NCBI GenBank assembly: GCA_026399835.1
Contig: JAPLQE010000014.1
Coordinates: forward strand, 1-64,000
DNA length: 64,000 bases
Reading direction: 5' to 3'
Source: Burkholderiales bacterium
Lineage (GTDB): Bacteria > Pseudomonadota > Gammaproteobacteria > Burkholderiales > Burkholderiaceae_E
Made by a program: the position numbers and the translations under genes. This document shows, piece by piece, positions 1 to 64,000 of the stretch. The notes under the pieces are model-generated. The model was not told the origin of the DNA. It searched no databases and saw only the letters and a list, made by a program, of their open reading frames with translations. Position 1 is the stretch's first letter; each line of letters starts with the position of its first letter.

Positions 1-2
1 CC

Positions 3-3000
3 CTGGACGGCGGTGCGGGCACCGACACGGTGAGCTACGCGAGCGCCTCGGTGGGCGTGCAGGTCGACCTGTCGCTGGCGACGGCGCAGACGAGCAGCGG
101 CGACGCCAGCAGCGACATCCTGTCGAACTTCGAGAACCTCACCGGCTCCGGTCAGGCCGACACGCTGACCGGCAACAGCGGCGTCAACACGATCCTCGGC
201 GGCAGCGGCGACGACATCCTGGACGGACGGGGCGGCGCTGACATGCTCGATGGGAGTACCGGCAGCGACACCGTCAGCTATGCCTTCTCCTCGGCAGGCG
301 TGACCGTCAACCTCGGACTCGCGACCGGCCAGGTCAGCGCGGGCGATGCGTCGGGCGACGTGCTGACGAGCATCGAGAACGCAACCGGCTCGGCCTTCGA
401 CGACGTCATCCTGGCCAACTCGGTGGCCAACGTGATCGACGGCGGCGCGGGCATCGACACCGTCAGCTATGTGAACTCGACGCTCGGCGTGACCGTCGAC
501 CTGGCGTACGCCGGCGCACAGGCCAGCTCGGGCTTCGCCTTGGGCGACGTGCTGACCAACATCGAGAACCTGAGCGGCTCGGGGCTGAACGACGTGCTGA
601 CCGGCGACGCCGGGGTCAACGTGATCGACGGCGGCGCGGGCAACGACGTGATCGAGGGCCGGGGCGGCGCGGACACGCTGGACGGGGGCGCGGGCACGGA
701 TACCGCGAGCTATGCGAACTCCTCGGCTGGCGTGCAGGTCAGCCTGCTGATGAGCACGCAGACGAGCACGGGCGACGCAAGCGGCGATGTGCTGTCGAAC
801 TTCGAGAGCCTGACGGGTTCGGCGTTCGCCGACACGCTGAGCGGCAACGCGAGCGCCAACGTGATCAGCGCCGGTGCGGGTGACGACGTGATCGAGGGTC
901 TGGCGGGCGCCGACACGATCGACGGGGGCGCGGGCATCGACCTGGTGAGCTACGCGAACTCGGCGGCCGGGGTGACGATCGACCTGAACATCGTCTCGGG
1001 CCAGGGCGGCGCGGGCGATGGCACGGGCGACATCCTCTCGAACGTCGAGAACATCCTGGGCTCGGGGCTGGCCGACACGCTGAGCGGCAACACGGGCGTG
1101 AACATCATCACGGGTGGGGTGGGCAACGACACGATCGAGGGCCGGGGCGGCGCCGACATCCTCGACGGCGGGGCGGGCACCGACACGGTGAGCTACGCGA
1201 GTTCCGGTTCGGGCGTCACCGTCGACCTGCGGCTGTCCACCGGTCAGGTGAGCACCGGTGATGCGTCCGGCGACATCCTCAGCAACTTCGAGAACATCAC
1301 CGGCTCTGCGCTGAACGACATCCTGATCGGCGACGCCAATGCCAATACGCTCAATGGCAATGCCGGCACCGACACTGTCAGCTATGCCTTCTCTTCGGCA
1401 GGCGTGACCGTCGACCTCGGACTCGCCACCGCCCAGGTCAGCGCAGGCGATGCGTCGGGCGATGTGCTGACGAGTATCGAGAACCTGACCGGCTCGGCCT
1501 TCGACGACGTCATCGTGGCCAACTCGGCGGTCAACGTCATCGACGGCGGCGCGGGCAGCGACACCGCCAGCTATGTGAACTCGACCGTCGGCGTGACCGT
1601 CGACCTGGCGAGGGCCAGCGCCCAGGCCAGCTCGGGCGACGCCTTGGGCGACGTGCTGCAGAACATCGAGAACCTGAGCGGCTCGGGGCTGAACGACGTG
1701 CTGACCGGCGACGCGGGCGCGAACGTCGTCTCGGGCGGTGCGGGCAACGACGTGATCGAGGGCCGTGGCGGCGCGGACACGCTGGACGGGGGCGCGGGCA
1801 CGGATACCGCGAGCTATGCGAACTCCTCGGCTGGCGTGCAGGTCAGCCTGCTGGTGAGCACGCAGACGAGCACGGGCGAGGCGAGCGGCGATGCGCTGTC
1901 GAACTTCGAGAACCTGACGGGTTCGGCGTTCGCCGACACGCTGACCGGCGACAACAGCGCCAACGTGATCAACGCCGGCAATGGCGACGACGTGATCGAG
2001 GGCCGAGGTGGCGCCGACACGATCGACGGCGGCAACGGCCTGGACACGGTGAGCTATGCGAACTCGGCGGCCGGGGTGACGATCGACCTGAACACCGGCT
2101 CGGGCCAGGGCGGCGCGGGCGACGGCACGGGCGACATCCTCTCGAACGTCGAGAACATCCTGGGCTCGGCGTTGAACGATGTGCTGTCGGGCAACTCGGG
2201 TGTGAACATCATCACGGGCGGTGCGGGCAACGACACGATCGAAGGCCGGGGCGGCGCCGATACCCTCGACGGCGGCGTGGGCACCGACACCGTCAGATAC
2301 GAGAGCTCCGTTGCCGGCGTCACCGTCGATCTGCGGTTGTCGACCGGCCAGGTCAGCGCTGGTGATGCGTCGGGTGACATCCTCAGCAACTTCGAGAACA
2401 TCACCGGCTCTGCGCTGAATGACATCCTGACCGGCGACGCCAACGCCAACACGGTTGATGGCGGTGAGGGCAACGACACGCTGAATGGCGGGTTGGGCAA
2501 CGACACACTGCTCGGCAACGCCGGCAACGACACACTGGTCGGTGCCGGCGGCGCGGACACCCTGGACGGCGGCGCGGGCATCGACACCGCCGACTACTCG
2601 GCGTCGACGGCTGGCGTCACCGTCGATCTGCGGCTGTCGAGCGGCCAGGTGAGCGGCGGCGACGCTTCCGGCGACTTTCTGTCGAATTTCGAGAGCATCA
2701 CTGGGTCGGCCTACGACGACATCCTGATCGGCGACAACGGCGTGAACACGCTGTGGGGCGGCGACGGGAACGACCTCTTGATCGGCCTCAACGCAGCCGA
2801 CTTCATCGACGGCGGCAACGGCATTGACCGGGTCGACTACTCGTCGAGTTCCGCGAGCATCAGCGTGGGGTTGGACGGCACCGCCGCACCCGGCGAGGCC
2901 GCGAGCAACGACGTGGTGCTCAACGTCGAGGACGTGACCGCGTCGGCGTACAACGACATCATCGGCGCCTCGTCGGTCGCCAATGCGATCGACGGAGGGT

Positions 3001-4640
3001 CGGGGTCAGACACCGTCAGTTACGCCAATGCCACATCGGCGGTGACCGTCAATCTGACGCTGACGACGCAGGTCGGCACGGGCTGGGAGAACGGCGACCG
3101 CCTCACCAGCATCGAACACGTGACCGGAACCATCTACAACGACACCCTGACCGGCGATGCGAACGCCAACGTGCTGATCGGCGGCGACGGCGACGACACG
3201 CTGATCGGCGGCGCAGGTGCCGACACGCTCATCGGCGGGAATGGCAACGACACCGTGAGCTACGCGAGCTCCAGTGTCGGCGTCACCGTCGATCTGCGGC
3301 TGTTTACCGGCCAGGTCAGCGTTGGTGATGCGGCCGTTGACACCCTCAGCAGCATCGAGAACATCATCGGCTCCGCCCTGAGCGACACGCTGACCGGTGA
3401 GGCCAACGCCAACACGATCAATGGCGGTGCCGGCCACGACACGCTGTTTGGCGGGCTCGGCACCGACACGCTGATCGGCGGGCTCGGCGACGACACGCTG
3501 CTCGGCGAAGGCGGCGCGGACATTCTCGACGGCGGGGCGGGCAGCAACACGGTGAGCTACTCGACCTCGTTGGCCAGCGTGCAGGTCAGCCTGCTGGTGA
3601 GCATGCAGACAAGTACCGGCGACGCCAACGGCGACGTGCTGACGAACTTCGTGAGCCTGATTGGCTCGGCGTTCGCCGACACGCTGACCGGCGACGACAA
3701 CGCCAACGTGATCGGTGGCGCCAGCGGCAACGACGTGATCAACGGCGGCGGCGGCGACGACTGGATCTCGGGCGAAGGGGCCCCCTTCTCCTTATTGGGC
3801 GCCGACACCATCGACGGCGGTACCGGCTACGACACCTACGACATCACTGCGGCCACCGGCCTCGTGACCATCTACGTCGACGGCCGGATGTGCACGGGCA
3901 CCGCCGCGCAGGGCGACACTGTCGTCAACGTAGAGCGCGTCTTCGGTGGCGCCGCGAGCGAGACCGTCTTCGTCAGCAGCGGCCTGAACCGCTTTGACGG
4001 CAACATCGGCATCGATACGATCGACTTCGGCGAATCGACGCAGGGCGTCACCGTCGACCTCGGCCGGGGCGGGGCGGCGCAGGTGAGCGGGGGGCTGGCC
4101 AGCGGGTTCATCCTGACCAACGTCGAGAACGTCTCCGGCACGATCTACGCCGACACGCTGACCGGCGACGCGAACGGCAACGTGTTGATTGGCCGGGGCG
4201 GGGCGGACAGCCTCTTCGGCAACGGTGGTGACGACTTGTTCAGGGTGGGCGCCTCGGAGGTCATCGGCGGGGGCGCGAACCTGGTGCGGGTCGACGGCGG
4301 CGCCGGGCTCGACGCGATCGAGATCTCCGGGCTGACCGCCAACCAGTCGGTCGACCTGTCCCATCTGTTGTCGACCAACGTCAACGGCCAGCAGGTTGCG
4401 ACCTCGATCGAGCGGATCGAGATCCGGGACGGGTTGAACGAGACGTTCAACGTGTCCGCAGCCCAAGTGCAGCAGTTGGTCGGCAACGGCAACGCATCGG
4501 TGCTGACGCTGCGCGTCGACGTCGGCGACATCGTGAACGTCTCCGATCCGTACGCGACCTACACCGCGGGCGGCGTCACGCTGTTCTCCGACGCGGCGAA
4601 ACTGCAGCAGATCGCCCAGATCAACTACCTCGCTGCTTGA
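3..4640 (+). CDS. RTX-type calcium-binding repeat protein (5' partial), type I secreted adhesin/toxin
   Basis: The frame is open to the window edge: codons before the GTG at 30 still encode repeat sequence, so the N-terminus lies upstream. About 1,545 residues are visible. Glycine/aspartate-rich nonapeptides (GGxGxDxUx, e.g. GGDGDDTLIGGAGADTL) form calcium-binding beta-rolls. They alternate with beta-strand units that begin SYA(N/S)S and contain GVTVDL and a (F/V/I)EN(L/I/V)xGS element; units are about 64 or 80 residues. The last ~130 residues lack nonapeptides and end NYLAA, as expected for an uncleaved C-terminal type I secretion signal. The next gene, overlapping or a few bases downstream, is a type I secretion ABC ATPase, which supports export to the surface or medium. 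No enzymatic domain is seen in the visible part, so adhesin or matrix protein is more likely than toxin, but the missing N-terminus could change that. Confidence 0.9.
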   Translation: MDGGAGTDTVSYASASVGVQVDLSLATAQTSSGDASSDILSNFENLTGSGQADTLTGNSGVNTILGGSGDDILDGRGGADMLDGSTGSDTVSYAFSSAGVTVNLGLATGQVSAGDASGDVLTSIENATGSAFDDVILANSVANVIDGGAGIDTVSYVNSTLGVTVDLAYAGAQASSGFALGDVLTNIENLSGSGLNDVLTGDAGVNVIDGGAGNDVIEGRGGADTLDGGAGTDTASYANSSAGVQVSLLMSTQTSTGDASGDVLSNFESLTGSAFADTLSGNASANVISAGAGDDVIEGLAGADTIDGGAGIDLVSYANSAAGVTIDLNIVSGQGGAGDGTGDILSNVENILGSGLADTLSGNTGVNIITGGVGNDTIEGRGGADILDGGAGTDTVSYASSGSGVTVDLRLSTGQVSTGDASGDILSNFENITGSALNDILIGDANANTLNGNAGTDTVSYAFSSAGVTVDLGLATAQVSAGDASGDVLTSIENLTGSAFDDVIVANSAVNVIDGGAGSDTASYVNSTVGVTVDLARASAQASSGDALGDVLQNIENLSGSGLNDVLTGDAGANVVSGGAGNDVIEGRGGADTLDGGAGTDTASYANSSAGVQVSLLVSTQTSTGEASGDALSNFENLTGSAFADTLTGDNSANVINAGNGDDVIEGRGGADTIDGGNGLDTVSYANSAAGVTIDLNTGSGQGGAGDGTGDILSNVENILGSALNDVLSGNSGVNIITGGAGNDTIEGRGGADTLDGGVGTDTVRYESSVAGVTVDLRLSTGQVSAGDASGDILSNFENITGSALNDILTGDANANTVDGGEGNDTLNGGLGNDTLLGNAGNDTLVGAGGADTLDGGAGIDTADYSASTAGVTVDLRLSSGQVSGGDASGDFLSNFESITGSAYDDILIGDNGVNTLWGGDGNDLLIGLNAADFIDGGNGIDRVDYSSSSASISVGLDGTAAPGEAASNDVVLNVEDVTASAYNDIIGASSVANAIDGGSGSDTVSYANATSAVTVNLTLTTQVGTGWENGDRLTSIEHVTGTIYNDTLTGDANANVLIGGDGDDTLIGGAGADTLIGGNGNDTVSYASSSVGVTVDLRLFTGQVSVGDAAVDTLSSIENIIGSALSDTLTGEANANTINGGAGHDTLFGGLGTDTLIGGLGDDTLLGEGGADILDGGAGSNTVSYSTSLASVQVSLLVSMQTSTGDANGDVLTNFVSLIGSAFADTLTGDDNANVIGGASGNDVINGGGGDDWISGEGAPFSLLGADTIDGGTGYDTYDITAATGLVTIYVDGRMCTGTAAQGDTVVNVERVFGGAASETVFVSSGLNRFDGNIGIDTIDFGESTQGVTVDLGRGGAAQVSGGLASGFILTNVENVSGTIYADTLTGDANGNVLIGRGGADSLFGNGGDDLFRVGASEVIGGGANLVRVDGGAGLDAIEISGLTANQSVDLSHLLSTNVNGQQVATSIERIEIRDGLNETFNVSAAQVQQLVGNGNASVLTLRVDVGDIVNVSDPYATYTAGGVTLFSDAAKLQQIAQINYLAA
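270..2477 (+). repeat. Two tandem copies of a 1104-bp super-repeat inside the RTX gene
   Basis: Positions about 270-1373 and 1374-2477 are near-identical copies offset by exactly 1104 bp (368 codons). Each contains five sub-units of about 192, 240, 240, 240 and 192 bp, opening in order with SYAFSS, SYVNST, SYANSSAGVQ, SYANSAAGVT and SYxSS. Order and lengths are kept in both copies, so a block of five units was duplicated as one piece. Units after 2477 are more divergent and do not follow this order. The last ~24 bases of each copy (the linker) are least alike. Confidence 0.85.
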
Positions 4641-4648
4641 CGACGACG

Positions 4649-6940
4649 ATGACGACCCTCATGCGCGACACCAGCCACGAGACCGAAGAGGCCATGCAGC
4701 CGGCACCGCCCACGGGCACCGGGTTCGCCCCGCCGGCGAGCGTGCCGGACGCGCCACGTGCCGCGCAGCCCATCGCCGCCGAGCCGCCCGGTCCCGAGAC
4801 GCCGCGACCGGCACCGATCGCGACCGTGCTGCAGGTGGCGCTGCGCCGCCTGTCGCAGGACAAGGCGCCCCCGCTGCCGGGTTGGGCCGTGCAGCCGTCC
4901 GCCTCGGATGACGAGCGCTTCGAGCGCAAGCTCGCCAGTTGGCTGCGGCGTAGCGCCGACCTGTCGCTGGGCGAGGCGGGCACCTCGCTCGACGCCGCAC
5001 TCGGCACCTCGGCGCACATGCTCTTGGTGGAGGTGGATACGGGGGGGGATACGGGCTGGCTTCTGGTCGACTGCCGCCAGGGCGCAGCCGCCCTGTGGGC
5101 AGGCGAGGGCGATGCGGTCGCTCACCTGTCCGTGCTCGATTCGTCCTCGATCCGCCGGATCCTGTCGCTGCGTCCCTCGCAGGACCTGTCGCCGCGTACC
5201 GCGACGTCCCCGGGCAGTCAGCCGCGTTTCCTGCCGTTCCTGCGGGAGTATCGCGGGCGTCTGCTCGAGCTGGCGGCCGCCGGCGTGATGATCAACGGCG
5301 TGGCGATCCTGCTGCCGCTGTTCTCGATGATCACCTACGACAAGGTGGTCGGCAACCACATCACCGAGACCTTGTGGGCGCTGGCGATCGGTCTGTCGAT
5401 CGCGGTGGTGCTCGAGCTGATCCTGAAGTCGGTGCGCACCCACACCGTGGAGACCGTCGCATGCCGGATGGATGCGCGCACCGAGCGCCGGCTGATGACG
5501 CGGCTCTTCGAGCAGCGCGGCGCGATGCCATCGGTGGGCACGATGCTTGCGCGCTACCGCGATCTCGCTGCCGCGCGCGACGTCCTGTCGTCGAACTGGC
5601 TGCTGGCGATCGCCGACACACCCTATGTGCTGCTGTTCCTCGTCATCGTCGGTGTCGTCGGCGGTCCGATCGTCTGGGTGCCGATCGTCTCGGGCCTGCT
5701 GATGGTGCTCGGGCATGCGCTGCTGCATGCGCCCGCGCAGCGCTACGGCGAGCTGGCCACGCAGGCGCAGACCCGCAAGGTCGCGGTGCTGGCCGAGGCG
5801 CTGGGCGCCGGCGAGGTCGTTCGTGCGACCTATCTGCGGCACGCGTTCTCGCGCCGATTCGGCCAGCTGGCCGAGGAGGGCGCGCTCGCGCAGGCCCGCG
5901 GCCGCTACTGGAACCACCTCGGCCACCACCTGACCGGCACTGCGGTGACGCTGTGCGCGATCGGCGTGCTGGTGGTCGGTGTCTACCTGATCGAGAGCCG
6001 CGAGCTGTCGGTCGGCGGCCTGATCGCCTGCTCGATGCTGTCGGCGCGGGCGGTCTCCATGCTCGCGGGCCTCACGCTGTTGGCCTCGCGCTGGAGCGAG
6101 CTGCGTCGGGCGTCGCGAAAGCTCGACGAGCTGGTCGCAGACACCGATACCGCGCCCACGACCATCGACGCCGCGGCCGCCCAGTTCAGCGCGAAAGGCA
6201 ACAGGCTGTCGCTGCGCAACGTGAGCTTCGAGCACGATCCGGCCCGGCCGCTGATCGCTGGCCTGAACCTGGATGTCGCCCCGGGCCAGTTGGTCGTGCT
6301 GCTGGGCAAGCCCGGCGCCGGCAAGAGCACGGTGCTCAAGCTGCTCGGCGGGCTGCTCAAGCCCTCGAGCGGCGACGCCATGCTCGACGGGCACTCGATC
6401 TCCGACTGGCCGACCGAGCTGCGTGCGCGGCACATCGGCATCAAGCCGCAGGATGCGGTGCTGTTCGAGGGCTCACTCGCGGAGAACATCCTGGCCGGCG
6501 CCGAGGCACATGTCAGCGCCGAGCGCTTCGCCGAGGCGCTCGCGGTGTCGGGTCTCGACCAGTGGATCGCCAACGGCGAACTGTCGCTGTCGCAGAAGCT
6601 GCTGCCGGGCGGCGCCAACCTCTCGGGCGGCCAGCGGCAGGTGGTCGTGCTGGCGCGCGCACTGGTCTCGAGCCCGCCGGTGCTGCTGCTCGACGAGCCG
6701 ACCGTGGGTCTGGACCAGGCGACCGAGGCCGGCATCGTGTCTCGGCTGCGCCTGTGGTCGATGGGCCGCACGATGGTGGTCGCCACGCACAGCATGGCAC
6801 TCGTCAACGCGGCCGACCGCCTGATCGTCGTCGAGGGCGGCAAGGTCGTGGCCGACGGGCCGCGCGACCGGGTGCTGGTGCAGCCGCAGCGGCCGCAGCC
6901 GAACACCGGTCGTCCGGCCCAGCCGGCGAACGTGGGCTGA
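4649..6940 (+). CDS. Type I secretion system permease/ATPase (ABC exporter, LssB/LapB-like)
   Basis: Inner-membrane ABC exporter that would energise export of the RTX protein encoded just upstream. From this ATG it has 763 residues; a TTG at 4637 (overlapping the upstream stop) and an ATG at 4661 are alternatives, and none has a convincing ribosome-binding site. Order: a Pro/Ala-rich N-terminus; a C39-like domain (~50-175) with no catalytic Cys; a six-helix ABC transmembrane domain (~195-480) containing PLFSMITYDKVVGN, typical of RTX-protein exporters; and a nucleotide-binding domain with Walker A GKPGAGKS (~553-560), signature LSGGQRQ (~657) and Walker B VLLLDEP (~678). No HlyD-type adaptor or TolC gene follows, so those partners must be upstream of the window or elsewhere. 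Confidence 0.9.
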   Translation: MTTLMRDTSHETEEAMQPAPPTGTGFAPPASVPDAPRAAQPIAAEPPGPETPRPAPIATVLQVALRRLSQDKAPPLPGWAVQPSASDDERFERKLASWLRRSADLSLGEAGTSLDAALGTSAHMLLVEVDTGGDTGWLLVDCRQGAAALWAGEGDAVAHLSVLDSSSIRRILSLRPSQDLSPRTATSPGSQPRFLPFLREYRGRLLELAAAGVMINGVAILLPLFSMITYDKVVGNHITETLWALAIGLSIAVVLELILKSVRTHTVETVACRMDARTERRLMTRLFEQRGAMPSVGTMLARYRDLAAARDVLSSNWLLAIADTPYVLLFLVIVGVVGGPIVWVPIVSGLLMVLGHALLHAPAQRYGELATQAQTRKVAVLAEALGAGEVVRATYLRHAFSRRFGQLAEEGALAQARGRYWNHLGHHLTGTAVTLCAIGVLVVGVYLIESRELSVGGLIACSMLSARAVSMLAGLTLLASRWSELRRASRKLDELVADTDTAPTTIDAAAAQFSAKGNRLSLRNVSFEHDPARPLIAGLNLDVAPGQLVVLLGKPGAGKSTVLKLLGGLLKPSSGDAMLDGHSISDWPTELRARHIGIKPQDAVLFEGSLAENILAGAEAHVSAERFAEALAVSGLDQWIANGELSLSQKLLPGGANLSGGQRQVVVLARALVSSPPVLLLDEPTVGLDQATEAGIVSRLRLWSMGRTMVVATHSMALVNAADRLIVVEGGKVVADGPRDRVLVQPQRPQPNTGRPAQPANVG

Positions 6941-7057
6941 GCGACGGCGACCGGCTCCCCCGGGCTGGTCCTCGCCCGCCGCCTGGCGGCAGGCAGCAAT
7001 GTCGGCCGCCTGCATCGCATCGCATCGTGATCCAATGCGGGAGACGAACTTGCCCGC

Positions 7058-7822
7058 ATGATGAACCCCCTGCCACCCGCCTCCGACGCCGCCCCCCCCG
7101 CCCGTGCGCCGCGCGACGCCGTGACCGGATCCCTGGAGCACCCGACCGAGGACGCGGCGCGGGTCGCGCTGCTCGACACCGCAGGCGCGATGGCAGGCCT
7201 CGGCCTGAACCACGGCAGCGCCGGCAACGTCTCGCTGCGCTGGCATCGCGGCGGCTCGGACGGGCTGCTGGTCACGCCGAGCGCGCTGCCCTACGAGCGC
7301 TGCACCGTCGACGACCTGGTCTGGATGCCGATCGTGCCGCGGGCGGGCGGCGCCGCTGACCCGGTGCCCGACGGCCACCGGCGCCCGTCCTCCGAATGGC
7401 GCTTCCACCACGACCTGTACGCGGTCCGGCCCGAGGTGCAGGCGATCGTTCATGCGCACGCGCCGCACTGCACCGCGCTCGCCTGCCTGCCCGCGGTGCA
7501 GCAGGCGGGCATCCCGGCCTTCCACTACATGGTCGCCGCGGCCGGCGGCCGCGACGTGCGCTGCGCCCCGTACGCGACCTTCGGCACGCAGGCGCTGTCC
7601 GACCACGTGCTCGCCGCGCTCGAGGGCCGCAGGGCCTGTCTGCTCGCCCACCACGGGATGATCGCGGTCGGCGCCTCGCTCGAGGCCGCGCTCGCGCTCG
7701 CCGTCGAGCTCGAGTGGCTCGCGCGCACCTACGGCCTGGCGCTCGGTCTGGGCGAGCCCGCCTGCCTGCCGGCCGACGAGATGGACCGCGTGCTCGCCAA
7801 GTTCGCCGACTACCGGCCCTGA
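7058..7822 (+). CDS. Class II aldolase/adducin family protein
   Basis: 254 residues, of the zinc-dependent class II (fuculose-phosphate) aldolase/adducin fold, which cleaves or epimerises sugar phosphates or acts on related hydroxy-acids. Likely zinc ligands in the FucA pattern are E113 (SSEWRFH), H132 and H134 (VHAHAPH) and H199 (LAHHGM). NHGSAGNVSLR near residue 51 matches the family's N-terminal phosphate-binding segment. The first ~25 residues are Pro/Ala-rich and may not all be translated; GGGAGA lies about 13 nt before the ATG pair at 7058/7061. The 3' end overlaps the convergent ChaN-like gene by 13 bp. It stands alone, so the substrate cannot be inferred. Confidence 0.85.
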   Translation: MMNPLPPASDAAPPARAPRDAVTGSLEHPTEDAARVALLDTAGAMAGLGLNHGSAGNVSLRWHRGGSDGLLVTPSALPYERCTVDDLVWMPIVPRAGGAADPVPDGHRRPSSEWRFHHDLYAVRPEVQAIVHAHAPHCTALACLPAVQQAGIPAFHYMVAAAGGRDVRCAPYATFGTQALSDHVLAALEGRRACLLAHHGMIAVGASLEAALALAVELEWLARTYGLALGLGEPACLPADEMDRVLAKFADYRP

Positions 7823-8844
7823 GAAGCCGCGCCCGGTGCGACGCGTCCTTTGAGCTGCTCGCACGGGTCCGACCGAGGCGCCGCCTCGGTCGTCACCACG
7901 CGGTCGAATGCGCCCGGCGGCAGCGAGGCGATCGCCGCGGGCTCGAGCAGACCCACCGCCAGCGTGCGCGTGCGCAGCTCGGGCGGCAGCCAGCGCGCCA
8001 CGCCGAGGTCGCGCCGGGCGTGGCCGTTGCCGGTGAGCAGCACCACGCCGCCGCCCGCGTAGGGCGCGATCGCCCGGGCGAGCGCCGCATCGCGCGCGAG
8101 CTGCGCGCGGGCCATCGGCGCGAGCATCGCGGCCGGCATCAGGCCGCAGTGGCCGAGGTCGACCTCGCGCTCGTGCGCGGCGACGAGGTCCGCCGGGACG
8201 GCGTCCAGCCCGAGCGCGGCCCGGGCGGGCGCGTCGAAGGCCGCGCCGTAGCCCTCGCGGATCACCCGCGACGCGTCGGCCCGCGACAGGTTGGCCGCGA
8301 CGATCGGCAGGTCGTTGTCCAGCGCGAGCCGCAGGAACGGGCGGTACAGCGCCCAGTCCCAGCCGTCGCGGCCGGCGGCCTGCGCGATCAGCCAGTCCAC
8401 GTCGCGCGGGCGCTCGCGGCGTGCGCGGTCCACGTCGGCCTGCCGCTCGCGGTCGAGCTGCTCGAAGGCGATCGCCGGGCGCGCGCCGGCGGCCACCAGC
8501 CGCGCGAGCGCATCGGCGCGCAGCGCGTGCTGCGCGGCGTTGTCGTGGACCTCGCCGAGCAGCACCACCGGCACGCCGCGCATCGCGTCGGCCAGGGCCT
8601 GCGGCTCGGCGGGCAGCGCCGTGGCGGGGACGACGGCGCGCGGCAGCGGGGTCACGGGGCGCGAGCGCGGGGCGCCGTAGGGCGCGGTGGGCGCGGCGCC
8701 CGGTGCGGTACCGGGCGCGCCGGGTCCGAGCGCGCAGCCCCCGGCGAGCAGCACGGCAAGGGCGGTGACGGTCGCGGCCGCGAGCCTGCCGGCGCCACGC
8801 CCGCGGGGCGCGACGCGCGAGGGCATCGGAAGGGGGTGGGTCAT
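7810..8844 (-). CDS. ChaN-like haem-binding lipoprotein (Cofac_haem_bdg family)
   Basis: 344 residues. The N-terminus has a basic start, a hydrophobic stretch and a lipobox LAGGC with C37 as the likely acylated cysteine, so the protein should be membrane-anchored in the periplasm. The core carries VVLLGEVHDNAAQH (~105-120) and AFEQLDR, hallmarks of the ChaN / iron-regulated haem-binding family. Relatives bind haem and have been linked to iron uptake. A Pro/Gly/Ala-rich linker of ~40 residues separates the lipid anchor from the domain. It converges on, and overlaps by 13 bp, the upstream aldolase gene. No Fur-box-like sequence was recognised in the 216-bp gap to the next gene. Confidence 0.8.
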   Translation of the reverse strand: MTHPLPMPSRVAPRGRGAGRLAAATVTALAVLLAGGCALGPGAPGTAPGAAPTAPYGAPRSRPVTPLPRAVVPATALPAEPQALADAMRGVPVVLLGEVHDNAAQHALRADALARLVAAGARPAIAFEQLDRERQADVDRARRERPRDVDWLIAQAAGRDGWDWALYRPFLRLALDNDLPIVAANLSRADASRVIREGYGAAFDAPARAALGLDAVPADLVAAHEREVDLGHCGLMPAAMLAPMARAQLARDAALARAIAPYAGGGVVLLTGNGHARRDLGVARWLPPELRTRTLAVGLLEPAAIASLPPGAFDRVVTTEAAPRSDPCEQLKGRVAPGAASQGR

Positions 8845-9060
8845 GTCGGTGCGGCGGCGGTGACCCGGCCGGGGCGGCCGGGTCGGTCACCGAGGGTAGG
8901 CGATGCGGTGGCGACGCGCCAACGCAGGCGCATGCCGGCGCCCGTGCCGCGGCCGAGGCCGATGCGCTCGCTGCCGTGGCGATGCCGGGCGCGATGGCCG
9001 CACGCGGCGCTCCGACCGGGCGTTGACGCGCGTCCGGCGCCCCGCTACGGTCGGCCGACG

Positions 9061-10830
9061 ATGCACGCCACGCCGCCGTTCCCCTACCTGCGCGAGATCC
9101 TGCTGTTCCTGGTGCTGGCGGGTGTGCTGATCCCGCTGCTGCGGCGCCTGCGCGTGAACCAGGTCGTCGGATTCCTCGCCGCCGGCACGCTGCTCGGGCC
9201 GTACGGCCTGGGCGGGCAGGCCGGCGATTCGCCCTGGATCGCCGCGGTCACCTTCCCCGAGCTGCAGGGCGTGGTGGCGCTCGCCGAGCTGGGCGTGCTG
9301 TTCCTCATGTTCATGATCGGTCTGGAGCTGTCGGCCGAACGGCTCTGGGCGCTGCGCCGCTGGGTGTTCGGCGCCGGTACGGCGCAGCTGCTGGCGAGCG
9401 CCGCTGCGATCGGCGGGATCGCGGCCTGGTTCGGCAATCCGTGGCCGGTCGCGGTGGTGCTGGGCGCGGTGCTCGCGCTGTCCTCCACCGCGGTCGCCAT
9501 GCAGCTGCTCGGCGAGCGGCGCGCGCTGGGCACGCCCATGGGTCAGGCCTGCTTCTCGGTGCTGATGCTGCAGGACCTGGCGGTCGTGCCGGTGCTGGTC
9601 ATGGTGGGGGTGCTCGCCGACGTCCACCGGGCCGGCAGTGCCGACCTGGCCTCGGGCCTGGGCGAGGTGGCGAGCGGCATCGGCTGGGCCTTCGCCAAGG
9701 CGACGCTGGCGGTGGTCGCGATCGCGCTGATCGGGCGCCGCGTGATCCGGCCGCTGTTCCGGACCCTGGCCCGCGACCGCCAGCCGGACGTCTTCATGGC
9801 GCTGACGCTGCTCGCGACGCTCAGCATCGCCGGGCTCACCGCGGCGGCCGGCCTGTCGATGGCGCTGGGAGCGCTGCTGGCAGGCCTGCTGCTGGCGGAG
9901 ACCGAGTTCCGGCACGAGGTCGAGGTGAGCATCGAGCCCTTCCGCGGGCTGCTGATGGGCCTGTTCTTCATGTCGGTCGGCATGGGCATCGACCCGCGTG
10001 CGCTGCTCGCCGAACCGGTGCTGCTGCCGGCGGCGGTGCTCGGCCTGTTCGCGATCAAGGCGGCGGTGCTGGGCGCGGTGCTGCGTGCGGGCGGCCTGTC
10101 CGCCGGACGCGCGCTCGAGGGCGGGCTGCTGCTGGGGCAGGGCGGCGAGTTCGCCTTCATCGTCGTCGGCGTCGCGATGATCGAAGGCCTGCTGCCCGCA
10201 CGGGTCGGCCAGTTCATGCTGCTGGTGGTCGGGCTGTCGCTGGTGGCCACGCCCTTCGCCGCATGGCTCGGCCGGGCGCTCGGCGACCGCATCGATCACC
10301 GCGGCCGGGGGGCCGGCCACCCACCCGGCGAGGCGGGCATCGCCCCGGCGGGCGGGCACGTGGTGATCGCCGGCTACGGCCGGGTGGGCGAGTCGATTTC
10401 CCGGCTGCTCGATGCGCAGGGCGTACGCTGGGTCGGCCTCGAGTCCGACGCGGCGCGCGTCGCCGCGCTGCACGCCGCCGGCGCGCCGGTCTGGTACGGC
10501 AACGCCACGCGCGCCGACCTGCTGGTCCGGGTGCGGGCGGGCGAGGCGATCGCGGTGGTGCTCACGATGGACCAGCCCGCGTCCGCGCTGCATGCGCTGC
10601 GGGCGATCCGGCGGGTGTTTCCGACGGTGACGGTCGTCGCGCGTTCGCGCGACGAGGCGCATGCCGCCGTGCTGCGCGACGAGGGCGCGAACGTCGTCAT
10701 CCCCGAGACGCTCGAGGCAGGCCTGCAGATCTCGGCGGTGGTGCTGCAGGCCGCGGGCGTGCCCGAACCGGTGGCTGCGGGGCTCGTCGACGCCGAGCGC
10801 GAGCGTCGGATCGGCGCGCTGCGCGGCTGA
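9061..10830 (+). CDS. Monovalent cation:proton antiporter-2 family (Kef-type K+/H+ antiporter)
   Basis: 589 residues from the ATG at 9061; the open frame continues upstream, but only from here does it encode membrane-protein sequence (FPYLREILLFLVLAGVLIP). The N-terminal ~400 residues form the 12-13-helix Na+/H+-exchanger domain with the family's motifs VNQVVGFLAAGTLLGP and GLELSAERLW. A TrkA-N/RCK Rossmann domain follows from ~433 (VVIAGYGRVGESISRLL), which binds NAD(H) or nucleotide and gates transport. This is the KefB/KefC architecture (K+ efflux during electrophile or acid stress). No KefF/KefG-type ancillary oxidoreductase gene is adjacent. It is divergent from the ChaN-like gene. Confidence 0.9.
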   Translation: MHATPPFPYLREILLFLVLAGVLIPLLRRLRVNQVVGFLAAGTLLGPYGLGGQAGDSPWIAAVTFPELQGVVALAELGVLFLMFMIGLELSAERLWALRRWVFGAGTAQLLASAAAIGGIAAWFGNPWPVAVVLGAVLALSSTAVAMQLLGERRALGTPMGQACFSVLMLQDLAVVPVLVMVGVLADVHRAGSADLASGLGEVASGIGWAFAKATLAVVAIALIGRRVIRPLFRTLARDRQPDVFMALTLLATLSIAGLTAAAGLSMALGALLAGLLLAETEFRHEVEVSIEPFRGLLMGLFFMSVGMGIDPRALLAEPVLLPAAVLGLFAIKAAVLGAVLRAGGLSAGRALEGGLLLGQGGEFAFIVVGVAMIEGLLPARVGQFMLLVVGLSLVATPFAAWLGRALGDRIDHRGRGAGHPPGEAGIAPAGGHVVIAGYGRVGESISRLLDAQGVRWVGLESDAARVAALHAAGAPVWYGNATRADLLVRVRAGEAIAVVLTMDQPASALHALRAIRRVFPTVTVVARSRDEAHAAVLRDEGANVVIPETLEAGLQISAVVLQAAGVPEPVAAGLVDAERERRIGALRG

Positions 10831-10846
10831 GGCGCGCGCGGGGCGC

Positions 10847-11590
10847 TCAGCCGCCCCGCAGCAGCCGCTCGATCGGCGCCGGCAGCCCCTGGTTCGGCTT
10901 GATCGGCGGCGGCGCGTAGCCGCCTGCCGCCGGGCGCCGGGTGCGCAGCGCCGCCAGCGTCTCGGCCTGGCGGACCGCGCTCGACACGCCGTCGACCAGC
11001 GGCACCGGCACGCGGTCGCGGATCGCGCGCGCCAGGCCCGCGAGCGGCGCGCCGGCGATGATCACCACGTCGGCACCGTCCTCCGTCACCGCCTGCCGGC
11101 ACAGCGCCTCGAGCGCCGCCTCGTGGTCGGCCTGCACGCTGCCCGGATCGCGCAGCGGTGTGTCGAGGAACCGGAAGCCCGCGAGCCGATCCGACAGCCC
11201 GCAGGCCGCGACGGTGTCGCGATACCAGCCGACGATGCGCCGGCTGATCGCGACGATCGAGAAGCGCGCGCCCAGCAGGCAGGCGGTGGCCAGCGCCGAC
11301 TCGGTCAGCCCCACCACCGGCACCGGCACCGCCTCGCGCAGCGCCGGCATGCCGGGGTCGCCGAAGGCGGCGACGATCACCGCGTCATGGCCGCTCCAGT
11401 GCTCGCCCGCGAGGCAGGCCGCCGCGTAGCCGCCCACCAGCGCCTCGAAGCGTGTCTCGATGTAGGCGACGCCGAAGGCCGCGGTGACCGCGGTGAACTC
11501 GGTGCCGGGCGAGGCGGCGCGGCGGGCCTCGGCCTCGATCAGCGCGGTGACCGACTCGGAGATGTTCGGGTTGATCAGCAGGATCTTCAC
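10847..11590 (-). CDS. Asp/Glu/hydantoin racemase family protein, canonical cysteines absent
   Basis: 247 residues, of the hydantoin racemase (HyuE) / Asp-Glu racemase fold: it starts MKILLINPN, has AAFGDPGM (~74-81) and ends with the PVVDGV-like segment VPLVDGVSSAVRQAE. In catalytic hydantoin racemases, as I recall the family, cysteines sit in ACFGDPG and in LGCAGM. Here the equivalent positions read AAFGDPG (Ala75) and AGAPLAG (about Gly180), so the two-cysteine racemase mechanism cannot operate as usual. The GTG start overlaps the GntR regulator's stop (GTGA, 11587-11590), so the two are co-transcribed. The divergent amidohydrolase operon suggests a role with amide or hydantoin-like ring compounds. 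Confidence 0.75.
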   Translation of the reverse strand: MKILLINPNISESVTALIEAEARRAASPGTEFTAVTAAFGVAYIETRFEALVGGYAAACLAGEHWSGHDAVIVAAFGDPGMPALREAVPVPVVGLTESALATACLLGARFSIVAISRRIVGWYRDTVAACGLSDRLAGFRFLDTPLRDPGSVQADHEAALEALCRQAVTEDGADVVIIAGAPLAGLARAIRDRVPVPLVDGVSSAVRQAETLAALRTRRPAAGGYAPPPIKPNQGLPAPIERLLRGG

Positions 11591-12465
11591 GGGGTGTCCT
11601 CGTTCATCGCGGCGCGCAGGATCGCGCCGACGTCGTCAGGTCCGGGTCGGGGCATCTTCGCGAGCACGCGGTGCTCGACGTGCTCGAGGTGCCCGGCCAT
11701 CGCGCGCACCGCGGCCGGCGCATCGCGCCGGCGCAGCGCACGTACCACTGCTTCGTGCTCGGCGACCGAGCAGCCGCCGGCCTCGGGCGATTCGAACAGC
11801 GCGACGAAGAGCTGCGTGCGCGCCACCAGGCCGCGCACCGACGCCGACAGCTCCGGATTGCCGAACAGGTCGGCCAGCACGCCGTGGAAATCGCCCGCCA
11901 GGCGCACCGCCTCGTCGCGGCGACCGTCGCGCTGCGCGCGGCGCTCGCGCTCGAGGTGCGCGTCGAGCGGCGCGAGCCGCGCGCGGTCGATCCGCTCGGC
12001 CAGCATCGCTACCGCGCCGCACTCCAGCACGCGGCGCATCTCGTAGACCCGGCGCACGTCGTCGGGGCCCGGCTCGGGCACGAAGGCGCCGCGGTTCGGC
12101 CGAAGCTCGAGCCGGCCTTCCTCGCCCAGGCGCTGCAGCACCTTGCGGATCGCGCCGCGCGTCGTGCCGAAGGTCTCGGCGAGCGGGCGCTCGCGCAGCG
12201 CCGTGCCCGGGCGCAGCGCGCCCGACAGGAGCGCCTTGAGCACCGCGTCGCGCACCATCGCCTCGGAGCGGCGCGTCGACGGCGTGCCGGTGCGGTCGGC
12301 GGGCGGGACCGCTGCGCGGGCGCGAGGGGCGGCCCGAGGCGCGAGTGCGGCCGGGACCGGCGCTGCGGGCCGGCCGCGCGCCGTGGACGGCCGTGCCGTC
12401 GGGCGGGCGGGCGCCTTGCGTGCGGACGCGGCGCGCGCGGGCGGGGGCGGCGTACGGCTGGCCAT
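11587..12465 (-). CDS. GntR family transcriptional regulator, FCD (FadR-type) subfamily
   Basis: 292 residues starting at the ATG at 12465; the frame stays open far upstream, but that part does not look like protein. Residues 1-67 are an unusual Ala/Pro/Arg/Lys-rich tail (ARKAPARPTARP) that may add non-specific DNA contacts. A winged helix-turn-helix (68-130, with RERPLAETFGTTRGAIRKVL) is followed by an all-helical FCD ligand-binding domain (~140-275), which in relatives binds small carboxylates. It is divergent from the amidohydrolase/Bug/PuuE operon, and two TGGT-N2-ACCA palindromes lie between them, so it probably controls both directions. It is co-transcribed with the racemase-like gene. 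Confidence 0.87.
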   Translation of the reverse strand: MASRTPPPPARAASARKAPARPTARPSTARGRPAAPVPAALAPRAAPRARAAVPPADRTGTPSTRRSEAMVRDAVLKALLSGALRPGTALRERPLAETFGTTRGAIRKVLQRLGEEGRLELRPNRGAFVPEPGPDDVRRVYEMRRVLECGAVAMLAERIDRARLAPLDAHLERERRAQRDGRRDEAVRLAGDFHGVLADLFGNPELSASVRGLVARTQLFVALFESPEAGGCSVAEHEAVVRALRRRDAPAAVRAMAGHLEHVEHRVLAKMPRPGPDDVGAILRAAMNEDTP

Positions 12466-12537
12466 CGTCGGGCGGTGTCCTTGTTCGAAACGCGTGCTGC
12501 CCGGGATGCTAGCCGCTTTCGCGCGGCGCGATTGCCC

Positions 12538-12570
12538 TGGTCGACCATCGGATGGTATTTTGGTCAACCA
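12538..12570. promoter_or_regulatory. Candidate GntR/FCD operator pair in a divergent promoter
   Basis: Two ten-base sites, TGGTCGACCA (12538-12547, perfect palindrome) and TGGTCAACCA (12561-12570, one centre mismatch), are 23 bp apart start to start. Overlapping the first is ACCATCGGATGGT (12544-12556). TGGT/ACCA half-sites are typical of FadR-subfamily operators, though usually with three central bases. The stretch 12551-12580 is the most AT-rich of the intergenic region and probably holds the amidohydrolase promoter. Confidence 0.5.
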
Positions 12571-12591
12571 GAATTCAAGGCCGCCCACGAC

Positions 12592-13971
12592 GTGAGCACC
12601 CGCCCCGCCCCGAACGCCGTGCCGCCCCGCCTCGACCTGCTGCTCACCGGCGTGGACATCGTCACCGGCGAGCCCGGCCGCCCCGAGCTGCGCGACGCCA
12701 CCCTGGGCGTGCTCGACGGCCGCATCGCCTGGCTCGGCGACGCACCGCCCCCCGGCCTGCCGGTCGCGGACACGCAGGCGCTGCCCGGGCGCGTGGTGAC
12801 GCCGGGCTTCGTCAACGTCCACAACCACGCGATCCTGACGATGGTGCGCGGCGTGGCCGCCGACCTCGGCTTCGCGCCCTCGTACACGCCCGGCATCCCG
12901 AAGGGCACCGACGTCACGCCCGAGCAGGCCCGCGCCTTCGCCCGGCTCGGTGCCTGCGAGATGCTGCTGTCCGGCTCCACGCTGGTCGGCGACAACTTCG
13001 TGCACGCCGACGTCACCACCGAGGCGATGGCCGAACTCGGCCTGCGACTGGCGCCGAGCTGGCGCGTGCACGACGTCGACTTCGCCCGCGTCGCGCACGG
13101 CGAGTGGCGCTTCGACCCGGCGATCGGACGGCGCACGCTCGACGGCGCGCTCGCGCTCGCCGAGCGCTGGCGCGGCCATCCGCGCATCACGCCGAACATC
13201 GGCGCGCACGCGGCCGACACCTGCTCCGAGGACTTCCTGCGCGAGATCGCCGCGGCCTCGGCGTCGCTCGACCTGCGCGTGAACACCCACCTCGGGCAGA
13301 GCGAGGTCGAGGTCGAGCGGGTGCGCGCGCGCACCGGCCGCAGCTCCACCCAGGTGTTCGAGGACACCGGCCTGCTCGGTGCGCGGCTGATGGGCGGGCA
13401 CTGCATCTACCTGGACGACGACGACATCGCGCGGATGGCGCGCGCCGGCGCCCACGCGATCCACATCCCGAAGTGCAACGCCGCCTCCGGGCGCCTCGCG
13501 CCGACGCCGAAGCTCGCCGCGGCCGGCGTCAACATCGCGCTCGCCACCGACACCCAGCACGGCGACATGGTCGAGCTGATGCGCTGGGCGCTCGCCACCG
13601 CGCGCGTGCAGCGCGGCGGCGTCGACGACGGCTGGCAGCCGGCGCGGGTGTTCGAGATGGCGACGATGGGCGGCGCGCGCGCGCTCGGGCTGGCCGATTC
13701 GATCGGCAGCCTCGCGATCGGCAAGCGCGCCGACTTCGTCGTCTTCGATTTCCGGCGGCCCCATCTGGTGCCGCGCGTGGACCTGCTGGGCAACCTCGTG
13801 CACACCGCACAGGGCCGCGACGTCGAGCACGTCGCGGTCGACGGCGAGTGGCTGGTGCGCGATGCGCGCCCCACGAGGATCGATCTCGGGCGCGTCTGCG
13901 CCGAGGCCGAGCAGGCCGCGCGCGAGCTGTGGGGCGCCGCGGGCAGGTCCTACTGGGAGCCACGACGATGA
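12592..13971 (+). CDS. Amidohydrolase (AtzA/TrzN-like metal-dependent deaminase or chlorohydrolase family)
   Basis: 459 residues from a GTG at 12592, of the amidohydrolase superfamily subtype III (guanine deaminase / cytosine deaminase / s-triazine hydrolase group). Zinc ligands are visible: H77 and H79 (NVHNHA), H233 (NTHLGQ), H270 (GGHC) and D320 (ATDTQ). Such enzymes remove ammonia or another leaving group from ring carbons of purines, pyrimidines, triazines or related compounds; the substrate here is not determined. First gene of an operon with a Bug protein (4-bp ATGA overlap) and a PuuE-type gene. A close paralogue lies at 34558-35919, with the same motifs and also followed by a PuuE-type gene. 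Probably controlled by the divergent GntR regulator. Confidence 0.85.
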   Translation: MSTRPAPNAVPPRLDLLLTGVDIVTGEPGRPELRDATLGVLDGRIAWLGDAPPPGLPVADTQALPGRVVTPGFVNVHNHAILTMVRGVAADLGFAPSYTPGIPKGTDVTPEQARAFARLGACEMLLSGSTLVGDNFVHADVTTEAMAELGLRLAPSWRVHDVDFARVAHGEWRFDPAIGRRTLDGALALAERWRGHPRITPNIGAHAADTCSEDFLREIAAASASLDLRVNTHLGQSEVEVERVRARTGRSSTQVFEDTGLLGARLMGGHCIYLDDDDIARMARAGAHAIHIPKCNAASGRLAPTPKLAAAGVNIALATDTQHGDMVELMRWALATARVQRGGVDDGWQPARVFEMATMGGARALGLADSIGSLAIGKRADFVVFDFRRPHLVPRVDLLGNLVHTAQGRDVEHVAVDGEWLVRDARPTRIDLGRVCAEAEQAARELWGAAGRSYWEPRR

Positions 13972-14954
13972 CACCCCTCCTCCGCCTCCGGCACCTCGCG
14001 GTCGCCGCCCTCTTCACCACCCCGTTGCTGGCCGGTCCTGCCGTCGCGCAGGACGCGCCCTGGCCGAGCAAGCCGGTACGCATCGTCGTGCCGTTCCCGC
14101 CGGGCGGCGCGGCCGACACCTTCGCGCGGCTGGTTGCCGAGCAGGCCGGCAAGTCCATCGGCCAGCCGGTGCTCGCCGAGAACCGGCCCGGCGCCGGCGG
14201 CCAGATCGCCACCGACTTCGTCGCCAAGGCCGCGCCCGACGGCCATACGTTCCTCATCGTCACCGTCGGCCACGCGGTCAACCCCAGCCTCTATCCGAAG
14301 CTGCCGTACGACACGCTCGGCGACCTGACGCCGGTCGCGCGCATCGCCGACCTGCCGAGCGTGCTGGTGGTGAACCCCGCCGTGCCCGCGAACACCGTGC
14401 AGGAACTGGTCGCGATGATGAAGGCCAAGCCCGACGCGATCACCTACGCGTCGTCCGGCAACGCGACCACCAGCCATGTCGCCGGCGCGATGCTGCTCGC
14501 ACAGGCCGGCGTGCAGGCCACGCACGTGCCGTACAAGGGCTCCGCGCCCGCGGTCACCGACCTGATCGGCGGCCAGGTGCAGTGGATGATCGACCCGATC
14601 CTCTCCTCCCAGCAGCATGTGAAGACCGGCAAGCTGCGGGCGCTGGCGATCAGCACGCCCAGGCGCTCGGCGCTCGCGCCCGGACTGCCGACCATCGCCG
14701 AGTCCGGCCTGCCGGGCTACGAGTTCTCCGCATGGTTCGTGCTGCTCGCGCCCGCGAAGACGCCGGCCGCGGTCGTGCAGAAGATGCACACCGAGGTCGA
14801 GCGGATCCTCGCGCAGCCCGAGGTGCGCGAGCGCTTCGCGCAGCTCGGTGCCGAGCCCGGCTCGGGCACCACGCAGCAGGTCGGAGCCTTCCTGGCGGGC
14901 GAGGTCAAGCGCTACGAGAAGGTGGTGCGCGACGCGAACATGAAGGCCGACTGA
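13968..14954 (+). CDS. Tripartite tricarboxylate transporter substrate-binding protein (Bug family)
   Basis: 328 residues with a Sec signal peptide (hydrophobic 8-25, ending AVAQ). The mature part starts WPSKPVRIVVPFPPGG, the standard opening of Bug proteins, and contains ENRPGAGG, THVPYKG and GLPTIAESG. Bug proteins capture small organic acids or their amides in the periplasm, either for TctAB membrane partners or for sensing; no TctA/TctB gene is in the window, so this is an orphan receptor that must share a permease encoded elsewhere. The start overlaps the amidohydrolase stop by 4 bp, suggesting translational coupling and that the ligand is the pathway substrate. Confidence 0.92.
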   Translation: MTPLLRLRHLAVAALFTTPLLAGPAVAQDAPWPSKPVRIVVPFPPGGAADTFARLVAEQAGKSIGQPVLAENRPGAGGQIATDFVAKAAPDGHTFLIVTVGHAVNPSLYPKLPYDTLGDLTPVARIADLPSVLVVNPAVPANTVQELVAMMKAKPDAITYASSGNATTSHVAGAMLLAQAGVQATHVPYKGSAPAVTDLIGGQVQWMIDPILSSQQHVKTGKLRALAISTPRRSALAPGLPTIAESGLPGYEFSAWFVLLAPAKTPAAVVQKMHTEVERILAQPEVRERFAQLGAEPGSGTTQQVGAFLAGEVKRYEKVVRDANMKAD

Positions 14955-14955
14955 G

Positions 14956-15897
14956 GTGAGCGCCGTACCTGCGCGGCCGATGCCGCGCGACCTGCTCGGC
15001 TACGGCGCGACGCCGCCCGACCCGCGCTGGCCGGGCGGGGCGCGCATCGCGGTGTCCTTCGTGCTGAACGTCGAGGAGGGCTCCGAGGTCTCGGTCGCCG
15101 AGGGCGACGAGCGCAACGAGGCGGTCTACGAGGTGATCGACCGCCTCGAGGGCATCCCCGATCCATGCCTGGAGTCGCACTTCGACTACGGCACCCGCGC
15201 GGGCTGGTGGCGGATCATGAAGGCCTTCGACGACGCGGGCGCGCGCTGCACCGTGAGCGCCTGCGGCCGCGCGGTCGAGCGCACGCCCTCGCTGGCCGCG
15301 GATGCGGTCGCCCGCGGCCACGAGGTCTCCGCACACGGCTGGCGCTGGGAGAGCCACGCACGCATGGCCGAGGCCGATGAGCGCATCGCGATCGCGCGCA
15401 CCGTCGCCGCGATCGAGGCCGCCACCGGCGTGCGCCCGGTCGGCTGGCACACCCGCTCGGCCTCGAGCCCGAACACGCGACGCCTGCTGATGGAGGAGGG
15501 CGGCTTCCTCTACGACAGCGACTGGTACGGCGACGACCTGCCCACCACGCTGCGCGCCGGCGAGCGGCCCTACGTCGTGCTGCCCTACGCCTTCGACACC
15601 AACGACATGCAGTTCCAGCACACCCACCGCTTCGTGCGCGCGCACGACTTCAGCGGCTACGTGCTCGACGCCTTCGACTGGCTGTGGCGCGAGGGCGCGC
15701 ACGCGCCGAAGATGATGTCGATCGGCCTGCACCTGCGGATGCTCGGGCGGCCCGGGCGCATGCAGGCGCTGGTCGACATGCTGACCGAGATGACCCGCCG
15801 ACCCGGGGTGTGGATCGCGCGGCGCGACGAGATCGCGCGGCACTGGGTGGCGCGCGGGTCTGAGGCGGGCCGGGCCGCTTCGGCCCGTCAGTGGTAG
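14956..15897 (+). CDS. PuuE-type polysaccharide deacetylase family protein (allantoinase-like)
   Basis: 313 residues from a GTG one base after the Bug stop. The opening (RDLLGYG, PPDPRWPGGARIAVSFVLN, VEEGSE) is typical of PuuE, a deacetylase-fold allantoinase that opens the allantoin ring in some bacteria, unrelated to the classical zinc allantoinase. Further family landmarks are HGWRWESH, GWHTRSASSPNTRRLL and LYDSDWYGDDLP. Together with the upstream amidohydrolase, this points to stepwise hydrolysis of a cyclic amide/ureide; allantoin itself is only one possibility, since no other allantoin genes are present. The last 10 bp overlap the convergent toxin gene. A paralogue lies at 35916-36830. 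Confidence 0.82.
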   Translation: MSAVPARPMPRDLLGYGATPPDPRWPGGARIAVSFVLNVEEGSEVSVAEGDERNEAVYEVIDRLEGIPDPCLESHFDYGTRAGWWRIMKAFDDAGARCTVSACGRAVERTPSLAADAVARGHEVSAHGWRWESHARMAEADERIAIARTVAAIEAATGVRPVGWHTRSASSPNTRRLLMEEGGFLYDSDWYGDDLPTTLRAGERPYVVLPYAFDTNDMQFQHTHRFVRAHDFSGYVLDAFDWLWREGAHAPKMMSIGLHLRMLGRPGRMQALVDMLTEMTRRPGVWIARRDEIARHWVARGSEAGRAASARQW

Positions 15898-16205
15898 TCG
15901 TCCTCGAGCTGATGGCGGACGGCCACCACCACGACCTCGGTCGCGGACTCGATCTCGATGAGGGCGACATAGCCCGACCGCCCGAAGGGAATGATCAGCT
16001 CGCGCAGGAAGGGGCTGTGTGCGGCCTTGCGGCAAGTGAACGGCGAGGTCCGCAGGGTCGTGAAGCCCGCGCGAATGGCGTCGAGCGCCCGCTCGGCGAG
16101 CGCGAGATCGCCACCGTCGCGCTCCAGCTCGCGCTCGAGGACGAAGCCGAACAGACGCTCGAGGTCGGCCTCGGCCTCGCGGGTCAGGCGAACCCTGAAG
16201 CTCAC
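15888..16205 (-). CDS. ParE/RelE superfamily toxin
   Basis: 105 residues, a typical size. The sequence (FRVRLTREAEADLERLF near the start; LIIPFGRSGYVALIEIE and VVVAVRHQLEDDY at the end) matches the ParE/RelE toxin fold. ParE proteins poison DNA gyrase and RelE proteins cleave mRNA; the C-terminal VRHQxExDY favours ParE. The GTG start overlaps the antitoxin stop by 4 bp (GTGA), so antitoxin and toxin are translated in order from one message. The 3' end overlaps the convergent PuuE-type gene by 10 bp. Confidence 0.85.
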   Translation of the reverse strand: MSFRVRLTREAEADLERLFGFVLERELERDGGDLALAERALDAIRAGFTTLRTSPFTCRKAAHSPFLRELIIPFGRSGYVALIEIESATEVVVVAVRHQLEDDYH

Positions 16206-16483
16206 CCGCGCTGCTTGGCGGCGCGGGCCCGCGCGGCGTCGAGGCGGGTCTGCAGTGCAGCGACCACGTCGTCGGCCTCGACGTAGTCGCCCGTGCGCCG
16301 TGCCTCGTCGCGCGAGCGCAGGCCGCGGGCGATGAACTCGGCCTGCACGCGCCTGCGCTCGACGCCGGCGCGCACCGATGCCTCGACGAACTCCGACAGG
16401 CTCTCGCCCTCGGCCAGCACCGACTCGACTTCGGCCCGGAACTCCGGCTCGACGCGTACGGAAGGGATGGTGGCGGTCTTCAT
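16202..16483 (-). CDS. Antitoxin of the ParE-type pair (YlcI/YnfO-like)
   Basis: 93 residues from the ATG at 16483; the frame is open further upstream, but this ATG lies just beyond a strong palindrome that fits an autoregulated promoter. The N-terminus (KTATIPSVRVEPEFRAEVE) resembles a ribbon-helix-helix DNA-binding antitoxin, followed by SLSEFVEASVRAGVERRR and a charged helical C-terminus that would wrap the toxin. It should neutralise the ParE-type partner and repress its own promoter. Confidence 0.8.
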   Translation of the reverse strand: MKTATIPSVRVEPEFRAEVESVLAEGESLSEFVEASVRAGVERRRVQAEFIARGLRSRDEARRTGDYVEADDVVAALQTRLDAARARAAKQRG

Positions 16484-16494
16484 CGGATCAGCGT

Positions 16495-16514
16495 ATCGCA
16501 ATTGCGATGCATCG
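16495..16514. promoter_or_regulatory. Palindromes before the toxin-antitoxin operon (candidate autoregulatory operator)
   Basis: ATCGCAATTGCGAT at 16495-16508 is a perfect 14-bp palindrome, 12 bp before the antitoxin start. CGATGCATCG at 16505-16514 is a second, overlapping 10-bp palindrome. It is an AT-richer island in a very GC-rich region. Position and symmetry fit binding of a dimeric ribbon-helix-helix antitoxin. Confidence 0.5.
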
Positions 16515-16542
16515 TCCAGCGGTCGGACTCGGTCATGGCCCG

Positions 16543-17442
16543 TCAGTCCCGCAGCCGCTGCGTCACGAAGCTCCTGAACAGCCGCATCACCGGCGCTTCG
16601 GTCCGCCCGGCGAGCGTGACGTAGGCGAAGCGCGCCGTCGCCTGCATCGCCGGCCGCAGCCGCAGCTCGACCAGCGTGCCCGCGGCGATCTGCTCGCGCG
16701 CGGCCGTCACGATGCCGAGGAACACCGCCTGCGTGCGGCTCACCGTGTCGACCAGGCTCGTCACGTCCTCGCAGCGCAGCGTCGCCATCTCGTTCGGATC
16801 GGCGCGTGGCCCGTACTGCTCGACCAGCAGCCGCGCGACCTCGTCGGACAGCGGTGTCGTCGCCACCGGATGCTCGAGCACGTCGTCGAGCGACACCGTG
16901 CGCCGCGCCGCCAGCGGATGGTCGGCCCGGCACACGAAGCCGGTGCGCATCTCGCCGAGCGGCTCGATCCGCAGGTCGGGCGCGGGCGCGATGCGCCGGC
17001 CGTCGACCACCAGGGCCTCGAGCTCGCGCGAGCGCAGCTGCACGCGCAGCAGTTCGGTGGAGCCGCGCGAGATCTCGACCCGCACGCCGCGGTGATAGGC
17101 CGCGACATGGCAGAGCAGCGGCGTCATCAGCATCGCGCCGGGCCCCGAGCCCAGGCCCACGCGGATCGTGCCGCCGTCGCCCTGCCGGAACAGCATCGCG
17201 TTGCGCCGCAGTTCGTCCGCCCCGCGCACCACCGAGCGCGCGCGCGCCACCACGTCCTGGCCGAGCGCGGTCAGCTCGTTGCGCTTGCCGATCCGGTCGA
17301 GCAGCAGTCCGCCCAGGTCCTCCTCGAGCGCCTGGATGCTTCGGCTGAGCGCCGACTGCGTGATGTGCGCGCGCTCGGCCGCGCGGCTGAACGACCCGGT
17401 CTCGGCGACCGCCAGCAGGTGCTCCAGGTGTCGGATGTTCAT
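16543..17442 (-). CDS. LysR family transcriptional regulator
   Basis: 299 residues starting MNIRHLEHLL at the ATG at 17442 (a TTG two codons upstream is possible). The N-terminal winged helix-turn-helix (~4-62) has FSRAAERAHITQSALSRSIQALEE, the LysR signature. The rest is a two-lobed periplasmic-binding-protein-like effector domain (~90-295). It is divergent from the Bug / D-amino-acid dehydrogenase genes and probably activates them in response to a pathway metabolite. A LysR-type inverted repeat lies in the shared intergenic region. Confidence 0.9.
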   Translation of the reverse strand: MNIRHLEHLLAVAETGSFSRAAERAHITQSALSRSIQALEEDLGGLLLDRIGKRNELTALGQDVVARARSVVRGADELRRNAMLFRQGDGGTIRVGLGSGPGAMLMTPLLCHVAAYHRGVRVEISRGSTELLRVQLRSRELEALVVDGRRIAPAPDLRIEPLGEMRTGFVCRADHPLAARRTVSLDDVLEHPVATTPLSDEVARLLVEQYGPRADPNEMATLRCEDVTSLVDTVSRTQAVFLGIVTAAREQIAAGTLVELRLRPAMQATARFAYVTLAGRTEAPVMRLFRSFVTQRLRD

Positions 17443-17470
17443 GGCCAAGTCAGTCGTCGAATGAATGGTT

Positions 17471-17484
17471 ATAAGTCAGATTAT
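17471..17484. promoter_or_regulatory. Candidate LysR operator (ATAA-N6-TTAT)
   Basis: ATAAGTCAGATTAT is an interrupted inverted repeat with perfect 4-base arms, within T-N11-A spacing typical of LysR-type sites. It lies in the only clearly AT-rich stretch (about 17460-17500) of the 152-bp gap between the LysR gene (start 17442) and the divergent Bug gene (start 17595). It may serve for target activation and autorepression. Confidence 0.45.
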
Positions 17485-17594
17485 GCATTGGACACATGGT
17501 ATGCGGACTCCCAGAATCGTCTGCACACCCTCGCTCCGATCCCGATCCGCTCCCGAACCCCAGCCTTCTCCACCTCACCGACCCCAGGCCCGCC

Positions 17595-18599
17595 ATGACG
17601 CCTACCCGCCGCTCGCTGCTCCTCAAGATGCCCGCCGCCGCGGCCGCGCTCGCGCTCGGCCCCCGCGCCTTCGCACAGCAGCCCGCCTACCCGTCGCGAC
17701 CGGTGTCGCTGGTGGTGCCGTACCCCGCGGGCGGCCTGTCGGACATCATCGCGCGCAGCGTCAACGCCTCGCTCGGCCGCCAGCTCGGCCAGCCGGTGAT
17801 CGTCGAGAATGTCGGCGGCGGCAGCGGCTCGATCGGCGCCAACAAGGTGCTGACCGCGCCGGCCGACGGCCATCTGGTGTTCCAGGGCTCGCCCAACGAG
17901 CTGATCCTCGGGCCGCTCGCGAGTTCCGCGATCAAGTTCAGGAGCGAGGACTTCCGGCTGGTGCAGATGATCGCGACCGCGCAGATCGCCTTCCTCGTGC
18001 GTCCGGGCGTGCCCGCCGCTTCGGTCGACGAGTTCATCGAGTACGCACGCAGGCAGGCCGCCGCCGGCAAACCGGTGACCTACGCGAGCGTCGGCATCGG
18101 CTCGTTCTACCACCTGCTCGGCGAGCACCTGTCGAAGACGACCGGCGTCCCGATGGTCCACGTGCCCTACAAGGGCGGCCAGCCCGCCGAGCAGGACCTG
18201 CTCGCCGGCCAGGTCGACCTGTTCCTCGCGCCCTACGGCCGGCGCTACGACGAGTTCGCCAAGCTCGGCAAGCTCAAGGTGCTGGCGATGCTGAACCCGA
18301 CCCGCCTCGACAGCGTGAAGGGCTATCCCGCGATCGCCGAGTCGAAGCTGCTGCGCGACTTCTCGTTCAACATCTGGACCGGGTACTTCGTCCGCAAGGA
18401 CACGCCCGAGCCCGTCGTGCAGCGCCTGCACCAGGCGATCACCGACACGCTGGCCGACCCGACGGTGCGCGGCTCGCTCGACGCGAACAGCCTGCTGATG
18501 GCGCAGCCGCTGCCGCTCGATGCGGTCGGCCGCGCCTACGCCGACGGCACCGCGCAGTTCCGCGCGATCGCACGCGCGATCGACCTGCAGCCGCAGTAG
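17595..18599 (+). CDS. Bug-family tripartite tricarboxylate transporter substrate-binding protein
   Basis: 334 residues starting MTPTRRSLLLKM; an upstream ATG at 17496 in the same frame gives a non-signal-like extension and is rejected. Residues 4-27 form a Tat-like or Sec signal (RRSLLLK, hydrophobic core, AFAQ). The mature protein has YPSRPVSLVVPYPAGG, IVENVGGGSGSIGA and HVPYKGGQPAEQ, all Bug landmarks. It is divergent from the LysR gene and 67 bp upstream of a D-amino-acid dehydrogenase, so it may sense or bind a D-amino acid or its keto acid. No permease subunits are adjacent. Confidence 0.9.
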   Translation: MTPTRRSLLLKMPAAAAALALGPRAFAQQPAYPSRPVSLVVPYPAGGLSDIIARSVNASLGRQLGQPVIVENVGGGSGSIGANKVLTAPADGHLVFQGSPNELILGPLASSAIKFRSEDFRLVQMIATAQIAFLVRPGVPAASVDEFIEYARRQAAAGKPVTYASVGIGSFYHLLGEHLSKTTGVPMVHVPYKGGQPAEQDLLAGQVDLFLAPYGRRYDEFAKLGKLKVLAMLNPTRLDSVKGYPAIAESKLLRDFSFNIWTGYFVRKDTPEPVVQRLHQAITDTLADPTVRGSLDANSLLMAQPLPLDAVGRAYADGTAQFRAIARAIDLQPQ

Positions 18600-18666
18600 G
18601 CGCACCGCATCCGTCGTGCGCCGGGCCGGCCCCGGCGCGCCGATCCCAACCTCTCGGAGTCCCGCC

Positions 18667-19974
18667 ATGAACGTCGTCGTCCTCGGAGCCGGCCTGCTCG
18701 GCATCGCCAGCGCCCACTACCTGCGCCAGCAGGGCCACTCTGTCGTCGTCGTCGATCGGCAGGCCACGCCGGGCGCCGAGACGAGCTTCGCCAACGGCGG
18801 GCAGATCTCGGTCAGCCATGCCGAGCCGTGGGCCAACCCGTCGGCGCCGCTCAAGGTGCTGCAGTGGCTCGGCAAGGAAGACGCGCCGCTGCTCTTCAGG
18901 CTGCGCGCCGACCTGCGCCAGTGGGCCTGGGGCCTGCAGTTCCTGCGCGAGTGCACGCCGGCGCGCACCCGTCACAACATCGAACAGATCGTGCGGCTCG
19001 GCACCTACAGCCGCGACGCGCTGCAGCAGCTGCGACGGGATCTCGGCATCGAGTACGACCAGCGCGCGCAGGGCATCCTGCACTTCTACACGAACGCCAA
19101 GGAATTCGAGGCCGCCGAAGCGCCCGCGCGCCAGATGCGCGAGCTGGGCTGCGACCGACGCGTGATCTCGGCCGACGAGGCGATCCGCCTCGAGCCCGCC
19201 CTCGAGCAGGTGCGCGACCGGCTGGCCGGTGCCACCTGGACCGCCGAGGACGAGTCGGGCGACGCGAACCGCTTCACGCGCGAGCTGGCCGCGCGCTGCG
19301 AGGCCGCGGGCGTCGAGTTCCGCATGAGCCATACCATCACCGCGCTGCGCGAGGCGGGCGGCGCGATCGACCATGTCGAGGTGACCGACGCCGAAGGCCG
19401 CTTCCAGCGCCTGCGCAGCGACGCCTACGTGCTGGCGATGGGCTCGTTCAGCCCGCTGCTGGCCCAGCCGCTCGGCATCCGCCTGCCGATCTACCCGGCC
19501 AAGGGCTACTCGGTCACGATGCCCGTGGCCGACGCGTCGAAGGCGCACCAGGTCTCGCTGACCGACGACGAGTTCAAGCTCGTCTTCTCGCGGCTCGGCG
19601 ACCGGCTGCGTATCGCGGGCACGGCGGAACTGAACGGCTACGACCGGGACCTGAGCCGAGTGCGCTGCGAGGCGATCGTGCGGCGGGTCGAGGCGCTGTT
19701 CCCCGGCGCGGGCGACGCCTCGCGCGCGCAGTTCTGGACCGGCCTGCGGCCCGCGACGCCGAGCAACGTGCCGATCATCGGCCGCTCGAAGCTGCCGAAC
19801 CTGTTCCTGAACACCGGCCACGGCACGCTCGGCTGGACCCACGCCTGCGGCTCGGGCAAGAGCCTGGCGCGCATCGTCTCGGGGCTGGAGCCGGAGATCG
19901 ACTTTGCGTTCGCGGGGGTGCCGGCGAAGGGTGCTCGAGTGGTGGCGTCGCAGGCGTCTTTGAGCGGGGCCTGA
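18667..19974 (+). CDS. dadA: D-amino-acid dehydrogenase (DadA-like, FAD-dependent)
   Basis: 435 residues from the ATG at 18667, preceded by a GGAG-like site. The N-terminal FAD-binding Rossmann motif is VLGAGLLGIASAHYL; SFANGGQISVSHAEPWANP and YPAKGYSVTMP are characteristic of the DadA small subunit, and NTGHGTLGWTHACGSG lies near the C-terminus. It oxidatively deaminates D-amino acids at the inner membrane, passing electrons to the respiratory chain. Usually it partners an alanine racemase or an Lrp-type regulator; here it sits behind a Bug protein and a LysR regulator, suggesting use of an external D-amino acid. It converges on the hydantoinase operon, whose products include D-amino-acid precursors. 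Confidence 0.88.
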   Translation: MNVVVLGAGLLGIASAHYLRQQGHSVVVVDRQATPGAETSFANGGQISVSHAEPWANPSAPLKVLQWLGKEDAPLLFRLRADLRQWAWGLQFLRECTPARTRHNIEQIVRLGTYSRDALQQLRRDLGIEYDQRAQGILHFYTNAKEFEAAEAPARQMRELGCDRRVISADEAIRLEPALEQVRDRLAGATWTAEDESGDANRFTRELAARCEAAGVEFRMSHTITALREAGGAIDHVEVTDAEGRFQRLRSDAYVLAMGSFSPLLAQPLGIRLPIYPAKGYSVTMPVADASKAHQVSLTDDEFKLVFSRLGDRLRIAGTAELNGYDRDLSRVRCEAIVRRVEALFPGAGDASRAQFWTGLRPATPSNVPIIGRSKLPNLFLNTGHGTLGWTHACGSGKSLARIVSGLEPEIDFAFAGVPAKGARVVASQASLSGA

Positions 19975-20059
19975 ACGCCGACGCACGTACACCCCGTCTC
20001 TCGGCGCCGCGCGCCAACCGTCGAATGAGCGACCCGACCCTAATCCGCCGAAAACAAAC

Positions 20060-21517
20060 TCAAAGCCCCACCCACTCCCGCCAGCTCTCATTCCTCACCC
20101 GAGGCTTCGCCGGCTCCGGCAGCCCGCAGGCCAGGAACTGCCCATCCCCCGCCCGCCCCGTGAACGACACCCCGTCCCACACCACCTTCCCGCGGCACAC
20201 CGTCGTCGCCGGCCACGCCCCTACCTCGATGCCCTCGTACGGCGTGTAGTCCACCTCGTGGTGCAGCATCTCGTTGCGGATCGGCTGGCGCTTCGAGGTG
20301 TCCCAGATCACCAGGTCCGCGTCCGCCCCGATCGCGATCGTGCCCTTGCGCGGATACAGGCCGTAGAGCTTCGCCGGGTTGGTGGACGTCAGCGCCACGA
20401 ACTGCTGGATCGTGAGCCGCCCGGCGAGCACGCCCTCGGAGAACAGCAGCGGCAGCCGCGTCTCGAGCCCCGGGATGCCGTTCGGGATGTACTCGAACGA
20501 GGGCTCCTCGCCGCCGAGCTTCTTGCCCTGCGGATCGTCGTAGCGGAACGGCGCGTGGTCGGACGACACGATGGTGAAGAGGCCGTCGGCCAGCCCGTCC
20601 CAGATCACCTGCTGGTTGCGCGCATCGCGCGGCGGCGGGCTGCACACGCACTTGGCGCCGTGGAAGCCGTCGAGCCCGAGGTGCTCCTGGGTGAGGAACA
20701 GGTACTGCGGGCAGGTCTCGGCGAGGATGTTCAGGCCCTTGCCGCGTGCCCAGCGGATCTGCTCGACCGCCTCGGCGCCGGAGACGTGGACGATGAGGAT
20801 CGGCACGTCGACCAGCTCGGACAGCGTGATCGCGCGGTGGGTGGCCTCGCGCTCGACCGGCATCGGCCGCGACATCCCGTGGAAGCGCGGCGCGGTCTTG
20901 CCCTGCTCGGTCAGGCGCTTCGTCAGGTACGCGATCGCGTCGGCGTTCTCGGCGTGGATCATCGTCATCGCACCGAGACCGCGCGCGGCCTCGAGGCAGG
21001 CGAGGATCTCGCCGTCGTCGAGCTTCAGGTCGTCGTAGGTCATGTAGATCTTGAACGACGTGTAGCCCTCGCCGACCAGCGCCGGCAGCTCGCGCGCGAT
21101 GACGTCCGGCGTCGGGTCGCTGACGATCAGGTGGAACGCGTAGTCGATCGATGCCTTGCCCTCTGCCCGCCGGTGGTAGTCGTCGACCGCCTCGCGCAGC
21201 GAGTGGCCCTTCACCTGGGCGGCGAACGGGATCACCGTGGTGGTGCCGCCGCAGGCCGCCGAGCGCGAGCCGGTCTCGAAGTCGTCGGCCATGCGCATCG
21301 GCTCGACCATCGGCTGGTCGAGGTGGCAGTGCGCATCCACGCCGCCGGGCGTCACCCAGCGGCCGGCCGCGTCGATCTCGCGGTCGGCGCTGCCCGCGGG
21401 CAGGCGCTGCGCGATCGCGACGATCTTGCCGCCCGTGATGCCGAGGTCGGCATCGAAGGTGTCGGCCGCGGTCGCGACCCGGGCGTTGCGGACGATCAGG
21501 TCGTAACGGTCGCTCAT
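20060..21517 (-). CDS. hydA: Dihydropyrimidinase / D-hydantoinase
   Basis: 485 residues, the usual length. It hydrolyses 5,6-dihydropyrimidines and 5-substituted hydantoins to N-carbamoyl amino acids. The binuclear zinc site is complete: H63 and H65 (DAHCHLDQ), K156 (SFKIYMTYDD, the carboxylated lysine), H188 (MIHAEN), H244 (VHVSGAEA) and D320 (SSDHAPF). It is the last gene of a leftward operon behind the TRAP transporter and the AMDase/racemase-like gene, one base after the latter. No N-carbamoyl hydrolase gene is next to it, although amidase genes occur 15 kb away. The nearby D-amino-acid dehydrogenase could consume the final D-amino acid. Confidence 0.92.
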   Translation of the reverse strand: MSDRYDLIVRNARVATAADTFDADLGITGGKIVAIAQRLPAGSADREIDAAGRWVTPGGVDAHCHLDQPMVEPMRMADDFETGSRSAACGGTTTVIPFAAQVKGHSLREAVDDYHRRAEGKASIDYAFHLIVSDPTPDVIARELPALVGEGYTSFKIYMTYDDLKLDDGEILACLEAARGLGAMTMIHAENADAIAYLTKRLTEQGKTAPRFHGMSRPMPVEREATHRAITLSELVDVPILIVHVSGAEAVEQIRWARGKGLNILAETCPQYLFLTQEHLGLDGFHGAKCVCSPPPRDARNQQVIWDGLADGLFTIVSSDHAPFRYDDPQGKKLGGEEPSFEYIPNGIPGLETRLPLLFSEGVLAGRLTIQQFVALTSTNPAKLYGLYPRKGTIAIGADADLVIWDTSKRQPIRNEMLHHEVDYTPYEGIEVGAWPATTVCRGKVVWDGVSFTGRAGDGQFLACGLPEPAKPRVRNESWREWVGL

Positions 21518-21518
21518 C

Positions 21519-22244
21519 TCACAGTCCCTCGGAGAACAGGCGGCCCCAGCCAGCGAGGCCGCGGGTGTCGACGCCGCACACGCGCAGCGCCTTCCAGACC
21601 GCGGTCGACACGGTGTCGTACACCGGGATGCCGAGCTCGGCCTCCCAGGCGGGCACCAGGTGGGCGGCGCGCAGGTTGGTGCAGAAGGTGACGATGCAGT
21701 CGGGCTTCGCGGCAGCGACCTCGCGGGCCATGCCGGTGAGCCGGTCCTCGGTGACCTCGGCGAACTCGAAGTTCACCGACTGCCCGGTGTGGCGCTCGGC
21801 CACGCAGTCGTAGCCGCTCGCCGCGTAGTTGGCGACGATCTTCGCCTGCACGTCGTCGAGATAGGGCGTGACCAGGCCGAAGCGCCGGCGCCCGGTGAGG
21901 TCCATGATCTCGTTGAAGGCGAGCACCGAGGTGCAGGCCGGCACGCCGGTCTCGCGGGTGATGGCCGCGCACAGCGCCTCGTCGCGGCCGAAGCCGAGCC
22001 AGCCCGACGAGGTGCCGCTCCAGACGATGACGTCGACGCGGGCGTCGGCGAGCAGCTTCGCGGCATGCAGGATCGGCTCGAGCTCGAACTGGCCCATCGA
22101 GCCCGCGCCGAGCGAGATCTCGGTGACGCGGAAGCGCCCGAAGTGCGCCGAAACGCCGGGCAGCGCGGCGACCATCGCCGAGGTCAGCGGCTCGAGCGCG
22201 GTGTTGGAGGAGGGCGTCAGCACGCCGATGAGGGTTCGTTTCAC
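21519..22244 (-). CDS. Arylmalonate decarboxylase / maleate isomerase / Asp-Glu racemase family enzyme
   Basis: 241 residues from a GTG start with an AAGGA-like site. It starts LIGVLTPSSNTALEP, like maleate isomerases. The first catalytic cysteine position is replaced: VWSGTSSGW (Gly77-Thr78-Ser79), while the second remains as C188 (VTFCTN). This one-cysteine, Gly-Thr-Ser arrangement is, as I recall it, that of arylmalonate decarboxylase (G74-T75-S76, C188); Tyr128 (TPYLDD) and the C-terminal GRLF also match. It could be a malonate-type decarboxylase, a racemase/isomerase for the hydantoin pathway, or an undescribed activity. It is encoded between the TRAP permease and the hydantoinase. Confidence 0.75.
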   Translation of the reverse strand: MKRTLIGVLTPSSNTALEPLTSAMVAALPGVSAHFGRFRVTEISLGAGSMGQFELEPILHAAKLLADARVDVIVWSGTSSGWLGFGRDEALCAAITRETGVPACTSVLAFNEIMDLTGRRRFGLVTPYLDDVQAKIVANYAASGYDCVAERHTGQSVNFEFAEVTEDRLTGMAREVAAAKPDCIVTFCTNLRAAHLVPAWEAELGIPVYDTVSTAVWKALRVCGVDTRGLAGWGRLFSEGL

Positions 22245-22263
22245 GTACCGGAGTCCTTCTCGT

Positions 22264-23544
22264 TCAGTAGCCCATGGTCCGCGGCAGCCAGGTGACCAGT
22301 GGCGGGTAGAGCATGCAGGCGACCAGCACCGCGTACATCAGCCCGATGTACGGGCCGACCGCCACCACCAGCTCGCGCATCGACACCTTGGTGATGCCGC
22401 AGACGACGAAGAGCACCACGCCCACCGGCGGCGTCAGCATGCCGATCACCAGGTTCAGCACGAACAGGAAGCCGAAGTGCAGCGGGTCGATGCCGAGCTG
22501 CAGCGCGATCGGATGCAGCAGCGGCACCAGCATGATGTAGGCGGCGTTCGACTCGAGGAACATGCCGACCACGAACAGCATCACCGCGATCAGCGCCATG
22601 AAGGCCAGCGGGTCGCGGGTGATCGACAGCACGAACGTCGAGACCTTCTGCGGCAGCAGGTCGACCGTCAGCAGGAAGGTCACCGCGGAGGAGAACGCGA
22701 TCAGCGCGCCGACCATCGCGCTGGTGATGGCCGCGCGCACGATCAGGTCGGGCAGGTCGCGCAGGCGCAGCTGCCGGGTGACGAACAGGCCGATCAGCAG
22801 CGCGTAGACCACGGCGATCGCCGAGCCCTCGGTCGCGGTGAAGGCGCCGCCGACGATGCCGCCGATGACCACCACCGGCATCATGAAGACCACCGCCGAG
22901 CGGCGCAGCTCGCCGAAGGCGCGCGCCGCCGAGAAGGGCTCGCCGGTCGCGGCCCAGCCGCGGCGGATGACCGTCCAGCGCGACAGCGCCATGAAGCCCG
23001 CGGTGATGATGAGTCCCGGGATCACGCCCGCCATGAACAGGCCGCCCACCGAGACGCTGGAGCCGGCCATGAACGCATAGACGATCATCGCCGCGCTGGG
23101 CGGGATGATCGGCCCGAGGTTGGCGGCGGCCGCGATGATGGCGGCCGAGAACGGCTTGTCGTAGGCCTTCGCGAGCGAGGGCCCCATGATCGTCGACAGC
23201 GCGCTCGCGTCCGACACCGCGGCGCCCGACACGGTCGCCAGGCCCGCGCCCGAGAGCATGGTCACCTGCGCCAGGCCGCCGCGCACGTTGCCCACGAAGG
23301 CGTTGGCCAGGGCGATCAGCCGCTCGACGATGCCGGCCTTGATCATCAGCTCGCCGGCGAGCATGAAGAACGGGATCGACATCAGCGGGAACGAGTTGAC
23401 CGAATGCATCATCCGCTGCGGCAGCATCGTCCAGTCGATGTTGCCCTGCCAGGTGCCGAGCAGCGCGGCCAGCCCGAGCGCGAACGCGATCGGCATGCCG
23501 AGCAGCGCCAGCACGAAGAACGCGGCCATGATCAGCGTGGTCAT
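22264..23544 (-). CDS. dctM: TRAP transporter large permease subunit (DctM)
   Basis: 426 residues from the ATG at 23544 (MTTLIMAAFFVLALLGMPIAFALG); an upstream in-frame ATG would overlap dctQ and is unlikely. It has about 12 hydrophobic segments and typical TRAP elements (IPFFMLAGELMIKAG; LGPIIPPSAAMIVYA). Together with DctQ it forms the Na+-driven inner-membrane channel fed by the DctP receptor. The gene follows dctQ with a 4-bp gap and is followed by the racemase-family and hydantoinase genes, so the transporter probably imports their substrate. Confidence 0.93.
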   Translation of the reverse strand: MTTLIMAAFFVLALLGMPIAFALGLAALLGTWQGNIDWTMLPQRMMHSVNSFPLMSIPFFMLAGELMIKAGIVERLIALANAFVGNVRGGLAQVTMLSGAGLATVSGAAVSDASALSTIMGPSLAKAYDKPFSAAIIAAAANLGPIIPPSAAMIVYAFMAGSSVSVGGLFMAGVIPGLIITAGFMALSRWTVIRRGWAATGEPFSAARAFGELRRSAVVFMMPVVVIGGIVGGAFTATEGSAIAVVYALLIGLFVTRQLRLRDLPDLIVRAAITSAMVGALIAFSSAVTFLLTVDLLPQKVSTFVLSITRDPLAFMALIAVMLFVVGMFLESNAAYIMLVPLLHPIALQLGIDPLHFGFLFVLNLVIGMLTPPVGVVLFVVCGITKVSMRELVVAVGPYIGLMYAVLVACMLYPPLVTWLPRTMGY

Positions 23545-23548
23545 GGTC

Positions 23549-24034
23549 TCACTCCGCCGACATCGCGGACGCGGGCAGCGCACCCTCGAGCACGATGCGC
23601 GCCAGGTGCAGCGCCGAGTGCGCCATGCCCGCGCATACCGGCACCAGCAGCCAGCCGACCGACAGCGGCACGGTCGGCAGCAGCTCGTCCCACTGCTCGG
23701 GCATCAGCCGCAGGGCGCCCCAGGCGACGACGACCATCAGCACCATGCCCGCGGCCGCGGTGAACCGGTCGAGCCCGGCCCGCAGCCCCGTGGGCAGCGC
23801 ATCGACCAGCAGGTTCACGCCGATGTGCACGCCGCCGCGCACGCCGAGCGGGATCGCGACGAAGATCGACCAGACGAAGAGGATGCGTGCCACCTCCTCG
23901 GCCCAGTCGATCGAGTCGTTGAACAGGTAGCGCAGCACCACCTGCGCCGAGACGACGAGCACCATGCCGCCCATCGTCGCGACGATCACGGCGCGCGCCG
24001 CCGCGTCGAGCCCGTCCAGCACGCGAGCGAACAT
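23549..24034 (-). CDS. dctQ: TRAP transporter small permease subunit (DctQ)
   Basis: 161 residues with four hydrophobic helices and the family pattern QVVLRYLFNDSIDWAEEVARILFVW, in which the WxEE element is characteristic of DctQ. It is the small membrane partner of DctM. It lies between dctP (15-bp gap) and dctM (4-bp gap) in one operon. Confidence 0.92.
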   Translation of the reverse strand: MFARVLDGLDAAARAVIVATMGGMVLVVSAQVVLRYLFNDSIDWAEEVARILFVWSIFVAIPLGVRGGVHIGVNLLVDALPTGLRAGLDRFTAAAGMVLMVVVAWGALRLMPEQWDELLPTVPLSVGWLLVPVCAGMAHSALHLARIVLEGALPASAMSAE

Positions 24035-24049
24035 CGACGCGCCCCGGGC

Positions 24050-25030
24050 TCAGCGGGCCTTGGCCGTCTCGGCGACCACGCGGTCGACGAGCTCGGGCGC
24101 CACGCGCTTCTTGACCGTGTCGACGATGCCGGCGGTGGTGCGGCGCATCTCGTCGCGCGCGGCCGCCGGCAGCGGGTCGAACTGCATCCGCGACTTCAGC
24201 GCCTCGAAGGCGCGGGCGTCGAGCTCGATCGCCAGCTTGCGCTGGTGGGCGACCGCGACCGTCATCGCCTGGCGCACCGCCGCCTGGTACTCGGGCTTGA
24301 GCGCCTCGAACTGGCGCCGGTTGGCGACCACCGAGATGAAGTCGAAGAAGTGCGCCGAGTCGGACAGGAACTTCTGCACCTCGCCGTAGCGGTTGGCGAA
24401 GATGATCTGGTAGGGGTTCTCCTGGCCGTCGATCACCTTCTGCTCGAGCGCCGAGTACAGCTCCTTCGGATCCATCGCCACCGCGTTCGCGCCCAGCGCG
24501 CGGAAGGTGGCGAGGTGGGTCTCGTTCGGCTGCAGGCGGATCTTCAGGCCCTTGAGGTCGGCCACCGCCTTGATGGGACGCTGGCTGTTGGTGATGTGGC
24601 GCGTGCCGAGCTCCATCCAGCCCATCGAGATGAAGCCCTTGTCGCCGAGCCGGACGTCGATCAGCCGGCCGACCTCGCCGTCGACGACGCGGAAGGCCTG
24701 CTCGCGCGAGTCGAACTGGAACGGCAGGCTCACCGCCTCGAGTTCCGGCACGATCCGCGACAGGAAGGCCGCGCCCACCCAGGTCATGAAGAGGGTGCCC
24801 GAGCGCACCGCGTCGACGTTCTCCTTGGCACCACCGAGCTGCATCGCGGGGAACACGTCCACGCCGAGCTGGTTGTTGGTGAGCCGCGCGAGCTCGGTCT
24901 TGAAGACCTGCTCCATCGAGACGCTGCTCGAATGCTCGGTGGCGAAGTTCCCGGCGATGCGCAGCTTGTCCTGCGCGAGGCTTCCGGTGGCGGCGAGCGC
25001 GAGCAGCGCCCCGGCGATCAGCGTCTTCAT
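24050..25030 (-). CDS. dctP: TRAP transporter substrate-binding protein (DctP)
   Basis: 326 residues from the ATG at 25030 (MKTLIAGALLALAATGSLAQ, a Sec signal). Longer upstream frames lack a signal peptide. The mature part has the DctP pattern GLKIRLQPNETHLATFRALGA, ALEQKVIDGQENP and the C-terminal helices; the central Arg of KIRLQ usually clamps a carboxylate. It delivers a carboxylate-containing solute, plausibly a hydantoin, ureido acid or malonate derivative, to DctQM. First gene of the leftward operon; the divergent GntR gene begins 67 bp away. Confidence 0.92.
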   Translation of the reverse strand: MKTLIAGALLALAATGSLAQDKLRIAGNFATEHSSSVSMEQVFKTELARLTNNQLGVDVFPAMQLGGAKENVDAVRSGTLFMTWVGAAFLSRIVPELEAVSLPFQFDSREQAFRVVDGEVGRLIDVRLGDKGFISMGWMELGTRHITNSQRPIKAVADLKGLKIRLQPNETHLATFRALGANAVAMDPKELYSALEQKVIDGQENPYQIIFANRYGEVQKFLSDSAHFFDFISVVANRRQFEALKPEYQAAVRQAMTVAVAHQRKLAIELDARAFEALKSRMQFDPLPAAARDEMRRTTAGIVDTVKKRVAPELVDRVVAETAKAR

Positions 25031-25080
25031 CCTACAATCCCCTTTGAAAGCCCGCGGCGTCAGCCCGGCCACGTTTCGAG

Positions 25081-25088
25081 TGTCGACA
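25081..25088. promoter_or_regulatory. TGTCGACA palindrome, candidate GntR operator
   Basis: TGTCGACA, followed by AT, lies 10 bp before the GntR start and about 50 bp before dctP on the other strand. The same core sits in a 16-bp perfect palindrome at 27079-27094, before the PotABC operon. FCD-type GntR proteins bind such short palindromes, so this is a candidate autoregulatory and TRAP-operon operator. Confidence 0.45.
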
Positions 25089-25097
25089 ATTCCGGTA

Positions 25098-25844
25098 ATG
25101 ATCGTCAACAAAAAAGATCCCAAGGTCCGTGCCGGAAAGCCCCGTGCGGCGGCGTCCGACAAGACGCCCGTGGGCGCTGCGTTGCGCGAGGCCATCTACG
25201 ACCGGATCCTGCGCTCGGTGCTGGAGCACCGCCTGCCGCCGGGCACCAAGCTGGTCGAGGACCGGCTCGCCGAGCTCTTCGAGACCAGCCGCGCCCAGGT
25301 GCGCGACGTGCTCGCGCGCCTGGCCAACGAGGGCCTGGTGCAGACCATTCCGAACCGCGGTGCGTTCATCGCGGCGCCCACCGTCGAGCAGACCCGCGAG
25401 GTCTTCGAGGCGCGCCGCCTGATCGAACCCGCGCTGGTGCGCCGGCTGGTGGCGCGGCGCGACCCGAAGGCGGTGGCCTCGCTGCGCTCGATCGTCGCCG
25501 AGGAAGAGCACGCCCGCGCCAAGCAGGACCGGCCGGCGATGGTGCGGCTGTCGGGCGAGTTCCACATCCGGCTGGCGGAATGCGCGGGCAACCGGATGCT
25601 CGAGCGCTCGATGCGCGAGCTCGCGTCGCTGACGGTGCTGGCGATCTTCCTGTACGACGCGCCGCATGCCACCGCCTGCCGCGAGGACGAGCACGAGCTG
25701 CTGGTCGCGGCGATCGAGGGCCGGCGCACCGAGCGCGCCGTCGCGCTGATGCTCGAGCACCTCGAGCACATCGAGTCCTCGCTCGACCTGTCGCCGCGCA
25801 GCGGCGCGCCCGTGGACCTTGCCGCCGCGCTCGGCGGCGGCTGA
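25098..25844 (+). CDS. GntR family transcriptional regulator, FCD subfamily
   Basis: 248 residues from the ATG at 25098; the frame is open further upstream, but that part overlaps dctP antisense. The N-terminal ~22 residues are Lys/Arg-rich, followed by a winged helix-turn-helix (~25-92; KLVEDRLAELFETSRAQVRDVL) and an FCD effector domain whose metal/ligand histidines are plausible at FHIRLAECAGN and EHELLVAAIEG. It is divergent from dctPQM-racemase-hydA, which it probably controls, and may also act on the PotABC region through the shared TGTCGACA site. Confidence 0.88.
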   Translation: MIVNKKDPKVRAGKPRAAASDKTPVGAALREAIYDRILRSVLEHRLPPGTKLVEDRLAELFETSRAQVRDVLARLANEGLVQTIPNRGAFIAAPTVEQTREVFEARRLIEPALVRRLVARRDPKAVASLRSIVAEEEHARAKQDRPAMVRLSGEFHIRLAECAGNRMLERSMRELASLTVLAIFLYDAPHATACREDEHELLVAAIEGRRTERAVALMLEHLEHIESSLDLSPRSGAPVDLAAALGGG

Positions 25845-25867
25845 GGCGGGGCGCGCCGCGCGCCCGA

Positions 25868-26914
25868 TCAGACCTTCACCTCGCGATTGAACCGGTCGAT
25901 GTACTCGGCCCGGCGCGGGTTGAGCTTGGCCCAGTCGATCGAGCGCATCGCCTCGAGCGCCTTCATGTCCGGCGCGTAGGCCTGCAGCCCCTTGCTGAAC
26001 ACCGCCTTGGCGCTGGTCGGCGCGACGAAATAGGGCGCCTCGGCCATCTTCGACTGCACCTCGGGGCTGAGCGCCGCGTTGATGTAGGCCGCGGCCAGTT
26101 CCACGTTCTTCGAGTTCTTCACGATGTGCATCGTGCTCTTGATGTGGATGTAGCCGGTGTCGGGCGCGGTCAGCGCGATCGGCACGCCCTTGGCCTGCAG
26201 GTCGCCGACGTTGTTGTTGTAGTGGACCGAGATGTCGATCTGGTCCTGCTGGAACAGCGTGGCGAGCGCCCCGGGGTTGGCCGCGACGGCGCTGACGCTC
26301 GGCAGCAGCTTCTTCACGAACGCGAAGGCCGGCTCCAGGTTCTCCTCGCTGCCGCCGTTGAGCTTGGCGATCTCGGCCATCCAGGCCGACATCAGCGTCG
26401 AGCCCATGCCGGCCAGCCCGACCCGGCCCTTGAACTCGGGCTTGAGCAGGTCGTTCCAGGACTTGGGCGGGGTCTTGATCTTGTCGGTGTTGTAGGCGAT
26501 GCCGATGATCTGTCCCGACACGAAGGCACCGAGACCGCGCGGGTCGATGAACTTCTGCGGCAGGTCCTTCATGAAGGGCATCCTGTCGACCGGCAGCTTC
26601 TCGAAGATGTCGTGCTGCAGCGCGTTCAGGTACGGGCCCTCGTCGAGGATGATCACGTCGAACGGCGGGTTGGCCTTGGAGGCGACGATCTTCGAGACGG
26701 TGTCGACGGCGAGCGAGGCGACCAGGCTGGTCGAGCCGCCGCTGGCCTTGGCGAACGCCGGCAGCAGGATGCCGCGGTGCGCGGACTCCCAGGCGCCGGG
26801 GTAGGTGGTCGCGGAGATCGCCTTGCCCTGGGCGAAGGCGATGCCGCCGGCGGAGGTGGCGCCGAGGGCGGCGACGCCCTTGAGCAGCGTGCGGCGGTGC
26901 AGGGACTGGGGCAT
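25868..26914 (-). CDS. ABC transporter substrate-binding protein (PotD/Fe-type extracellular solute-binding family)
   Basis: 348 residues from the ATG at 26914, with AAGGAA at good spacing. It has a Tat-type signal (RRTLLKGVAALGATSAGG, cleavage near AFAQ). The mature part resembles PotD/iron-binding-type periplasmic receptors (TYPGAWESAHRGILLPAF; DVIILDEGP; IGIAYNTDKIKTPPKSWNDL). It is encoded divergently from the PotABC-like ATPase and permeases 305 bp away, and is their likely receptor. The ligand is unknown: polyamines are common for this architecture, but the enzymatic neighbours suggest another nitrogen compound. Confidence 0.88.
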   Translation of the reverse strand: MPQSLHRRTLLKGVAALGATSAGGIAFAQGKAISATTYPGAWESAHRGILLPAFAKASGGSTSLVASLAVDTVSKIVASKANPPFDVIILDEGPYLNALQHDIFEKLPVDRMPFMKDLPQKFIDPRGLGAFVSGQIIGIAYNTDKIKTPPKSWNDLLKPEFKGRVGLAGMGSTLMSAWMAEIAKLNGGSEENLEPAFAFVKKLLPSVSAVAANPGALATLFQQDQIDISVHYNNNVGDLQAKGVPIALTAPDTGYIHIKSTMHIVKNSKNVELAAAYINAALSPEVQSKMAEAPYFVAPTSAKAVFSKGLQAYAPDMKALEAMRSIDWAKLNPRRAEYIDRFNREVKV

Positions 26915-27219
26915 GGCGGGGTTCCTTGGACGGGTGGACGCTGAGGGCGTCCGCGCACGGCGGACCGCCGCAACTGGCAAGCTTCGTGCCATCGCAGGGG
27001 GCGGCATCGCGCCCGAGGGGCGCGCATGCGGCGCACCGTCTTGGGTCGTGTTCGCGGGATCGTCGCCATGTCGGGGCACGATTGTCGACAATCGGTGCGC
27101 TTCCGGTCGGCACCGGATGGGGGCGGCCGGCGCGCGGCGCGCAAAACCGGTGGCACGGATCTTGATCGTTCCGGACCGGCGCGGTGCATCCCGGCATCGC
27201 GCACCCCCTCCGTTCGTCC
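26915..27219. promoter_or_regulatory. Divergent promoter region with a 16-bp perfect palindrome
   Basis: This 305-bp gap separates the ABC binding-protein gene (leftward) from the PotABC operon (rightward). CGATTGTCGACAATCG at 27079-27094 is a perfect palindrome that contains the TGTCGACA core found before the GntR gene at 25098. A single regulator could control both directions. No further gene or RNA was recognised in the gap. Confidence 0.5.
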
Positions 27220-28326
27220 ATGTCCGCAGTGCCCGCCCCCTCCGCCTCGCCCGCCCCCGCCGGGGTCGAGGTCCGCCTCGATGCGATCCGCCATCGCTAC
27301 GGCGACGCGTTCGCCGTCGACGACGTGTCGCTGGGGATCGGCGCCGGCGAGCTCGTCGCGCTGCTCGGGCCGAGCGGCTGCGGCAAGTCCACGCTGCTGA
27401 GGATCGTGGCCGGGCTGCTGCGCCAGTCCGAGGGGGCGGTGCACATCGGCGAGGACGTGGTCGACGCGCTGCCGCCGAACGAGCGCGGCGCGGGCATCGT
27501 GTTCCAGAGCTACGCGCTGTTCCCGCACATGACGGTCGAGGCGAACGTGGGCTACGGGCTGCGGGCGCGCGGCGTGCCGGCGGCCGAGACGGCGCGCACC
27601 GTCGCCGACATGCTCGCGATGGTGCGCATGTCGGACTTCCGCGGCCGCTGGCCGCGCGAGCTGTCGGGCGGCCAGCAGCAGCGCGTGGCGCTCGCCCGGA
27701 CGCTCGCGGTGCGCCCGCGGGTGCTGCTGCTCGACGAGCCGTTCGCGGCGCTCGACAAGAACCTGCGCCTCGACATGCAGATCGAGATCCGCCGGATCCA
27801 GCGCGAGCTCGGCGTCACCACCGTGCTGGTCACCCACGACCAGGAGGAGGCGATGTCGATGGCCGACCGGATCGCGGTGATGAACGCCGGCCAGGTCGAG
27901 CAGTTCGACACCCCGGAGGCGGTCTACGACGCGCCCGCCACGCTCTTCGTCGCCACCTTCGTCGGCACCGCGAACCTGCTGCCGGGGCGGCTCGCCCGCG
28001 ACGGCGAGGGCTGGGTGCTCGAGGCCGAGGCCGGCGGGCGGCTCGCGATCTCGCGGCCGTCCCCCTGCACGCGCGAAGGCGCCGCGGTGCTGGCCGCGCG
28101 GCCCGAGCACCTGTCGATCGTCGAGCCCGGCCCCGACGCGCTGCCCGCCACCGTCGGCATGGTGCTGCCGCTCGGCCCCTCGCTGGTCCACGAGCTCGCG
28201 CTCGCCGACGGACGCCCCATCAAGCTGGTGCGCCCGCGCACGGCCGACGGCGCGCGGCTGCGCACCGGCGAGCGGGTGGGCGTCGCGCTGCGCCCGGGCT
28301 CGCCCGCCGCGGTGTTCGCGAAGTGA
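27220..28326 (+). CDS. ABC transporter ATP-binding protein (PotA-like)
   Basis: 368 residues. Walker A GPSGCGKST at ~50-58, signature [13 protein letters not shown], Walker B VLLLDEPFAALD and switch His in VLVTHDQEEAMSMADR. A C-terminal TOBE-type regulatory domain (~250-368, with AARPEHLSIVEPG) is typical of spermidine/iron/sulfate-type importers. It powers the following two permeases. The start is the ATG at 27220; an ATG at 27184 in the same frame gives a less likely extension. A second TOBE-domain gene is not present. Confidence 0.92.
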   Translation: MSAVPAPSASPAPAGVEVRLDAIRHRYGDAFAVDDVSLGIGAGELVALLGPSGCGKSTLLRIVAGLLRQSEGAVHIGEDVVDALPPNERGAGIVFQSYALFPHMTVEANVGYGLRARGVPAAETARTVADMLAMVRMSDFRGRWPRELSGGQQQRVALARTLAVRPRVLLLDEPFAALDKNLRLDMQIEIRRIQRELGVTTVLVTHDQEEAMSMADRIAVMNAGQVEQFDTPEAVYDAPATLFVATFVGTANLLPGRLARDGEGWVLEAEAGGRLAISRPSPCTREGAAVLAARPEHLSIVEPGPDALPATVGMVLPLGPSLVHELALADGRPIKLVRPRTADGARLRTGERVGVALRPGSPAAVFAK

Positions 28327-28333
28327 GGCGTCG

Positions 28334-29254
28334 GTGACCGCCGCGGCAGCAGCCGTCCCGGCCCCCGGCCCCCCCCGGCCCCTCCGGCCCCCCCGGCCGG
28401 CCCGCCCGCAGCGTTCGGCCGCGACCGGCCCGATGCCGCTGGCGCTGCCGCTGGCGCTGTTCTTCGGCGTGTTCGTCGTGATGCCGCTGGCGCTCCTGGT
28501 CTTCGTCAGCCTGCACCAGGACCCGACGCTCTCGACGATGGGCCTGGCGCAGTACCGCAAGTTCCTGGGCGACGGCTTCAACCTGGCGGTGCTCGGCAAC
28601 ACGCTGTGGCTGGGCCTGAAGGTGACCCTGCTCACGGTGCTGATCGGCTATCCGCTCGCCTGGGCCTACACGCTGGCCGCGCCGCGCTGGCAGGCGCTGC
28701 TGATGCTGCTGATCGTGCTGCCGCTGCTCACCAGCGCCGTGGTGCGCACCTTCGCCTGGGTGGTGATCCTCGGGCGCCAGGGCATCGTCAACACCGTGCT
28801 GACCGGCTGGGGCTGGATCGACGCGCCCCTGAAGCTGCTGTACACGCCGGGCGCGGTGACCGTCGCGCTCGCGCAGATCGAGCTGCCGCTGATGGTGCTG
28901 CCGCTGATCACCGCGCTGTCGAACATCGACCCGGCGCTGCGCCAGGCCTCGCTCGCGCTGGGGGCCGGGCGCTGGCGCACCTTCGTGCAGGTGACGCTGC
29001 CGCTGTCGATGCCCGGGCTGCTCGCCGGCTGCCTGCTGGTGTTCGCGTCTTCGGTCAGCGCCTTCGTCACGCAGACGCTGGTGGGCGGCGGGCGCCAGAT
29101 GTTCATGCCCTTCTACCTGTACCAGCAGGCGATCCAGGCCAACGACTATCCGTTCGCCGCGACCATCGCGGTGATGCTGCTGGGGTCGGTGCTGGCGGTG
29201 GTGACCGCGGTCAACCTGCTGGCGCGGCGCAGCCGGGGGTTCGTCCATGGCTGA
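28334..29254 (+). CDS. ABC transporter permease (PotB-like)
   Basis: 306 residues from a GTG 7 bp after the ATPase gene. The first ~32 residues are Pro/Ala/Arg-rich, then six transmembrane segments and the coupling-helix EAA-type motif (ASLALGAGRWRTFVQVTLPLSMPG at ~205-230). It pairs with the next permease. The 3' end overlaps the next start by 8 bp, indicating coupled translation. Confidence 0.92.
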   Translation: MTAAAAAVPAPGPPRPLRPPRPARPQRSAATGPMPLALPLALFFGVFVVMPLALLVFVSLHQDPTLSTMGLAQYRKFLGDGFNLAVLGNTLWLGLKVTLLTVLIGYPLAWAYTLAAPRWQALLMLLIVLPLLTSAVVRTFAWVVILGRQGIVNTVLTGWGWIDAPLKLLYTPGAVTVALAQIELPLMVLPLITALSNIDPALRQASLALGAGRWRTFVQVTLPLSMPGLLAGCLLVFASSVSAFVTQTLVGGGRQMFMPFYLYQQAIQANDYPFAATIAVMLLGSVLAVVTAVNLLARRSRGFVHG

Positions 29255-30113
29255 GGCGGCAGGCATGGCGAGGGCGCCCGGCGCCGCGCGTGTGGCCGCC
29301 GAGTCGACGGGCTCGCGGCTCGAGCGGCGCTCGTTCACGCTGGTCTTCGGCCTTCTGTGCACGGTCGCGATCGTGCTGCTGATGGCGCCGACGGTGATCG
29401 TCGTGGTCACTTCGTTCACCAGCGGCTTCTCGCTGAAGTTCCCGCCGCCGGGCTGGTCGTGGCGCTGGTACCTGGCGCTGTGGAACGAGTCGCCCGAGAT
29501 CCTCGACGCCTTCGTGCTGTCGCTGAAGGTGGCGGCGATCGCGACCTCGGTGTCGATCGTGCTCGCGGTGGCCGCGGCGCTCGCCATCGCGCGGCGCCGC
29601 GAGACCTGGGCGCGCCTGGTGGAGTCGCTGTTCCTGTCGCCACTGATGCTGCCGACGCTGGCGCTCGGGCTGGCGCTGCTGATGCTCTTCAACCTCGCCG
29701 GCACCGGGCTGTCGTTCGGCACGCTGGTGGTCGGCCATGTCGCGATCACCGCGCCCTACGTGTTCCGCACCACCGCGGCCAGCCTGCTGCAGCTCGACGC
29801 GAGCCTGCTCGAGAGCGCACGCAGCCTCGGCGCCTCGCCGGTCCACGCGTTCCGCACGGTCACCCTGCCGCTGATCTCGCGCGGCATCGCCGCCGGCGCG
29901 TTCATCGGCTTCATGTACTCGTTCGACAACGTCGCGGTCTCGCTCTTCCTGTTGGACGCGCGCAGCGAGGTCCTGCCGATCCGCATGTGGCACATCATCG
30001 AGTCGAACCTGGACGTGCGGGCGGCCGCGGTCTCGGGCGTGCTGATCGCCGCGACCCTGGTGATGATGATCGTGATGGAGCGGCTCGCCGGCATCTCGAG
30101 GCACCTGCGATGA
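29247..30113 (+). CDS. ABC transporter permease (PotC-like)
   Basis: 288 residues with six predicted transmembrane segments and the EAA motif (SARSLGASPVHAFRTVTLPL). It forms the second half of the importer channel with the PotB-like permease. The start overlaps the upstream gene by 8 bp. The last gene of the PotABC set, 32 bp before the convergent deaminase gene. Confidence 0.92.
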   Translation: MAEAAGMARAPGAARVAAESTGSRLERRSFTLVFGLLCTVAIVLLMAPTVIVVVTSFTSGFSLKFPPPGWSWRWYLALWNESPEILDAFVLSLKVAAIATSVSIVLAVAAALAIARRRETWARLVESLFLSPLMLPTLALGLALLMLFNLAGTGLSFGTLVVGHVAITAPYVFRTTAASLLQLDASLLESARSLGASPVHAFRTVTLPLISRGIAAGAFIGFMYSFDNVAVSLFLLDARSEVLPIRMWHIIESNLDVRAAAVSGVLIAATLVMMIVMERLAGISRHLR

Positions 30114-30145
30114 GCCGCGCGCCCGCGATGTCGGCGTGCGGCCGC

Positions 30146-30628
30146 TCAGGGGGCGGGCGGGGCGATCGTGTCGCCGCCCCAGCGGCGGCGCAGCGCGAGG
30201 TATTCGTCCTCGAGGGGGCCGGGCTCGATCCGCGGATGCCAGCCGGTCATGTCGCAGAAGGCCTCCAGCGAGTAGCCGCCGAGGTCGGTGCGCCGGAGGG
30301 TCGCGTGGCGCAGCGCCAGCACCACGCGCGCGATGCCGGCGAGCTTGAGGGCGCCCGCGCACATCGGGCAGGGCTCCATCGTGCAGTAGAGGGTGGCGCC
30401 GTGGGTGGACTGCGCACCGTGCGCGGCCTGCGCCGCGCGGATCGCGTCGGTCTCGGCGTGCTCGGTGACGATGCCGCGGCTGACCTGCCGGTTCTGGCCG
30501 GCACCGATCACGCGCCCGTCGCGGACCAGCACCGCGCCGGTCGGCCAGTCGCCGCGCCCGTAGGCGTCCTGCGACTGGTCCATCGCGGCGCGCATCCAGT
30601 GAAGGTCGAGGTCGGCGGGTTGGCTCAT
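30146..30628 (-). CDS. Zinc-dependent nucleoside/nucleobase deaminase (CDA fold, GuaD/TadA-like)
   Basis: 160 residues with the cytidine-deaminase-fold zinc motif: H57-A-E59 (TEHAETDAI) and C87-P-M-C90 (MEPCPMCAGA). E59 is the proton shuttle. The short single-domain form resembles guanine deaminase (GuaD) and tRNA adenosine deaminase; the C-terminal LEDEYLALRRRWGG lacks clear tRNA-binding features, so a free base or analogue is more likely. It converges on PotC and is divergent from an amidohydrolase-type deaminase, 47 bp away, so two deaminases of unrelated folds sit side by side between two importers. Confidence 0.85.
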   Translation of the reverse strand: MSQPADLDLHWMRAAMDQSQDAYGRGDWPTGAVLVRDGRVIGAGQNRQVSRGIVTEHAETDAIRAAQAAHGAQSTHGATLYCTMEPCPMCAGALKLAGIARVVLALRHATLRRTDLGGYSLEAFCDMTGWHPRIEPGPLEDEYLALRRRWGGDTIAPPAP

Positions 30629-30675
30629 GTCGGAAATCCGGCTGCGTGTCAGTCCCGCCAGTGTGGAGACGAACG

Positions 30676-32211
30676 ATGACGAATGCCAGAAGCACGCTGC
30701 TGCGCGGGGCGACCGCGCTGCTCGGCGAGGAACAGGCCTACGCGGCCCGCCCGCTCGACGTGCTGGTCGAGGGCGGGCGGATCACCGCGATCGAGCCCGC
30801 GGGCACGATCGGGCAGGCCGACGAGGTCGTCGATCTGGGCGGGCGCCTGCTGGTGCCGGGGCTTGTCAACGGCCACCAGCACTCGCACGAGCACTTCCAG
30901 CGCGGGCGCACCGAGAACCTGCCGCTCGAGCTGTGGCAGCACCTGGTGCGCACCCGCGTGCCGGTGCCGCTGACGCCGCGCCAGGTCTACCTGCGCACCC
31001 TGATCGGCGCGATCGAGAGCCTGCGCACCGGCTGCACGACCCTGGTCGACGATCTCGCGGTGGGCGCCGCGGTCGACCGCGAGCGCATCGATGCGACGAT
31101 GCAGGCGTACGAGGACGCGGGCATCCGCGCGCTGGTCGGCTTCGCGATGATGGACAAGCCGATCATCGACAACTTTCCGTTCGCCGACGAGGCCTTCCCG
31201 CCCGGACTGGCCGCGGAGCTGCGCGCCGCGCCCCGGCCCTCGCAGGCGGACTACCTCGGGCTGGTCGGCGATCTGGCGCGCACCCGCCATCCGAAGACCT
31301 CGCGGGTCGGCGTGCTGGTGTCGGCCTCGGCGCCGCAGCGCTGCACCGACGCGTTCCTGATGCAGGTGCGCGGCCTGGCCGACGAGCTCGACCTGCCGCT
31401 GATCACGCATGTCCAGGAGACCCGCCTGCAGGTCGTCACCGGGCAGCGCTTCTACGGCGTGCCGATCGTCGAGCACCTCGATCGCATCGGCTTCCTCAAG
31501 CCCGCCACCAGCCTGATCCACGCGGTGTGGCTGAACCCGCGCGAGATCGAGGCGCTCGCGCGCAGCGGCGCCACCGCGCAGCACAACCCGTGGAGCAACC
31601 TGCTGCTCGGCTCGGGCGTGCAGCCGGTGCGCGAGCTGCTCGAGGCCGGCGTCAACGTCAGCCTGGGCTCCGACGGCTCGTGCTCGACGGTGACGGTGAA
31701 CATGCTCAACGTGCTGGGCAGCGCGGCGGCCGTCTCGAAGCTGCGCGGCGATCGCCAGGACCGCTGGCTGTCGGCGGCCGAGGCGCTGCGCGCCGGCACG
31801 ATCGGCGGGGCGCGCGCGCTCGGCTTCGGCGACGCGCTGGGTGCGATCCGCGTCGGCGCGATCGCCGACCTGGTGGGCTACCGGCTCGACACCGTCACCT
31901 TCGCGCCGCTGACCGACCCGGTGCGCCAGCTCGTCTACGCCGAGCGCGGCGCCGGCCTCGACTTCTCGATGGTCGACGGCCGCGTCGCGATCGCGGCCGG
32001 CCGCATGCGCGGCATCGACGAGGCCGCGATCCTGGCCGAGATCGAATCCGAGTACCGCTCGCTCGCCGCGCAGTACGAGGCGGCCGAGGCCTCGGTCGCC
32101 CCGGTGCTCGCGGCCGCCGAGACGCTGTGGCGCCGCTCCCTCGCGCTGCCGATCCCCGCCGACACCTTCGCGGCGCGGCTGCCCGACGCCGCGTCCGGCC
32201 CCCAGCCCTGA
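30676..32211 (+). CDS. Amidohydrolase family protein (cytosine/8-oxoguanine deaminase-like)
   Basis: 511 residues from the ATG at 30676, preceded by GGAGA. Metal-site residues are H67 and H69 (NGHQHSHEH), H245 (ITHVQET), H282 (LIHAVWL) and D333 (GSDGSCS), the pattern of subtype III deaminases acting on nucleobases or triazines. It is longer than the paralogous pair at 12592 and 34558 and belongs to a different branch: it has an extended C-terminal helical segment (~470-511). It is divergent from the small zinc deaminase and precedes a polar amino-acid ABC importer, and may hydrolyse or deaminate the imported ring compound. Confidence 0.85.
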   Translation: MTNARSTLLRGATALLGEEQAYAARPLDVLVEGGRITAIEPAGTIGQADEVVDLGGRLLVPGLVNGHQHSHEHFQRGRTENLPLELWQHLVRTRVPVPLTPRQVYLRTLIGAIESLRTGCTTLVDDLAVGAAVDRERIDATMQAYEDAGIRALVGFAMMDKPIIDNFPFADEAFPPGLAAELRAAPRPSQADYLGLVGDLARTRHPKTSRVGVLVSASAPQRCTDAFLMQVRGLADELDLPLITHVQETRLQVVTGQRFYGVPIVEHLDRIGFLKPATSLIHAVWLNPREIEALARSGATAQHNPWSNLLLGSGVQPVRELLEAGVNVSLGSDGSCSTVTVNMLNVLGSAAAVSKLRGDRQDRWLSAAEALRAGTIGGARALGFGDALGAIRVGAIADLVGYRLDTVTFAPLTDPVRQLVYAERGAGLDFSMVDGRVAIAAGRMRGIDEAAILAEIESEYRSLAAQYEAAEASVAPVLAAAETLWRRSLALPIPADTFAARLPDAASGPQP

Positions 32212-32277
32212 GCGCGGCTCCGATCGCGCTCTCCATGTCCCCGACCGCCCTCTCACCCCCCTGAACGGAGAAGCCCC

Positions 32278-33132
32278 ATGGTCAGTCCCGTCCGCCGCTC
32301 GCTCCTCGCTGCAGCCCCCGCTGCCGCCGCCGCCGCCGCCCTCGGCGGTCTCCCCCGCATCGCCGCCGCCCAGGCGGTGACCCTCGCCCAGATCAAGGCC
32401 TCCGGCGAGCTGCGCATCGGCTGCGAGGCCGCCTACGTGCCGTTCACCTACCGCCAGGACGGCAAGATCGTCGGCTACGACGTCGAGCTCGCCGAGCTGT
32501 TCTGCAAGTCGCTCGGCGTGAAGGCCAACTTCATCGACACCGCCTGGGCCGGCGTGATCCCGTCGCTGTACGCCAAGAAGTTCGACGTGATCATGTCGTC
32601 GATGAGCTACACGAAGGAGCGCCTCGAGCGCGTCGCCTTCACCATCCCGTACGCCGAGGCCTCGCAGGCGCTGCTGGTTCGCGCGTCCGACGTCGACAAG
32701 ATCAAGGCGCCCGTGGACCTGAACGGCCGCGTGCTCGCGGTCAAGCTCGGCTCGCCGGGTCAGGTGCTGCAGGAGAGGATGGCCGCGTCGCTCAAGGCGG
32801 CCGGAGGCGCCGGCTTCAAGGAGCTGCGCACCTTCGACGATCACCCCTCGGCCTATGTCGCGCTCGCTCAGAACCGTGTCGACGGCGTGCTCAACACGGT
32901 GCCGACGCTGGCGATGGTGCTCAAGGACGCGCCGGGCAAGTACGCGATCGTCAAGGGCATGGGCGCCGACAACTGGGCGGGCATCGCCGCGCGCAAGGAG
33001 GATCCGGAGATCGTCGCCTTCCTGAACGACGAGCTGAAGAAGCTCAAGGCGAGCGGCGCGATCTACGCGCTGCAGGAGAAGTGGTTCGGCTTCCGGATGA
33101 CGCTGGCCGACGCGGTCCCGAGCTTCGGCTGA
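32278..33132 (+). CDS. Amino-acid-type ABC transporter substrate-binding protein (family 3)
   Basis: 284 residues, preceded by GGAGA. Twin-arginine-like or Sec signal (1-32, ending IAAAQA). The mature part has GELRIGCEAAYVPFTYRQDG and IVGYDVELAELFCKSLGV, the family-3 receptor opening, and a MSYTKERLERVAFTIPYAE segment. It binds polar amino acids or analogues in the periplasm and feeds the next permease (2-bp gap) and ATPase. Confidence 0.92.
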   Translation: MVSPVRRSLLAAAPAAAAAAALGGLPRIAAAQAVTLAQIKASGELRIGCEAAYVPFTYRQDGKIVGYDVELAELFCKSLGVKANFIDTAWAGVIPSLYAKKFDVIMSSMSYTKERLERVAFTIPYAEASQALLVRASDVDKIKAPVDLNGRVLAVKLGSPGQVLQERMAASLKAAGGAGFKELRTFDDHPSAYVALAQNRVDGVLNTVPTLAMVLKDAPGKYAIVKGMGADNWAGIAARKEDPEIVAFLNDELKKLKASGAIYALQEKWFGFRMTLADAVPSFG

Positions 33133-33133
33133 C

Positions 33134-33787
33134 ATGATCTTCGACTGGGGCCTGGTGCAGAAATCCCTGCCGCTGCTGGCGACGGGGTGGGTCACCACGG
33201 TGAAGATCTGCTCGCTCGCGATGCTGCTCGGCGTCGCGCTCGGCGGCGTGCTCGGACTGATGTCGCTGTCTCGCCTGGCCCCTGCGCGCTGGGCGGTGAT
33301 GGCGTACGTCGACTTCATCCGCGGCACGCCGCTGCTGATCCAGATCTTCCTGGTGTACTTCGCGCTGCCGGTGGTCGGCATCAACCTGCCCGAGTTCTGG
33401 GCGGGCGTGATCGCGCTCGGGCTGAACGCGGCGGGCTTCATCGCCGAGATCGTGCGCGCCGGCGTCGGCTCGATCGAGAAGGGCCAGGCCGAGGCGGCCC
33501 GCTCGATCGGGATGCGTCACGGCCAGATCCTGATCCATGTGCTGCTGCCGCAGTCGCTGCGCGCGGTGGTGCCGCCGACGACCAACGAGCTGATCACCCT
33601 GGTCAAGGGCTCGGCGCTGCTGTCGGTGATCTCGGTCTACGAGCTGACCCGCGCGGGGCAGGCGATCATCGCCGTCCACTTCGCGCCCTTCGAGATCTTC
33701 CTGATGATCGCTGCCTACTACTACCTGACGATCTCCGTGCTCGCCTGGCTGTCGCGCTGGCTCGAGCGCCGGCTGCCGGCGTGGTGA
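33134..33787 (+). CDS. Amino-acid ABC transporter permease (HisM/GlnP-like)
   Basis: 217 residues, five predicted transmembrane helices, and the EAA motif EAARSIGMRHGQILIHVLLP (~118-137). FIRGTPLLIQIFLVY is the conserved helix-3 signature of the His/Glu/Gln/Arg/opine family. Only one permease gene is present, so the channel is probably a homodimer. Confidence 0.93.
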   Translation: MIFDWGLVQKSLPLLATGWVTTVKICSLAMLLGVALGGVLGLMSLSRLAPARWAVMAYVDFIRGTPLLIQIFLVYFALPVVGINLPEFWAGVIALGLNAAGFIAEIVRAGVGSIEKGQAEAARSIGMRHGQILIHVLLPQSLRAVVPPTTNELITLVKGSALLSVISVYELTRAGQAIIAVHFAPFEIFLMIAAYYYLTISVLAWLSRWLERRLPAW

Positions 33788-33797
33788 GGGCGGGACG

Positions 33798-34550
33798 ATG
33801 ACGCTGCTGCGCGCGGAGGGGATCACCAAGGCCTACGGCGGGCGCACCGTGCTGCGCGGCGCCTCGCTGTCGGTCGACGAGGGCGAGACCATCGTCATCA
33901 TCGGGCCCTCGGGCTCGGGCAAGACGACGCTGCTGCGCTGCCTGAACTGGCTGGAGACGCCCGACGCCGGCTCGGTGGTGCTGCGCGGCGAGGCGATCGG
34001 GCGCGACGCGTCGGGCCGCGCGCTGTCGGAGGCGACGGTCGCGCGCCAGCGCAGCCGCGTCGGCTTCGTGTTCCAGCGCTTCAACCTGTTCGCCCACCTG
34101 ACGGCGCTCGACAACGTGGCGATCGGGCCGCGGCGGGTGCTCGGGGTGGGTGCCGAGGAGGCCCGCGCGCGGGCCCGCGCCGAGCTCGAGCGCGTGCACC
34201 TGGCCTCGCACGTCGACAAGCGCCCGAGCCAGCTCTCCGGCGGGCAGCAGCAGCGGGTGGCGATCGCGCGCGCGCTCGCGATGCGCCCCGAGCTCATCCT
34301 GTTCGACGAGCCGACCTCGGCGCTCGATCCCGAGCTCGTCACCGAAGTGGTCGATGTGATGCGCGAGCTGGCGGATGCGAAGATGACGATGGTGGCGGTC
34401 ACGCACGAGATGCGCTTCGCACGCGCCGCCGCCGACCGGGTGGTGTTCATGGACGAGGGCGCGGTCGTCGAGACCGGCACCCCCGACCGCATCTTCGATG
34501 CCCCGGACACCGAGCGCACCCGGCGCTTCCTCGCCCACCTGCACGAATGA
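33798..34550 (+). CDS. Amino-acid ABC transporter ATP-binding protein (GlnQ-like)
   Basis: 250 residues. Walker [10 protein letters not shown] at ~36-44, signature [15 protein letters not shown], Walker [15 protein letters not shown] and switch His in VAVTHEM. Such length with no C-terminal domain is typical of polar amino-acid importers. It completes the binding protein-permease-ATPase set at 32278-34550. The next gene, an amidohydrolase, starts 8 bp after. Confidence 0.93.
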
Positions 34551-34557
34551 GGCCCGC

Positions 34558-35919
34558 ATGACCCCACCGACTCCGCCCGCCTTCGACCTGCTGCTGACCG
34601 GCGCGACCGTCGTCACCGTCGACGACCGGGACACCGTCGTCGAGGACGGCGCGGTCGGCATCGTCGCCGGCCGCATCGCCTGGGTGGGCGCCGCCGCCGC
34701 GCTGCCGCCGGACACCCGCGCGACGCAGCGTGTCGCGCTGCCCGGTCGCGTGCTCACGCCGGGCCTGGTCAACGTCCACACCCATGCCATCCTGACGATG
34801 GTGCGGGGCGTCGCCGAGGACCTGGGCTTCGCGCCCGCCTACACGCCCGGCATCCCGCACGGCCATGACGTCACGCCCGACGAGGCCGTCGCGCTGGCCC
34901 GCCTGGGTGCGGTCGAGGCGCTGCTCTTCGGCTCGACGCTGGTCAACGACACCTACGTGCACGCCGACCTGACGCTGCCGGCGATGGCCGACCTGGGGAT
35001 GCGCGTCTACAGCTGCGGCCGCATCCACGACGCCGACTTCTCGCTGATCGGCGACGGCCGCTGGGAGTACCACACCGGGATCGGCGAGCGCACGCTCGGC
35101 GAGGCGCTGGCGCTGGCCGAGCGCTGGCATGGCGCCTACGGCGGCCGCACCGGCGTGCAGCTCTCCGCGCACGCACCGGACACCTGCTCGGACGCGCTGC
35201 TGCGGATGATCGCCACCGAATCGTCGCGGCGCGGGCTGCGGGTGAACACGCACCTCGTGCAGAGCCGCAAGGAGGTCGAGCAGGTGATGCGCCGCTCCGG
35301 CATGACGCCGCCGCAGCTGCTCGAGGAGGTCGGGCTGCTGAACGACCGGCTGCTGGCCGCGCACTGCATCTGGATGGACGATGCCGACATCGCGCGCTGC
35401 GGGCGCGCCGGCATCCATGTCGCGCACATCCCCAAGGGCAACGCGACCGGCGGCACCGCCGCGCCCACCTCGAAGCTGCGGCGCGCCGGCGCCCGGCTCA
35501 CCCTGGGCTCGGACAACATGCACGCGGACCTCGTCGAGGTGATGCGCTGGGCGCTCGCCATCGGCCGCATCCAGGAAGAGCGGGTCGACGACTTCTGGCA
35601 GCCCGAGGACGTGCTGCGGATGGCCACCCGCGACGGCGCCCGCGCGATGGGCCTAGCCGACGAGCTCGGCTCGATCGAGGTGGGCAGGAAGGCCGACCTG
35701 GTGGCCTTCGACTTCCGCCGCCCGCACCTCGTGCCCTGCATCGACCCGGTGGGCAACCTGGTCCACACCGCGCAGGGCCGCGACGTCGAGCATGTCTGGA
35801 TCGACGGCGAGCAGGTGGTCGCCTCGGGCCGCCCGGTGAAGGCCGACCTCGAGTCGATCCTGGCCGACGCGCAGGCCGCCTCGACCGCGCTGTGGCAGCG
35901 TGCCCGGGCGGGCGCATGA
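34558..35919 (+). CDS. Amidohydrolase (AtzA/TrzN-like), paralogue of the 12592 gene
   Basis: 453 residues from the ATG at 34558. Metal ligands H74 and H76 (NVHTHA), H232 (NTHLVQ), H269 (AHCIW) and D319 (GSDNM) correspond one for one to the gene at 12592. Long stretches such as [15 protein letters not shown] and YTPGIPxGxDVTP are shared. The substrate is probably a ring-amide or amidine compound. It shares an operon with the ABC importer upstream and overlaps the PuuE-type gene by 4 bp (ATGA), so import, ring hydrolysis or deamination and subsequent hydrolysis are coupled. Confidence 0.85.
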
Positions 35920-36830
35920 GCGCGGACACGGGCACCCACCGCGACTTCGCCGGCTACGGCGGGCACTACCCGAGTTTCGCGTGGCCGGGCGGCGCCGGCC
36001 TCGCGGTGTCCTTCGTGCTGAACGTCGAGGAGGGCGCCGAGCTGTCGCTGACCGCCGGCGACCCGCGCAACGAGGGCCGCCACGAGGTCAGCAACGAGAT
36101 CGTCGGTGCGCCCGACCTGTGCATGCAGAGCCACTTCGAGTACGGCGCGCGCGTCGGCTACGGGCGCATCACCGGGCTGATCGCCGACGCCGGCATCCCG
36201 CTCACCCTCAACGCCTGCGGCCGCGCGCTCGAGGCCACGCCCTGGGTCGCGCGCGACGCGGTCGACCGCGGCTTCGAGGTCTGCTGCCACGGCTGGCGCT
36301 GGGAGACCCATGCGCACATGGGCGAGGACGAGGAGCGCGCGGCGATCGCGCGGACCGCCGCCACCGTCGCGCGCCTGGTCGGACGCGCGCCGGTCGGCTG
36401 GCACACCAAGTCGTCCGCGTCGGTGAACACCCGGCGGCTGCTGGTCGAGCACGGCGGCTTCCTGTACGACAGCGACGCCTACAATGACGACCTGCCCTAC
36501 TGGGTCCGGGTCGGCGAACAGCCGCACCTCGTGCTGCCGTACGCGTTCGACACCAACGACATGAAGTTCTTCGACAGCTTCGCGTTCGTGCGCGGCAACG
36601 ACTTCGCCGACTACGCGATCGACGCCTTCGAGTGGCTGCTGCGCGAGTCCCGCCATTCGCCGCGGATGATGTCGATCGGCCTGCACACCCGCATCCTCGG
36701 GCGCCCGGGGCGCATCGGCGCGCTCGCCAAGCTGGTCGATCACGTGCGCGGGCGCAACCGCGCCTGGTGCGCGACCCGCGAGCAGATCGCCCGCCACTTC
36801 ATCGCGGCGGTGCCTGCGGAGCGCGCGTGA
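35916..36830 (+). CDS. PuuE-type polysaccharide deacetylase family protein, second copy
   Basis: 304 residues from the ATG at 35916, overlapping the amidohydrolase stop. It shares the same landmarks as the 14956 copy: RDFAGYGGHYP-like N-terminus, AVSFVLNVEEGAE, CCHGWRWETH, VGWHTKSSASVNTRRLL and LYDSDAYNDDLPY. It should hydrolyse an allantoin-like cyclic amide, without the classical binuclear zinc site. It overlaps the following amidase start by 4 bp. The amidase beside this copy, absent beside the other, may remove the terminal amide or ureido group. Confidence 0.82.
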   Translation: MSADTGTHRDFAGYGGHYPSFAWPGGAGLAVSFVLNVEEGAELSLTAGDPRNEGRHEVSNEIVGAPDLCMQSHFEYGARVGYGRITGLIADAGIPLTLNACGRALEATPWVARDAVDRGFEVCCHGWRWETHAHMGEDEERAAIARTAATVARLVGRAPVGWHTKSSASVNTRRLLVEHGGFLYDSDAYNDDLPYWVRVGEQPHLVLPYAFDTNDMKFFDSFAFVRGNDFADYAIDAFEWLLRESRHSPRMMSIGLHTRILGRPGRIGALAKLVDHVRGRNRAWCATREQIARHFIAAVPAERA

Positions 36831-38272
36831 GCGCCGCGCCGCGCGCGCTGCCGGGCGTGCCGCAGGCGCCGGCCCCGGGCGCGCTGTCGGCCCGGGCGCT
36901 CGCCGCCCGAGTCTCGGCGCGCGAGCTGCGCGCCGTCGACGTCGCGCGCGAGGCGATCGCGCGGGTCGAGCGGCTGAACCCCGACCTGAACGCCATCATC
37001 GGCTTCGATGCGGCGGCCACGCTCGCCGAGGCCGCGGAGGTCGACCGCCGGCTCGACGCGGGCGAGATCCTGCCGATGGCGGGCGTGCCCTTCACCGCGA
37101 AGGACAACCTGTGGGTGGGCGGGCGCCGCGTGTCGCAGGGCTCGCGCCTGTTCGAGGACTTCGTCGCGCCGCGCGACGCCTGGGCAGTGGCGCGCTGGCG
37201 CGCGCTGGGCGCGGTGCTGCTCGGCATCACCAACTGCTCGGAGTTCGCCTGCAAGGGCGTGACGACCAACCCGCTGCACGGCTGGACCCGTCATCCGATG
37301 AACCCCTCGCTCACACCCGGCGGCTCCTCGGGTGGCGCGGTGGCCGCGCTCGGCGCGGGGCTCGGGCTGCTCGCGCTCGGCACCGATGCCGGCGGCTCGA
37401 CGCGCCGGCCCGCCGCGCACTGCGGGCTGGTGGGTCTGAAGCCGAGCAGCGGCCTGATCCCGCATCCCTGGGGCTTCGCCGAGCCGAACTACGGCCAGTC
37501 GGTGATCGGTGTGATGGCGCTCGACGTCGGCGATTGCGCGTGGGCCTTCGACACCCTGGTCGCCTTCGATGCCGCCGATCCGGCGGGCGTGCCGGTGCGC
37601 GTCGACCTCGGCACGGCCGGCGACCCGCTCGAGCCCGCGCGTACGCTGCGCCTGGCCTGGAGCCCGCGCCTGGGCATCGACCTCGCGGTGGACGAGGACG
37701 TGCTCGCGGCGCTGCAGGCCCGGGTCGACGCGCTGCGCGCCGACGGCTGGGACGTGGTCGAGCGCGACCCGGTCTGGCCCGAGGGCGTGCGCGAGTACCC
37801 GCTGCTCGCGCTGCAGCAGGCCGGGCTGCACGCGCTCTACGGCCATCGGCTCGCCGACGCGCGCCACATGATCGACCCCGACCTCGTCGCGCAGATCGAG
37901 GCCGGTGCCATGCAGACGCCGCAGGCGCTGGCCGCGGTGCTGCGGCTGCGCGAGCGGATCGTCGCGAGCGTCGCGCGCTTCTTCGAGGACGTCGACCTGC
38001 TGCTGTGTCCGACCACGCCGGTGACCGCCTGGCCGCTCGGGCAGCTCGGGCCGCCGATGATCGGCGGCCGCCCGGCGGGCCCGCGCGGGCATGCGGCGTT
38101 CACGCCGCTGTTCAACGCGGCGGGCGTGCCGGCCTGCTCGGTGCCGGCCGGTCTGGTGCGAGGCCTGCCGGTCGGGCTGCAGGTGGTCGGGCCGCGTTTC
38201 GAGGATGCGCGGGTGCTGGGGCTGGCGGCGGCGATCGAGCGGCTGGGCCCGGCTGCTACGATGGTGGGATGA
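36827..38272 (+). CDS. Amidase (amidase-signature family, AtzF/GatA-like)
   Basis: 481 residues from a GTG at 36827 that overlaps the preceding stop by 4 bp (GTGA). The Ser-cisSer-Lys triad is visible: K92 (FTAKDNL), Ser167 in GGSSGG and S191 (DAGGSTRRPA); the 24-residue spacing between the serines is canonical. Family members hydrolyse amides such as allophanate, biuret-like products, or aminoacyl-tRNA amides; the operon position favours a catabolic ureido/amide substrate. No allophanate-hydrolase C-terminal domain is present, so amidase only. It overlaps the MOSC gene by 4 bp. Confidence 0.88.
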   Translation: MSAAPRALPGVPQAPAPGALSARALAARVSARELRAVDVAREAIARVERLNPDLNAIIGFDAAATLAEAAEVDRRLDAGEILPMAGVPFTAKDNLWVGGRRVSQGSRLFEDFVAPRDAWAVARWRALGAVLLGITNCSEFACKGVTTNPLHGWTRHPMNPSLTPGGSSGGAVAALGAGLGLLALGTDAGGSTRRPAAHCGLVGLKPSSGLIPHPWGFAEPNYGQSVIGVMALDVGDCAWAFDTLVAFDAADPAGVPVRVDLGTAGDPLEPARTLRLAWSPRLGIDLAVDEDVLAALQARVDALRADGWDVVERDPVWPEGVREYPLLALQQAGLHALYGHRLADARHMIDPDLVAQIEAGAMQTPQALAAVLRLRERIVASVARFFEDVDLLLCPTTPVTAWPLGQLGPPMIGGRPAGPRGHAAFTPLFNAAGVPACSVPAGLVRGLPVGLQVVGPRFEDARVLGLAAAIERLGPAATMVG

Positions 38273-39141
38273 GCGCTCCCCCTCCTTCCTGCCGCGTCGC
38301 GGCCCTCTACGTCTACCCCATCAAGTCCTGCGCCGGCATCGCCGTCGACACCCTGCGCTTCGATGCGCTCGGGCCGCTCGAGGACCGGCGCTGGATGCTG
38401 GTCGACGACCGCGACGAGTTCGTCACCCAGCGCGACGCGCCGCGGCTGGCGATGGTCCGGCCCTCGCGCCTCGACGGCGGCCTGCGCGTGCTGGCCCCCG
38501 GCATGCCCGCGCTGACCGTCGCCGGCACGGGCGGCGCGCGGCGCAGCACCCGCGTCTGGGACGACCGCTGCGCGGGCTTCGACGAGGGCACCGAGGCGCG
38601 CGCCTGGTTCAGCGAATACATCGGCCGGCCGGTGCGGCTGCTGCGCTTCGACGCGAGCGCGCCGCGCGAGGCGAGCCGCAACTGGGTGGGCCCGGACGCC
38701 GGGCAGCCGGGGGCGCTGACGCGGTTCTCCGACGGCTTTCCGCTGCTGGTGGTGTCGGGCGCCTCGCTCGCCGCGCTCAACGGGCGCCTCGCGCAGGCGG
38801 GGCTGCCCGCCGCGCAGATGCAGCGCTTCCGGCCGAACGTGGTGCTGGAGGGGCTCGACGCGTTCGGCGAGGACGCGCTCGATACGCTCGCCGTCGCGGG
38901 CGGCAGCGGCCCGGCCCCCGTGCTGCGCATCGTCAAGCCCTGCACGCGCTGCACCGTGCCCGAGGTCGACCCGCTCACCGGCCGCCACGAGCCCGGCATC
39001 CTGCAGGTGCTCGCCGGCTTCCGCTCCGATCCGAAGCTGGGCGGCGCGGTGACCTTCGGGCAGAACGCCATCCTGGTCGACGGGATCGACGGCGTGCTGC
39101 GGGCCGGCGACACGCTGCTGCCGTCGTACCGCTGGGACTGA
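38269..39141 (+). CDS. MOSC domain protein (YcbX/mARC-like molybdenum-sulfur carrier)
   Basis: 290 residues, starting in the amidase stop (ATGA). An N-terminal MOSC_N beta-barrel (LYVYPIKSCAGIAV) precedes a MOSC domain with C225 in VKPCTRC, the cysteine that ligates molybdenum in mARC/YcbX proteins. These enzymes reduce N-hydroxylated compounds (hydroxylamines, N-hydroxy-purines, amidoximes) using Moco. Its position at the end of the amidohydrolase-PuuE-amidase operon fits detoxification or use of N-hydroxylated base analogues, which is an inference. No ferredoxin-like [2Fe-2S] domain is fused at the C-terminus, unlike E. coli YcbX. Confidence 0.85.
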   Translation: MSAPPPSCRVAALYVYPIKSCAGIAVDTLRFDALGPLEDRRWMLVDDRDEFVTQRDAPRLAMVRPSRLDGGLRVLAPGMPALTVAGTGGARRSTRVWDDRCAGFDEGTEARAWFSEYIGRPVRLLRFDASAPREASRNWVGPDAGQPGALTRFSDGFPLLVVSGASLAALNGRLAQAGLPAAQMQRFRPNVVLEGLDAFGEDALDTLAVAGGSGPAPVLRIVKPCTRCTVPEVDPLTGRHEPGILQVLAGFRSDPKLGGAVTFGQNAILVDGIDGVLRAGDTLLPSYRWD

Positions 39142-39219
39142 CCGGCCGCGGCTTGATGCCGGTCAAGTGCCCACGCCGGAACGGGTCACCGGCGAACCCG
39201 GCCGGCCGCACCAGGGGGC

Positions 39220-39225
39220 TATCCT
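39220..39225 (+). promoter_or_regulatory. TATCCT, candidate -10 element of the P-type ATPase gene
   Basis: GCTATCCTCGATGC places TATCCT 10 bp before the ATG at 39235, so transcription from it would give an almost leaderless message. No good -35 hexamer was found. The same core occurs before three other genes in the window (43751, 54281 and 61489). Confidence 0.35.
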
Positions 39226-39234
39226 CGATGCGAC

Positions 39235-41979
39235 ATGCCCGATCCCGTCACCGCGTCCGGCCGCCCCGCCCCTGATCCGCATCACCCCTGGCATGCGCTG
39301 AGCGCCGACGACGCGCTGCGTGCGCTCGGCGGCGACGCGCGCACCGGACTGGCCGCGCCGGAGGCCGCGCGCCGCCTCGCCGAGCACGGCCCGAACGCAC
39401 TGCCCGAGCCGGCCCCGCGCTCGCCCTGGGCGGCCTTCGCGCGGCAGTTCCGCAGCCCGCTGGTCTACCTGCTCGGGGTGGCGGGCGCGCTGGCGCTCGG
39501 GCTCGGTCACTACGGCGACGCCGCGGTCATTGCGATCGTCGTCGTCGCCAATGCCGCGATCGGCGCGCTGCAGGAGGGCCGCGCCGAACGCTCGATGGCC
39601 GCGCTGCGGCGCCTGTCGGGCCTGCATGTGCGGGTGCTGCGCGACGGCGTCGAGCACACGCTGGCCGCCGGCGACCTGGTGCCGGGCGACCTGCTGCTGC
39701 TCGCGGCCGGCGACGCGGTGGGCGCGGACGCGCGGCTCGTCGAGGCGGCCGGGCTGCAGGCGGCCGAGGCCGCCCTGACCGGCGAGTCGGTGCCGGTCGC
39801 CAAGTCGGTGGTGCCGCTGCCCGCGCCGACCGGACTCGCCGACCGTGCGGCGATGGTGTGGTCCGGTACGCACGTGGCCGCCGGCCGCGGGCGGGCGGTC
39901 GTGGTTGCGACCGGGGTGCACACCGAGGTCGGCCGGATCGCCGGGCTCACCGAGCGCGCCGTGGAGCCCGCCACGCCGCTGGAGCTGCGGCTCGATCGCT
40001 TCGGGCGCACGCTGGTCGGCGCCGCGATCGCGCTGTTCGCGGTGGTGATGGCGCTGGGCACGCTGCGCGGCGTGCCGATCGGCGAGCTGCTGATGGTGGC
40101 GATCAGCCAGATGGTGTCGGTGGTGCCCGAGGGCCTGCCGGTGGCGATGACCATCGCGCTGGCGGTCGGCATGCAGCGCATGGCCGCGCGCGGCGCGATC
40201 GTGCGCCGGCTGTCGGCGGTCGAGACGCTCGGGTCGACCACGGTCATCTGCAGCGACAAGACCGGCACGCTGACCCGCAACGAGATGACCGCGGTCGCGC
40301 TGTGGCTGCCGCCCGCGGGCGGCCGCGGCGCGCGCTCGATCGAGGTCGAGGGCAGCGGCTGGGCGCCGCGAGGCGGGCTGAGCGAGGACGGCGTCCCGAT
40401 CGGCACGCCGGTCGATGCGAACGATGCGGCGCTGCTCGCGCTGCTGCGCGCGGGCGTGCTGTGCAACGACGCCGCGCTGCACGCGCCGGACGCGGGCGAC
40501 ACCGGGTGGCGCATCGCCGGCGACCCCACCGAGGCGGCGCTGCTCACGCTCGCCGCCAAGGCCGGGATCGACGTCGCGGCGCTGCGCGCGCAGCTGCCGC
40601 GCACGGCCGAGCTGCCGTTCGATGCGGACACCCGGCTGATGGTCACCGCGCACCGTGCCGAGGGCGCCTCGCAGGGGCTCGCGATCAAGGGTGCGCCCGA
40701 GGCGGTGCTGCGGCTCGTCGCGGCCGCCGAGGACGCCGCGACGGTGGACGCGGCGCGTGCGCAGGCCGAGGCCATGGCCGGCCGCGCGCTGCGGGTGCTC
40801 GCGTTCGCGCGGGTGACGCTCGAGCGCTTCGACCCCGCCGAGGGCATCGAGCCGCTCGTCGGCCGCGTGCGCCTGCTCGGGCTGGTCGGCCAGATCGACC
40901 CGCCGCGCGAGGAGGTGCGGGCGGCGGTCGGGCGCTGCCGCGCCGCGGGCATCCGCCCGGTGATGATCACCGGCGACCACACGCTGACGGGGCTGGCCAT
41001 CGCCCGCGAGCTCGGCATCGCGGACGCGGACACGCTCGCCGTCGATGGCGCCGCGCTCGACCGGATGGACGAGGCCGCGCTGCAGCGCGTGCTCGGCCGG
41101 ATCGCGGTGTTCGCGCGCGTGCAGCCCGCCCAGAAGCTGCGGATCGTCGAGGCGCTGCAGGCGCGCGGCGACGTGGTCGCGATGACCGGCGACGGCGTCA
41201 ACGACGCGCCGGCGCTCGCGCGCGCCGACGTCGGCGTGGCCATGGGCATCGCCGGCACCGAGGTCGCCAAGGGCGCGTCGCGGATCGTGATCACCGACGA
41301 CGACTTCACGACGATCGTCGCCGCGGTCGAGGAGGGCCGCCTGGTCTACGGCAACCTGAAGAAGGTGATCCTGTACCTGTTCGCGACCTCGGTCGACGAG
41401 GTCTGCCTGCTGCTGATCGCGCTGGCCGCCGGCTGGCCGCTGCCGCTGCTGGCGGTCCAGATCCTGTGGATCAACATCGTCACCGAGAGCACCGTCACCG
41501 TGAACCTGGTGATGGACCCGCCCGATGGCGACGAGATGTCGCGCGCCCCCTCGCCGCGCGACGACCGGCTGCTCGATCGTGCGATGGCGCGCCGCCTCGC
41601 GGTGCTGGTGCCGACGGCCGTGGCGGTGTGCACGGGCTGGTTCGCGTGGGGGCTGTCGCAGGGCGTGCCGATCGATCTGCTGCGCACCGAGACCTTCACG
41701 CTGCTGGTGTTCACGCAGTGGTTCAACGTGCTGAACTGCCGCTCCGCGACCCGCTCGGCGCTGCTCGGCGGGCACCCGCGAAACCGCTGGCTGGCCTGGG
41801 GGCTCGCGGCCTCGGTCGTGCTGCAGGCGCTGGTGCTCTACGCGCCGCCGCTGCAGGCCCTGTTCCACACCGTGCCGCCCTCGCCCGCGGTGCTGCTCGG
41901 GCTGCTGGTGCTGGCCAGCACGGTGCTGTGGGTCGAGGAGGCGCGCAAGTTCGTGCTGCGCCGGCGCGCCCGCCGCTGA
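39235..41979 (+). CDS. Cation-transporting P-type ATPase (P2 family, PacL/calcium-type)
   Basis: 914 residues. N-terminal actuator motif GESVP (~183), phosphorylated Asp D341 in SDKTGTLTRNEM, hinge TGDGVNDAPALARAD (D653, D657) and about ten transmembrane helices. Helix M4 has VVPEGLPVAMT (P298-P302), the P2 (Ca2+/Na+,K+/H+-type) rather than heavy-metal pattern; there is no CPC or N-terminal metal-binding domain. Helix M6 has INIVTESTVTVNLVMDPPDG, differing from the usual NLVTDGLPALALG, so the transported ion is uncertain. It could export Ca2+, Mg2+ or monovalent cations. It converges on glutamate dehydrogenase with a 6-bp gap. Confidence 0.88.
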   Translation: MPDPVTASGRPAPDPHHPWHALSADDALRALGGDARTGLAAPEAARRLAEHGPNALPEPAPRSPWAAFARQFRSPLVYLLGVAGALALGLGHYGDAAVIAIVVVANAAIGALQEGRAERSMAALRRLSGLHVRVLRDGVEHTLAAGDLVPGDLLLLAAGDAVGADARLVEAAGLQAAEAALTGESVPVAKSVVPLPAPTGLADRAAMVWSGTHVAAGRGRAVVVATGVHTEVGRIAGLTERAVEPATPLELRLDRFGRTLVGAAIALFAVVMALGTLRGVPIGELLMVAISQMVSVVPEGLPVAMTIALAVGMQRMAARGAIVRRLSAVETLGSTTVICSDKTGTLTRNEMTAVALWLPPAGGRGARSIEVEGSGWAPRGGLSEDGVPIGTPVDANDAALLALLRAGVLCNDAALHAPDAGDTGWRIAGDPTEAALLTLAAKAGIDVAALRAQLPRTAELPFDADTRLMVTAHRAEGASQGLAIKGAPEAVLRLVAAAEDAATVDAARAQAEAMAGRALRVLAFARVTLERFDPAEGIEPLVGRVRLLGLVGQIDPPREEVRAAVGRCRAAGIRPVMITGDHTLTGLAIARELGIADADTLAVDGAALDRMDEAALQRVLGRIAVFARVQPAQKLRIVEALQARGDVVAMTGDGVNDAPALARADVGVAMGIAGTEVAKGASRIVITDDDFTTIVAAVEEGRLVYGNLKKVILYLFATSVDEVCLLLIALAAGWPLPLLAVQILWINIVTESTVTVNLVMDPPDGDEMSRAPSPRDDRLLDRAMARRLAVLVPTAVAVCTGWFAWGLSQGVPIDLLRTETFTLLVFTQWFNVLNCRSATRSALLGGHPRNRWLAWGLAASVVLQALVLYAPPLQALFHTVPPSPAVLLGLLVLASTVLWVEEARKFVLRRRARR

Positions 41980-41985
41980 GCCGCG

Positions 41986-43260
41986 CTACGGGTAGAGCCC
42001 GCGAAGCTCGCGCGCCGACAGCACCCGCTCGCAGGCCACCACGAAGGCCGCGGTGCGCAGCGGGATCCCGTGCCGCTCGGCGTCGGCCCAGATCCGTGCG
42101 AATGCGCCGACCAGGATCTTGTCGAGCCGAGCGTTGATCTCCTCCTCGGTCCAGAAGAAGCTCGAGAAGTCCTGCACCCACTCGAAGTACGAGACCGTCA
42201 CGCCGCCGGCGTTCGCGATCACGTCGGGCACCACCGTGATGCCGCGGTCGTGCAGGATCAGGTCCGCCTCGGGCAGGGTCGGGCCGTTGGCGCCCTCGAG
42301 GACCATCCGCGTGCGCAGGTGACGCGCGCGCTCCGCGGTCAGCACGCCTTCCAGCGCGGCCGGGATCAGCACGTCGGATTCGACCTGCCAGAACGACTCG
42401 GCCTCGATCGCGTCGGCGCCGGGGAAGCCCGCGACGCCGCCGTTGGCCTCGGCATGGGCGATCAGCGCCCGCACGTCGAGGCCCTGCGGCGCGTGCACGG
42501 TGCCGCTGGCGTCCTGGACCGCGACCACGCGCGCGCCGTGCGCCGCATACAGCTCGGCCGCCGACGAGCCGACGTTGCCGAAGCCCTGCACTGCGACGCG
42601 CGCGCCCTCGACCGGCAGGTTCAGGCGGCGCGCCGCCTCGCAGCCGATCACGAACACGCCGCGTCCGGTGGCCTTCACGCGCCCGAGCGAGCCGCCGAGC
42701 GGGATCGGCTTGCCGGTGACGACACCGGTGGCGGTGGCCCCGACGTTCATCGAGTAGGTGTCCATCATCCAGGCCATCACCTGCGCGTTGGTGTTGACGT
42801 CGGGCGCGGGGATGTCCTGCATCGGGCCGATCACGATGCCGATCTCGCTGGTGTAGCGGCGCGTGACCCGCTCGAGCTCCTTCATCGAGAGCCGCGCGGG
42901 TTCGCAGCGCACGCCGCCCTTGGCGCCGCCATAGGGCAGGTTCACGGCCGCGTTCTTGATCGTCATCCAGGCGGCCAGCGCCATCACCTCCTCGAGCGTC
43001 ACGTCGGGGTGGTAGCGCACGCCGCCCTTGCCGGGGCCGCGCGACAGGTTGTGCTGGACGCGAAAGCCCTCGAAGTGCGAGACCGAGCCGTCGTCCATCT
43101 CGATCGGGATGTCGACGATCAGGCAGCGTTTGGGACGCTTGAGCGTCTCGACCCAGCGTTCGAGCGGGCCGAGGTACGGGCGCACCCGCTCGATCTGGTC
43201 GAGGTAGGTGGCCCAGGGGCCGTCCGGCGCGTGGCCGGGAGCGTAGGACAGGGCGGTCAT
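41986..43260 (-). CDS. gdhA: Glutamate dehydrogenase (Glu/Leu/Phe/Val dehydrogenase family)
   Basis: 424 residues from the ATG at 43260 with AGGAA upstream. Substrate-binding K78 ([10 protein letters not shown]) and K102, catalytic K114 (GGAKGGV) and the Rossmann motif GFGNVG (226-231) are all present. It catalyses reversible oxidative deamination of glutamate with NAD(P)+. It is of the ~420-residue hexameric type common in betaproteobacteria. A ~137-bp degenerate copy of its interior occurs at 45994-46130. A promoter is probably in the AT-rich segment near 43315-43340, where reverse-strand GATAAT occurs. Confidence 0.93.
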
Positions 43261-43298
43261 CGTGGTTCCTGGTGGGGCGCCACGGACCACCGGGACGG

Positions 43299-43514
43299 TC
43301 AGGCGCGCAGCTGCCTAAGGAAGCTAATTATCACCGACAGCTGAGCGGGGTCGTCCGTGTGGGCGCGTGCGGTGTGCAGGCGCGAGGCGAGATCGGCGCG
43401 GCCGATCTTCGAGAAGGCGGTGTGCGTGTCGGCGGGGCCGATGGGCAGGCCGCTCTCGCGGAGCATCAGGACGTCGGTCGGCAGCAGCTCGACCATGGCG
43501 GGATGGATGATCAT
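43299..43514 (-). CDS. Small hypothetical protein, 71 residues
   Basis: ATG at 43514 to a TGA at 43299, upstream of and in the same direction as gdhA. It starts [21 protein letters not shown] and is acidic in the middle. It follows an AT-rich stretch on the reverse strand (about 43515-43550) that could hold a promoter. Most codons have the region's high third-position GC, but the last eight (including ATA, ATT, CTT, AGG) are atypical and overlap the probable gdhA promoter, so the ORF could be shorter or spurious. No family recognised. Confidence 0.4.
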
Positions 43515-43750
43515 GTCTTGTTCGTGGTTTCTTTGTGCTTGTGGGTGCGTTATCGGTCGCGGCCGCGCTGGGCGCAAGGACCGACCGCACGTTGCATGCC
43601 CGGCGGCGGCTGGCGGCCTGCAAGCGGTCGCCCGGCGCTCCGGGCCTGTCGCTGTGTCGCCACGCGGGGCATGCGCCTGACGCCGGGTGGCGAGTTCCGC
43701 ATCGCCCCGACAGGCGATGGGCTCCGATACCGGCGCGCCGCGGCGTCGCC

Positions 43751-43756
43751 TATCCT
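43751..43756 (+). promoter_or_regulatory. TATCCT, candidate -10 element of the TonB-dependent receptor gene
   Basis: GCCTATCCTCGGTGCC places TATCCT 9 bp before the GTG at 43765, giving a near-leaderless message if used. No clear -35. It shares eight to ten bases with the sequence before the P-type ATPase and homogentisate dioxygenase genes. No riboswitch or Fur box was recognised in the 236 bp upstream. Confidence 0.35.
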
Positions 43757-43764
43757 CGGTGCCG

Positions 43765-45858
43765 GTGAACCGCCTCATTCCGATCTTCGGCACGGCCCTG
43801 GCCCTGGCCGCGATGCCGGCTGCGACCGCGGCCGAGGCGCCTGCGCCCGCCGCGCTCGACGACGTCGTCGTCTCCGCCTCCCGGAGCGCGCAGCGCGCCT
43901 TCGATGCGCCCGCCTCGATCCAGTCCGTCGACGGCGCGACGCTTCGCGCCTCCGGCCCGGGCCTCGGCCTGGCCGAGTCGATGGCACGCGTGCCGGGCCT
44001 GGTCGTGCTCGACCGCCAGAACCAGGCGCAGGACCTGCAGCTGTCGATCCGCGGCTTCGGGGCGCGCTCGACCTTCGGCATCCGCGGCGTGCGGGTGCTG
44101 GTCGACGGCATCCCCGCGACCATGCCGGACGGTCAGGGCCAGCTCTCGACCGTGGTGCTGCCGGCGATCGAGCGCGTCGAGGTGCTGCGCGGCCCGCTCG
44201 CGCAGCTCTACGGCAACGCGGCGGGCGGCGTGCTGCAGGTCTTCACCCGTGAGGGCGCCTCGCCCGCCCGCCTCGGCGCCGAGCTGTACGGCGGCAGCTG
44301 GGGCACGGTGCGCGGCGCCGTGTCCGGCTCGGCGCGCTCGGGCACCTTCGCCGGCCGCGTCGACGCCACCACCTTCGAGACCGACGGCTGGCGCGCGCAC
44401 AGCGCGGCCAGCCGCCGCCAGCAGGACGCGCGGCTCACCTGGGAGGCCCCGACCGGTACGCGCGTCGGCCTGGTCGCGAATGCCTTCGAGCTGCCGCTCG
44501 CGCTCGACCCGGGAGGCCTCACGCGCGCGCAGGTCGCGGCCGACCCGCGCCAGGCCGCGCCCGCCGCGCTCGCGCAGGACGCTCGCAAGTCGGTCGCGCA
44601 GCAGCAGGCCGGTCTCACCGTCGAGCACCGCGTCGACGCCGACACGCGGCTGTCGGCGCGTGTGTACGGCGGCCGCCGCGATCTCGACAACGCGCTGTCG
44701 GTGCCGCTGTCGGCGCAGCTGTCGCCGACCTCGTCGGGCGGCATCGTCGAGCTCGACCGCCGCTACTCGGGCCTCGGGCTGCAGTGGTCGCAGCGGCTGC
44801 GGCTCGGCGGTGCTGCGTTCGAGTTCGTCGCCGGGGTGGAGCTCGACACGATGACGGAGGACCGGCGCGGCTACATCAACGCCGCCGGTGTTCGCGGCGC
44901 GCTCAAGCGCGACGAGACGAACACGGTGAGCAACCGCGACTGGTACGCGCAGCTCGCCTGGCACCTCGCCCCGTCCTGGACCGCGACGCTCGGCGTGCGC
45001 TCGAGCCGCGTGCGCTTCGACACCGCCGACCGGTTCGTCGTCCCCGGCAACCCCGACGACAGCGGCCGCGCCGACTACGACGCGACCAACCCGGTCGCCG
45101 GCCTCGCCTGGCATGCGAGCGACACGCTCAATGTCTACGCGAACCTGGGCCGCGGCTTCGAGACGCCGACCTTCGCCGAGCTGGCCTACCGCTCCGTCGG
45201 CACCGGCCTGAACTACGGGCTGAACGCCGCGCGCTCTCGCCACGCCGAGATCGGCGCGAAGTGGCAGCCGACGCCCGATGGCCGTCTCGACCTGGCGGTG
45301 TTCGACATCCGCACCGACGACGAGATCGTCGTCGCGACCAATGCCGGCGGCCGCTCGACCTTCCGCAACGGCGGGCGCACCCAGCGGCGCGGCGTCGAGC
45401 TCGCGTGGGTGCAGCGGCTCGGGCCCGCCTGGCGCGCGCAGCTCGCGCTCACCGCGCTCGAGGCCACCTTCGTCGACGGCTTCGGCAGCGGCGCGTCGGC
45501 CGTCGCCGCGGGCAACCGGCTGCCGGGCGCGCCCGACAGGCGGGCCTTCGCCGAGCTCGCGTGGCAGCCCTCGGCCCTGCGGGGTCCGTTCGCGGCCGCG
45601 GCCGTCGTGCACGGCGGTCGCCTCTACGTCGACGATGCGAACACCGACTCGACCCCCGCCTGGACGGTGCTGAACCTGCGTGCCGGCCTGCGCCAGCAGC
45701 TCGGGCCGTGGCGCTTCTCGCAGGTCGTGCACCTGGAGAACGCGACCGGCCGGTCCTACATCGGCTCGGTGATCGTCAACGAGGCGAACCAGCGCTTCTT
45801 CGAGCCGTCACCGGGCCGGAGCTGGTATGCGGGGGTGTCGGCGGCGTACGTGTTCTGA
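43765..45858 (+). CDS. TonB-dependent outer-membrane receptor
   Basis: 697 residues from a GTG at 43765; upstream in-frame ATGs give a non-signal-like extension. Signal peptide 1-23 (LIPIFGTALALAAMPAATAA), then a TonB-box-like DDVVVSASR, plug domain (~40-155, with LSIRGFGARSTFGIRGVRVLVDGIP and VEVLRGPLAQLYGNAAGGV), and a 22-strand beta-barrel ending AAYVF, with terminal aromatic residue. It takes up iron chelates, cobalamin or another scarce ligand across the outer membrane, powered by TonB-ExbBD encoded elsewhere. FecA/PfeA-like proteins share this architecture. No transporter or regulator is adjacent, so the ligand is unknown. Confidence 0.92.
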   Translation: MNRLIPIFGTALALAAMPAATAAEAPAPAALDDVVVSASRSAQRAFDAPASIQSVDGATLRASGPGLGLAESMARVPGLVVLDRQNQAQDLQLSIRGFGARSTFGIRGVRVLVDGIPATMPDGQGQLSTVVLPAIERVEVLRGPLAQLYGNAAGGVLQVFTREGASPARLGAELYGGSWGTVRGAVSGSARSGTFAGRVDATTFETDGWRAHSAASRRQQDARLTWEAPTGTRVGLVANAFELPLALDPGGLTRAQVAADPRQAAPAALAQDARKSVAQQQAGLTVEHRVDADTRLSARVYGGRRDLDNALSVPLSAQLSPTSSGGIVELDRRYSGLGLQWSQRLRLGGAAFEFVAGVELDTMTEDRRGYINAAGVRGALKRDETNTVSNRDWYAQLAWHLAPSWTATLGVRSSRVRFDTADRFVVPGNPDDSGRADYDATNPVAGLAWHASDTLNVYANLGRGFETPTFAELAYRSVGTGLNYGLNAARSRHAEIGAKWQPTPDGRLDLAVFDIRTDDEIVVATNAGGRSTFRNGGRTQRRGVELAWVQRLGPAWRAQLALTALEATFVDGFGSGASAVAAGNRLPGAPDRRAFAELAWQPSALRGPFAAAAVVHGGRLYVDDANTDSTPAWTVLNLRAGLRQQLGPWRFSQVVHLENATGRSYIGSVIVNEANQRFFEPSPGRSWYAGVSAAYVF

Positions 45859-45897
45859 CGGCGCGAGGGCCGCTCAGATTGAGCAGCCGCCCTCTCG

Positions 45898-45993
45898 CCC
45901 GCGCCTCAGCACCCGCCCCAAATACCGGCCCGTGTGGCTGCCCTCAGCCTCGGCAATCGCCTCCGGCGTGCCGCTCGCCACCACCCTGCCGCC
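45898..45993 (-). pseudogene. Degenerate copy of the uvrA 3' end
   Basis: This 96-bp segment aligns without gaps to 48431-48526, the last codons of the intact uvrA (minus the final four and the stop), in the same orientation, with about four mismatches by eye. The flanks on the two sides differ. It is joined directly to a gdhA fragment at 45993/45994. It encodes no start or stop of its own and is presumably non-functional. Together with 48431-48526 it is a direct repeat bracketing the accessory gene at 46282-48334. Confidence 0.85.
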
Positions 45994-46130
45994 TTGGTGA
46001 TGACGTCGGGCGCGGGGATGTCCTGCATCAGGTCGATGACGATGCCGATCTCGCTGGTGTAGCGGCGCCTGACCGCTCGAGCTCTTTCATCGGCAGCCGC
46101 AAGGGGTCGCAGCGAGCGCCGCCCTTGGCG
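45994..46130 (-). pseudogene. Degenerate copy of a gdhA internal segment
   Basis: Aligns to 42788-42925, inside gdhA, same orientation, with roughly 13 mismatches and a one-base deletion by eye, so the reading frame is broken. The sequence covers the gdhA stretch that encodes the residues after the active site. Because its identity is about 90%, the copy is not recent, or came from a related strain. It abuts the uvrA fragment to make a chimeric scar. Confidence 0.82.
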
Positions 46131-46131
46131 G

Positions 46132-46148
46132 GCCCGGGCGTCCCGGGC
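46132..46148. repeat. Strong inverted repeat beside the gdhA/uvrA scar
   Basis: GCCCGGG (46132-46138), a 3-base loop, and CCCGGGC (46142-46148) form a perfect 7-bp stem. No T-run follows on either strand, so it is not a typical intrinsic terminator; it could be a secondary-structure end point of a rearrangement or the remains of a terminator. The rest of 46149-46281 holds no gene that I can support. Confidence 0.45.
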
Positions 46149-46281
46149 TAGGGTGCCCCCCAGCTAGTCGGCCGTGCCGTTGTACGCGACCATCGGGCGC
46201 GTTCGAGGTCGCTCGCCTGTGAGGCGATGCTGCAAGCCATGACCTCGGCACGCGTATCCCTCAGAGGTCTGCAAGCCTTCG

Positions 46282-47427
46282 ATGCCCGGACCCGTTGTTG
46301 CCCAGCGCAGTACGCCAATCCTGCCTAATGCACGGTCCGCCAGTGCGCTGGGCTCGCGGAGCGGTGTGCGGTCCGCCGCGAACAACATCGTGCGTGCCCC
46401 GGCTCGTCCGTCGGCACCGGCTCGCCCGCCGGCACCGGCTCGCCCGCCGGCCCGCATTCCTGCGGCGGCGTCGGCCCCCAAGGCCGTTCGCACGCCCGGT
46501 GGTGTGCTCAGCTCACCCTTACTCCTCGGGGTCGGGTTGGCGGCGGCGGCCCTCGAGCTTCTGGCTCCCCGTTCAGCGAATCACGGTGAGATCCGTTGGT
46601 TGGCACAGCGCCGCGCCGAGCAGTTCGTCGAAGACCTGGGAAGCGGGCAGAGGGTCGCGCAGGCGCTGTCGAGGCTGCCGGCGGGACTGTTCGTCAACGA
46701 CATTACTGTGGCCACACTGCGGGCCGAGCGCACCGAGTTGGCGAATGCGATCGCCCGGCGGGACCGCACCGCGGCCCTGCAGCACTTCGGAACGATCGCC
46801 AAGGCCATGGCTTTCGATGCCCGTGCGAAGGATGCGGGCGTCGCCGCCGTCGGCCGCGAGATCGGGCAGTTCAAGAACGTCACGGCGCCGCGTCTGCTGG
46901 CGACTGTCCGCCCGAGGGCGTCTGGAACGGCTCCGGGGGCATCGCGCTCAGATCACAAGGTCCCTGGCGCCGGCCCGCATACCGCTCGGGCGCAGCACGG
47001 CCCCGTACCGACGGCCCCGCTCCGCCGACTGCCCGTGCTGGGCGGGTCCAGCGCGGCGGCCCCGCCGCAGCCTGCCCGACTAGAGCGCGCGTCACGGGTC
47101 ACGCATACCCGCGGCACCGGCACCCAGGCCGGCGAAGGGGCGGCCGCGCTCGAGCGCAAGGTCCTCAACAGGCGCCTCAGAGAACTCGAGACCGCTCGCC
47201 GGCTGGTCTACGAGGCCCGCAAGACCCAGTGGGTCGGCGGCTCCGTGGATGATGTGGCGCGCCAGGTGTACGCCCGGATGGGGGGGGCAGGCCACGCTGG
47301 GGGTGAGCGAGGACGCATTCGTCTCGCTGGTGCAGGCTCCGGGACTCATCGCCGGGTCGCATGGCAGCGGCCGAGTCAGTGCGAGCGCCAGCGGCGGGGC
47401 GGGGGCCGGGGTAGGGGGGAGGGCTGA
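46282..47427 (+). CDS. Hypothetical protein, N-terminal part of a gene split at a G8 run
   Basis: 381 residues in this frame, but only the first ~334 look like real protein; the rest, after the G8 run at 47280-47287, is Gly/Arg-rich frame-shifted sequence. Residues ~35-60 are Ala-Arg-Pro repeats, a short hydrophobic segment follows (LLLGVGLAAAALELL, ~75-92), then charged helical stretches (RTELANAIARRDRTAALQHF; LNRRLRELETARRLVYEARK). The 3' end, DDVARQVYARMGG, continues into QATLGVSEDAF of the next reading frame if one G is removed. A proline-rich head and helical body are common in secreted effectors. No family recognised. Confidence 0.6.
   Translation: MPGPVVAQRSTPILPNARSASALGSRSGVRSAANNIVRAPARPSAPARPPAPARPPARIPAAASAPKAVRTPGGVLSSPLLLGVGLAAAALELLAPRSANHGEIRWLAQRRAEQFVEDLGSGQRVAQALSRLPAGLFVNDITVATLRAERTELANAIARRDRTAALQHFGTIAKAMAFDARAKDAGVAAVGREIGQFKNVTAPRLLATVRPRASGTAPGASRSDHKVPGAGPHTARAQHGPVPTAPLRRLPVLGGSSAAAPPQPARLERASRVTHTRGTGTQAGEGAAALERKVLNRRLRELETARRLVYEARKTQWVGGSVDDVARQVYARMGGAGHAGGERGRIRLAGAGSGTHRRVAWQRPSQCERQRRGGGRGRGEG
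46399..46452 (+). repeat. Three tandem 18-bp repeats encoding Ala-Arg-Pro units
   Basis: Units at 46399-46416, 46417-46434 and 46435-46452 start CCGGCTCG. The last two differ only at the final base and the first by two further substitutions. They encode six-residue ARPxAP units in the accessory gene, and could expand or contract by slippage without breaking the frame. Confidence 0.65.
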
Positions 47428-48334
47428 ACAGGACTCGGTCTTGGAGAGGTACTACATGCCGTCCGTGTACCCGCCCGATCCTCGCTGGGCGCGGATCATG
47501 CATGAATCGGTCCGGGGGGCGGTGGGCGCCTTGAGCCGGAACCCGGGCTTGCCTTTACAGGAGGTGCTCGGCGGACTGATCCAGACCGTTCGGCTGCCAC
47601 TCGAACAGCACTCGCGGACAGTGCTTGCGCCCAGCTCGTATTTCTTGAGCCACGCGCCAAAGTTCGGATATCCCCGCACCCATCCCCACTCACGTGCGCG
47701 ACTGTTCTTTGGGGAAGCCAGCGAATACAAGGCCTTCAGACCACTGGCGATTAGTCGCCTGAAGGAAGGCGGGCGACAGGAGACATCGCAGTATTGGAAC
47801 CCGTTGGATCCACAGGGCCAAGGGAAACTGCACATCATGTCAAGCCGCCTCGAGTTCTCGTACCCGGACACCGAGGGCGTGATCCCTCTGGGTCGACTGA
47901 CAGGGTCGCTCTGGGTGCCGGGACATAACGATCCCCGCATGAACCAACCGTGGGGCAGAATGATCTACGAGTCGGCAACACCTGAGGTCATCCCGTCCAT
48001 GCTGAGGGCTGCCGATCGGGCCTTCCAAGGTGTGATACGCATCGCGCAGGACCTGGATGGCGGCTCGCGCTCGCAGGACGAGCCTACCCTGACTTCGATC
48101 GTCGATCATGCCGCCAAGGTCTACTGGCTGCTGTCCCACGCGTGGCCCTACAAGCGCGGCAGCGCCTGCATCGCCGATCTGTCGACCAAGGTGATCTTCG
48201 ACCGGCTCGGCATCGAAGTGCCCGCGTTCAAGCCCGAGCACTACCCGAACATCAACGCTCTGTTCAGCCCGGTCGAGATGTTCCGCCCGGACTATCCGTC
48301 GTTCTTCCAGGGCGCCTTCAGGTGGGCGCGCTGA
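47249..48334 (+). CDS. Hypothetical protein, C-terminal part of the G8-split gene, effector-like
   Basis: From about 47288 to the stop at 48334, 348 residues of convincing protein; the ATGs at 47249/47252 probably are not the natural start. Codon use and GC are lower than in neighbours, especially after 47600. Features: PSVYPPDPRWARIMHESV; FFGEASEYKAFRP; and a C-terminal YWLLSHAWPYKRGSACIADL, which has an A-x-P-x-x-RGSA-x-I core I associate loosely with bacterial secreted effector/toxin C-termini. That assignment is uncertain and rests on memory only. The gene lies between direct repeats of the uvrA 3' end and has no recognisable partner. Confidence 0.6.
   Translation: MMWRARCTPGWGGQATLGVSEDAFVSLVQAPGLIAGSHGSGRVSASASGGAGAGVGGRAEQDSVLERYYMPSVYPPDPRWARIMHESVRGAVGALSRNPGLPLQEVLGGLIQTVRLPLEQHSRTVLAPSSYFLSHAPKFGYPRTHPHSRARLFFGEASEYKAFRPLAISRLKEGGRQETSQYWNPLDPQGQGKLHIMSSRLEFSYPDTEGVIPLGRLTGSLWVPGHNDPRMNQPWGRMIYESATPEVIPSMLRAADRAFQGVIRIAQDLDGGSRSQDEPTLTSIVDHAAKVYWLLSHAWPYKRGSACIADLSTKVIFDRLGIEVPAFKPEHYPNINALFSPVEMFRPDYPSFFQGAFRWAR
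47280..47287 (+). repeat. Run of eight G at the frame switch of the split gene
   Basis: Eight consecutive G at 47280-47287. Upstream of it the coding signal is in the frame that starts at 46282; downstream it is in the frame of the 47249-48334 ORF. Removing one G would give a continuous ~682-residue protein. This may be phase variation by slippage, a fixed frameshift, or a sequencing error. Confidence 0.7.
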
Positions 48335-48418
48335 GCGCCGTCCAGAGTCCAGCAACGCTGCCCGGTCCGCGCCCGCCGTCGGGGGCGATATGAAATCCAA
48401 CGGCCTCCACAAACCCGA

Positions 48419-51484
<3,066 letters not shown>

Positions 51485-51533
51485 CGGGGGCTGCCCGCAG
51501 CGGTGCGCGGCGGGCCGTGAATGGGCAACCTGC

Positions 51534-51539
51534 TAATAT
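51534..51539 (+). promoter_or_regulatory. AT-rich -10-like element in the uvrA / MFS intergenic region
   Basis: TAATAT at 51534-51539, in GCTAATATAG, is the only AT-rich stretch of the 105-bp gap. It can serve as a -10 for the rightward MFS gene (51590); read on the other strand, TATATT could serve uvrA. No clear -35 for either direction. A LexA-type CTGT-N8-ACAG box was not seen. Confidence 0.4.
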
Positions 51540-51589
51540 AGCCGACTCGGACACCCTGTCCCTTCCGGCCGTACCCCCCTCGGTTCCCC

Positions 51590-52831
51590 ATGTCTGCCGA
51601 CCCCGCCGCCGTGGCCGCGCCGGACGCCCGTCGCATGACGCCGCTCGAGCTGCGAGCGAGCCTGTCGCTCGCGTCGCTCTACGCGTTCCGCATGCTCGGC
51701 CTGTTCCTGATCCTGCCGGTCTTCGCGGTCCATGCCCACACGCTGCCGGGCGGCCACCAGCCCCTGCTGGTGGGTCTGGTGCTCGGCATCTACAGCCTCA
51801 CGCAGGGTCTGCTGCAGCTGCCCTTCGGCATGGCCTCCGACCGCCTCGGGCGCAAGCCGGTGATCATCTTCGGGCTGGTGCTGTTCGCGCTGGGCAGCGT
51901 GGCCGCCGCGCAGGCGACCGACATCACCTGGACCCTCATCGGGCGCGCGCTGCAGGGCACCGGCGCGATCTCCGCCGCGGTCACCGCCTGCATCGCCGAC
52001 CTGACGCGCGACTCGCAGCGCACCAAGGCCATGGGGCTCGTCGGCGCCTCGATCGGCCTGACCTTCGCGCTGTCGCTGGTCGCCGCGCCCCTGCTGTACG
52101 AGTGGGTCGGCATGGCGGGCATGTTCTACCTGACCGGCGCGCTCGCGGTCGTCGGCATCGCCGTCGTGCTGTTCGCGGTGCCGCCGCTGCCGCTGCCGGT
52201 GCACAGGGTCGGCGAGGGCGTGCAGCGCACGCGGTTCCGCGAGGTCGCGCTCGACGCCGAGCTGATGCGGCTCAACGTCGGCATCTTCGCGCTTCATTTC
52301 GTGCAGATGGCGATGTTCGTGGTGCTGCCGGCCTGGCTGGTCGAGCGTGCGCAGCTGCCGCTGGCCGAGCACTGGAAGGTCTACCTGCCGGTGGTCGCCG
52401 CCTCGTTCGTGCTGATGGTCCCGCCGATCGCATGGGGCGAGCGCGCCGGCCGCCTGCGGCTGGTCACGCTGGTCTCGATCGCGGCGATCCTGGTCTCGCA
52501 GCTCGGCTACGCGACGCAGCCGGTCGGCATCCTGCCGTTCGTCGTGCTGCTGCTGGTGTTCTTCGCGGCCTTCAACGTGCTCGAGGCCACCGTGCCCTCC
52601 ATGGTCTCGCGGCTCGCGCCGCCCGATGTCCGGGGGACCGCGCTCGGGCTCTACAACACCGTGCAGGCGCTCGGCCTGTTCGCCGGCGGCGCGCTCGGCG
52701 GCTGGGCCTCGTCGCGTTTCGGCGGCGTGTCGGTCTTCGTGCTGTGCGCGGGCGTGATGGCGGTCTGGGGGATCGTCGCCGCGGGCCAGCGGCGCTGGCC
52801 GCAGCCGGGCGGGCGCGCCTCGGCGCACTGA
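51590..52831 (+). CDS. MFS transporter (YajR-like drug/solute exporter)
   Basis: 413 residues with twelve predicted transmembrane helices. Motif A variant PFGMASDRLGRKPVI lies in loop 2-3. A 15-residue N-terminal cytosolic tail precedes helix 1. It lacks a C-terminal YAM domain. In betaproteobacteria an MFS gene often follows divergently next to uvrA and upstream of ssb, so this is probably the conserved neighbour. The substrate is unknown; multidrug efflux is common for this branch. Confidence 0.9.
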   Translation: MSADPAAVAAPDARRMTPLELRASLSLASLYAFRMLGLFLILPVFAVHAHTLPGGHQPLLVGLVLGIYSLTQGLLQLPFGMASDRLGRKPVIIFGLVLFALGSVAAAQATDITWTLIGRALQGTGAISAAVTACIADLTRDSQRTKAMGLVGASIGLTFALSLVAAPLLYEWVGMAGMFYLTGALAVVGIAVVLFAVPPLPLPVHRVGEGVQRTRFREVALDAELMRLNVGIFALHFVQMAMFVVLPAWLVERAQLPLAEHWKVYLPVVAASFVLMVPPIAWGERAGRLRLVTLVSIAAILVSQLGYATQPVGILPFVVLLLVFFAAFNVLEATVPSMVSRLAPPDVRGTALGLYNTVQALGLFAGGALGGWASSRFGGVSVFVLCAGVMAVWGIVAAGQRRWPQPGGRASAH

Positions 52832-52932
52832 CGGAGGCCGCGAACACGCCTGCTGCGCGTCCCGATCCGACGCCTGCGGTGCTTGCCATGAGCAGCCTCG
52901 CGGCTGCAGGCGCGAGTCGTTCGGCCGGCATC

Positions 52933-52951
52933 TCGACGCAGTGCGTCGAGC
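52933..52951. terminator. Hairpin between two convergent MFS genes
   Basis: CTCGACGCAGTGCGTCGAG is a perfect inverted repeat (9-bp arms, single central base; in practice 8 bp with a 3-base loop) in the 141-bp gap between the convergent MFS genes. There is no T-run, but its position suggests bidirectional termination. Confidence 0.45.
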
Positions 52952-52972
52952 ATGCGCCGCGAAACCCCGGTC

Positions 52973-54172
52973 TCACCGTTCGGCTGCGCGCCGCCTCGTG
53001 AAGACGCTGCCGGCGGCCACGGCCGCAGCCACCCCCCACAGCATCGCGGCCGCTCCGATCGCGGCCGCCGCGCCGGCCAGCGCGACCGGCACCGTGACCG
53101 AGCCCAGCCCGACCCACATCGTGCGCAGCGCGAGCATGCCTCCCCGGTGCCGCTCGTCGACCGCCTGGTGCATCGCCGACAGGACCATCGGCTGGGCCGC
53201 GCCGATCGCCACGCCGAGCGCGAACGCGCAGGCGCCCATGTAGGCGGCCGACTCGCCGAGCGGATACAGCACGTAGACCGCGGCCGAAGCGAGCATCGAG
53301 CCGCACAGCACCCACGACTCGCGCAGCCGATGGGCGAGCCACGGGATCGCCATGCGTACCCCGGCGATGCCGAGCGCGAACAGGCCGTACACCGTGCCGA
53401 TCGCGGTCGCCGACAGGCCGCGCGCGTGGCCCAAGGTCGGCACGATGAAGCCGTGCACGTCCCAGCCACCGGTGATCAGCAGGTCGACGACCATCATCCG
53501 GCGCACGGTCAGGTGCCGCAGCACCTCGAGCAGCGAGCCGGGCGGGCCTCCCTGCCCGGGCGCGGGCACCGGCGGTGTGCGCGCGGCGCGCGCCAGCAGC
53601 GCGGCGGTGGCGGTGAACGCGAGCAGGCCCGCGCAGGCCGCGGTCGCGCCGGCCGTATCGAGCATCGCGCCGGCGGCGACCGGCCCGATCAGGTTGGCGA
53701 TGGGTGGCGCGAGCCCGACCCAGGCGAAGGCGCCGCGCAGCGCCGCGGCGTCGCGCGCCATCCGCGCCGCGGTGCGCTGCGCGACCACCAGGCCGGCATT
53801 GGCCGACCCGCCGCCGATCGCCGCGCCCGCGCACAGCAGCAGGAGCCGCGGCGTGCCGTCGAACAGGCTGGCGGCGAGCGCGACCAGCCCCGCGGCCGCG
53901 CCGAGCACGAGCGCCACGGCCATCGCCCTGTGGTAGCCGCGGCGTTCGACCACGCGGCCGACCGGCCACGCGACCGCGAGTGGCCCGAGCCCGAAGCAGG
54001 CGAGCAGCACGCCGACCTGCCAGGCGGGCGCGCCCGCGTCGAGCAGCAGCAGCGGACCCACGATCCGGATGCCGGTCATCGCGGCGTGCAGGCTCACCTG
54101 CGCCGCGATCAGCACGGGCAGGCCGTGCAGGCGCTCCGCGCGGCGCGGATCGGAGGAGGGCGGCAGCGTCAC
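52973..54172 (-). CDS. MFS transporter, second
   Basis: 399 residues, twelve predicted helices with large Ala/Leu content. GLSATAIGTVYGLFALGIAG and MHQAVDERHRGGMLALRTMW match the sugar/drug-efflux MFS branch; the motif-A-like GPLAVAWPVGRVVERRGYHRAM is divergent. It is convergent with the first MFS gene and divergent from ssb. It is not closely similar to the 51590 protein, so this is not a tandem duplication. It interrupts the usual MFS/ssb adjacency. Confidence 0.87.
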   Translation of the reverse strand: MTLPPSSDPRRAERLHGLPVLIAAQVSLHAAMTGIRIVGPLLLLDAGAPAWQVGVLLACFGLGPLAVAWPVGRVVERRGYHRAMAVALVLGAAAGLVALAASLFDGTPRLLLLCAGAAIGGGSANAGLVVAQRTAARMARDAAALRGAFAWVGLAPPIANLIGPVAAGAMLDTAGATAACAGLLAFTATAALLARAARTPPVPAPGQGGPPGSLLEVLRHLTVRRMMVVDLLITGGWDVHGFIVPTLGHARGLSATAIGTVYGLFALGIAGVRMAIPWLAHRLRESWVLCGSMLASAAVYVLYPLGESAAYMGACAFALGVAIGAAQPMVLSAMHQAVDERHRGGMLALRTMWVGLGSVTVPVALAGAAAAIGAAAMLWGVAAAVAAGSVFTRRRAAER

Positions 54173-54280
54173 ACGACGAGTCTAGCCAGCGGGTCGCGAC
54201 CGACGCTTCCGTTTTCGAGGGTGGCGCGATACGTCCTCCGGCCTACGCCGTCCGATGAGGGGGCGGACCGTCGGCCGGGG

Positions 54281-54286
54281 TATCCT
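54281..54286 (+). promoter_or_regulatory. TATCCT, candidate -10 element of ssb
   Basis: GGGGTATCCTTGCAACC; 78 bp before the ssb ATG, giving a ~70-base leader. No clear -35. It shares its core with elements at 39220, 43751 and 61489. Confidence 0.35.
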
Positions 54287-54363
54287 TGCAACCTGAATCG
54301 CGGGCACGTCCGCCGTGCCGCCGCCGGAGTCCCCGGCGTCGCGTCCCCTCTCAGGAGAGCCCC

Positions 54364-54897
54364 ATGGCATCTGTCAACAAGGTCATCGTCGTCGGCAATC
54401 TCGGCAAGGATCCCGAGACCCGCTACTCGCCCAACGGCGGCGCCATCTGCAACGTGCGGATCGCCACCACGCGCAACTGGAAGGACAAGGCCACCGGCGA
54501 GAAGAAGGAGGAGACCGAATGGCATTCGGTGGTCTTCTACGACCGCCTGGCCGAGATCGCCGGCGAGTACCTGAAGAAGGGCCGCTCGGTCTACGTCGAG
54601 GGTCGGCTCAAGACCCGCAAGTGGCAGGACAAGGAAGGCCAGGACCGCTACACCACCGAGATCATCGCGGCCGAGATGCAGCTGCTCGGCTCGCGCGAGG
54701 GCATGGGCGGTGACCGCACCCCGCCCGACGACGGCGGCGGCTACAACCGCGAATCCTACGGTGACGGCGGCGGCGGCGGCGGCGGGGCCGCTCGCTCCGG
54801 TGGCGGCGGTGCCCGGCCCGGCGGCGGCGGCGCCCCGGCGCGCAAGCCGGCGCCCGCGACCGGCCTCACCGACATGGACGACGACATTCCGTTCTGA
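54364..54897 (+). CDS. ssb: Single-stranded DNA-binding protein
   Basis: 177 residues from the ATG at 54364, with a strong AGGAGA ribosome-binding site; an upstream in-frame ATG at 54286 lacks one. The OB-fold starts [20 protein letters not shown] and includes [19 protein letters not shown] and [21 protein letters not shown] Gly-rich linker (residues ~125-160) leads to the acidic tip DMDDDIPF, which docks repair and replication partners. It binds single-stranded DNA as a tetramer in replication, recombination and repair. Confidence 0.96.
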
Positions 54898-54902
54898 GCC
54901 CG

Positions 54903-55667
54903 GTGCGCCTGGGTCCGGCCCTGCGGACGCTCGCCGCCGGCCTCGTGCTGGCGGGGCCGCTGTCGGCGGTCGCCGCGCCCGAGCAGCGGGTCAACGAGTT
55001 CTGGCCCGAGCTCGACGTCTTCGTGCCGATCGACGAGCGCAGCCGGCTCTTCCTGCTCGGCTCGTTCGCGCGCGGCCGCGAATACGCGACCGCGACCGAG
55101 GCGACCTGGGGCATCCACTACGACCGCTTCGCCCGTCCGCTGCCCGACTGGTGGCGCCAGGCGGTGCCGATGATGGAGCAGGGCTGGAGCCTGTCGTTCC
55201 GGGTCGGCTACAACCGCATCGCCGCCCTCGGCGCCGACGACGGCCGCGGCGCCGCCGAGAACCGGCTGCTGGGCGATGTCACGCTGCGCAGCGTGCCGCT
55301 CCTCTGGGGCCTGAAGATCTCCGATCGCAGCCGGCTCGAGCTGCGCGACATCGACGGCATCCGCTCCTGGCGCTACCGCAACCGCGGGCGCATCGAGCGC
55401 GGCTTCGCACCGCGCGAGCTGCTCGGCGAGTCGCTCGGCTCGCCGCTGGCAACGCTGGGCGTGGCCGGCATCACGCCGTACGCGACGCTCGAATGGTTCT
55501 GGGACTCGCGCCCGGCCGACTGGAACCGCCGCTACCAGCAGTACGGCGTCGAGGTCGAGCTCCGCGGCCGGCTGGGGGCCGAGCTGTACGTCGGCATCCA
55601 GGACCAGGCGCGCGCATCGAGCTCGCGCGTGGTCGCCGTCGGCACCGCGCTGGTGGTGCGCTACTGA
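54903..55667 (+). CDS. DUF2490-like outer-membrane beta-barrel protein
   Basis: 254 residues from a GTG at 54903, 5 bp after ssb. Signal peptide ~1-25 (LAAGLVLAGPLSAVAA). The mature part, starting EFWPELDVFVPIDERSRLFLLGS, alternates hydrophobic and polar residues through to the terminal VVRY and resembles DUF2490-type proteins thought to be small outer-membrane barrels. No enzymatic residues are obvious. Proximity to ssb suggests shared transcription. A hairpin follows at 55685-55703. Confidence 0.65.
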   Translation: MRLGPALRTLAAGLVLAGPLSAVAAPEQRVNEFWPELDVFVPIDERSRLFLLGSFARGREYATATEATWGIHYDRFARPLPDWWRQAVPMMEQGWSLSFRVGYNRIAALGADDGRGAAENRLLGDVTLRSVPLLWGLKISDRSRLELRDIDGIRSWRYRNRGRIERGFAPRELLGESLGSPLATLGVAGITPYATLEWFWDSRPADWNRRYQQYGVEVELRGRLGAELYVGIQDQARASSSRVVAVGTALVVRY

Positions 55668-55684
55668 GTCACCGAGTCTCGGAT

Positions 55685-55703
55685 CGGACGGAGCCGCCGT
55701 CCG
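55685..55703. terminator. Hairpin after the DUF2490-like gene
   Basis: CGGACGG (55685-55691), 5-base loop AGCCG, CCGTCCG (55697-55703). A 7-bp GC-rich stem 18 bp past the stop, without a T-run; a plausible, weak terminator before the large mosaic gene. Confidence 0.45.
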
Positions 55704-55812
55704 CGCGACCGCTTCCGACAGCCACGCTCGCCGTTCGTGACCGAGTTCACGGCGCTCGTCGGACGCCTCCGCGACCCTCTGCGCTTCAGATGCGCGACAT
55801 GCGGGTGGCAGG

Positions 55813-58800
55813 ATGCGGCACTTCTCGGCGGGACGGTGGGTCAGGGCATTCGCGGTCACCGCGACGGCGGCGGCGCTGGCGGCCTGCGGACAGGGCGGCG
55901 AGGCGCCGTCCGAGGCCGCGCAGGGCGCGGCATCCGGTGTCCCCGCGGCCGATCCGTCCAGTCGGGTCGCCTCGAAGGTCGTGCGCGACGAGCGCGCGCA
56001 GGTCGGCGGCCTCTGGGACGCGCCCTTCGACATGTCGGTGATCGCCATCCACATGGCGCTGCAGCCGGGCGGCCGCGTGCTGTACTACGGCAGCGACCTG
56101 AACGGCGTGCAGACCGCCTCGAAGCAGTACGCGGTCTGGGATCCGGCCGCCGGCACCGACGCCGACAGCGTGATGGTGCTGCCGAACGGCAGCGGCACCG
56201 ACCTGTTCTGCAGCTCGCAGACGCTGATGCCCGACGGCAAGACGCTGATCGCCGGCGGCGACATGCCGGATGCGGGCAACACCGCGAACCGCGACTCGAA
56301 CGTCTTCGACGCCGCGAACAACAGCCTCACGAAGCGCACGCCGATGAACCGCGAGCGCTGGTACTCGACGACGACCACGCTGACGAACGGCGAGGTCTAC
56401 ATCCAGGGCGGCGCGGGCGGTCACGACCGTCCCGAGATCCGCCGCGCGGACGGCTCCTTCGACCTGCTCGAGAACGCCGACACCTCGGGCATCGACTGGG
56501 CCTTCCCGCGCAACTGGGTGGCCCCCGACGGGCGTGTCTTCGGCATCGACGGCTCGGGCCGGATGTACTACGTCGATACCGCCGGTGAAGGCACGCTGGT
56601 AAGTGCCGGGCAGCTGCCCGCGGGCGCCGCGGTCGGCTCGGCCGGCGCGGCGATGTTCCGGCCGGGCCGCATCCTCGGCCTGTCCTCGCAGTCGCCGGCG
56701 GCGCACGTCGTCGACATCCGCTCGGGCACGCCCGCGGTCGCGGGCACCGAAGCGCTGTCGGGCCTGCGCATCCACGGCGTGGCGACGGTGCTGGCCGACG
56801 GCCGCGTGCTCGCCAGCGGCGGCAGCACCCAGGACAACCAGCGCGAATCCGCGCTCCGCAGCGCCGAGGTCTGGAACCCGGTGACCGGCGAATGGACGAT
56901 CGGGCCGTCGCAGGTCAACCCGCGCCTGTACCACGGCACCGCGCTGCTGCTGCCCGACGGCCGCGTGCTGGTCGCCGGCGGCGGCGCCCCGGGTCCGCTG
57001 GTCAACCGCAACGGCGAGATCTACTCGCCCTCGTACCTCTTCGACGCGAACGGGATGCCGGCGCGGCGACCGGCCATCAGCGCTGCGCCCGAGTCGCTGC
57101 AGCCGGGCCGCTCCTTCGCGCTGCGCGTCGGCGCTGGCGCGGTCTCGCGCGTGACCCTGGTGCGCTTCGGCTCGGTCAGCCACTCGTGGAACAGCGACCA
57201 GCGCTTCCTGGACCTGCCGTTCCGCGCCACCGAGGCGTCGGGTTCGGCCGTCGCGGTGCAGCTGCCCTCGCGCGCCACCGACACGCCTCCGGGCTTCTAC
57301 ATGCTGTTCGCCTGGGACGCGAACGGCGTGCCCTCGGTCGCCCGCACGGTGCGCATCACCGAGCCCGGCGATCCGGGCGCCGCGCACGCGCCGACGGTCG
57401 ACGCCATCGCCGACCGTGCCTGGACCTCCGGCGACGTCGTGCTGCAGCCGGTCGGCCGCAGCCCGCGCGGCACGCCCGTCGTCTGGAGCGCGAGCGGCCT
57501 GCCCCAGGGCCTGGCGATCGACCGCACGAGCGGCGCCATCACCGGCCGCCCGACGCGCGCCGGCCAGCACTTCGTGACGGTCGCCGCCGACGACGGCACC
57601 TGGACCGGCACGCGCTCCTTCCTGTGGACGGTCACGCCCTCGCAGGCGCAGCTCGCCCAGCCCGAATCGAGCGGCCCGGTGGCGGCCGGCACCGGCGCGA
57701 GCTTCACCGCCCGGGCCACCGGCGCGGGCCTCACCTACGAATGGCGCTTCGGCGACGGCACGCCGCCGACCGCGCGAAGCAGCACGCCGAGCGTCAACCA
57801 CGTGTTCGCGGGGCCCGGCGTCTACACGGTGACCGTCACCGTCTACGACGCCGAGGGGCGCCCGGTCACCGGCTCGTTCCTGCAGGTCGTGCACGGCGCG
57901 ACCGGCAGGCAGGCGGCGCGCTCGTCGATGCTCGCGCTCTCGGGCACCGGCGCCGCGCAGCGGCTGTGGGTCGCGAACCCCGACGCGAACACCGTCGCGG
58001 TGTTCGACGCGGCGAACCGCACGCGGCTCGCCGAGATCCCGGTGGGCGAACAGCCGGTGACGCTGACAGTGGCCGGCGACGGCCGCGTCTGGGTGGCGAA
58101 CCGCCGCTCGGCGAGCCTGTCGGTGATCGACCCGGGCACGCGCGCGGTGGTCCGCACGATCGCGCTGCCCGCGGGCTCGCAGCCCTACGGCGTGGTCGCC
58201 GATCCGGCCGGCCGCAACGTGTGGGTGGTGATGGAGGGCACGGGCGCGCTGTACCGCTACGACGCCACCAGCTTCGCGCGGACCGGTGCCACGGCCGTCG
58301 GCGCGAACACGCGCCACCTGGCGATCACCGGCGACGGCGCGACCGTCTACGCGACGCGATTCATCACGCCGCCGCTGCCGGGCGAGTCGACCGCGAAGGT
58401 CCATCCGTACGCCGACGGCCGGATCCACGGTGCCCGGGTGATCCCGGTCGATGCGGCGAAGTTGACCGTCGGCACGCACATCGTGCTGCGCCACAGCGAC
58501 CGGCAGGACGCCGAGAACCAGGGCCGCGGCATCCCGAACTACCTGGGCGCGATGGCGATCTCGCCCGACGCCAGCCAGGCGTTCGTGCCGTCGAAGCAGG
58601 ACAACGTGCTGCGCGGCACGCTGCGCGACAACGGCCGCGACCTCGACTTCCAGAACACCGTGCGCGCGGTGAGCTCGCGGATCGTGATGGCGACGCGCGC
58701 GGAGGACCCCGACGCCCGGATCGACCACGACAACGCCAGCCTCGCGAGCGCCGCGACCTTCGACCCGCTGGGCACGCTGCTCTTCGTCGCGCTCGAGACG

Positions 58801-61371
58801 AGCCGCGAGGTGGCGGTGGTCGACGCCTACTCGCGCGCGCAGCTCATGCGGGTGCAGGTCGGCCGCGCTCCGCAGGGCCTGCAGGTCTCGCCCGACGGCA
58901 GCCGGCTGTACGTCGCGAACTTCATGGACCGCACGGTCACCGTGCTCGACCTCGCGCCGCTGCGCACGCGCGGCCGCTTCGAGGTGCCGGTGCTCGGCAC
59001 GCTGCCCACGGTCGCCACGGAACCGCTGTCCGCGCAGGTCCTGCTCGGCAAGCAGCTGTTCTACGACGCGGCCGACACGCGCCTGGCGCGCGACCGGTAC
59101 ATGAGCTGCGCGAGCTGCCACAACGACGGCGGCCACGACGGCCGTACCTGGGACCTGACCGGCGCGGGCGAGGGCCTGCGCAACACGATCAGCCTGCGCG
59201 GACGCGGCGGCATGCGCCACGGCCAGCTGCACTGGAGCGGCAACTTCGACGAGGTGCAGGACTTCGAGGGCCAGATCCGCAGGCTCGCGGGCGGCACCGG
59301 CCTGATGAGCGACGCCGACTTCGCGGTCGGCACGCGCTCGCAGCCGATCGGCACGCCGAAGGCCGGCGTCAGCGCCGACCTCGACGCGCTCGCCGCCTAC
59401 GTGGGCTCGCTGACCGCGGTCGACCGCAGCCCGCACCGGGCGGCCAACGGCGCGCCCAGCGCCGCCGAGGCGCTCGGGCGCGAGGTGTTCGCCGAGCGCT
59501 GCGCGAGCTGCCATGCCGGCCCCGCCGCCACCGACAGCGCGCCCGGCGGCCGGCATGCCGTCGGTACGCTGAAGGCCGCGAGCGGCAAGCGGCTGGGCGG
59601 CCTGCTCGGCGGCATCGACACGCCCTCGCTCTCGGACGCCTGGGCGACCGAGCCCTACCTGCACGACGGTTCGGCGCCGACGCTGGCAGCCGCCATCGCC
59701 GCCCATGTCCCGGGCCTGGCCGCCGGCGACCTCGCCGAGGTCGCGACCTTCGTGCGCAACGGCGCGGTCGACACCGTCGCACCGCCCCGCCGGCTCGAGG
59801 GCACCGCGGTCCGCGCGGTGGGCAGCGCCGTGGCACGGCCCGACGGTTCGACGCGGCTGACCTCGGCCTTCAGCCAGGCCGGTGCGCTCTGGAGCACGCA
59901 GGCGTGGCCGACCGCGCAGCCCTTCACCACGTCGTTCGACTTCGCCATGGACGGCACCGGACGGCAGGCCGACGGTCTGGCCTTCGTGCTGCAGGGTTCG
60001 GGGCCGGGCGCGATCGGCGGCGCAGGCGGCTGCATCGGCCTGTGCGGCCTGTCGAACGGGCTCGCCGCGACCGTACGCACCTGGATGTACAACGACGGCG
60101 GCTTCGTGCACGAAGGCCGCCCGGGCCGGCCGCTCGGCTTCGACGCCGGCGCCGCGCGGCGCATCGTCGGCCGCATGTCGGTGACCTGGAACCCGGCATC
60201 GAACCGGCTGTCGATGACCGCGGCGATGCTGGTCGACGGCGTGCCGCGCACCTTTGCCGACAGCATGACCGTCGACCTGCGCACGCGCTTCGGCGCGACG
60301 GTGACCGCCGGCATCACCGGCGGCACGGGCGGCGCGATGGCGATCCAGGCGGTCTCGAACTGGAGCACCGCAGCGATCGTCCCGGCGCCGCGCCGCGACG
60401 ACGCCCGCACCGACTTCGGCGGCATCGCCATCGGCGCGCCCGAGTGCGTGTCGTGGGCCGAGGGCCGCCAGGACTGCTTCGTGGTCGGCACGGACGGCGC
60501 GCTGTACCAGCGCTTCAGCGCGGCGGACGGCACGTGGAACCCGGGCTGGGTCCGCCAGGGCGGCGCCCTCGCCGCCGGCCGGCCGTCGTGCGTGAGCACC
60601 GCGGCGGGCCGCCTCGACTGCTTCGCGGTCGGCCGCGATCGCGCGCTGTGGCAGCGCAGCTGGGACGGCGCGCGCTGGCTCGACTGGCGCTCGCTCGGCG
60701 GCACCACGGGCTCGGATCCGTCATGCGTCGCGGGTCCGCTCGGACGCATCGACTGCGTGGTCCGCGGCCCCGGGAACGCGCTGTTCTCGCGCACGCTCGC
60801 CGGCGGTGCCTGGGGCGGCTGGCGCAGCCTCGGCGGCGTGCTGACCTCCGCGCCCGACTGTGTGCTGGATGCCCAGGGCGCCACGCAGTGCTTCGCGCGC
60901 GGCAACGATGCGGCGCTGTGGCAGAAGGCGGTCGAGCCGGGCGGCAGCTGGCGCTCGCTCGGCGGCTGGATCCACGGCGACTCCTCGTGCGCGACGCAGG
61001 CCGACGGCCTGATGCGCTGCTTCGTGCGCGGCAGCGACGACGGGCTGTGGGGCAACGCCTTCGACGGCGTGCGCTGGAGCGGCTGGCGCCAGGAGCGCGC
61101 CTCGGTCGGCCTGGTGCAGGCGCCGCCGCGCTGCGTCGCATCGCCCGAGCGCAACGGCGTCGACTGCTTCGTGGTGACCAACGACGGCACGCTGCGCCAC
61201 CGCGTGCGCGACGGCGGCGGACCGGACGAGGGCGCGTGGCCGTGGACGGTCGCGGTCACCGGGCTGGCGCCCGAGGCGCCGGGCTGCATCGCGCAGCGCG
61301 GCACGGTCTCCTGCACGGCCCGCGTCGCCGCGGACCGCCGCGTGGTGAACGAGAGCTGGACCGTGGACTGA
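55813..61371 (+). CDS. Mosaic lipoprotein: copper-radical oxidase-like + PKD + YVTN propeller + di-haem cytochrome + lectins
   Basis: 1852 residues; lipobox ALAAC with C25, so a surface or periplasmic lipoprotein. ~50-410: kelch propeller of galactose/glyoxal oxidase type, with C133 (LFCSSQ) for the Cys-Tyr cofactor, Y184 (RWYST), Y373-H374 (LYHG) and H457 (SHSW in ~415-520, the DUF1929/E-set domain): the full copper-ligand set. Ig-like and PKD domains follow (~525-700, YEWRFGDG), then a YVTN propeller (~715-1055). Next is a MauG/CCP-like di-haem domain with CASCH at 1099-1103 and CASCH at 1230-1234, then an L-type lectin domain (~1335-1525), and PLL/fucolectin-like repeats (~1540-1852) with CFVxGxDxALxQR. 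Probably oxidises a sugar or aldehyde and handles the H2O2. Reading frame is intact. Assignments are from motifs. Confidence 0.85.
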   Translation: MRHFSAGRWVRAFAVTATAAALAACGQGGEAPSEAAQGAASGVPAADPSSRVASKVVRDERAQVGGLWDAPFDMSVIAIHMALQPGGRVLYYGSDLNGVQTASKQYAVWDPAAGTDADSVMVLPNGSGTDLFCSSQTLMPDGKTLIAGGDMPDAGNTANRDSNVFDAANNSLTKRTPMNRERWYSTTTTLTNGEVYIQGGAGGHDRPEIRRADGSFDLLENADTSGIDWAFPRNWVAPDGRVFGIDGSGRMYYVDTAGEGTLVSAGQLPAGAAVGSAGAAMFRPGRILGLSSQSPAAHVVDIRSGTPAVAGTEALSGLRIHGVATVLADGRVLASGGSTQDNQRESALRSAEVWNPVTGEWTIGPSQVNPRLYHGTALLLPDGRVLVAGGGAPGPLVNRNGEIYSPSYLFDANGMPARRPAISAAPESLQPGRSFALRVGAGAVSRVTLVRFGSVSHSWNSDQRFLDLPFRATEASGSAVAVQLPSRATDTPPGFYMLFAWDANGVPSVARTVRITEPGDPGAAHAPTVDAIADRAWTSGDVVLQPVGRSPRGTPVVWSASGLPQGLAIDRTSGAITGRPTRAGQHFVTVAADDGTWTGTRSFLWTVTPSQAQLAQPESSGPVAAGTGASFTARATGAGLTYEWRFGDGTPPTARSSTPSVNHVFAGPGVYTVTVTVYDAEGRPVTGSFLQVVHGATGRQAARSSMLALSGTGAAQRLWVANPDANTVAVFDAANRTRLAEIPVGEQPVTLTVAGDGRVWVANRRSASLSVIDPGTRAVVRTIALPAGSQPYGVVADPAGRNVWVVMEGTGALYRYDATSFARTGATAVGANTRHLAITGDGATVYATRFITPPLPGESTAKVHPYADGRIHGARVIPVDAAKLTVGTHIVLRHSDRQDAENQGRGIPNYLGAMAISPDASQAFVPSKQDNVLRGTLRDNGRDLDFQNTVRAVSSRIVMATRAEDPDARIDHDNASLASAATFDPLGTLLFVALETSREVAVVDAYSRAQLMRVQVGRAPQGLQVSPDGSRLYVANFMDRTVTVLDLAPLRTRGRFEVPVLGTLPTVATEPLSAQVLLGKQLFYDAADTRLARDRYMSCASCHNDGGHDGRTWDLTGAGEGLRNTISLRGRGGMRHGQLHWSGNFDEVQDFEGQIRRLAGGTGLMSDADFAVGTRSQPIGTPKAGVSADLDALAAYVGSLTAVDRSPHRAANGAPSAAEALGREVFAERCASCHAGPAATDSAPGGRHAVGTLKAASGKRLGGLLGGIDTPSLSDAWATEPYLHDGSAPTLAAAIAAHVPGLAAGDLAEVATFVRNGAVDTVAPPRRLEGTAVRAVGSAVARPDGSTRLTSAFSQAGALWSTQAWPTAQPFTTSFDFAMDGTGRQADGLAFVLQGSGPGAIGGAGGCIGLCGLSNGLAATVRTWMYNDGGFVHEGRPGRPLGFDAGAARRIVGRMSVTWNPASNRLSMTAAMLVDGVPRTFADSMTVDLRTRFGATVTAGITGGTGGAMAIQAVSNWSTAAIVPAPRRDDARTDFGGIAIGAPECVSWAEGRQDCFVVGTDGALYQRFSAADGTWNPGWVRQGGALAAGRPSCVSTAAGRLDCFAVGRDRALWQRSWDGARWLDWRSLGGTTGSDPSCVAGPLGRIDCVVRGPGNALFSRTLAGGAWGGWRSLGGVLTSAPDCVLDAQGATQCFARGNDAALWQKAVEPGGSWRSLGGWIHGDSSCATQADGLMRCFVRGSDDGLWGNAFDGVRWSGWRQERASVGLVQAPPRCVASPERNGVDCFVVTNDGTLRHRVRDGGGPDEGAWPWTVAVTGLAPEAPGCIAQRGTVSCTARVAADRRVVNESWTVD

Positions 61372-61488
61372 CGCCGCCCGGGCCCGACGTGCGACGTGCA
61401 TCGCCGCCGGGCCCGCATCGCCGTCGCGATGCCGACCCCACGGTGCCGACCCAGCGGCGCGGCTGGGCGGGCGCCGCCGCATCGGCGG

Positions 61489-61494
61489 TATCCT
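61489..61494 (+). promoter_or_regulatory. TATCCT, candidate -10 element of hmgA
   Basis: GCGGTATCCTCGGGCGG lies 34 bp before the hmgA GTG and 117 bp after the previous stop. No clear -35. Shares TATCCTCG with the elements at 39220 and 43751. Confidence 0.35.
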
Positions 61495-61527
61495 CGGGCG
61501 GATCGATCCGACCGAGCGAGGCCCCCC

Positions 61528-62898
61528 GTGAACCGTCCCGAGACCGTCGTCGCCGCGCCTGCCTGCCAGTCCGGCTTCGGCAACGAGTTCGCCACCGAGG
61601 CGCTGCCGGGCGCGCTGCCGGTCGGGCGCAACTCGCCGCAGCGCTGCCCGTACGGCCTGTACGCCGAGCAGATCTCCGGCACGGCCTTCACGGCGCCGCG
61701 CGCCGAGAACCGCCGCACCTGGACCTACCGGATCCGCCCGGGCGCGCTGCACGGCCCATTCCGGCGGATCGCCGACCGCGGCATCGTCGGCGCCTTCGGC
61801 GAGGCCGCCGGCGTCGAGACCCCGCCCTCGCAGCTGCGCTGGAGCCCGCTGCCGCTGCCCGACGCGACGACCGACTTCGTCGACGGCCTGTTCACGATGG
61901 GCGGCAACGGCGACGCCGCCTCGATGACCGGCTGTGCGGTCCACCTGTATGCGGCGAACCGCTCGATGCGCGATCGCTTCTTCTACGACGCCGACGGCGA
62001 GCTGCTGATCGTGCCGCAGCAGGGCACGCTGCGGCTGCTGACCGAACTCGGCGAGCTCGTCGTGCCGCCGCTGCACATCGCGGTGGTGCCGCGCGGCGTG
62101 CGCTTTCGCGTGGAGCTGCCCGAGGTCGACGCGGGCGGCCCCGACGCCGACCGGCCCGGGGCCCTGGCTGCGGTGCGGGGCTACGTCTGCGAGAACTTCG
62201 GCGCGCCGCTCAGGCTGCCCGACCTCGGCCCGATCGGCTCGAACGGCCTGGCGAACCCGCGCGACTTCCTGTCGCCGGTGGCCCGCTACGAGGACCGCGA
62301 AGGCGCCTTCGAGCTGGTCGCGAAGTTCCAGGGCCGGCTGTGGGCGGCCGACATCGGTCACTCGCCGCTCGACGTCGTCGCCTGGCACGGCAATCACGTG
62401 CCCTACCTCTACGACCTGCGCCGCTTCAACACCATCGGCTCGATCAGCTTCGACCATCCCGACCCGTCGATCTTCCTGGTGCTGCAGTCGGTGTCGGACA
62501 CGCCCGGCGTCGACACGCTCGACTTCGTGATCTTCCCGCCGCGCATCCTCGCCGCCGAGGACACCTTCCGACCGCCCTGGTTCCACCGCAACGTCGCCAG
62601 CGAGTTCATGGGCCTGATCCACGGCGTCTACGACGCCAAGGCCGAGGGCTTCTCGCCCGGGGGCGCGAGCCTGCACAACTGCATGTCGGGCCACGGTCCG
62701 GACGCCGGCACCTTCGAGAAGGCGAGTGCGGCCGACACCTCGGTGGCGCACTACGTGCGCGACACCATGGCCTTCATGTTCGAGACCCGCGCCGTGATCC
62801 ATCCGACCGCGCAGGCGCTGGCGCTGCCCACGCTGCAGCAGGACTACTGGCGCTGCTGGCAGGGCCTCGCCAGGCACTTCGATCCGACCCGCCGCTGA
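61528..62898 (+). CDS. hmgA: Homogentisate 1,2-dioxygenase
   Basis: 456 residues from a GTG at 61528; the upstream frame does not look coding. The opening [28 protein letters not shown] and FTMGGNGD are family signatures. Non-haem iron ligands are H353 and E359 ([14 protein letters not shown]) and H389 (SGHGPD). It opens the ring of homogentisate in phenylalanine/tyrosine degradation, making maleylacetoacetate. The usual partner fahA/hmgB and maiA genes are not in the window; the next gene is an oxidoreductase. Confidence 0.95.
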
Positions 62899-62951
62899 AG
62901 TCCGGCCGCTGAAGTTCGCTCGCTGTCCTTCCTTCCGATGAGACCCCGCGC

Positions 62952-63965
62952 ATGAGAGCCGTCGCCTACCGCCGCTGCCTGCCCGTCACCGACCCGGAGT
63001 GCCTGCTCGACGTCGAGCTGCCCGAACCGGTGCCGGGCGAGCGCGACCTGCTGGTCCGCGTGCACGCGGTCTCGGTCAATCCGGTCGACACCAAGGTGCG
63101 GCGCGGCGTGGCGCCGCCCGAGGGCGGGCTGCGCGTGCTGGGCTTCGACGCGGCCGGCGTGGTCGAGGCGGTGGGCCCGCGCGTGACGCGCTTGCGGCCC
63201 GGCGACGCGGTGTTCTACGCCGGCTCGCGCATCCGCTCCGGCACCAACGCCGAGCTGCACTGCGTCGACGAGCGCATCGTCGGCAGGAAGCCCGCCACGC
63301 TCGACTTCGCGCAGGCCGCCGCGATGCCGCTGACCGCGATCACCGCCTGGGAGGCGCTGTTCGACCGGCTGCAGCTGCGGCTGGGCGCGCCGCACGACTC
63401 GGGCACGCTGCTGATCACCGCCGGGGCCGGCGGCGTCGGCTCGATCGCGGTGCAGCTCGCGCGGCGCCTGACCGGTGCCCGCGTGATCGCCACCGCGTCG
63501 CGCCCGGAGAGCCGCGCGCAGGCGCTCGCACTCGGCGCGCACCTCGTCGTCGACCACTCGCAGCCGCTGTCCGAGGCGCTGCAGGCCGCGGGCGTGAAAT
63601 GGGTCGAGCGGATCTTCAGCGTGTCGAACACCGACGCGCACTTCGCCGAGCTCGCGAAGGTGGTGGCGCCGCAGGGCCGGATCTGCGTGATCGACGATCC
63701 GGCGCCGATCGACGTGCGCCTGCTCAAGGCGCGCTGCGCGTCGCTGCACTGGGAGGCGATGTTCACGCGCTCCACCTTCGAGACGCCCGACATGATCGAG
63801 CAGGGTCGCCTGCTCGACGAGGTCTCGGCGCTGGTCGACGCCGGCACGCTGCGCACCACGCATGCGAGCACGCTCGGCCGGATCGACGCGGCCACGCTGC
63901 GCGAGGCGCATGCCCGGGTCGAGTCGGGCCGGACCATCGGCAAGGTGGTGCTGGCCGGATTCTGA
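62952..63965 (+). CDS. Zinc-type alcohol dehydrogenase family / quinone oxidoreductase-like protein
   Basis: 337 residues. N-terminal GroES-like domain (FDAAGVVEAVGP) and C-terminal Rossmann fold with AGAGGVGSIAVQLARRL (~157-173), which binds NADPH. The sequence (VSVNPVDTKVRRG; SGTNAELHCVDERIVGRKP) matches the TIGR02817-type subgroup, which lacks the catalytic and structural zinc cysteines. Probably reduces quinones or enones. It begins 53 bp after hmgA and may be co-transcribed. The window ends 35 bp past its stop. Confidence 0.88.
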   Translation: MRAVAYRRCLPVTDPECLLDVELPEPVPGERDLLVRVHAVSVNPVDTKVRRGVAPPEGGLRVLGFDAAGVVEAVGPRVTRLRPGDAVFYAGSRIRSGTNAELHCVDERIVGRKPATLDFAQAAAMPLTAITAWEALFDRLQLRLGAPHDSGTLLITAGAGGVGSIAVQLARRLTGARVIATASRPESRAQALALGAHLVVDHSQPLSEALQAAGVKWVERIFSVSNTDAHFAELAKVVAPQGRICVIDDPAPIDVRLLKARCASLHWEAMFTRSTFETPDMIEQGRLLDEVSALVDAGTLRTTHASTLGRIDAATLREAHARVESGRTIGKVVLAGF

Positions 63966-64000
63966 GGCTCGGGCGAAGCCCTCTGGAGGCCCGGGCCGGG

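What the first reader, a model, noticed from the sequence alone, without database searches (positions are those of the whole stretch)
55813..61371. One polypeptide joins a copper-radical oxidase, a di-haem peroxidase-like cytochrome and lectins
Residues matching the copper-radical centre (C133, Y184, Y373-H374, H457) lie in a kelch propeller. Further along are PKD and YVTN modules, then two CxxCH haem motifs (CASCH 1099-1103 and 1230-1234) of the MauG/CCP type, then an L-type lectin and a tachylectin-like propeller. Galactose/glyoxal oxidases make H2O2, and di-haem peroxidases consume it, so this could be a self-contained surface machine: bind a glycan, oxidise it, and use or remove the peroxide. 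I know of no described protein with this exact order. All the domain calls rest on motifs read by eye.
Basis: partly seen in the sequence, partly recalled or inferred. Interest (0 to 1): 0.88.

Follow-up and report, generated by a model that had tools for sequence, protein, structure and literature searches.

The report
Sugar-oxidising copper enzyme fused to haem
One very long bacterial surface protein joins a copper enzyme of the sugar-oxidising kind to a two-haem redox unit and sugar-binding ends, and the same uncharacterised core turns up in many other bacteria, so it looks like a widespread oxidase that carries its own redox partner.

Summary
The 1852-aa ORF 55813-61371 (+) is a predicted lipoprotein with a copper-radical oxidase (CRO, 65-515), Ig and PKD linkers, a YVTN propeller (701-1056), a di-haem CCP/MauG-fold module (1057-1325), an L-type lectin and a PLL-type lectin propeller. 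The five copper-radical residues are identical in 92 of 92 aligned CROs. The core CRO-linker-propeller-di-haem recurs: a search with the propeller/di-haem part alone kept 80 loci, of which 73 carry a CRO in the same ORF, 5 a CRO cut by a contig end, 2 run off the contig. Titles name Pseudomonadota and MAGs of four other phyla. A SCO1/SenC copper-chaperone gene is adjacent in 42 of 80, but in only 2 of 20 loci of the window's own CRO clade. I propose a glycan-anchored CRO with a built-in haem partner that activates it and/or handles its peroxide. Architecture near certain; mechanism inferred. Listings of ten paper searches showed no description.

The parts
55813..55887 (+). signal peptide ending in the lipobox L-A-A-C25 (predicted lipoprotein; next residue Gly)
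   Evidence: read directly; a simple lipobox pattern occurs upstream of the CRO in 51 of 73 fused ORFs (chance hits and misses both possible)
56005..57357 (+). copper-radical oxidase: kelch propeller and GO-like E-set domain (residues 65-515); C133 56209-56211, Y184 56362-56364, Y373-H374 56929-56934, H457 57181-57183
   Evidence: Pfam; PDB galactose oxidase 1.5e-51; five residues identical in 92 of 92
57391..57636 (+). He_PIG Ig-like linker domain (527-608)
   Evidence: E 3.6e-9
57664..57861 (+). PKD domain (618-683)
   Evidence: E 4e-15
57913..58980 (+). YVTN beta-propeller, hydrazine-synthase-beta-like (701-1056)
   Evidence: AlphaFold2 of 701-1326 pLDDT 88.7, pTM 0.91; Foldseek second match 5c2v_B, TMt 0.74
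58981..59787 (+). di-haem c module of the CCP/MauG/HZS-gamma fold (1057-1325): CASCH 59107-59121 and 59500-59514, conserved HW..NF.E..DF.QIR segment 59230-59280, predicted axial His1298 59704-59706
59821..60402 (+). L-type (legume-type) lectin domain (about 1337-1530)
   Evidence: Lectin_legB over cut-off; 7elv 7.8e-8
60439..61368 (+). PLL-type lectin propeller (1543-1852); seven units each with a Cys pair
   Evidence: PLL family PDB chains, best 3.2e-50; Cys positions

Best explanation
It is an exported, lipid-anchored, glycan-binding copper-radical oxidase with a built-in redox partner. SHOWN by sequence: the CRO with its full set of Cu/Tyr-Cys residues, the propeller plus two-haem c module, and the C-terminal lectins. 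SHOWN by comparison: the CRO-linker-propeller-di-haem unit recurs in one ORF in many bacteria; in other clades than the window's it is mostly beside a SCO1/SenC copper-chaperone gene, and in one set also beside a small cytochrome c gene. INFERRED: after export the haems are attached and Cu is supplied (by SCO-type chaperones where present); Cys133-Tyr184 cross-link; the lectins hold the enzyme on a polysaccharide; the CRO oxidises a primary alcohol or aldehyde there and makes H2O2. The di-haem module exchanges single electrons with the CRO, so it keeps the CRO in its active Cu(II)-radical state, using part of the H2O2 as oxidant, and removes surplus peroxide: a job done in trans by CorPerox for a fungal alcohol oxidase and perhaps by DtpA for Streptomyces GlxA. 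Because its second haem is predicted bis-His, it should work by electron transfer as in HZS gamma, not by MauG-type bis-Fe(IV) hole sharing.
For: Domains and fold. Cu residues 92 of 92. Recurrence: 73 of 80 loci complete in one ORF, 5 more with a CRO cut by a contig end, with no CRO in the query. SCO within 1.5 kb on the same strand in 42 of 80 loci and no further SCO hit in the fetched flanks, 945 kb in all; 42 of 42 match PF02630, its two Cys and His invariant. Small cytochrome c gene within 1.5 kb in 21 of 80, each also with SCO. L155 has an upstream MbnP-MauG fusion, L138 and L150 YtkA-MauG proteins. Separate-gene pairing: of 300 genomes of the order 8 have the di-haem module, 14 a CRO, 5 both, 3 of these as separate genes. 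Precedents: GlxA maturation needs Sco and the haem peroxidase DtpA in low copper (PMC4736821, passages); a tandem peroxidase activates a fungal CRO although its own peroxidase activity is moderate (PMC9770985, passages); the HZS gammaII haem is bis-His near a cytochrome c site (PMC12607021, passages).
Against: In the window's own CRO clade the SCO linkage is rare (2 of 20 loci, against 14 of 15 and 26 of 45 in the other two sets) and the small cytochrome gene absent (0 of 20); the window genome's two SCO genes are on other contigs. Added copper rescues GlxA maturation without DtpA, and its authors propose that DtpA oxidises Sco-bound Cu(I), not that it sets the radical. CCP distal Gln/Pro/Glu are not in register, so peroxide use by the haem is not assured. 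The linker between CRO and propeller varies from 107 to about 700 residues, against one rigid CRO-haem interface. Di-haem modules of this family without a CRO in the genome exist: 3 of 8 genomes and 2 of 5. The Fisher P value is inflated: three of the five both-carrying genomes are one genus. No coordinates were available, so Cu-haem geometry was not measured. The haem-only model is of moderate confidence (pLDDT 76.4; Foldseek rmsd of the listed matches 7.3-12.1 A).
Confidence: 0.45

Rival explanations
1. One reading: a di-haem peroxidase that simply consumes the CRO's H2O2 (or uses it on a second substrate), with no role in activating the CRO.
For: CCP/MauG fold with two CxxCH and a Trp aligned with the inter-haem Trp; other invariant polar residues (E1147, D1150, E1152, Q1154, R1156) lie in the same segment; the axial Tyr-to-His variant of BthA kept H2O2 reduction (PMC6405878, passages).
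Against: Distal Gln/Pro/Glu not in register; first match HZS gamma, if by a small margin.
Confidence: 0.18
2. Wired dehydrogenase: the CRO hands substrate electrons to the two haems and a cytochrome c (and so to respiration or outside acceptors) in place of, or as well as, O2, like quinohaemoprotein dehydrogenases with cytochrome domains.
For: HZS-gamma-like predicted bis-His second haem, small cytochrome c gene next door in 21 of 80 loci, no CCP distal residues in register.
Against: CROs are known as O2-reducing oxidases (recalled); the long variable linkers do not suggest a tight electron path; the cytochrome gene was found in 0 of 20 loci of the window's clade.
Confidence: 0.18
3. Di-haem unit as maturase: it builds or repairs the Tyr-Cys cofactor, or handles Cu redox state during metallation, and is idle afterwards.
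For: SCO neighbours in other clades, adjacent MbnP-MauG and YtkA-MauG genes in some loci, DtpA requirement for GlxA maturation in low copper and the proposal that DtpA oxidises Sco-bound Cu(I).
Against: His in place of MauG's axial Tyr: Y294H MauG and Y463H BthA lose the bis-Fe(IV) near-infrared feature. Galactose-oxidase cross-links form with Cu and O2 alone (recalled). SCO rare in the window's clade.
Confidence: 0.1
4. Accident of domain shuffling: a modular surface protein in which the parts do not interact functionally.
For: Highly modular: variable linkers and C-terminal binding domains.
Against: Core order kept in 73 of 80 loci, Cu residues and, but for two loci, intact haem motifs invariant, purifying selection on CRO, propeller and haem parts.
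Confidence: 0.05

Closest known systems
AA5 copper-radical oxidases (fungal galactose oxidase, glyoxal oxidase; bacterial GlxA)
   Same: kelch propeller, E-set domain and all five Cu/Tyr-Cys residues
   Different: the AA5-like chains listed are 488-714 residues long and no haem part is named; the residue before the radical Tyr is Trp in 67 of 92 and Gly in 17, by recall a glyoxal-oxidase-like versus galactose-oxidase-like split
Hydrazine synthase beta-gamma (anammox; fused in Scalindua japonica)
   Same: propeller followed by di-haem module; first profile and Foldseek match of the haem part; gammaII bis-His
   Different: no third conserved haem-binding Cys; joined to a CRO. PMC12758564 (passages) says distant HZS beta-gamma homologues are highly prevalent in environmental bacteria; the word 'galactose' does not occur in its main text
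Bacterial di-haem CCP / MauG / MbnH / BthA
   Same: fold, two CxxCH, HDG motif, Trp aligned with the CCP inter-haem Trp
   Different: residue 14 after the HDG His is His, not Met or Tyr; distal Gln/Pro/Glu not in register
CRO plus haem peroxidase pairs in trans: GlxA-DtpA-Sco in Streptomyces; CorAlcOx-CorPerox in Colletotrichum
   Same: a CRO that depends on, or is activated by, a haem peroxidase; Sco needed for GlxA maturation in low copper (PMC4736821, PMC9770985; passages)
   Different: DyP-type and class II peroxidases, separate proteins; here a c-type di-haem module in the same chain. Copper alone rescues the dtpA mutant
Burkholderia pseudomallei AA5 oxidase fused to an inactive CE3 domain (Mazurkewich 2023)
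   Same: bacterial CRO fusion protein
   Different: esterase-type partner in the title; only the reference entry was seen, in PMC11267884
PLL family lectins of Photorhabdus
   Same: C-terminal lectin propeller
   Different: each of the seven units here has a Cys pair; that PLL lacks these is recalled

Membership tests
AA5 copper-radical oxidase | kelch propeller with E-set domain | tested here: met
AA5 copper-radical oxidase | Cys-Tyr cross-link pair, axial Tyr, two His | tested here: met
   identical in 92 of 92
AA5 copper-radical oxidase | Cu binding, radical, H2O2-forming oxidation | not testable with these tools
   needs protein
bacterial di-haem cytochrome c peroxidase | di-haem CCP/MauG fold with two CxxCH | tested here: met
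bacterial di-haem cytochrome c peroxidase | distal Gln, Pro, Glu at +10, +14, +20 from the inter-haem Trp (NgBCCP W98, Q108, P112, E118) | tested here: not met
   F, I, G in all 76 rows; alignment to 3o5c; residues. An indel of one or two residues could bring E1152 or Q1154 near
bacterial di-haem cytochrome c peroxidase | Met as sixth ligand of the E haem | tested here: not met
   His in 73 of 73 rows that reach it, 3 end before
MauG / MbnH / BthA | Tyr as sixth ligand, bis-Fe(IV) | tested here: not met
   His; Y294H MauG and Y463H BthA lose the near-infrared feature
hydrazine synthase beta-gamma | propeller followed by di-haem subunit | tested here: met
hydrazine synthase beta-gamma | haem gammaI bound by three Cys | tested here: not met
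   only the four CxxC Cys are conserved; three Cys in HZS
hydrazine synthase beta-gamma | HZS alpha partner gene nearby | not tested
   no dedicated search was made
PLL lectin | seven-unit PLL-type propeller sequence | tested here: met
PLL lectin | sugar binding (fucose and the like, recalled) | not testable with these tools
   needs protein

The most novel reading that the evidence does not exclude
A new, widespread class of self-sufficient copper-radical oxidase: the tethered HZS-like di-haem module is the enzyme's own activator, setting and resetting the Tyr-Cys radical with the enzyme's own peroxide or through a cytochrome c, and couples glycan oxidation at the cell surface to the cell's electron transport.
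Probability: 0.28. Interest if true: 0.85.

Novelty: new variant of a known kind. Interest (0 to 1): 0.7.

Why it matters
How bacterial copper-radical oxidases are activated and what they do is largely open (recalled), and laboratory assays add horseradish peroxidase (PMC11267884, passages). A natural family in which the oxidase is tied to a haem redox unit, in many members beside a copper-chaperone gene, offers a direct system to test whether haem-driven activation is general. It also gives a function-linked home to some of the orphan hydrazine-synthase beta-gamma-like proteins of environmental bacteria, and possible self-contained biocatalysts for glycan and alcohol oxidation.

Tried and rejected
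Independent-fusion idea: FastTree trees of CRO and of propeller/di-haem looked incongruent, but a better model needed only 4 changes of CRO class on the propeller/di-haem tree (least possible 2) and did not reject one class as a clade (p-AU 0.736); I dropped the claim of several independent fusions.

Foldseek with the whole propeller-haem model is swamped by propellers, hence the haem-only model. Promoter and terminator scan of 55500-61600 found nothing. Ten paper searches listed no description of a CRO joined to a di-haem module; I saw listings only (one search listed 15 of 394, 10 of 27) and passages of eight papers, and the library holds open-licence papers only.

Assembly artefact rejected: the same full-length gene is found in G008 and G010, 94 and 85% identical. 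Tachylectin rejected for PLL. On the final recount the SCO and cytochrome linkage proved clade-specific and nearly absent from the window's clade; for this I lowered the best explanation from 0.5 to 0.45, the wired rival from 0.22 to 0.18 and the novel reading from 0.3 to 0.28, and raised plain peroxide removal to 0.18 and the maturase to 0.1.

Dropped before counts: 75 tails of 40 or more residues were found, 74 scanned. A3 and A6 hold 75 of the 80 loci plus the window; left out were L090 and L105 (second haem motif CxxxCH), L095 (broken in the haem part), L112 and L156. Trees use 62 of 73 rows. CROs cut by contig ends were left out of the 92; one pair of the 92 is the same gene twice. The two halves of each co-occurrence test are taken to be the same draw of genomes; the tool does not list all the genomes without a match.

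Full report
WHAT IS THERE. The ORF 55813-61371 (+) encodes 1852 aa without an internal stop and starts with a signal peptide ending in a lipobox (LAAC, Cys25). Pfam, NCBIfam and PDB sequence searches give, in order: a copper-radical oxidase (CRO; residues 65-515; galactose oxidase 1.5e-51), a He_PIG Ig domain, a PKD domain, a YVTN beta-propeller, a di-haem CCP/MauG-type module, an L-type lectin and a Photorhabdus-PLL-type lectin propeller. The six Cys of residues 1-1330 are the lipobox Cys, C133 of the copper radical site and four haem-binding Cys; the C-terminal propeller has seven Cys pairs.

MORE THAN CHANCE. Full-length homologues 94 and 85% identical exist in two other genomes of the same genus, and a third has the gene split at contig ends. 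dN/dS against the two is 0.18-0.42 in the CRO, linker, propeller, haem and lectin parts; the first 60 residues give 1.03 and 0.31. The five copper-radical residues are identical in 92 of 92 CROs aligned, 77 from fused ORFs and 15 stand-alone (91 distinct).

A RECURRENT ARCHITECTURE. With profiles made here, 73 of the 80 carry CRO, propeller and di-haem in one ORF (one of them, L095, broken inside the haem part), 5 have a CRO cut by a contig end, and 2 have ORFs running off the contig before a CRO could be seen. Record titles without 'MAG' include Parvibium, Rivibacter, Piscinibacter, Leptothrix, Steroidobacter, Rhizobacter, Paracidovorax, Leucothrix, Undibacterium and Burkholderia strains; MAG titles include Verrucomicrobia, Planctomycetota, Chloroflexi and Polyangiaceae. 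The best 80 favour near relatives; in less selected samples the module is rare and not always with a CRO. Of 300 genomes of the order 8 have the di-haem module, 14 a CRO, 5 both (2 fused, 3 separate; Fisher 5e-6, inflated because the three separate cases are one genus). Of 369 of the class 5 have it, 13 a CRO, 3 both, each in one ORF. In one search, 8 of the 9 listed genomes of one genus of the family have both parts; the module ORFs of the nine are 714-913 aa long, and the eight read show no CRO. The linker between CRO and propeller ranges from 107 to about 700 residues. The C-terminus is a swappable binding slot: PA14 in 35 of 74 tails, GLEYA in 30, and ricin-B, F5/8-C, jacalin, CBM6/35/60 or L-type lectin domains in others. 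The window's lectin pair is shared by its closest relatives L079 and L080; L081 has L-type lectin matches only.

GENE NEIGHBOURS. A SCO1/SenC gene lies within 1.5 kb on the same strand in 42 of 80 loci, with no further SCO hit in the fetched flanks, 945 kb in all (the profile was seeded from one neighbour); 42 of 42 match PF02630 and keep the CxxxC and the distal His. By CRO clade it is 2 of 20 in the window's clade, 14 of 15 in a second, and 26 of 45 in the rest. A small single-CxxCH cytochrome gene is within 1.5 kb in 21 loci, each also with SCO (one more lies just outside), none of them in the window's clade. L155 has an upstream MbnP-MauG fusion; L138 and L150 have YtkA-MauG proteins downstream. 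The window gene itself has no such neighbour: upstream is a DUF2490-like protein (weak hit), downstream by recall homogentisate dioxygenase; the genome's SCO genes are on other contigs. The copper-chaperone argument therefore speaks for the family at large, not for the window's clade.

THE HAEM MODULE. AlphaFold2 with 76 rows gives pLDDT 88.7 and pTM 0.91 for propeller plus haem, and 76.4 and 0.77 for haem alone. The 50 listed Foldseek matches of the haem model are di-haem CCP/MauG proteins and HZS gamma; HZS gamma is first by E-value (TMq 0.53), CCP 3o5c higher by TM-score (0.59). The profile search puts HZS gamma first with 84.3 bits against 81.9 for 3o5c. Bacterial CCPs use Trp98, Gln108, Pro112 and Glu118 with Met280 as ligand (Neisseria numbering, PMC10094543, passages). 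Here W1141 aligns with that Trp and is W in 75 of 76, but +10, +14 and +20 are F, I and G in all 76 rows; instead H1140, N1144, F1145, E1147, D1150, F1151, E1152, Q1154, I1155 and R1156 are invariant. The residue 14 after the HDG His, Met in 3o5c and Tyr in MbnH by the same count, is His1298 (73 of 73 rows that reach it; Gln in one CRO-less relative, L062). MauG Y294H and BthA Y463H lose the bis-Fe(IV) near-infrared feature while BthA Y463H keeps H2O2 reduction (PMC6405878, passages). [quoted passage not shown] So the module is best read as an HZS-gamma-like electron-transfer and small-molecule haem unit; peroxide is its likeliest partner mainly because a peroxide-making enzyme is attached to it.

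MECHANISM. Precedent for haem-assisted CROs exists in trans: in low copper no mature GlxA was seen in the dtpA mutant in liquid culture, and Sco is also needed; added copper rescues both, and the authors propose that DtpA oxidises Sco-bound Cu(I) (PMC4736821, passages). A Colletotrichum tandem peroxidase activates its alcohol oxidase much more than horseradish peroxidase does, with moderate peroxidase activity of its own (PMC9770985, passages). The present family puts CRO and haem unit in one chain. I therefore favour a glycan-tethered oxidase with a built-in haem redox partner (0.45), over plain peroxide removal (0.18), direct electron wiring (0.18), maturase (0.1) and no interaction (0.05).

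NOVELTY. The parts are known kinds; a CRO-di-haem fusion was not found in the listings of ten searches of an open-licence library. PMC12758564 (passages) notes that HZS beta-gamma homologues are highly prevalent in environmental bacteria. I rate this a new variant of a known kind, widespread and unusually testable.

Noticed in passing
G000 contig 77, locus L064 5592-11844: Further CRO genes of the same genome lie between cytochrome oxidase biogenesis genes with a SCO gene and sugar-nucleotide genes that look like GDP-fucose synthesis (by recall); one CRO there lies in three frames. PLL lectins bind fucose (recalled), so a fucosylated surface glycan could be the target.
   Followed up: partly
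L083 6785-14488: Rivibacter subsaxonicus has one 2568-aa ORF with a CRO and two tandem propeller/di-haem copies with identical profile scores.
   Followed up: no
L090 and L105, second haem motif: Two Rubrivivax MAG homologues have CxxxCH (one residue longer) as second haem motif.
   Followed up: no
L062 7287-11273 and G094, G221, G316: The same propeller/di-haem module in genomes without a CRO hit; in L062 (G094) it is joined to LVIVD repeats, Ig and PKD domains instead, with Gln in place of the axial His.
   Followed up: partly
G000 contig 42, locus L159 11610-14113: A two-CxxCH MauG-type gene followed by a cupredoxin-like gene (by eye), a small cytochrome c and a SCO gene.
   Followed up: no
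window 54903-55667: 254-aa predicted outer-membrane protein just upstream, weak DUF2490 hit, kept next to the gene in L079.
   Followed up: partly
L155 5298-7082 and L152 5226-7076: ORFs directly upstream of two Verrucomicrobia fusion genes; L155's is MbnP fused to a MauG-type enzyme (Pfam), L152's has two CxxCH and weak matches to the haem profile.
   Followed up: partly
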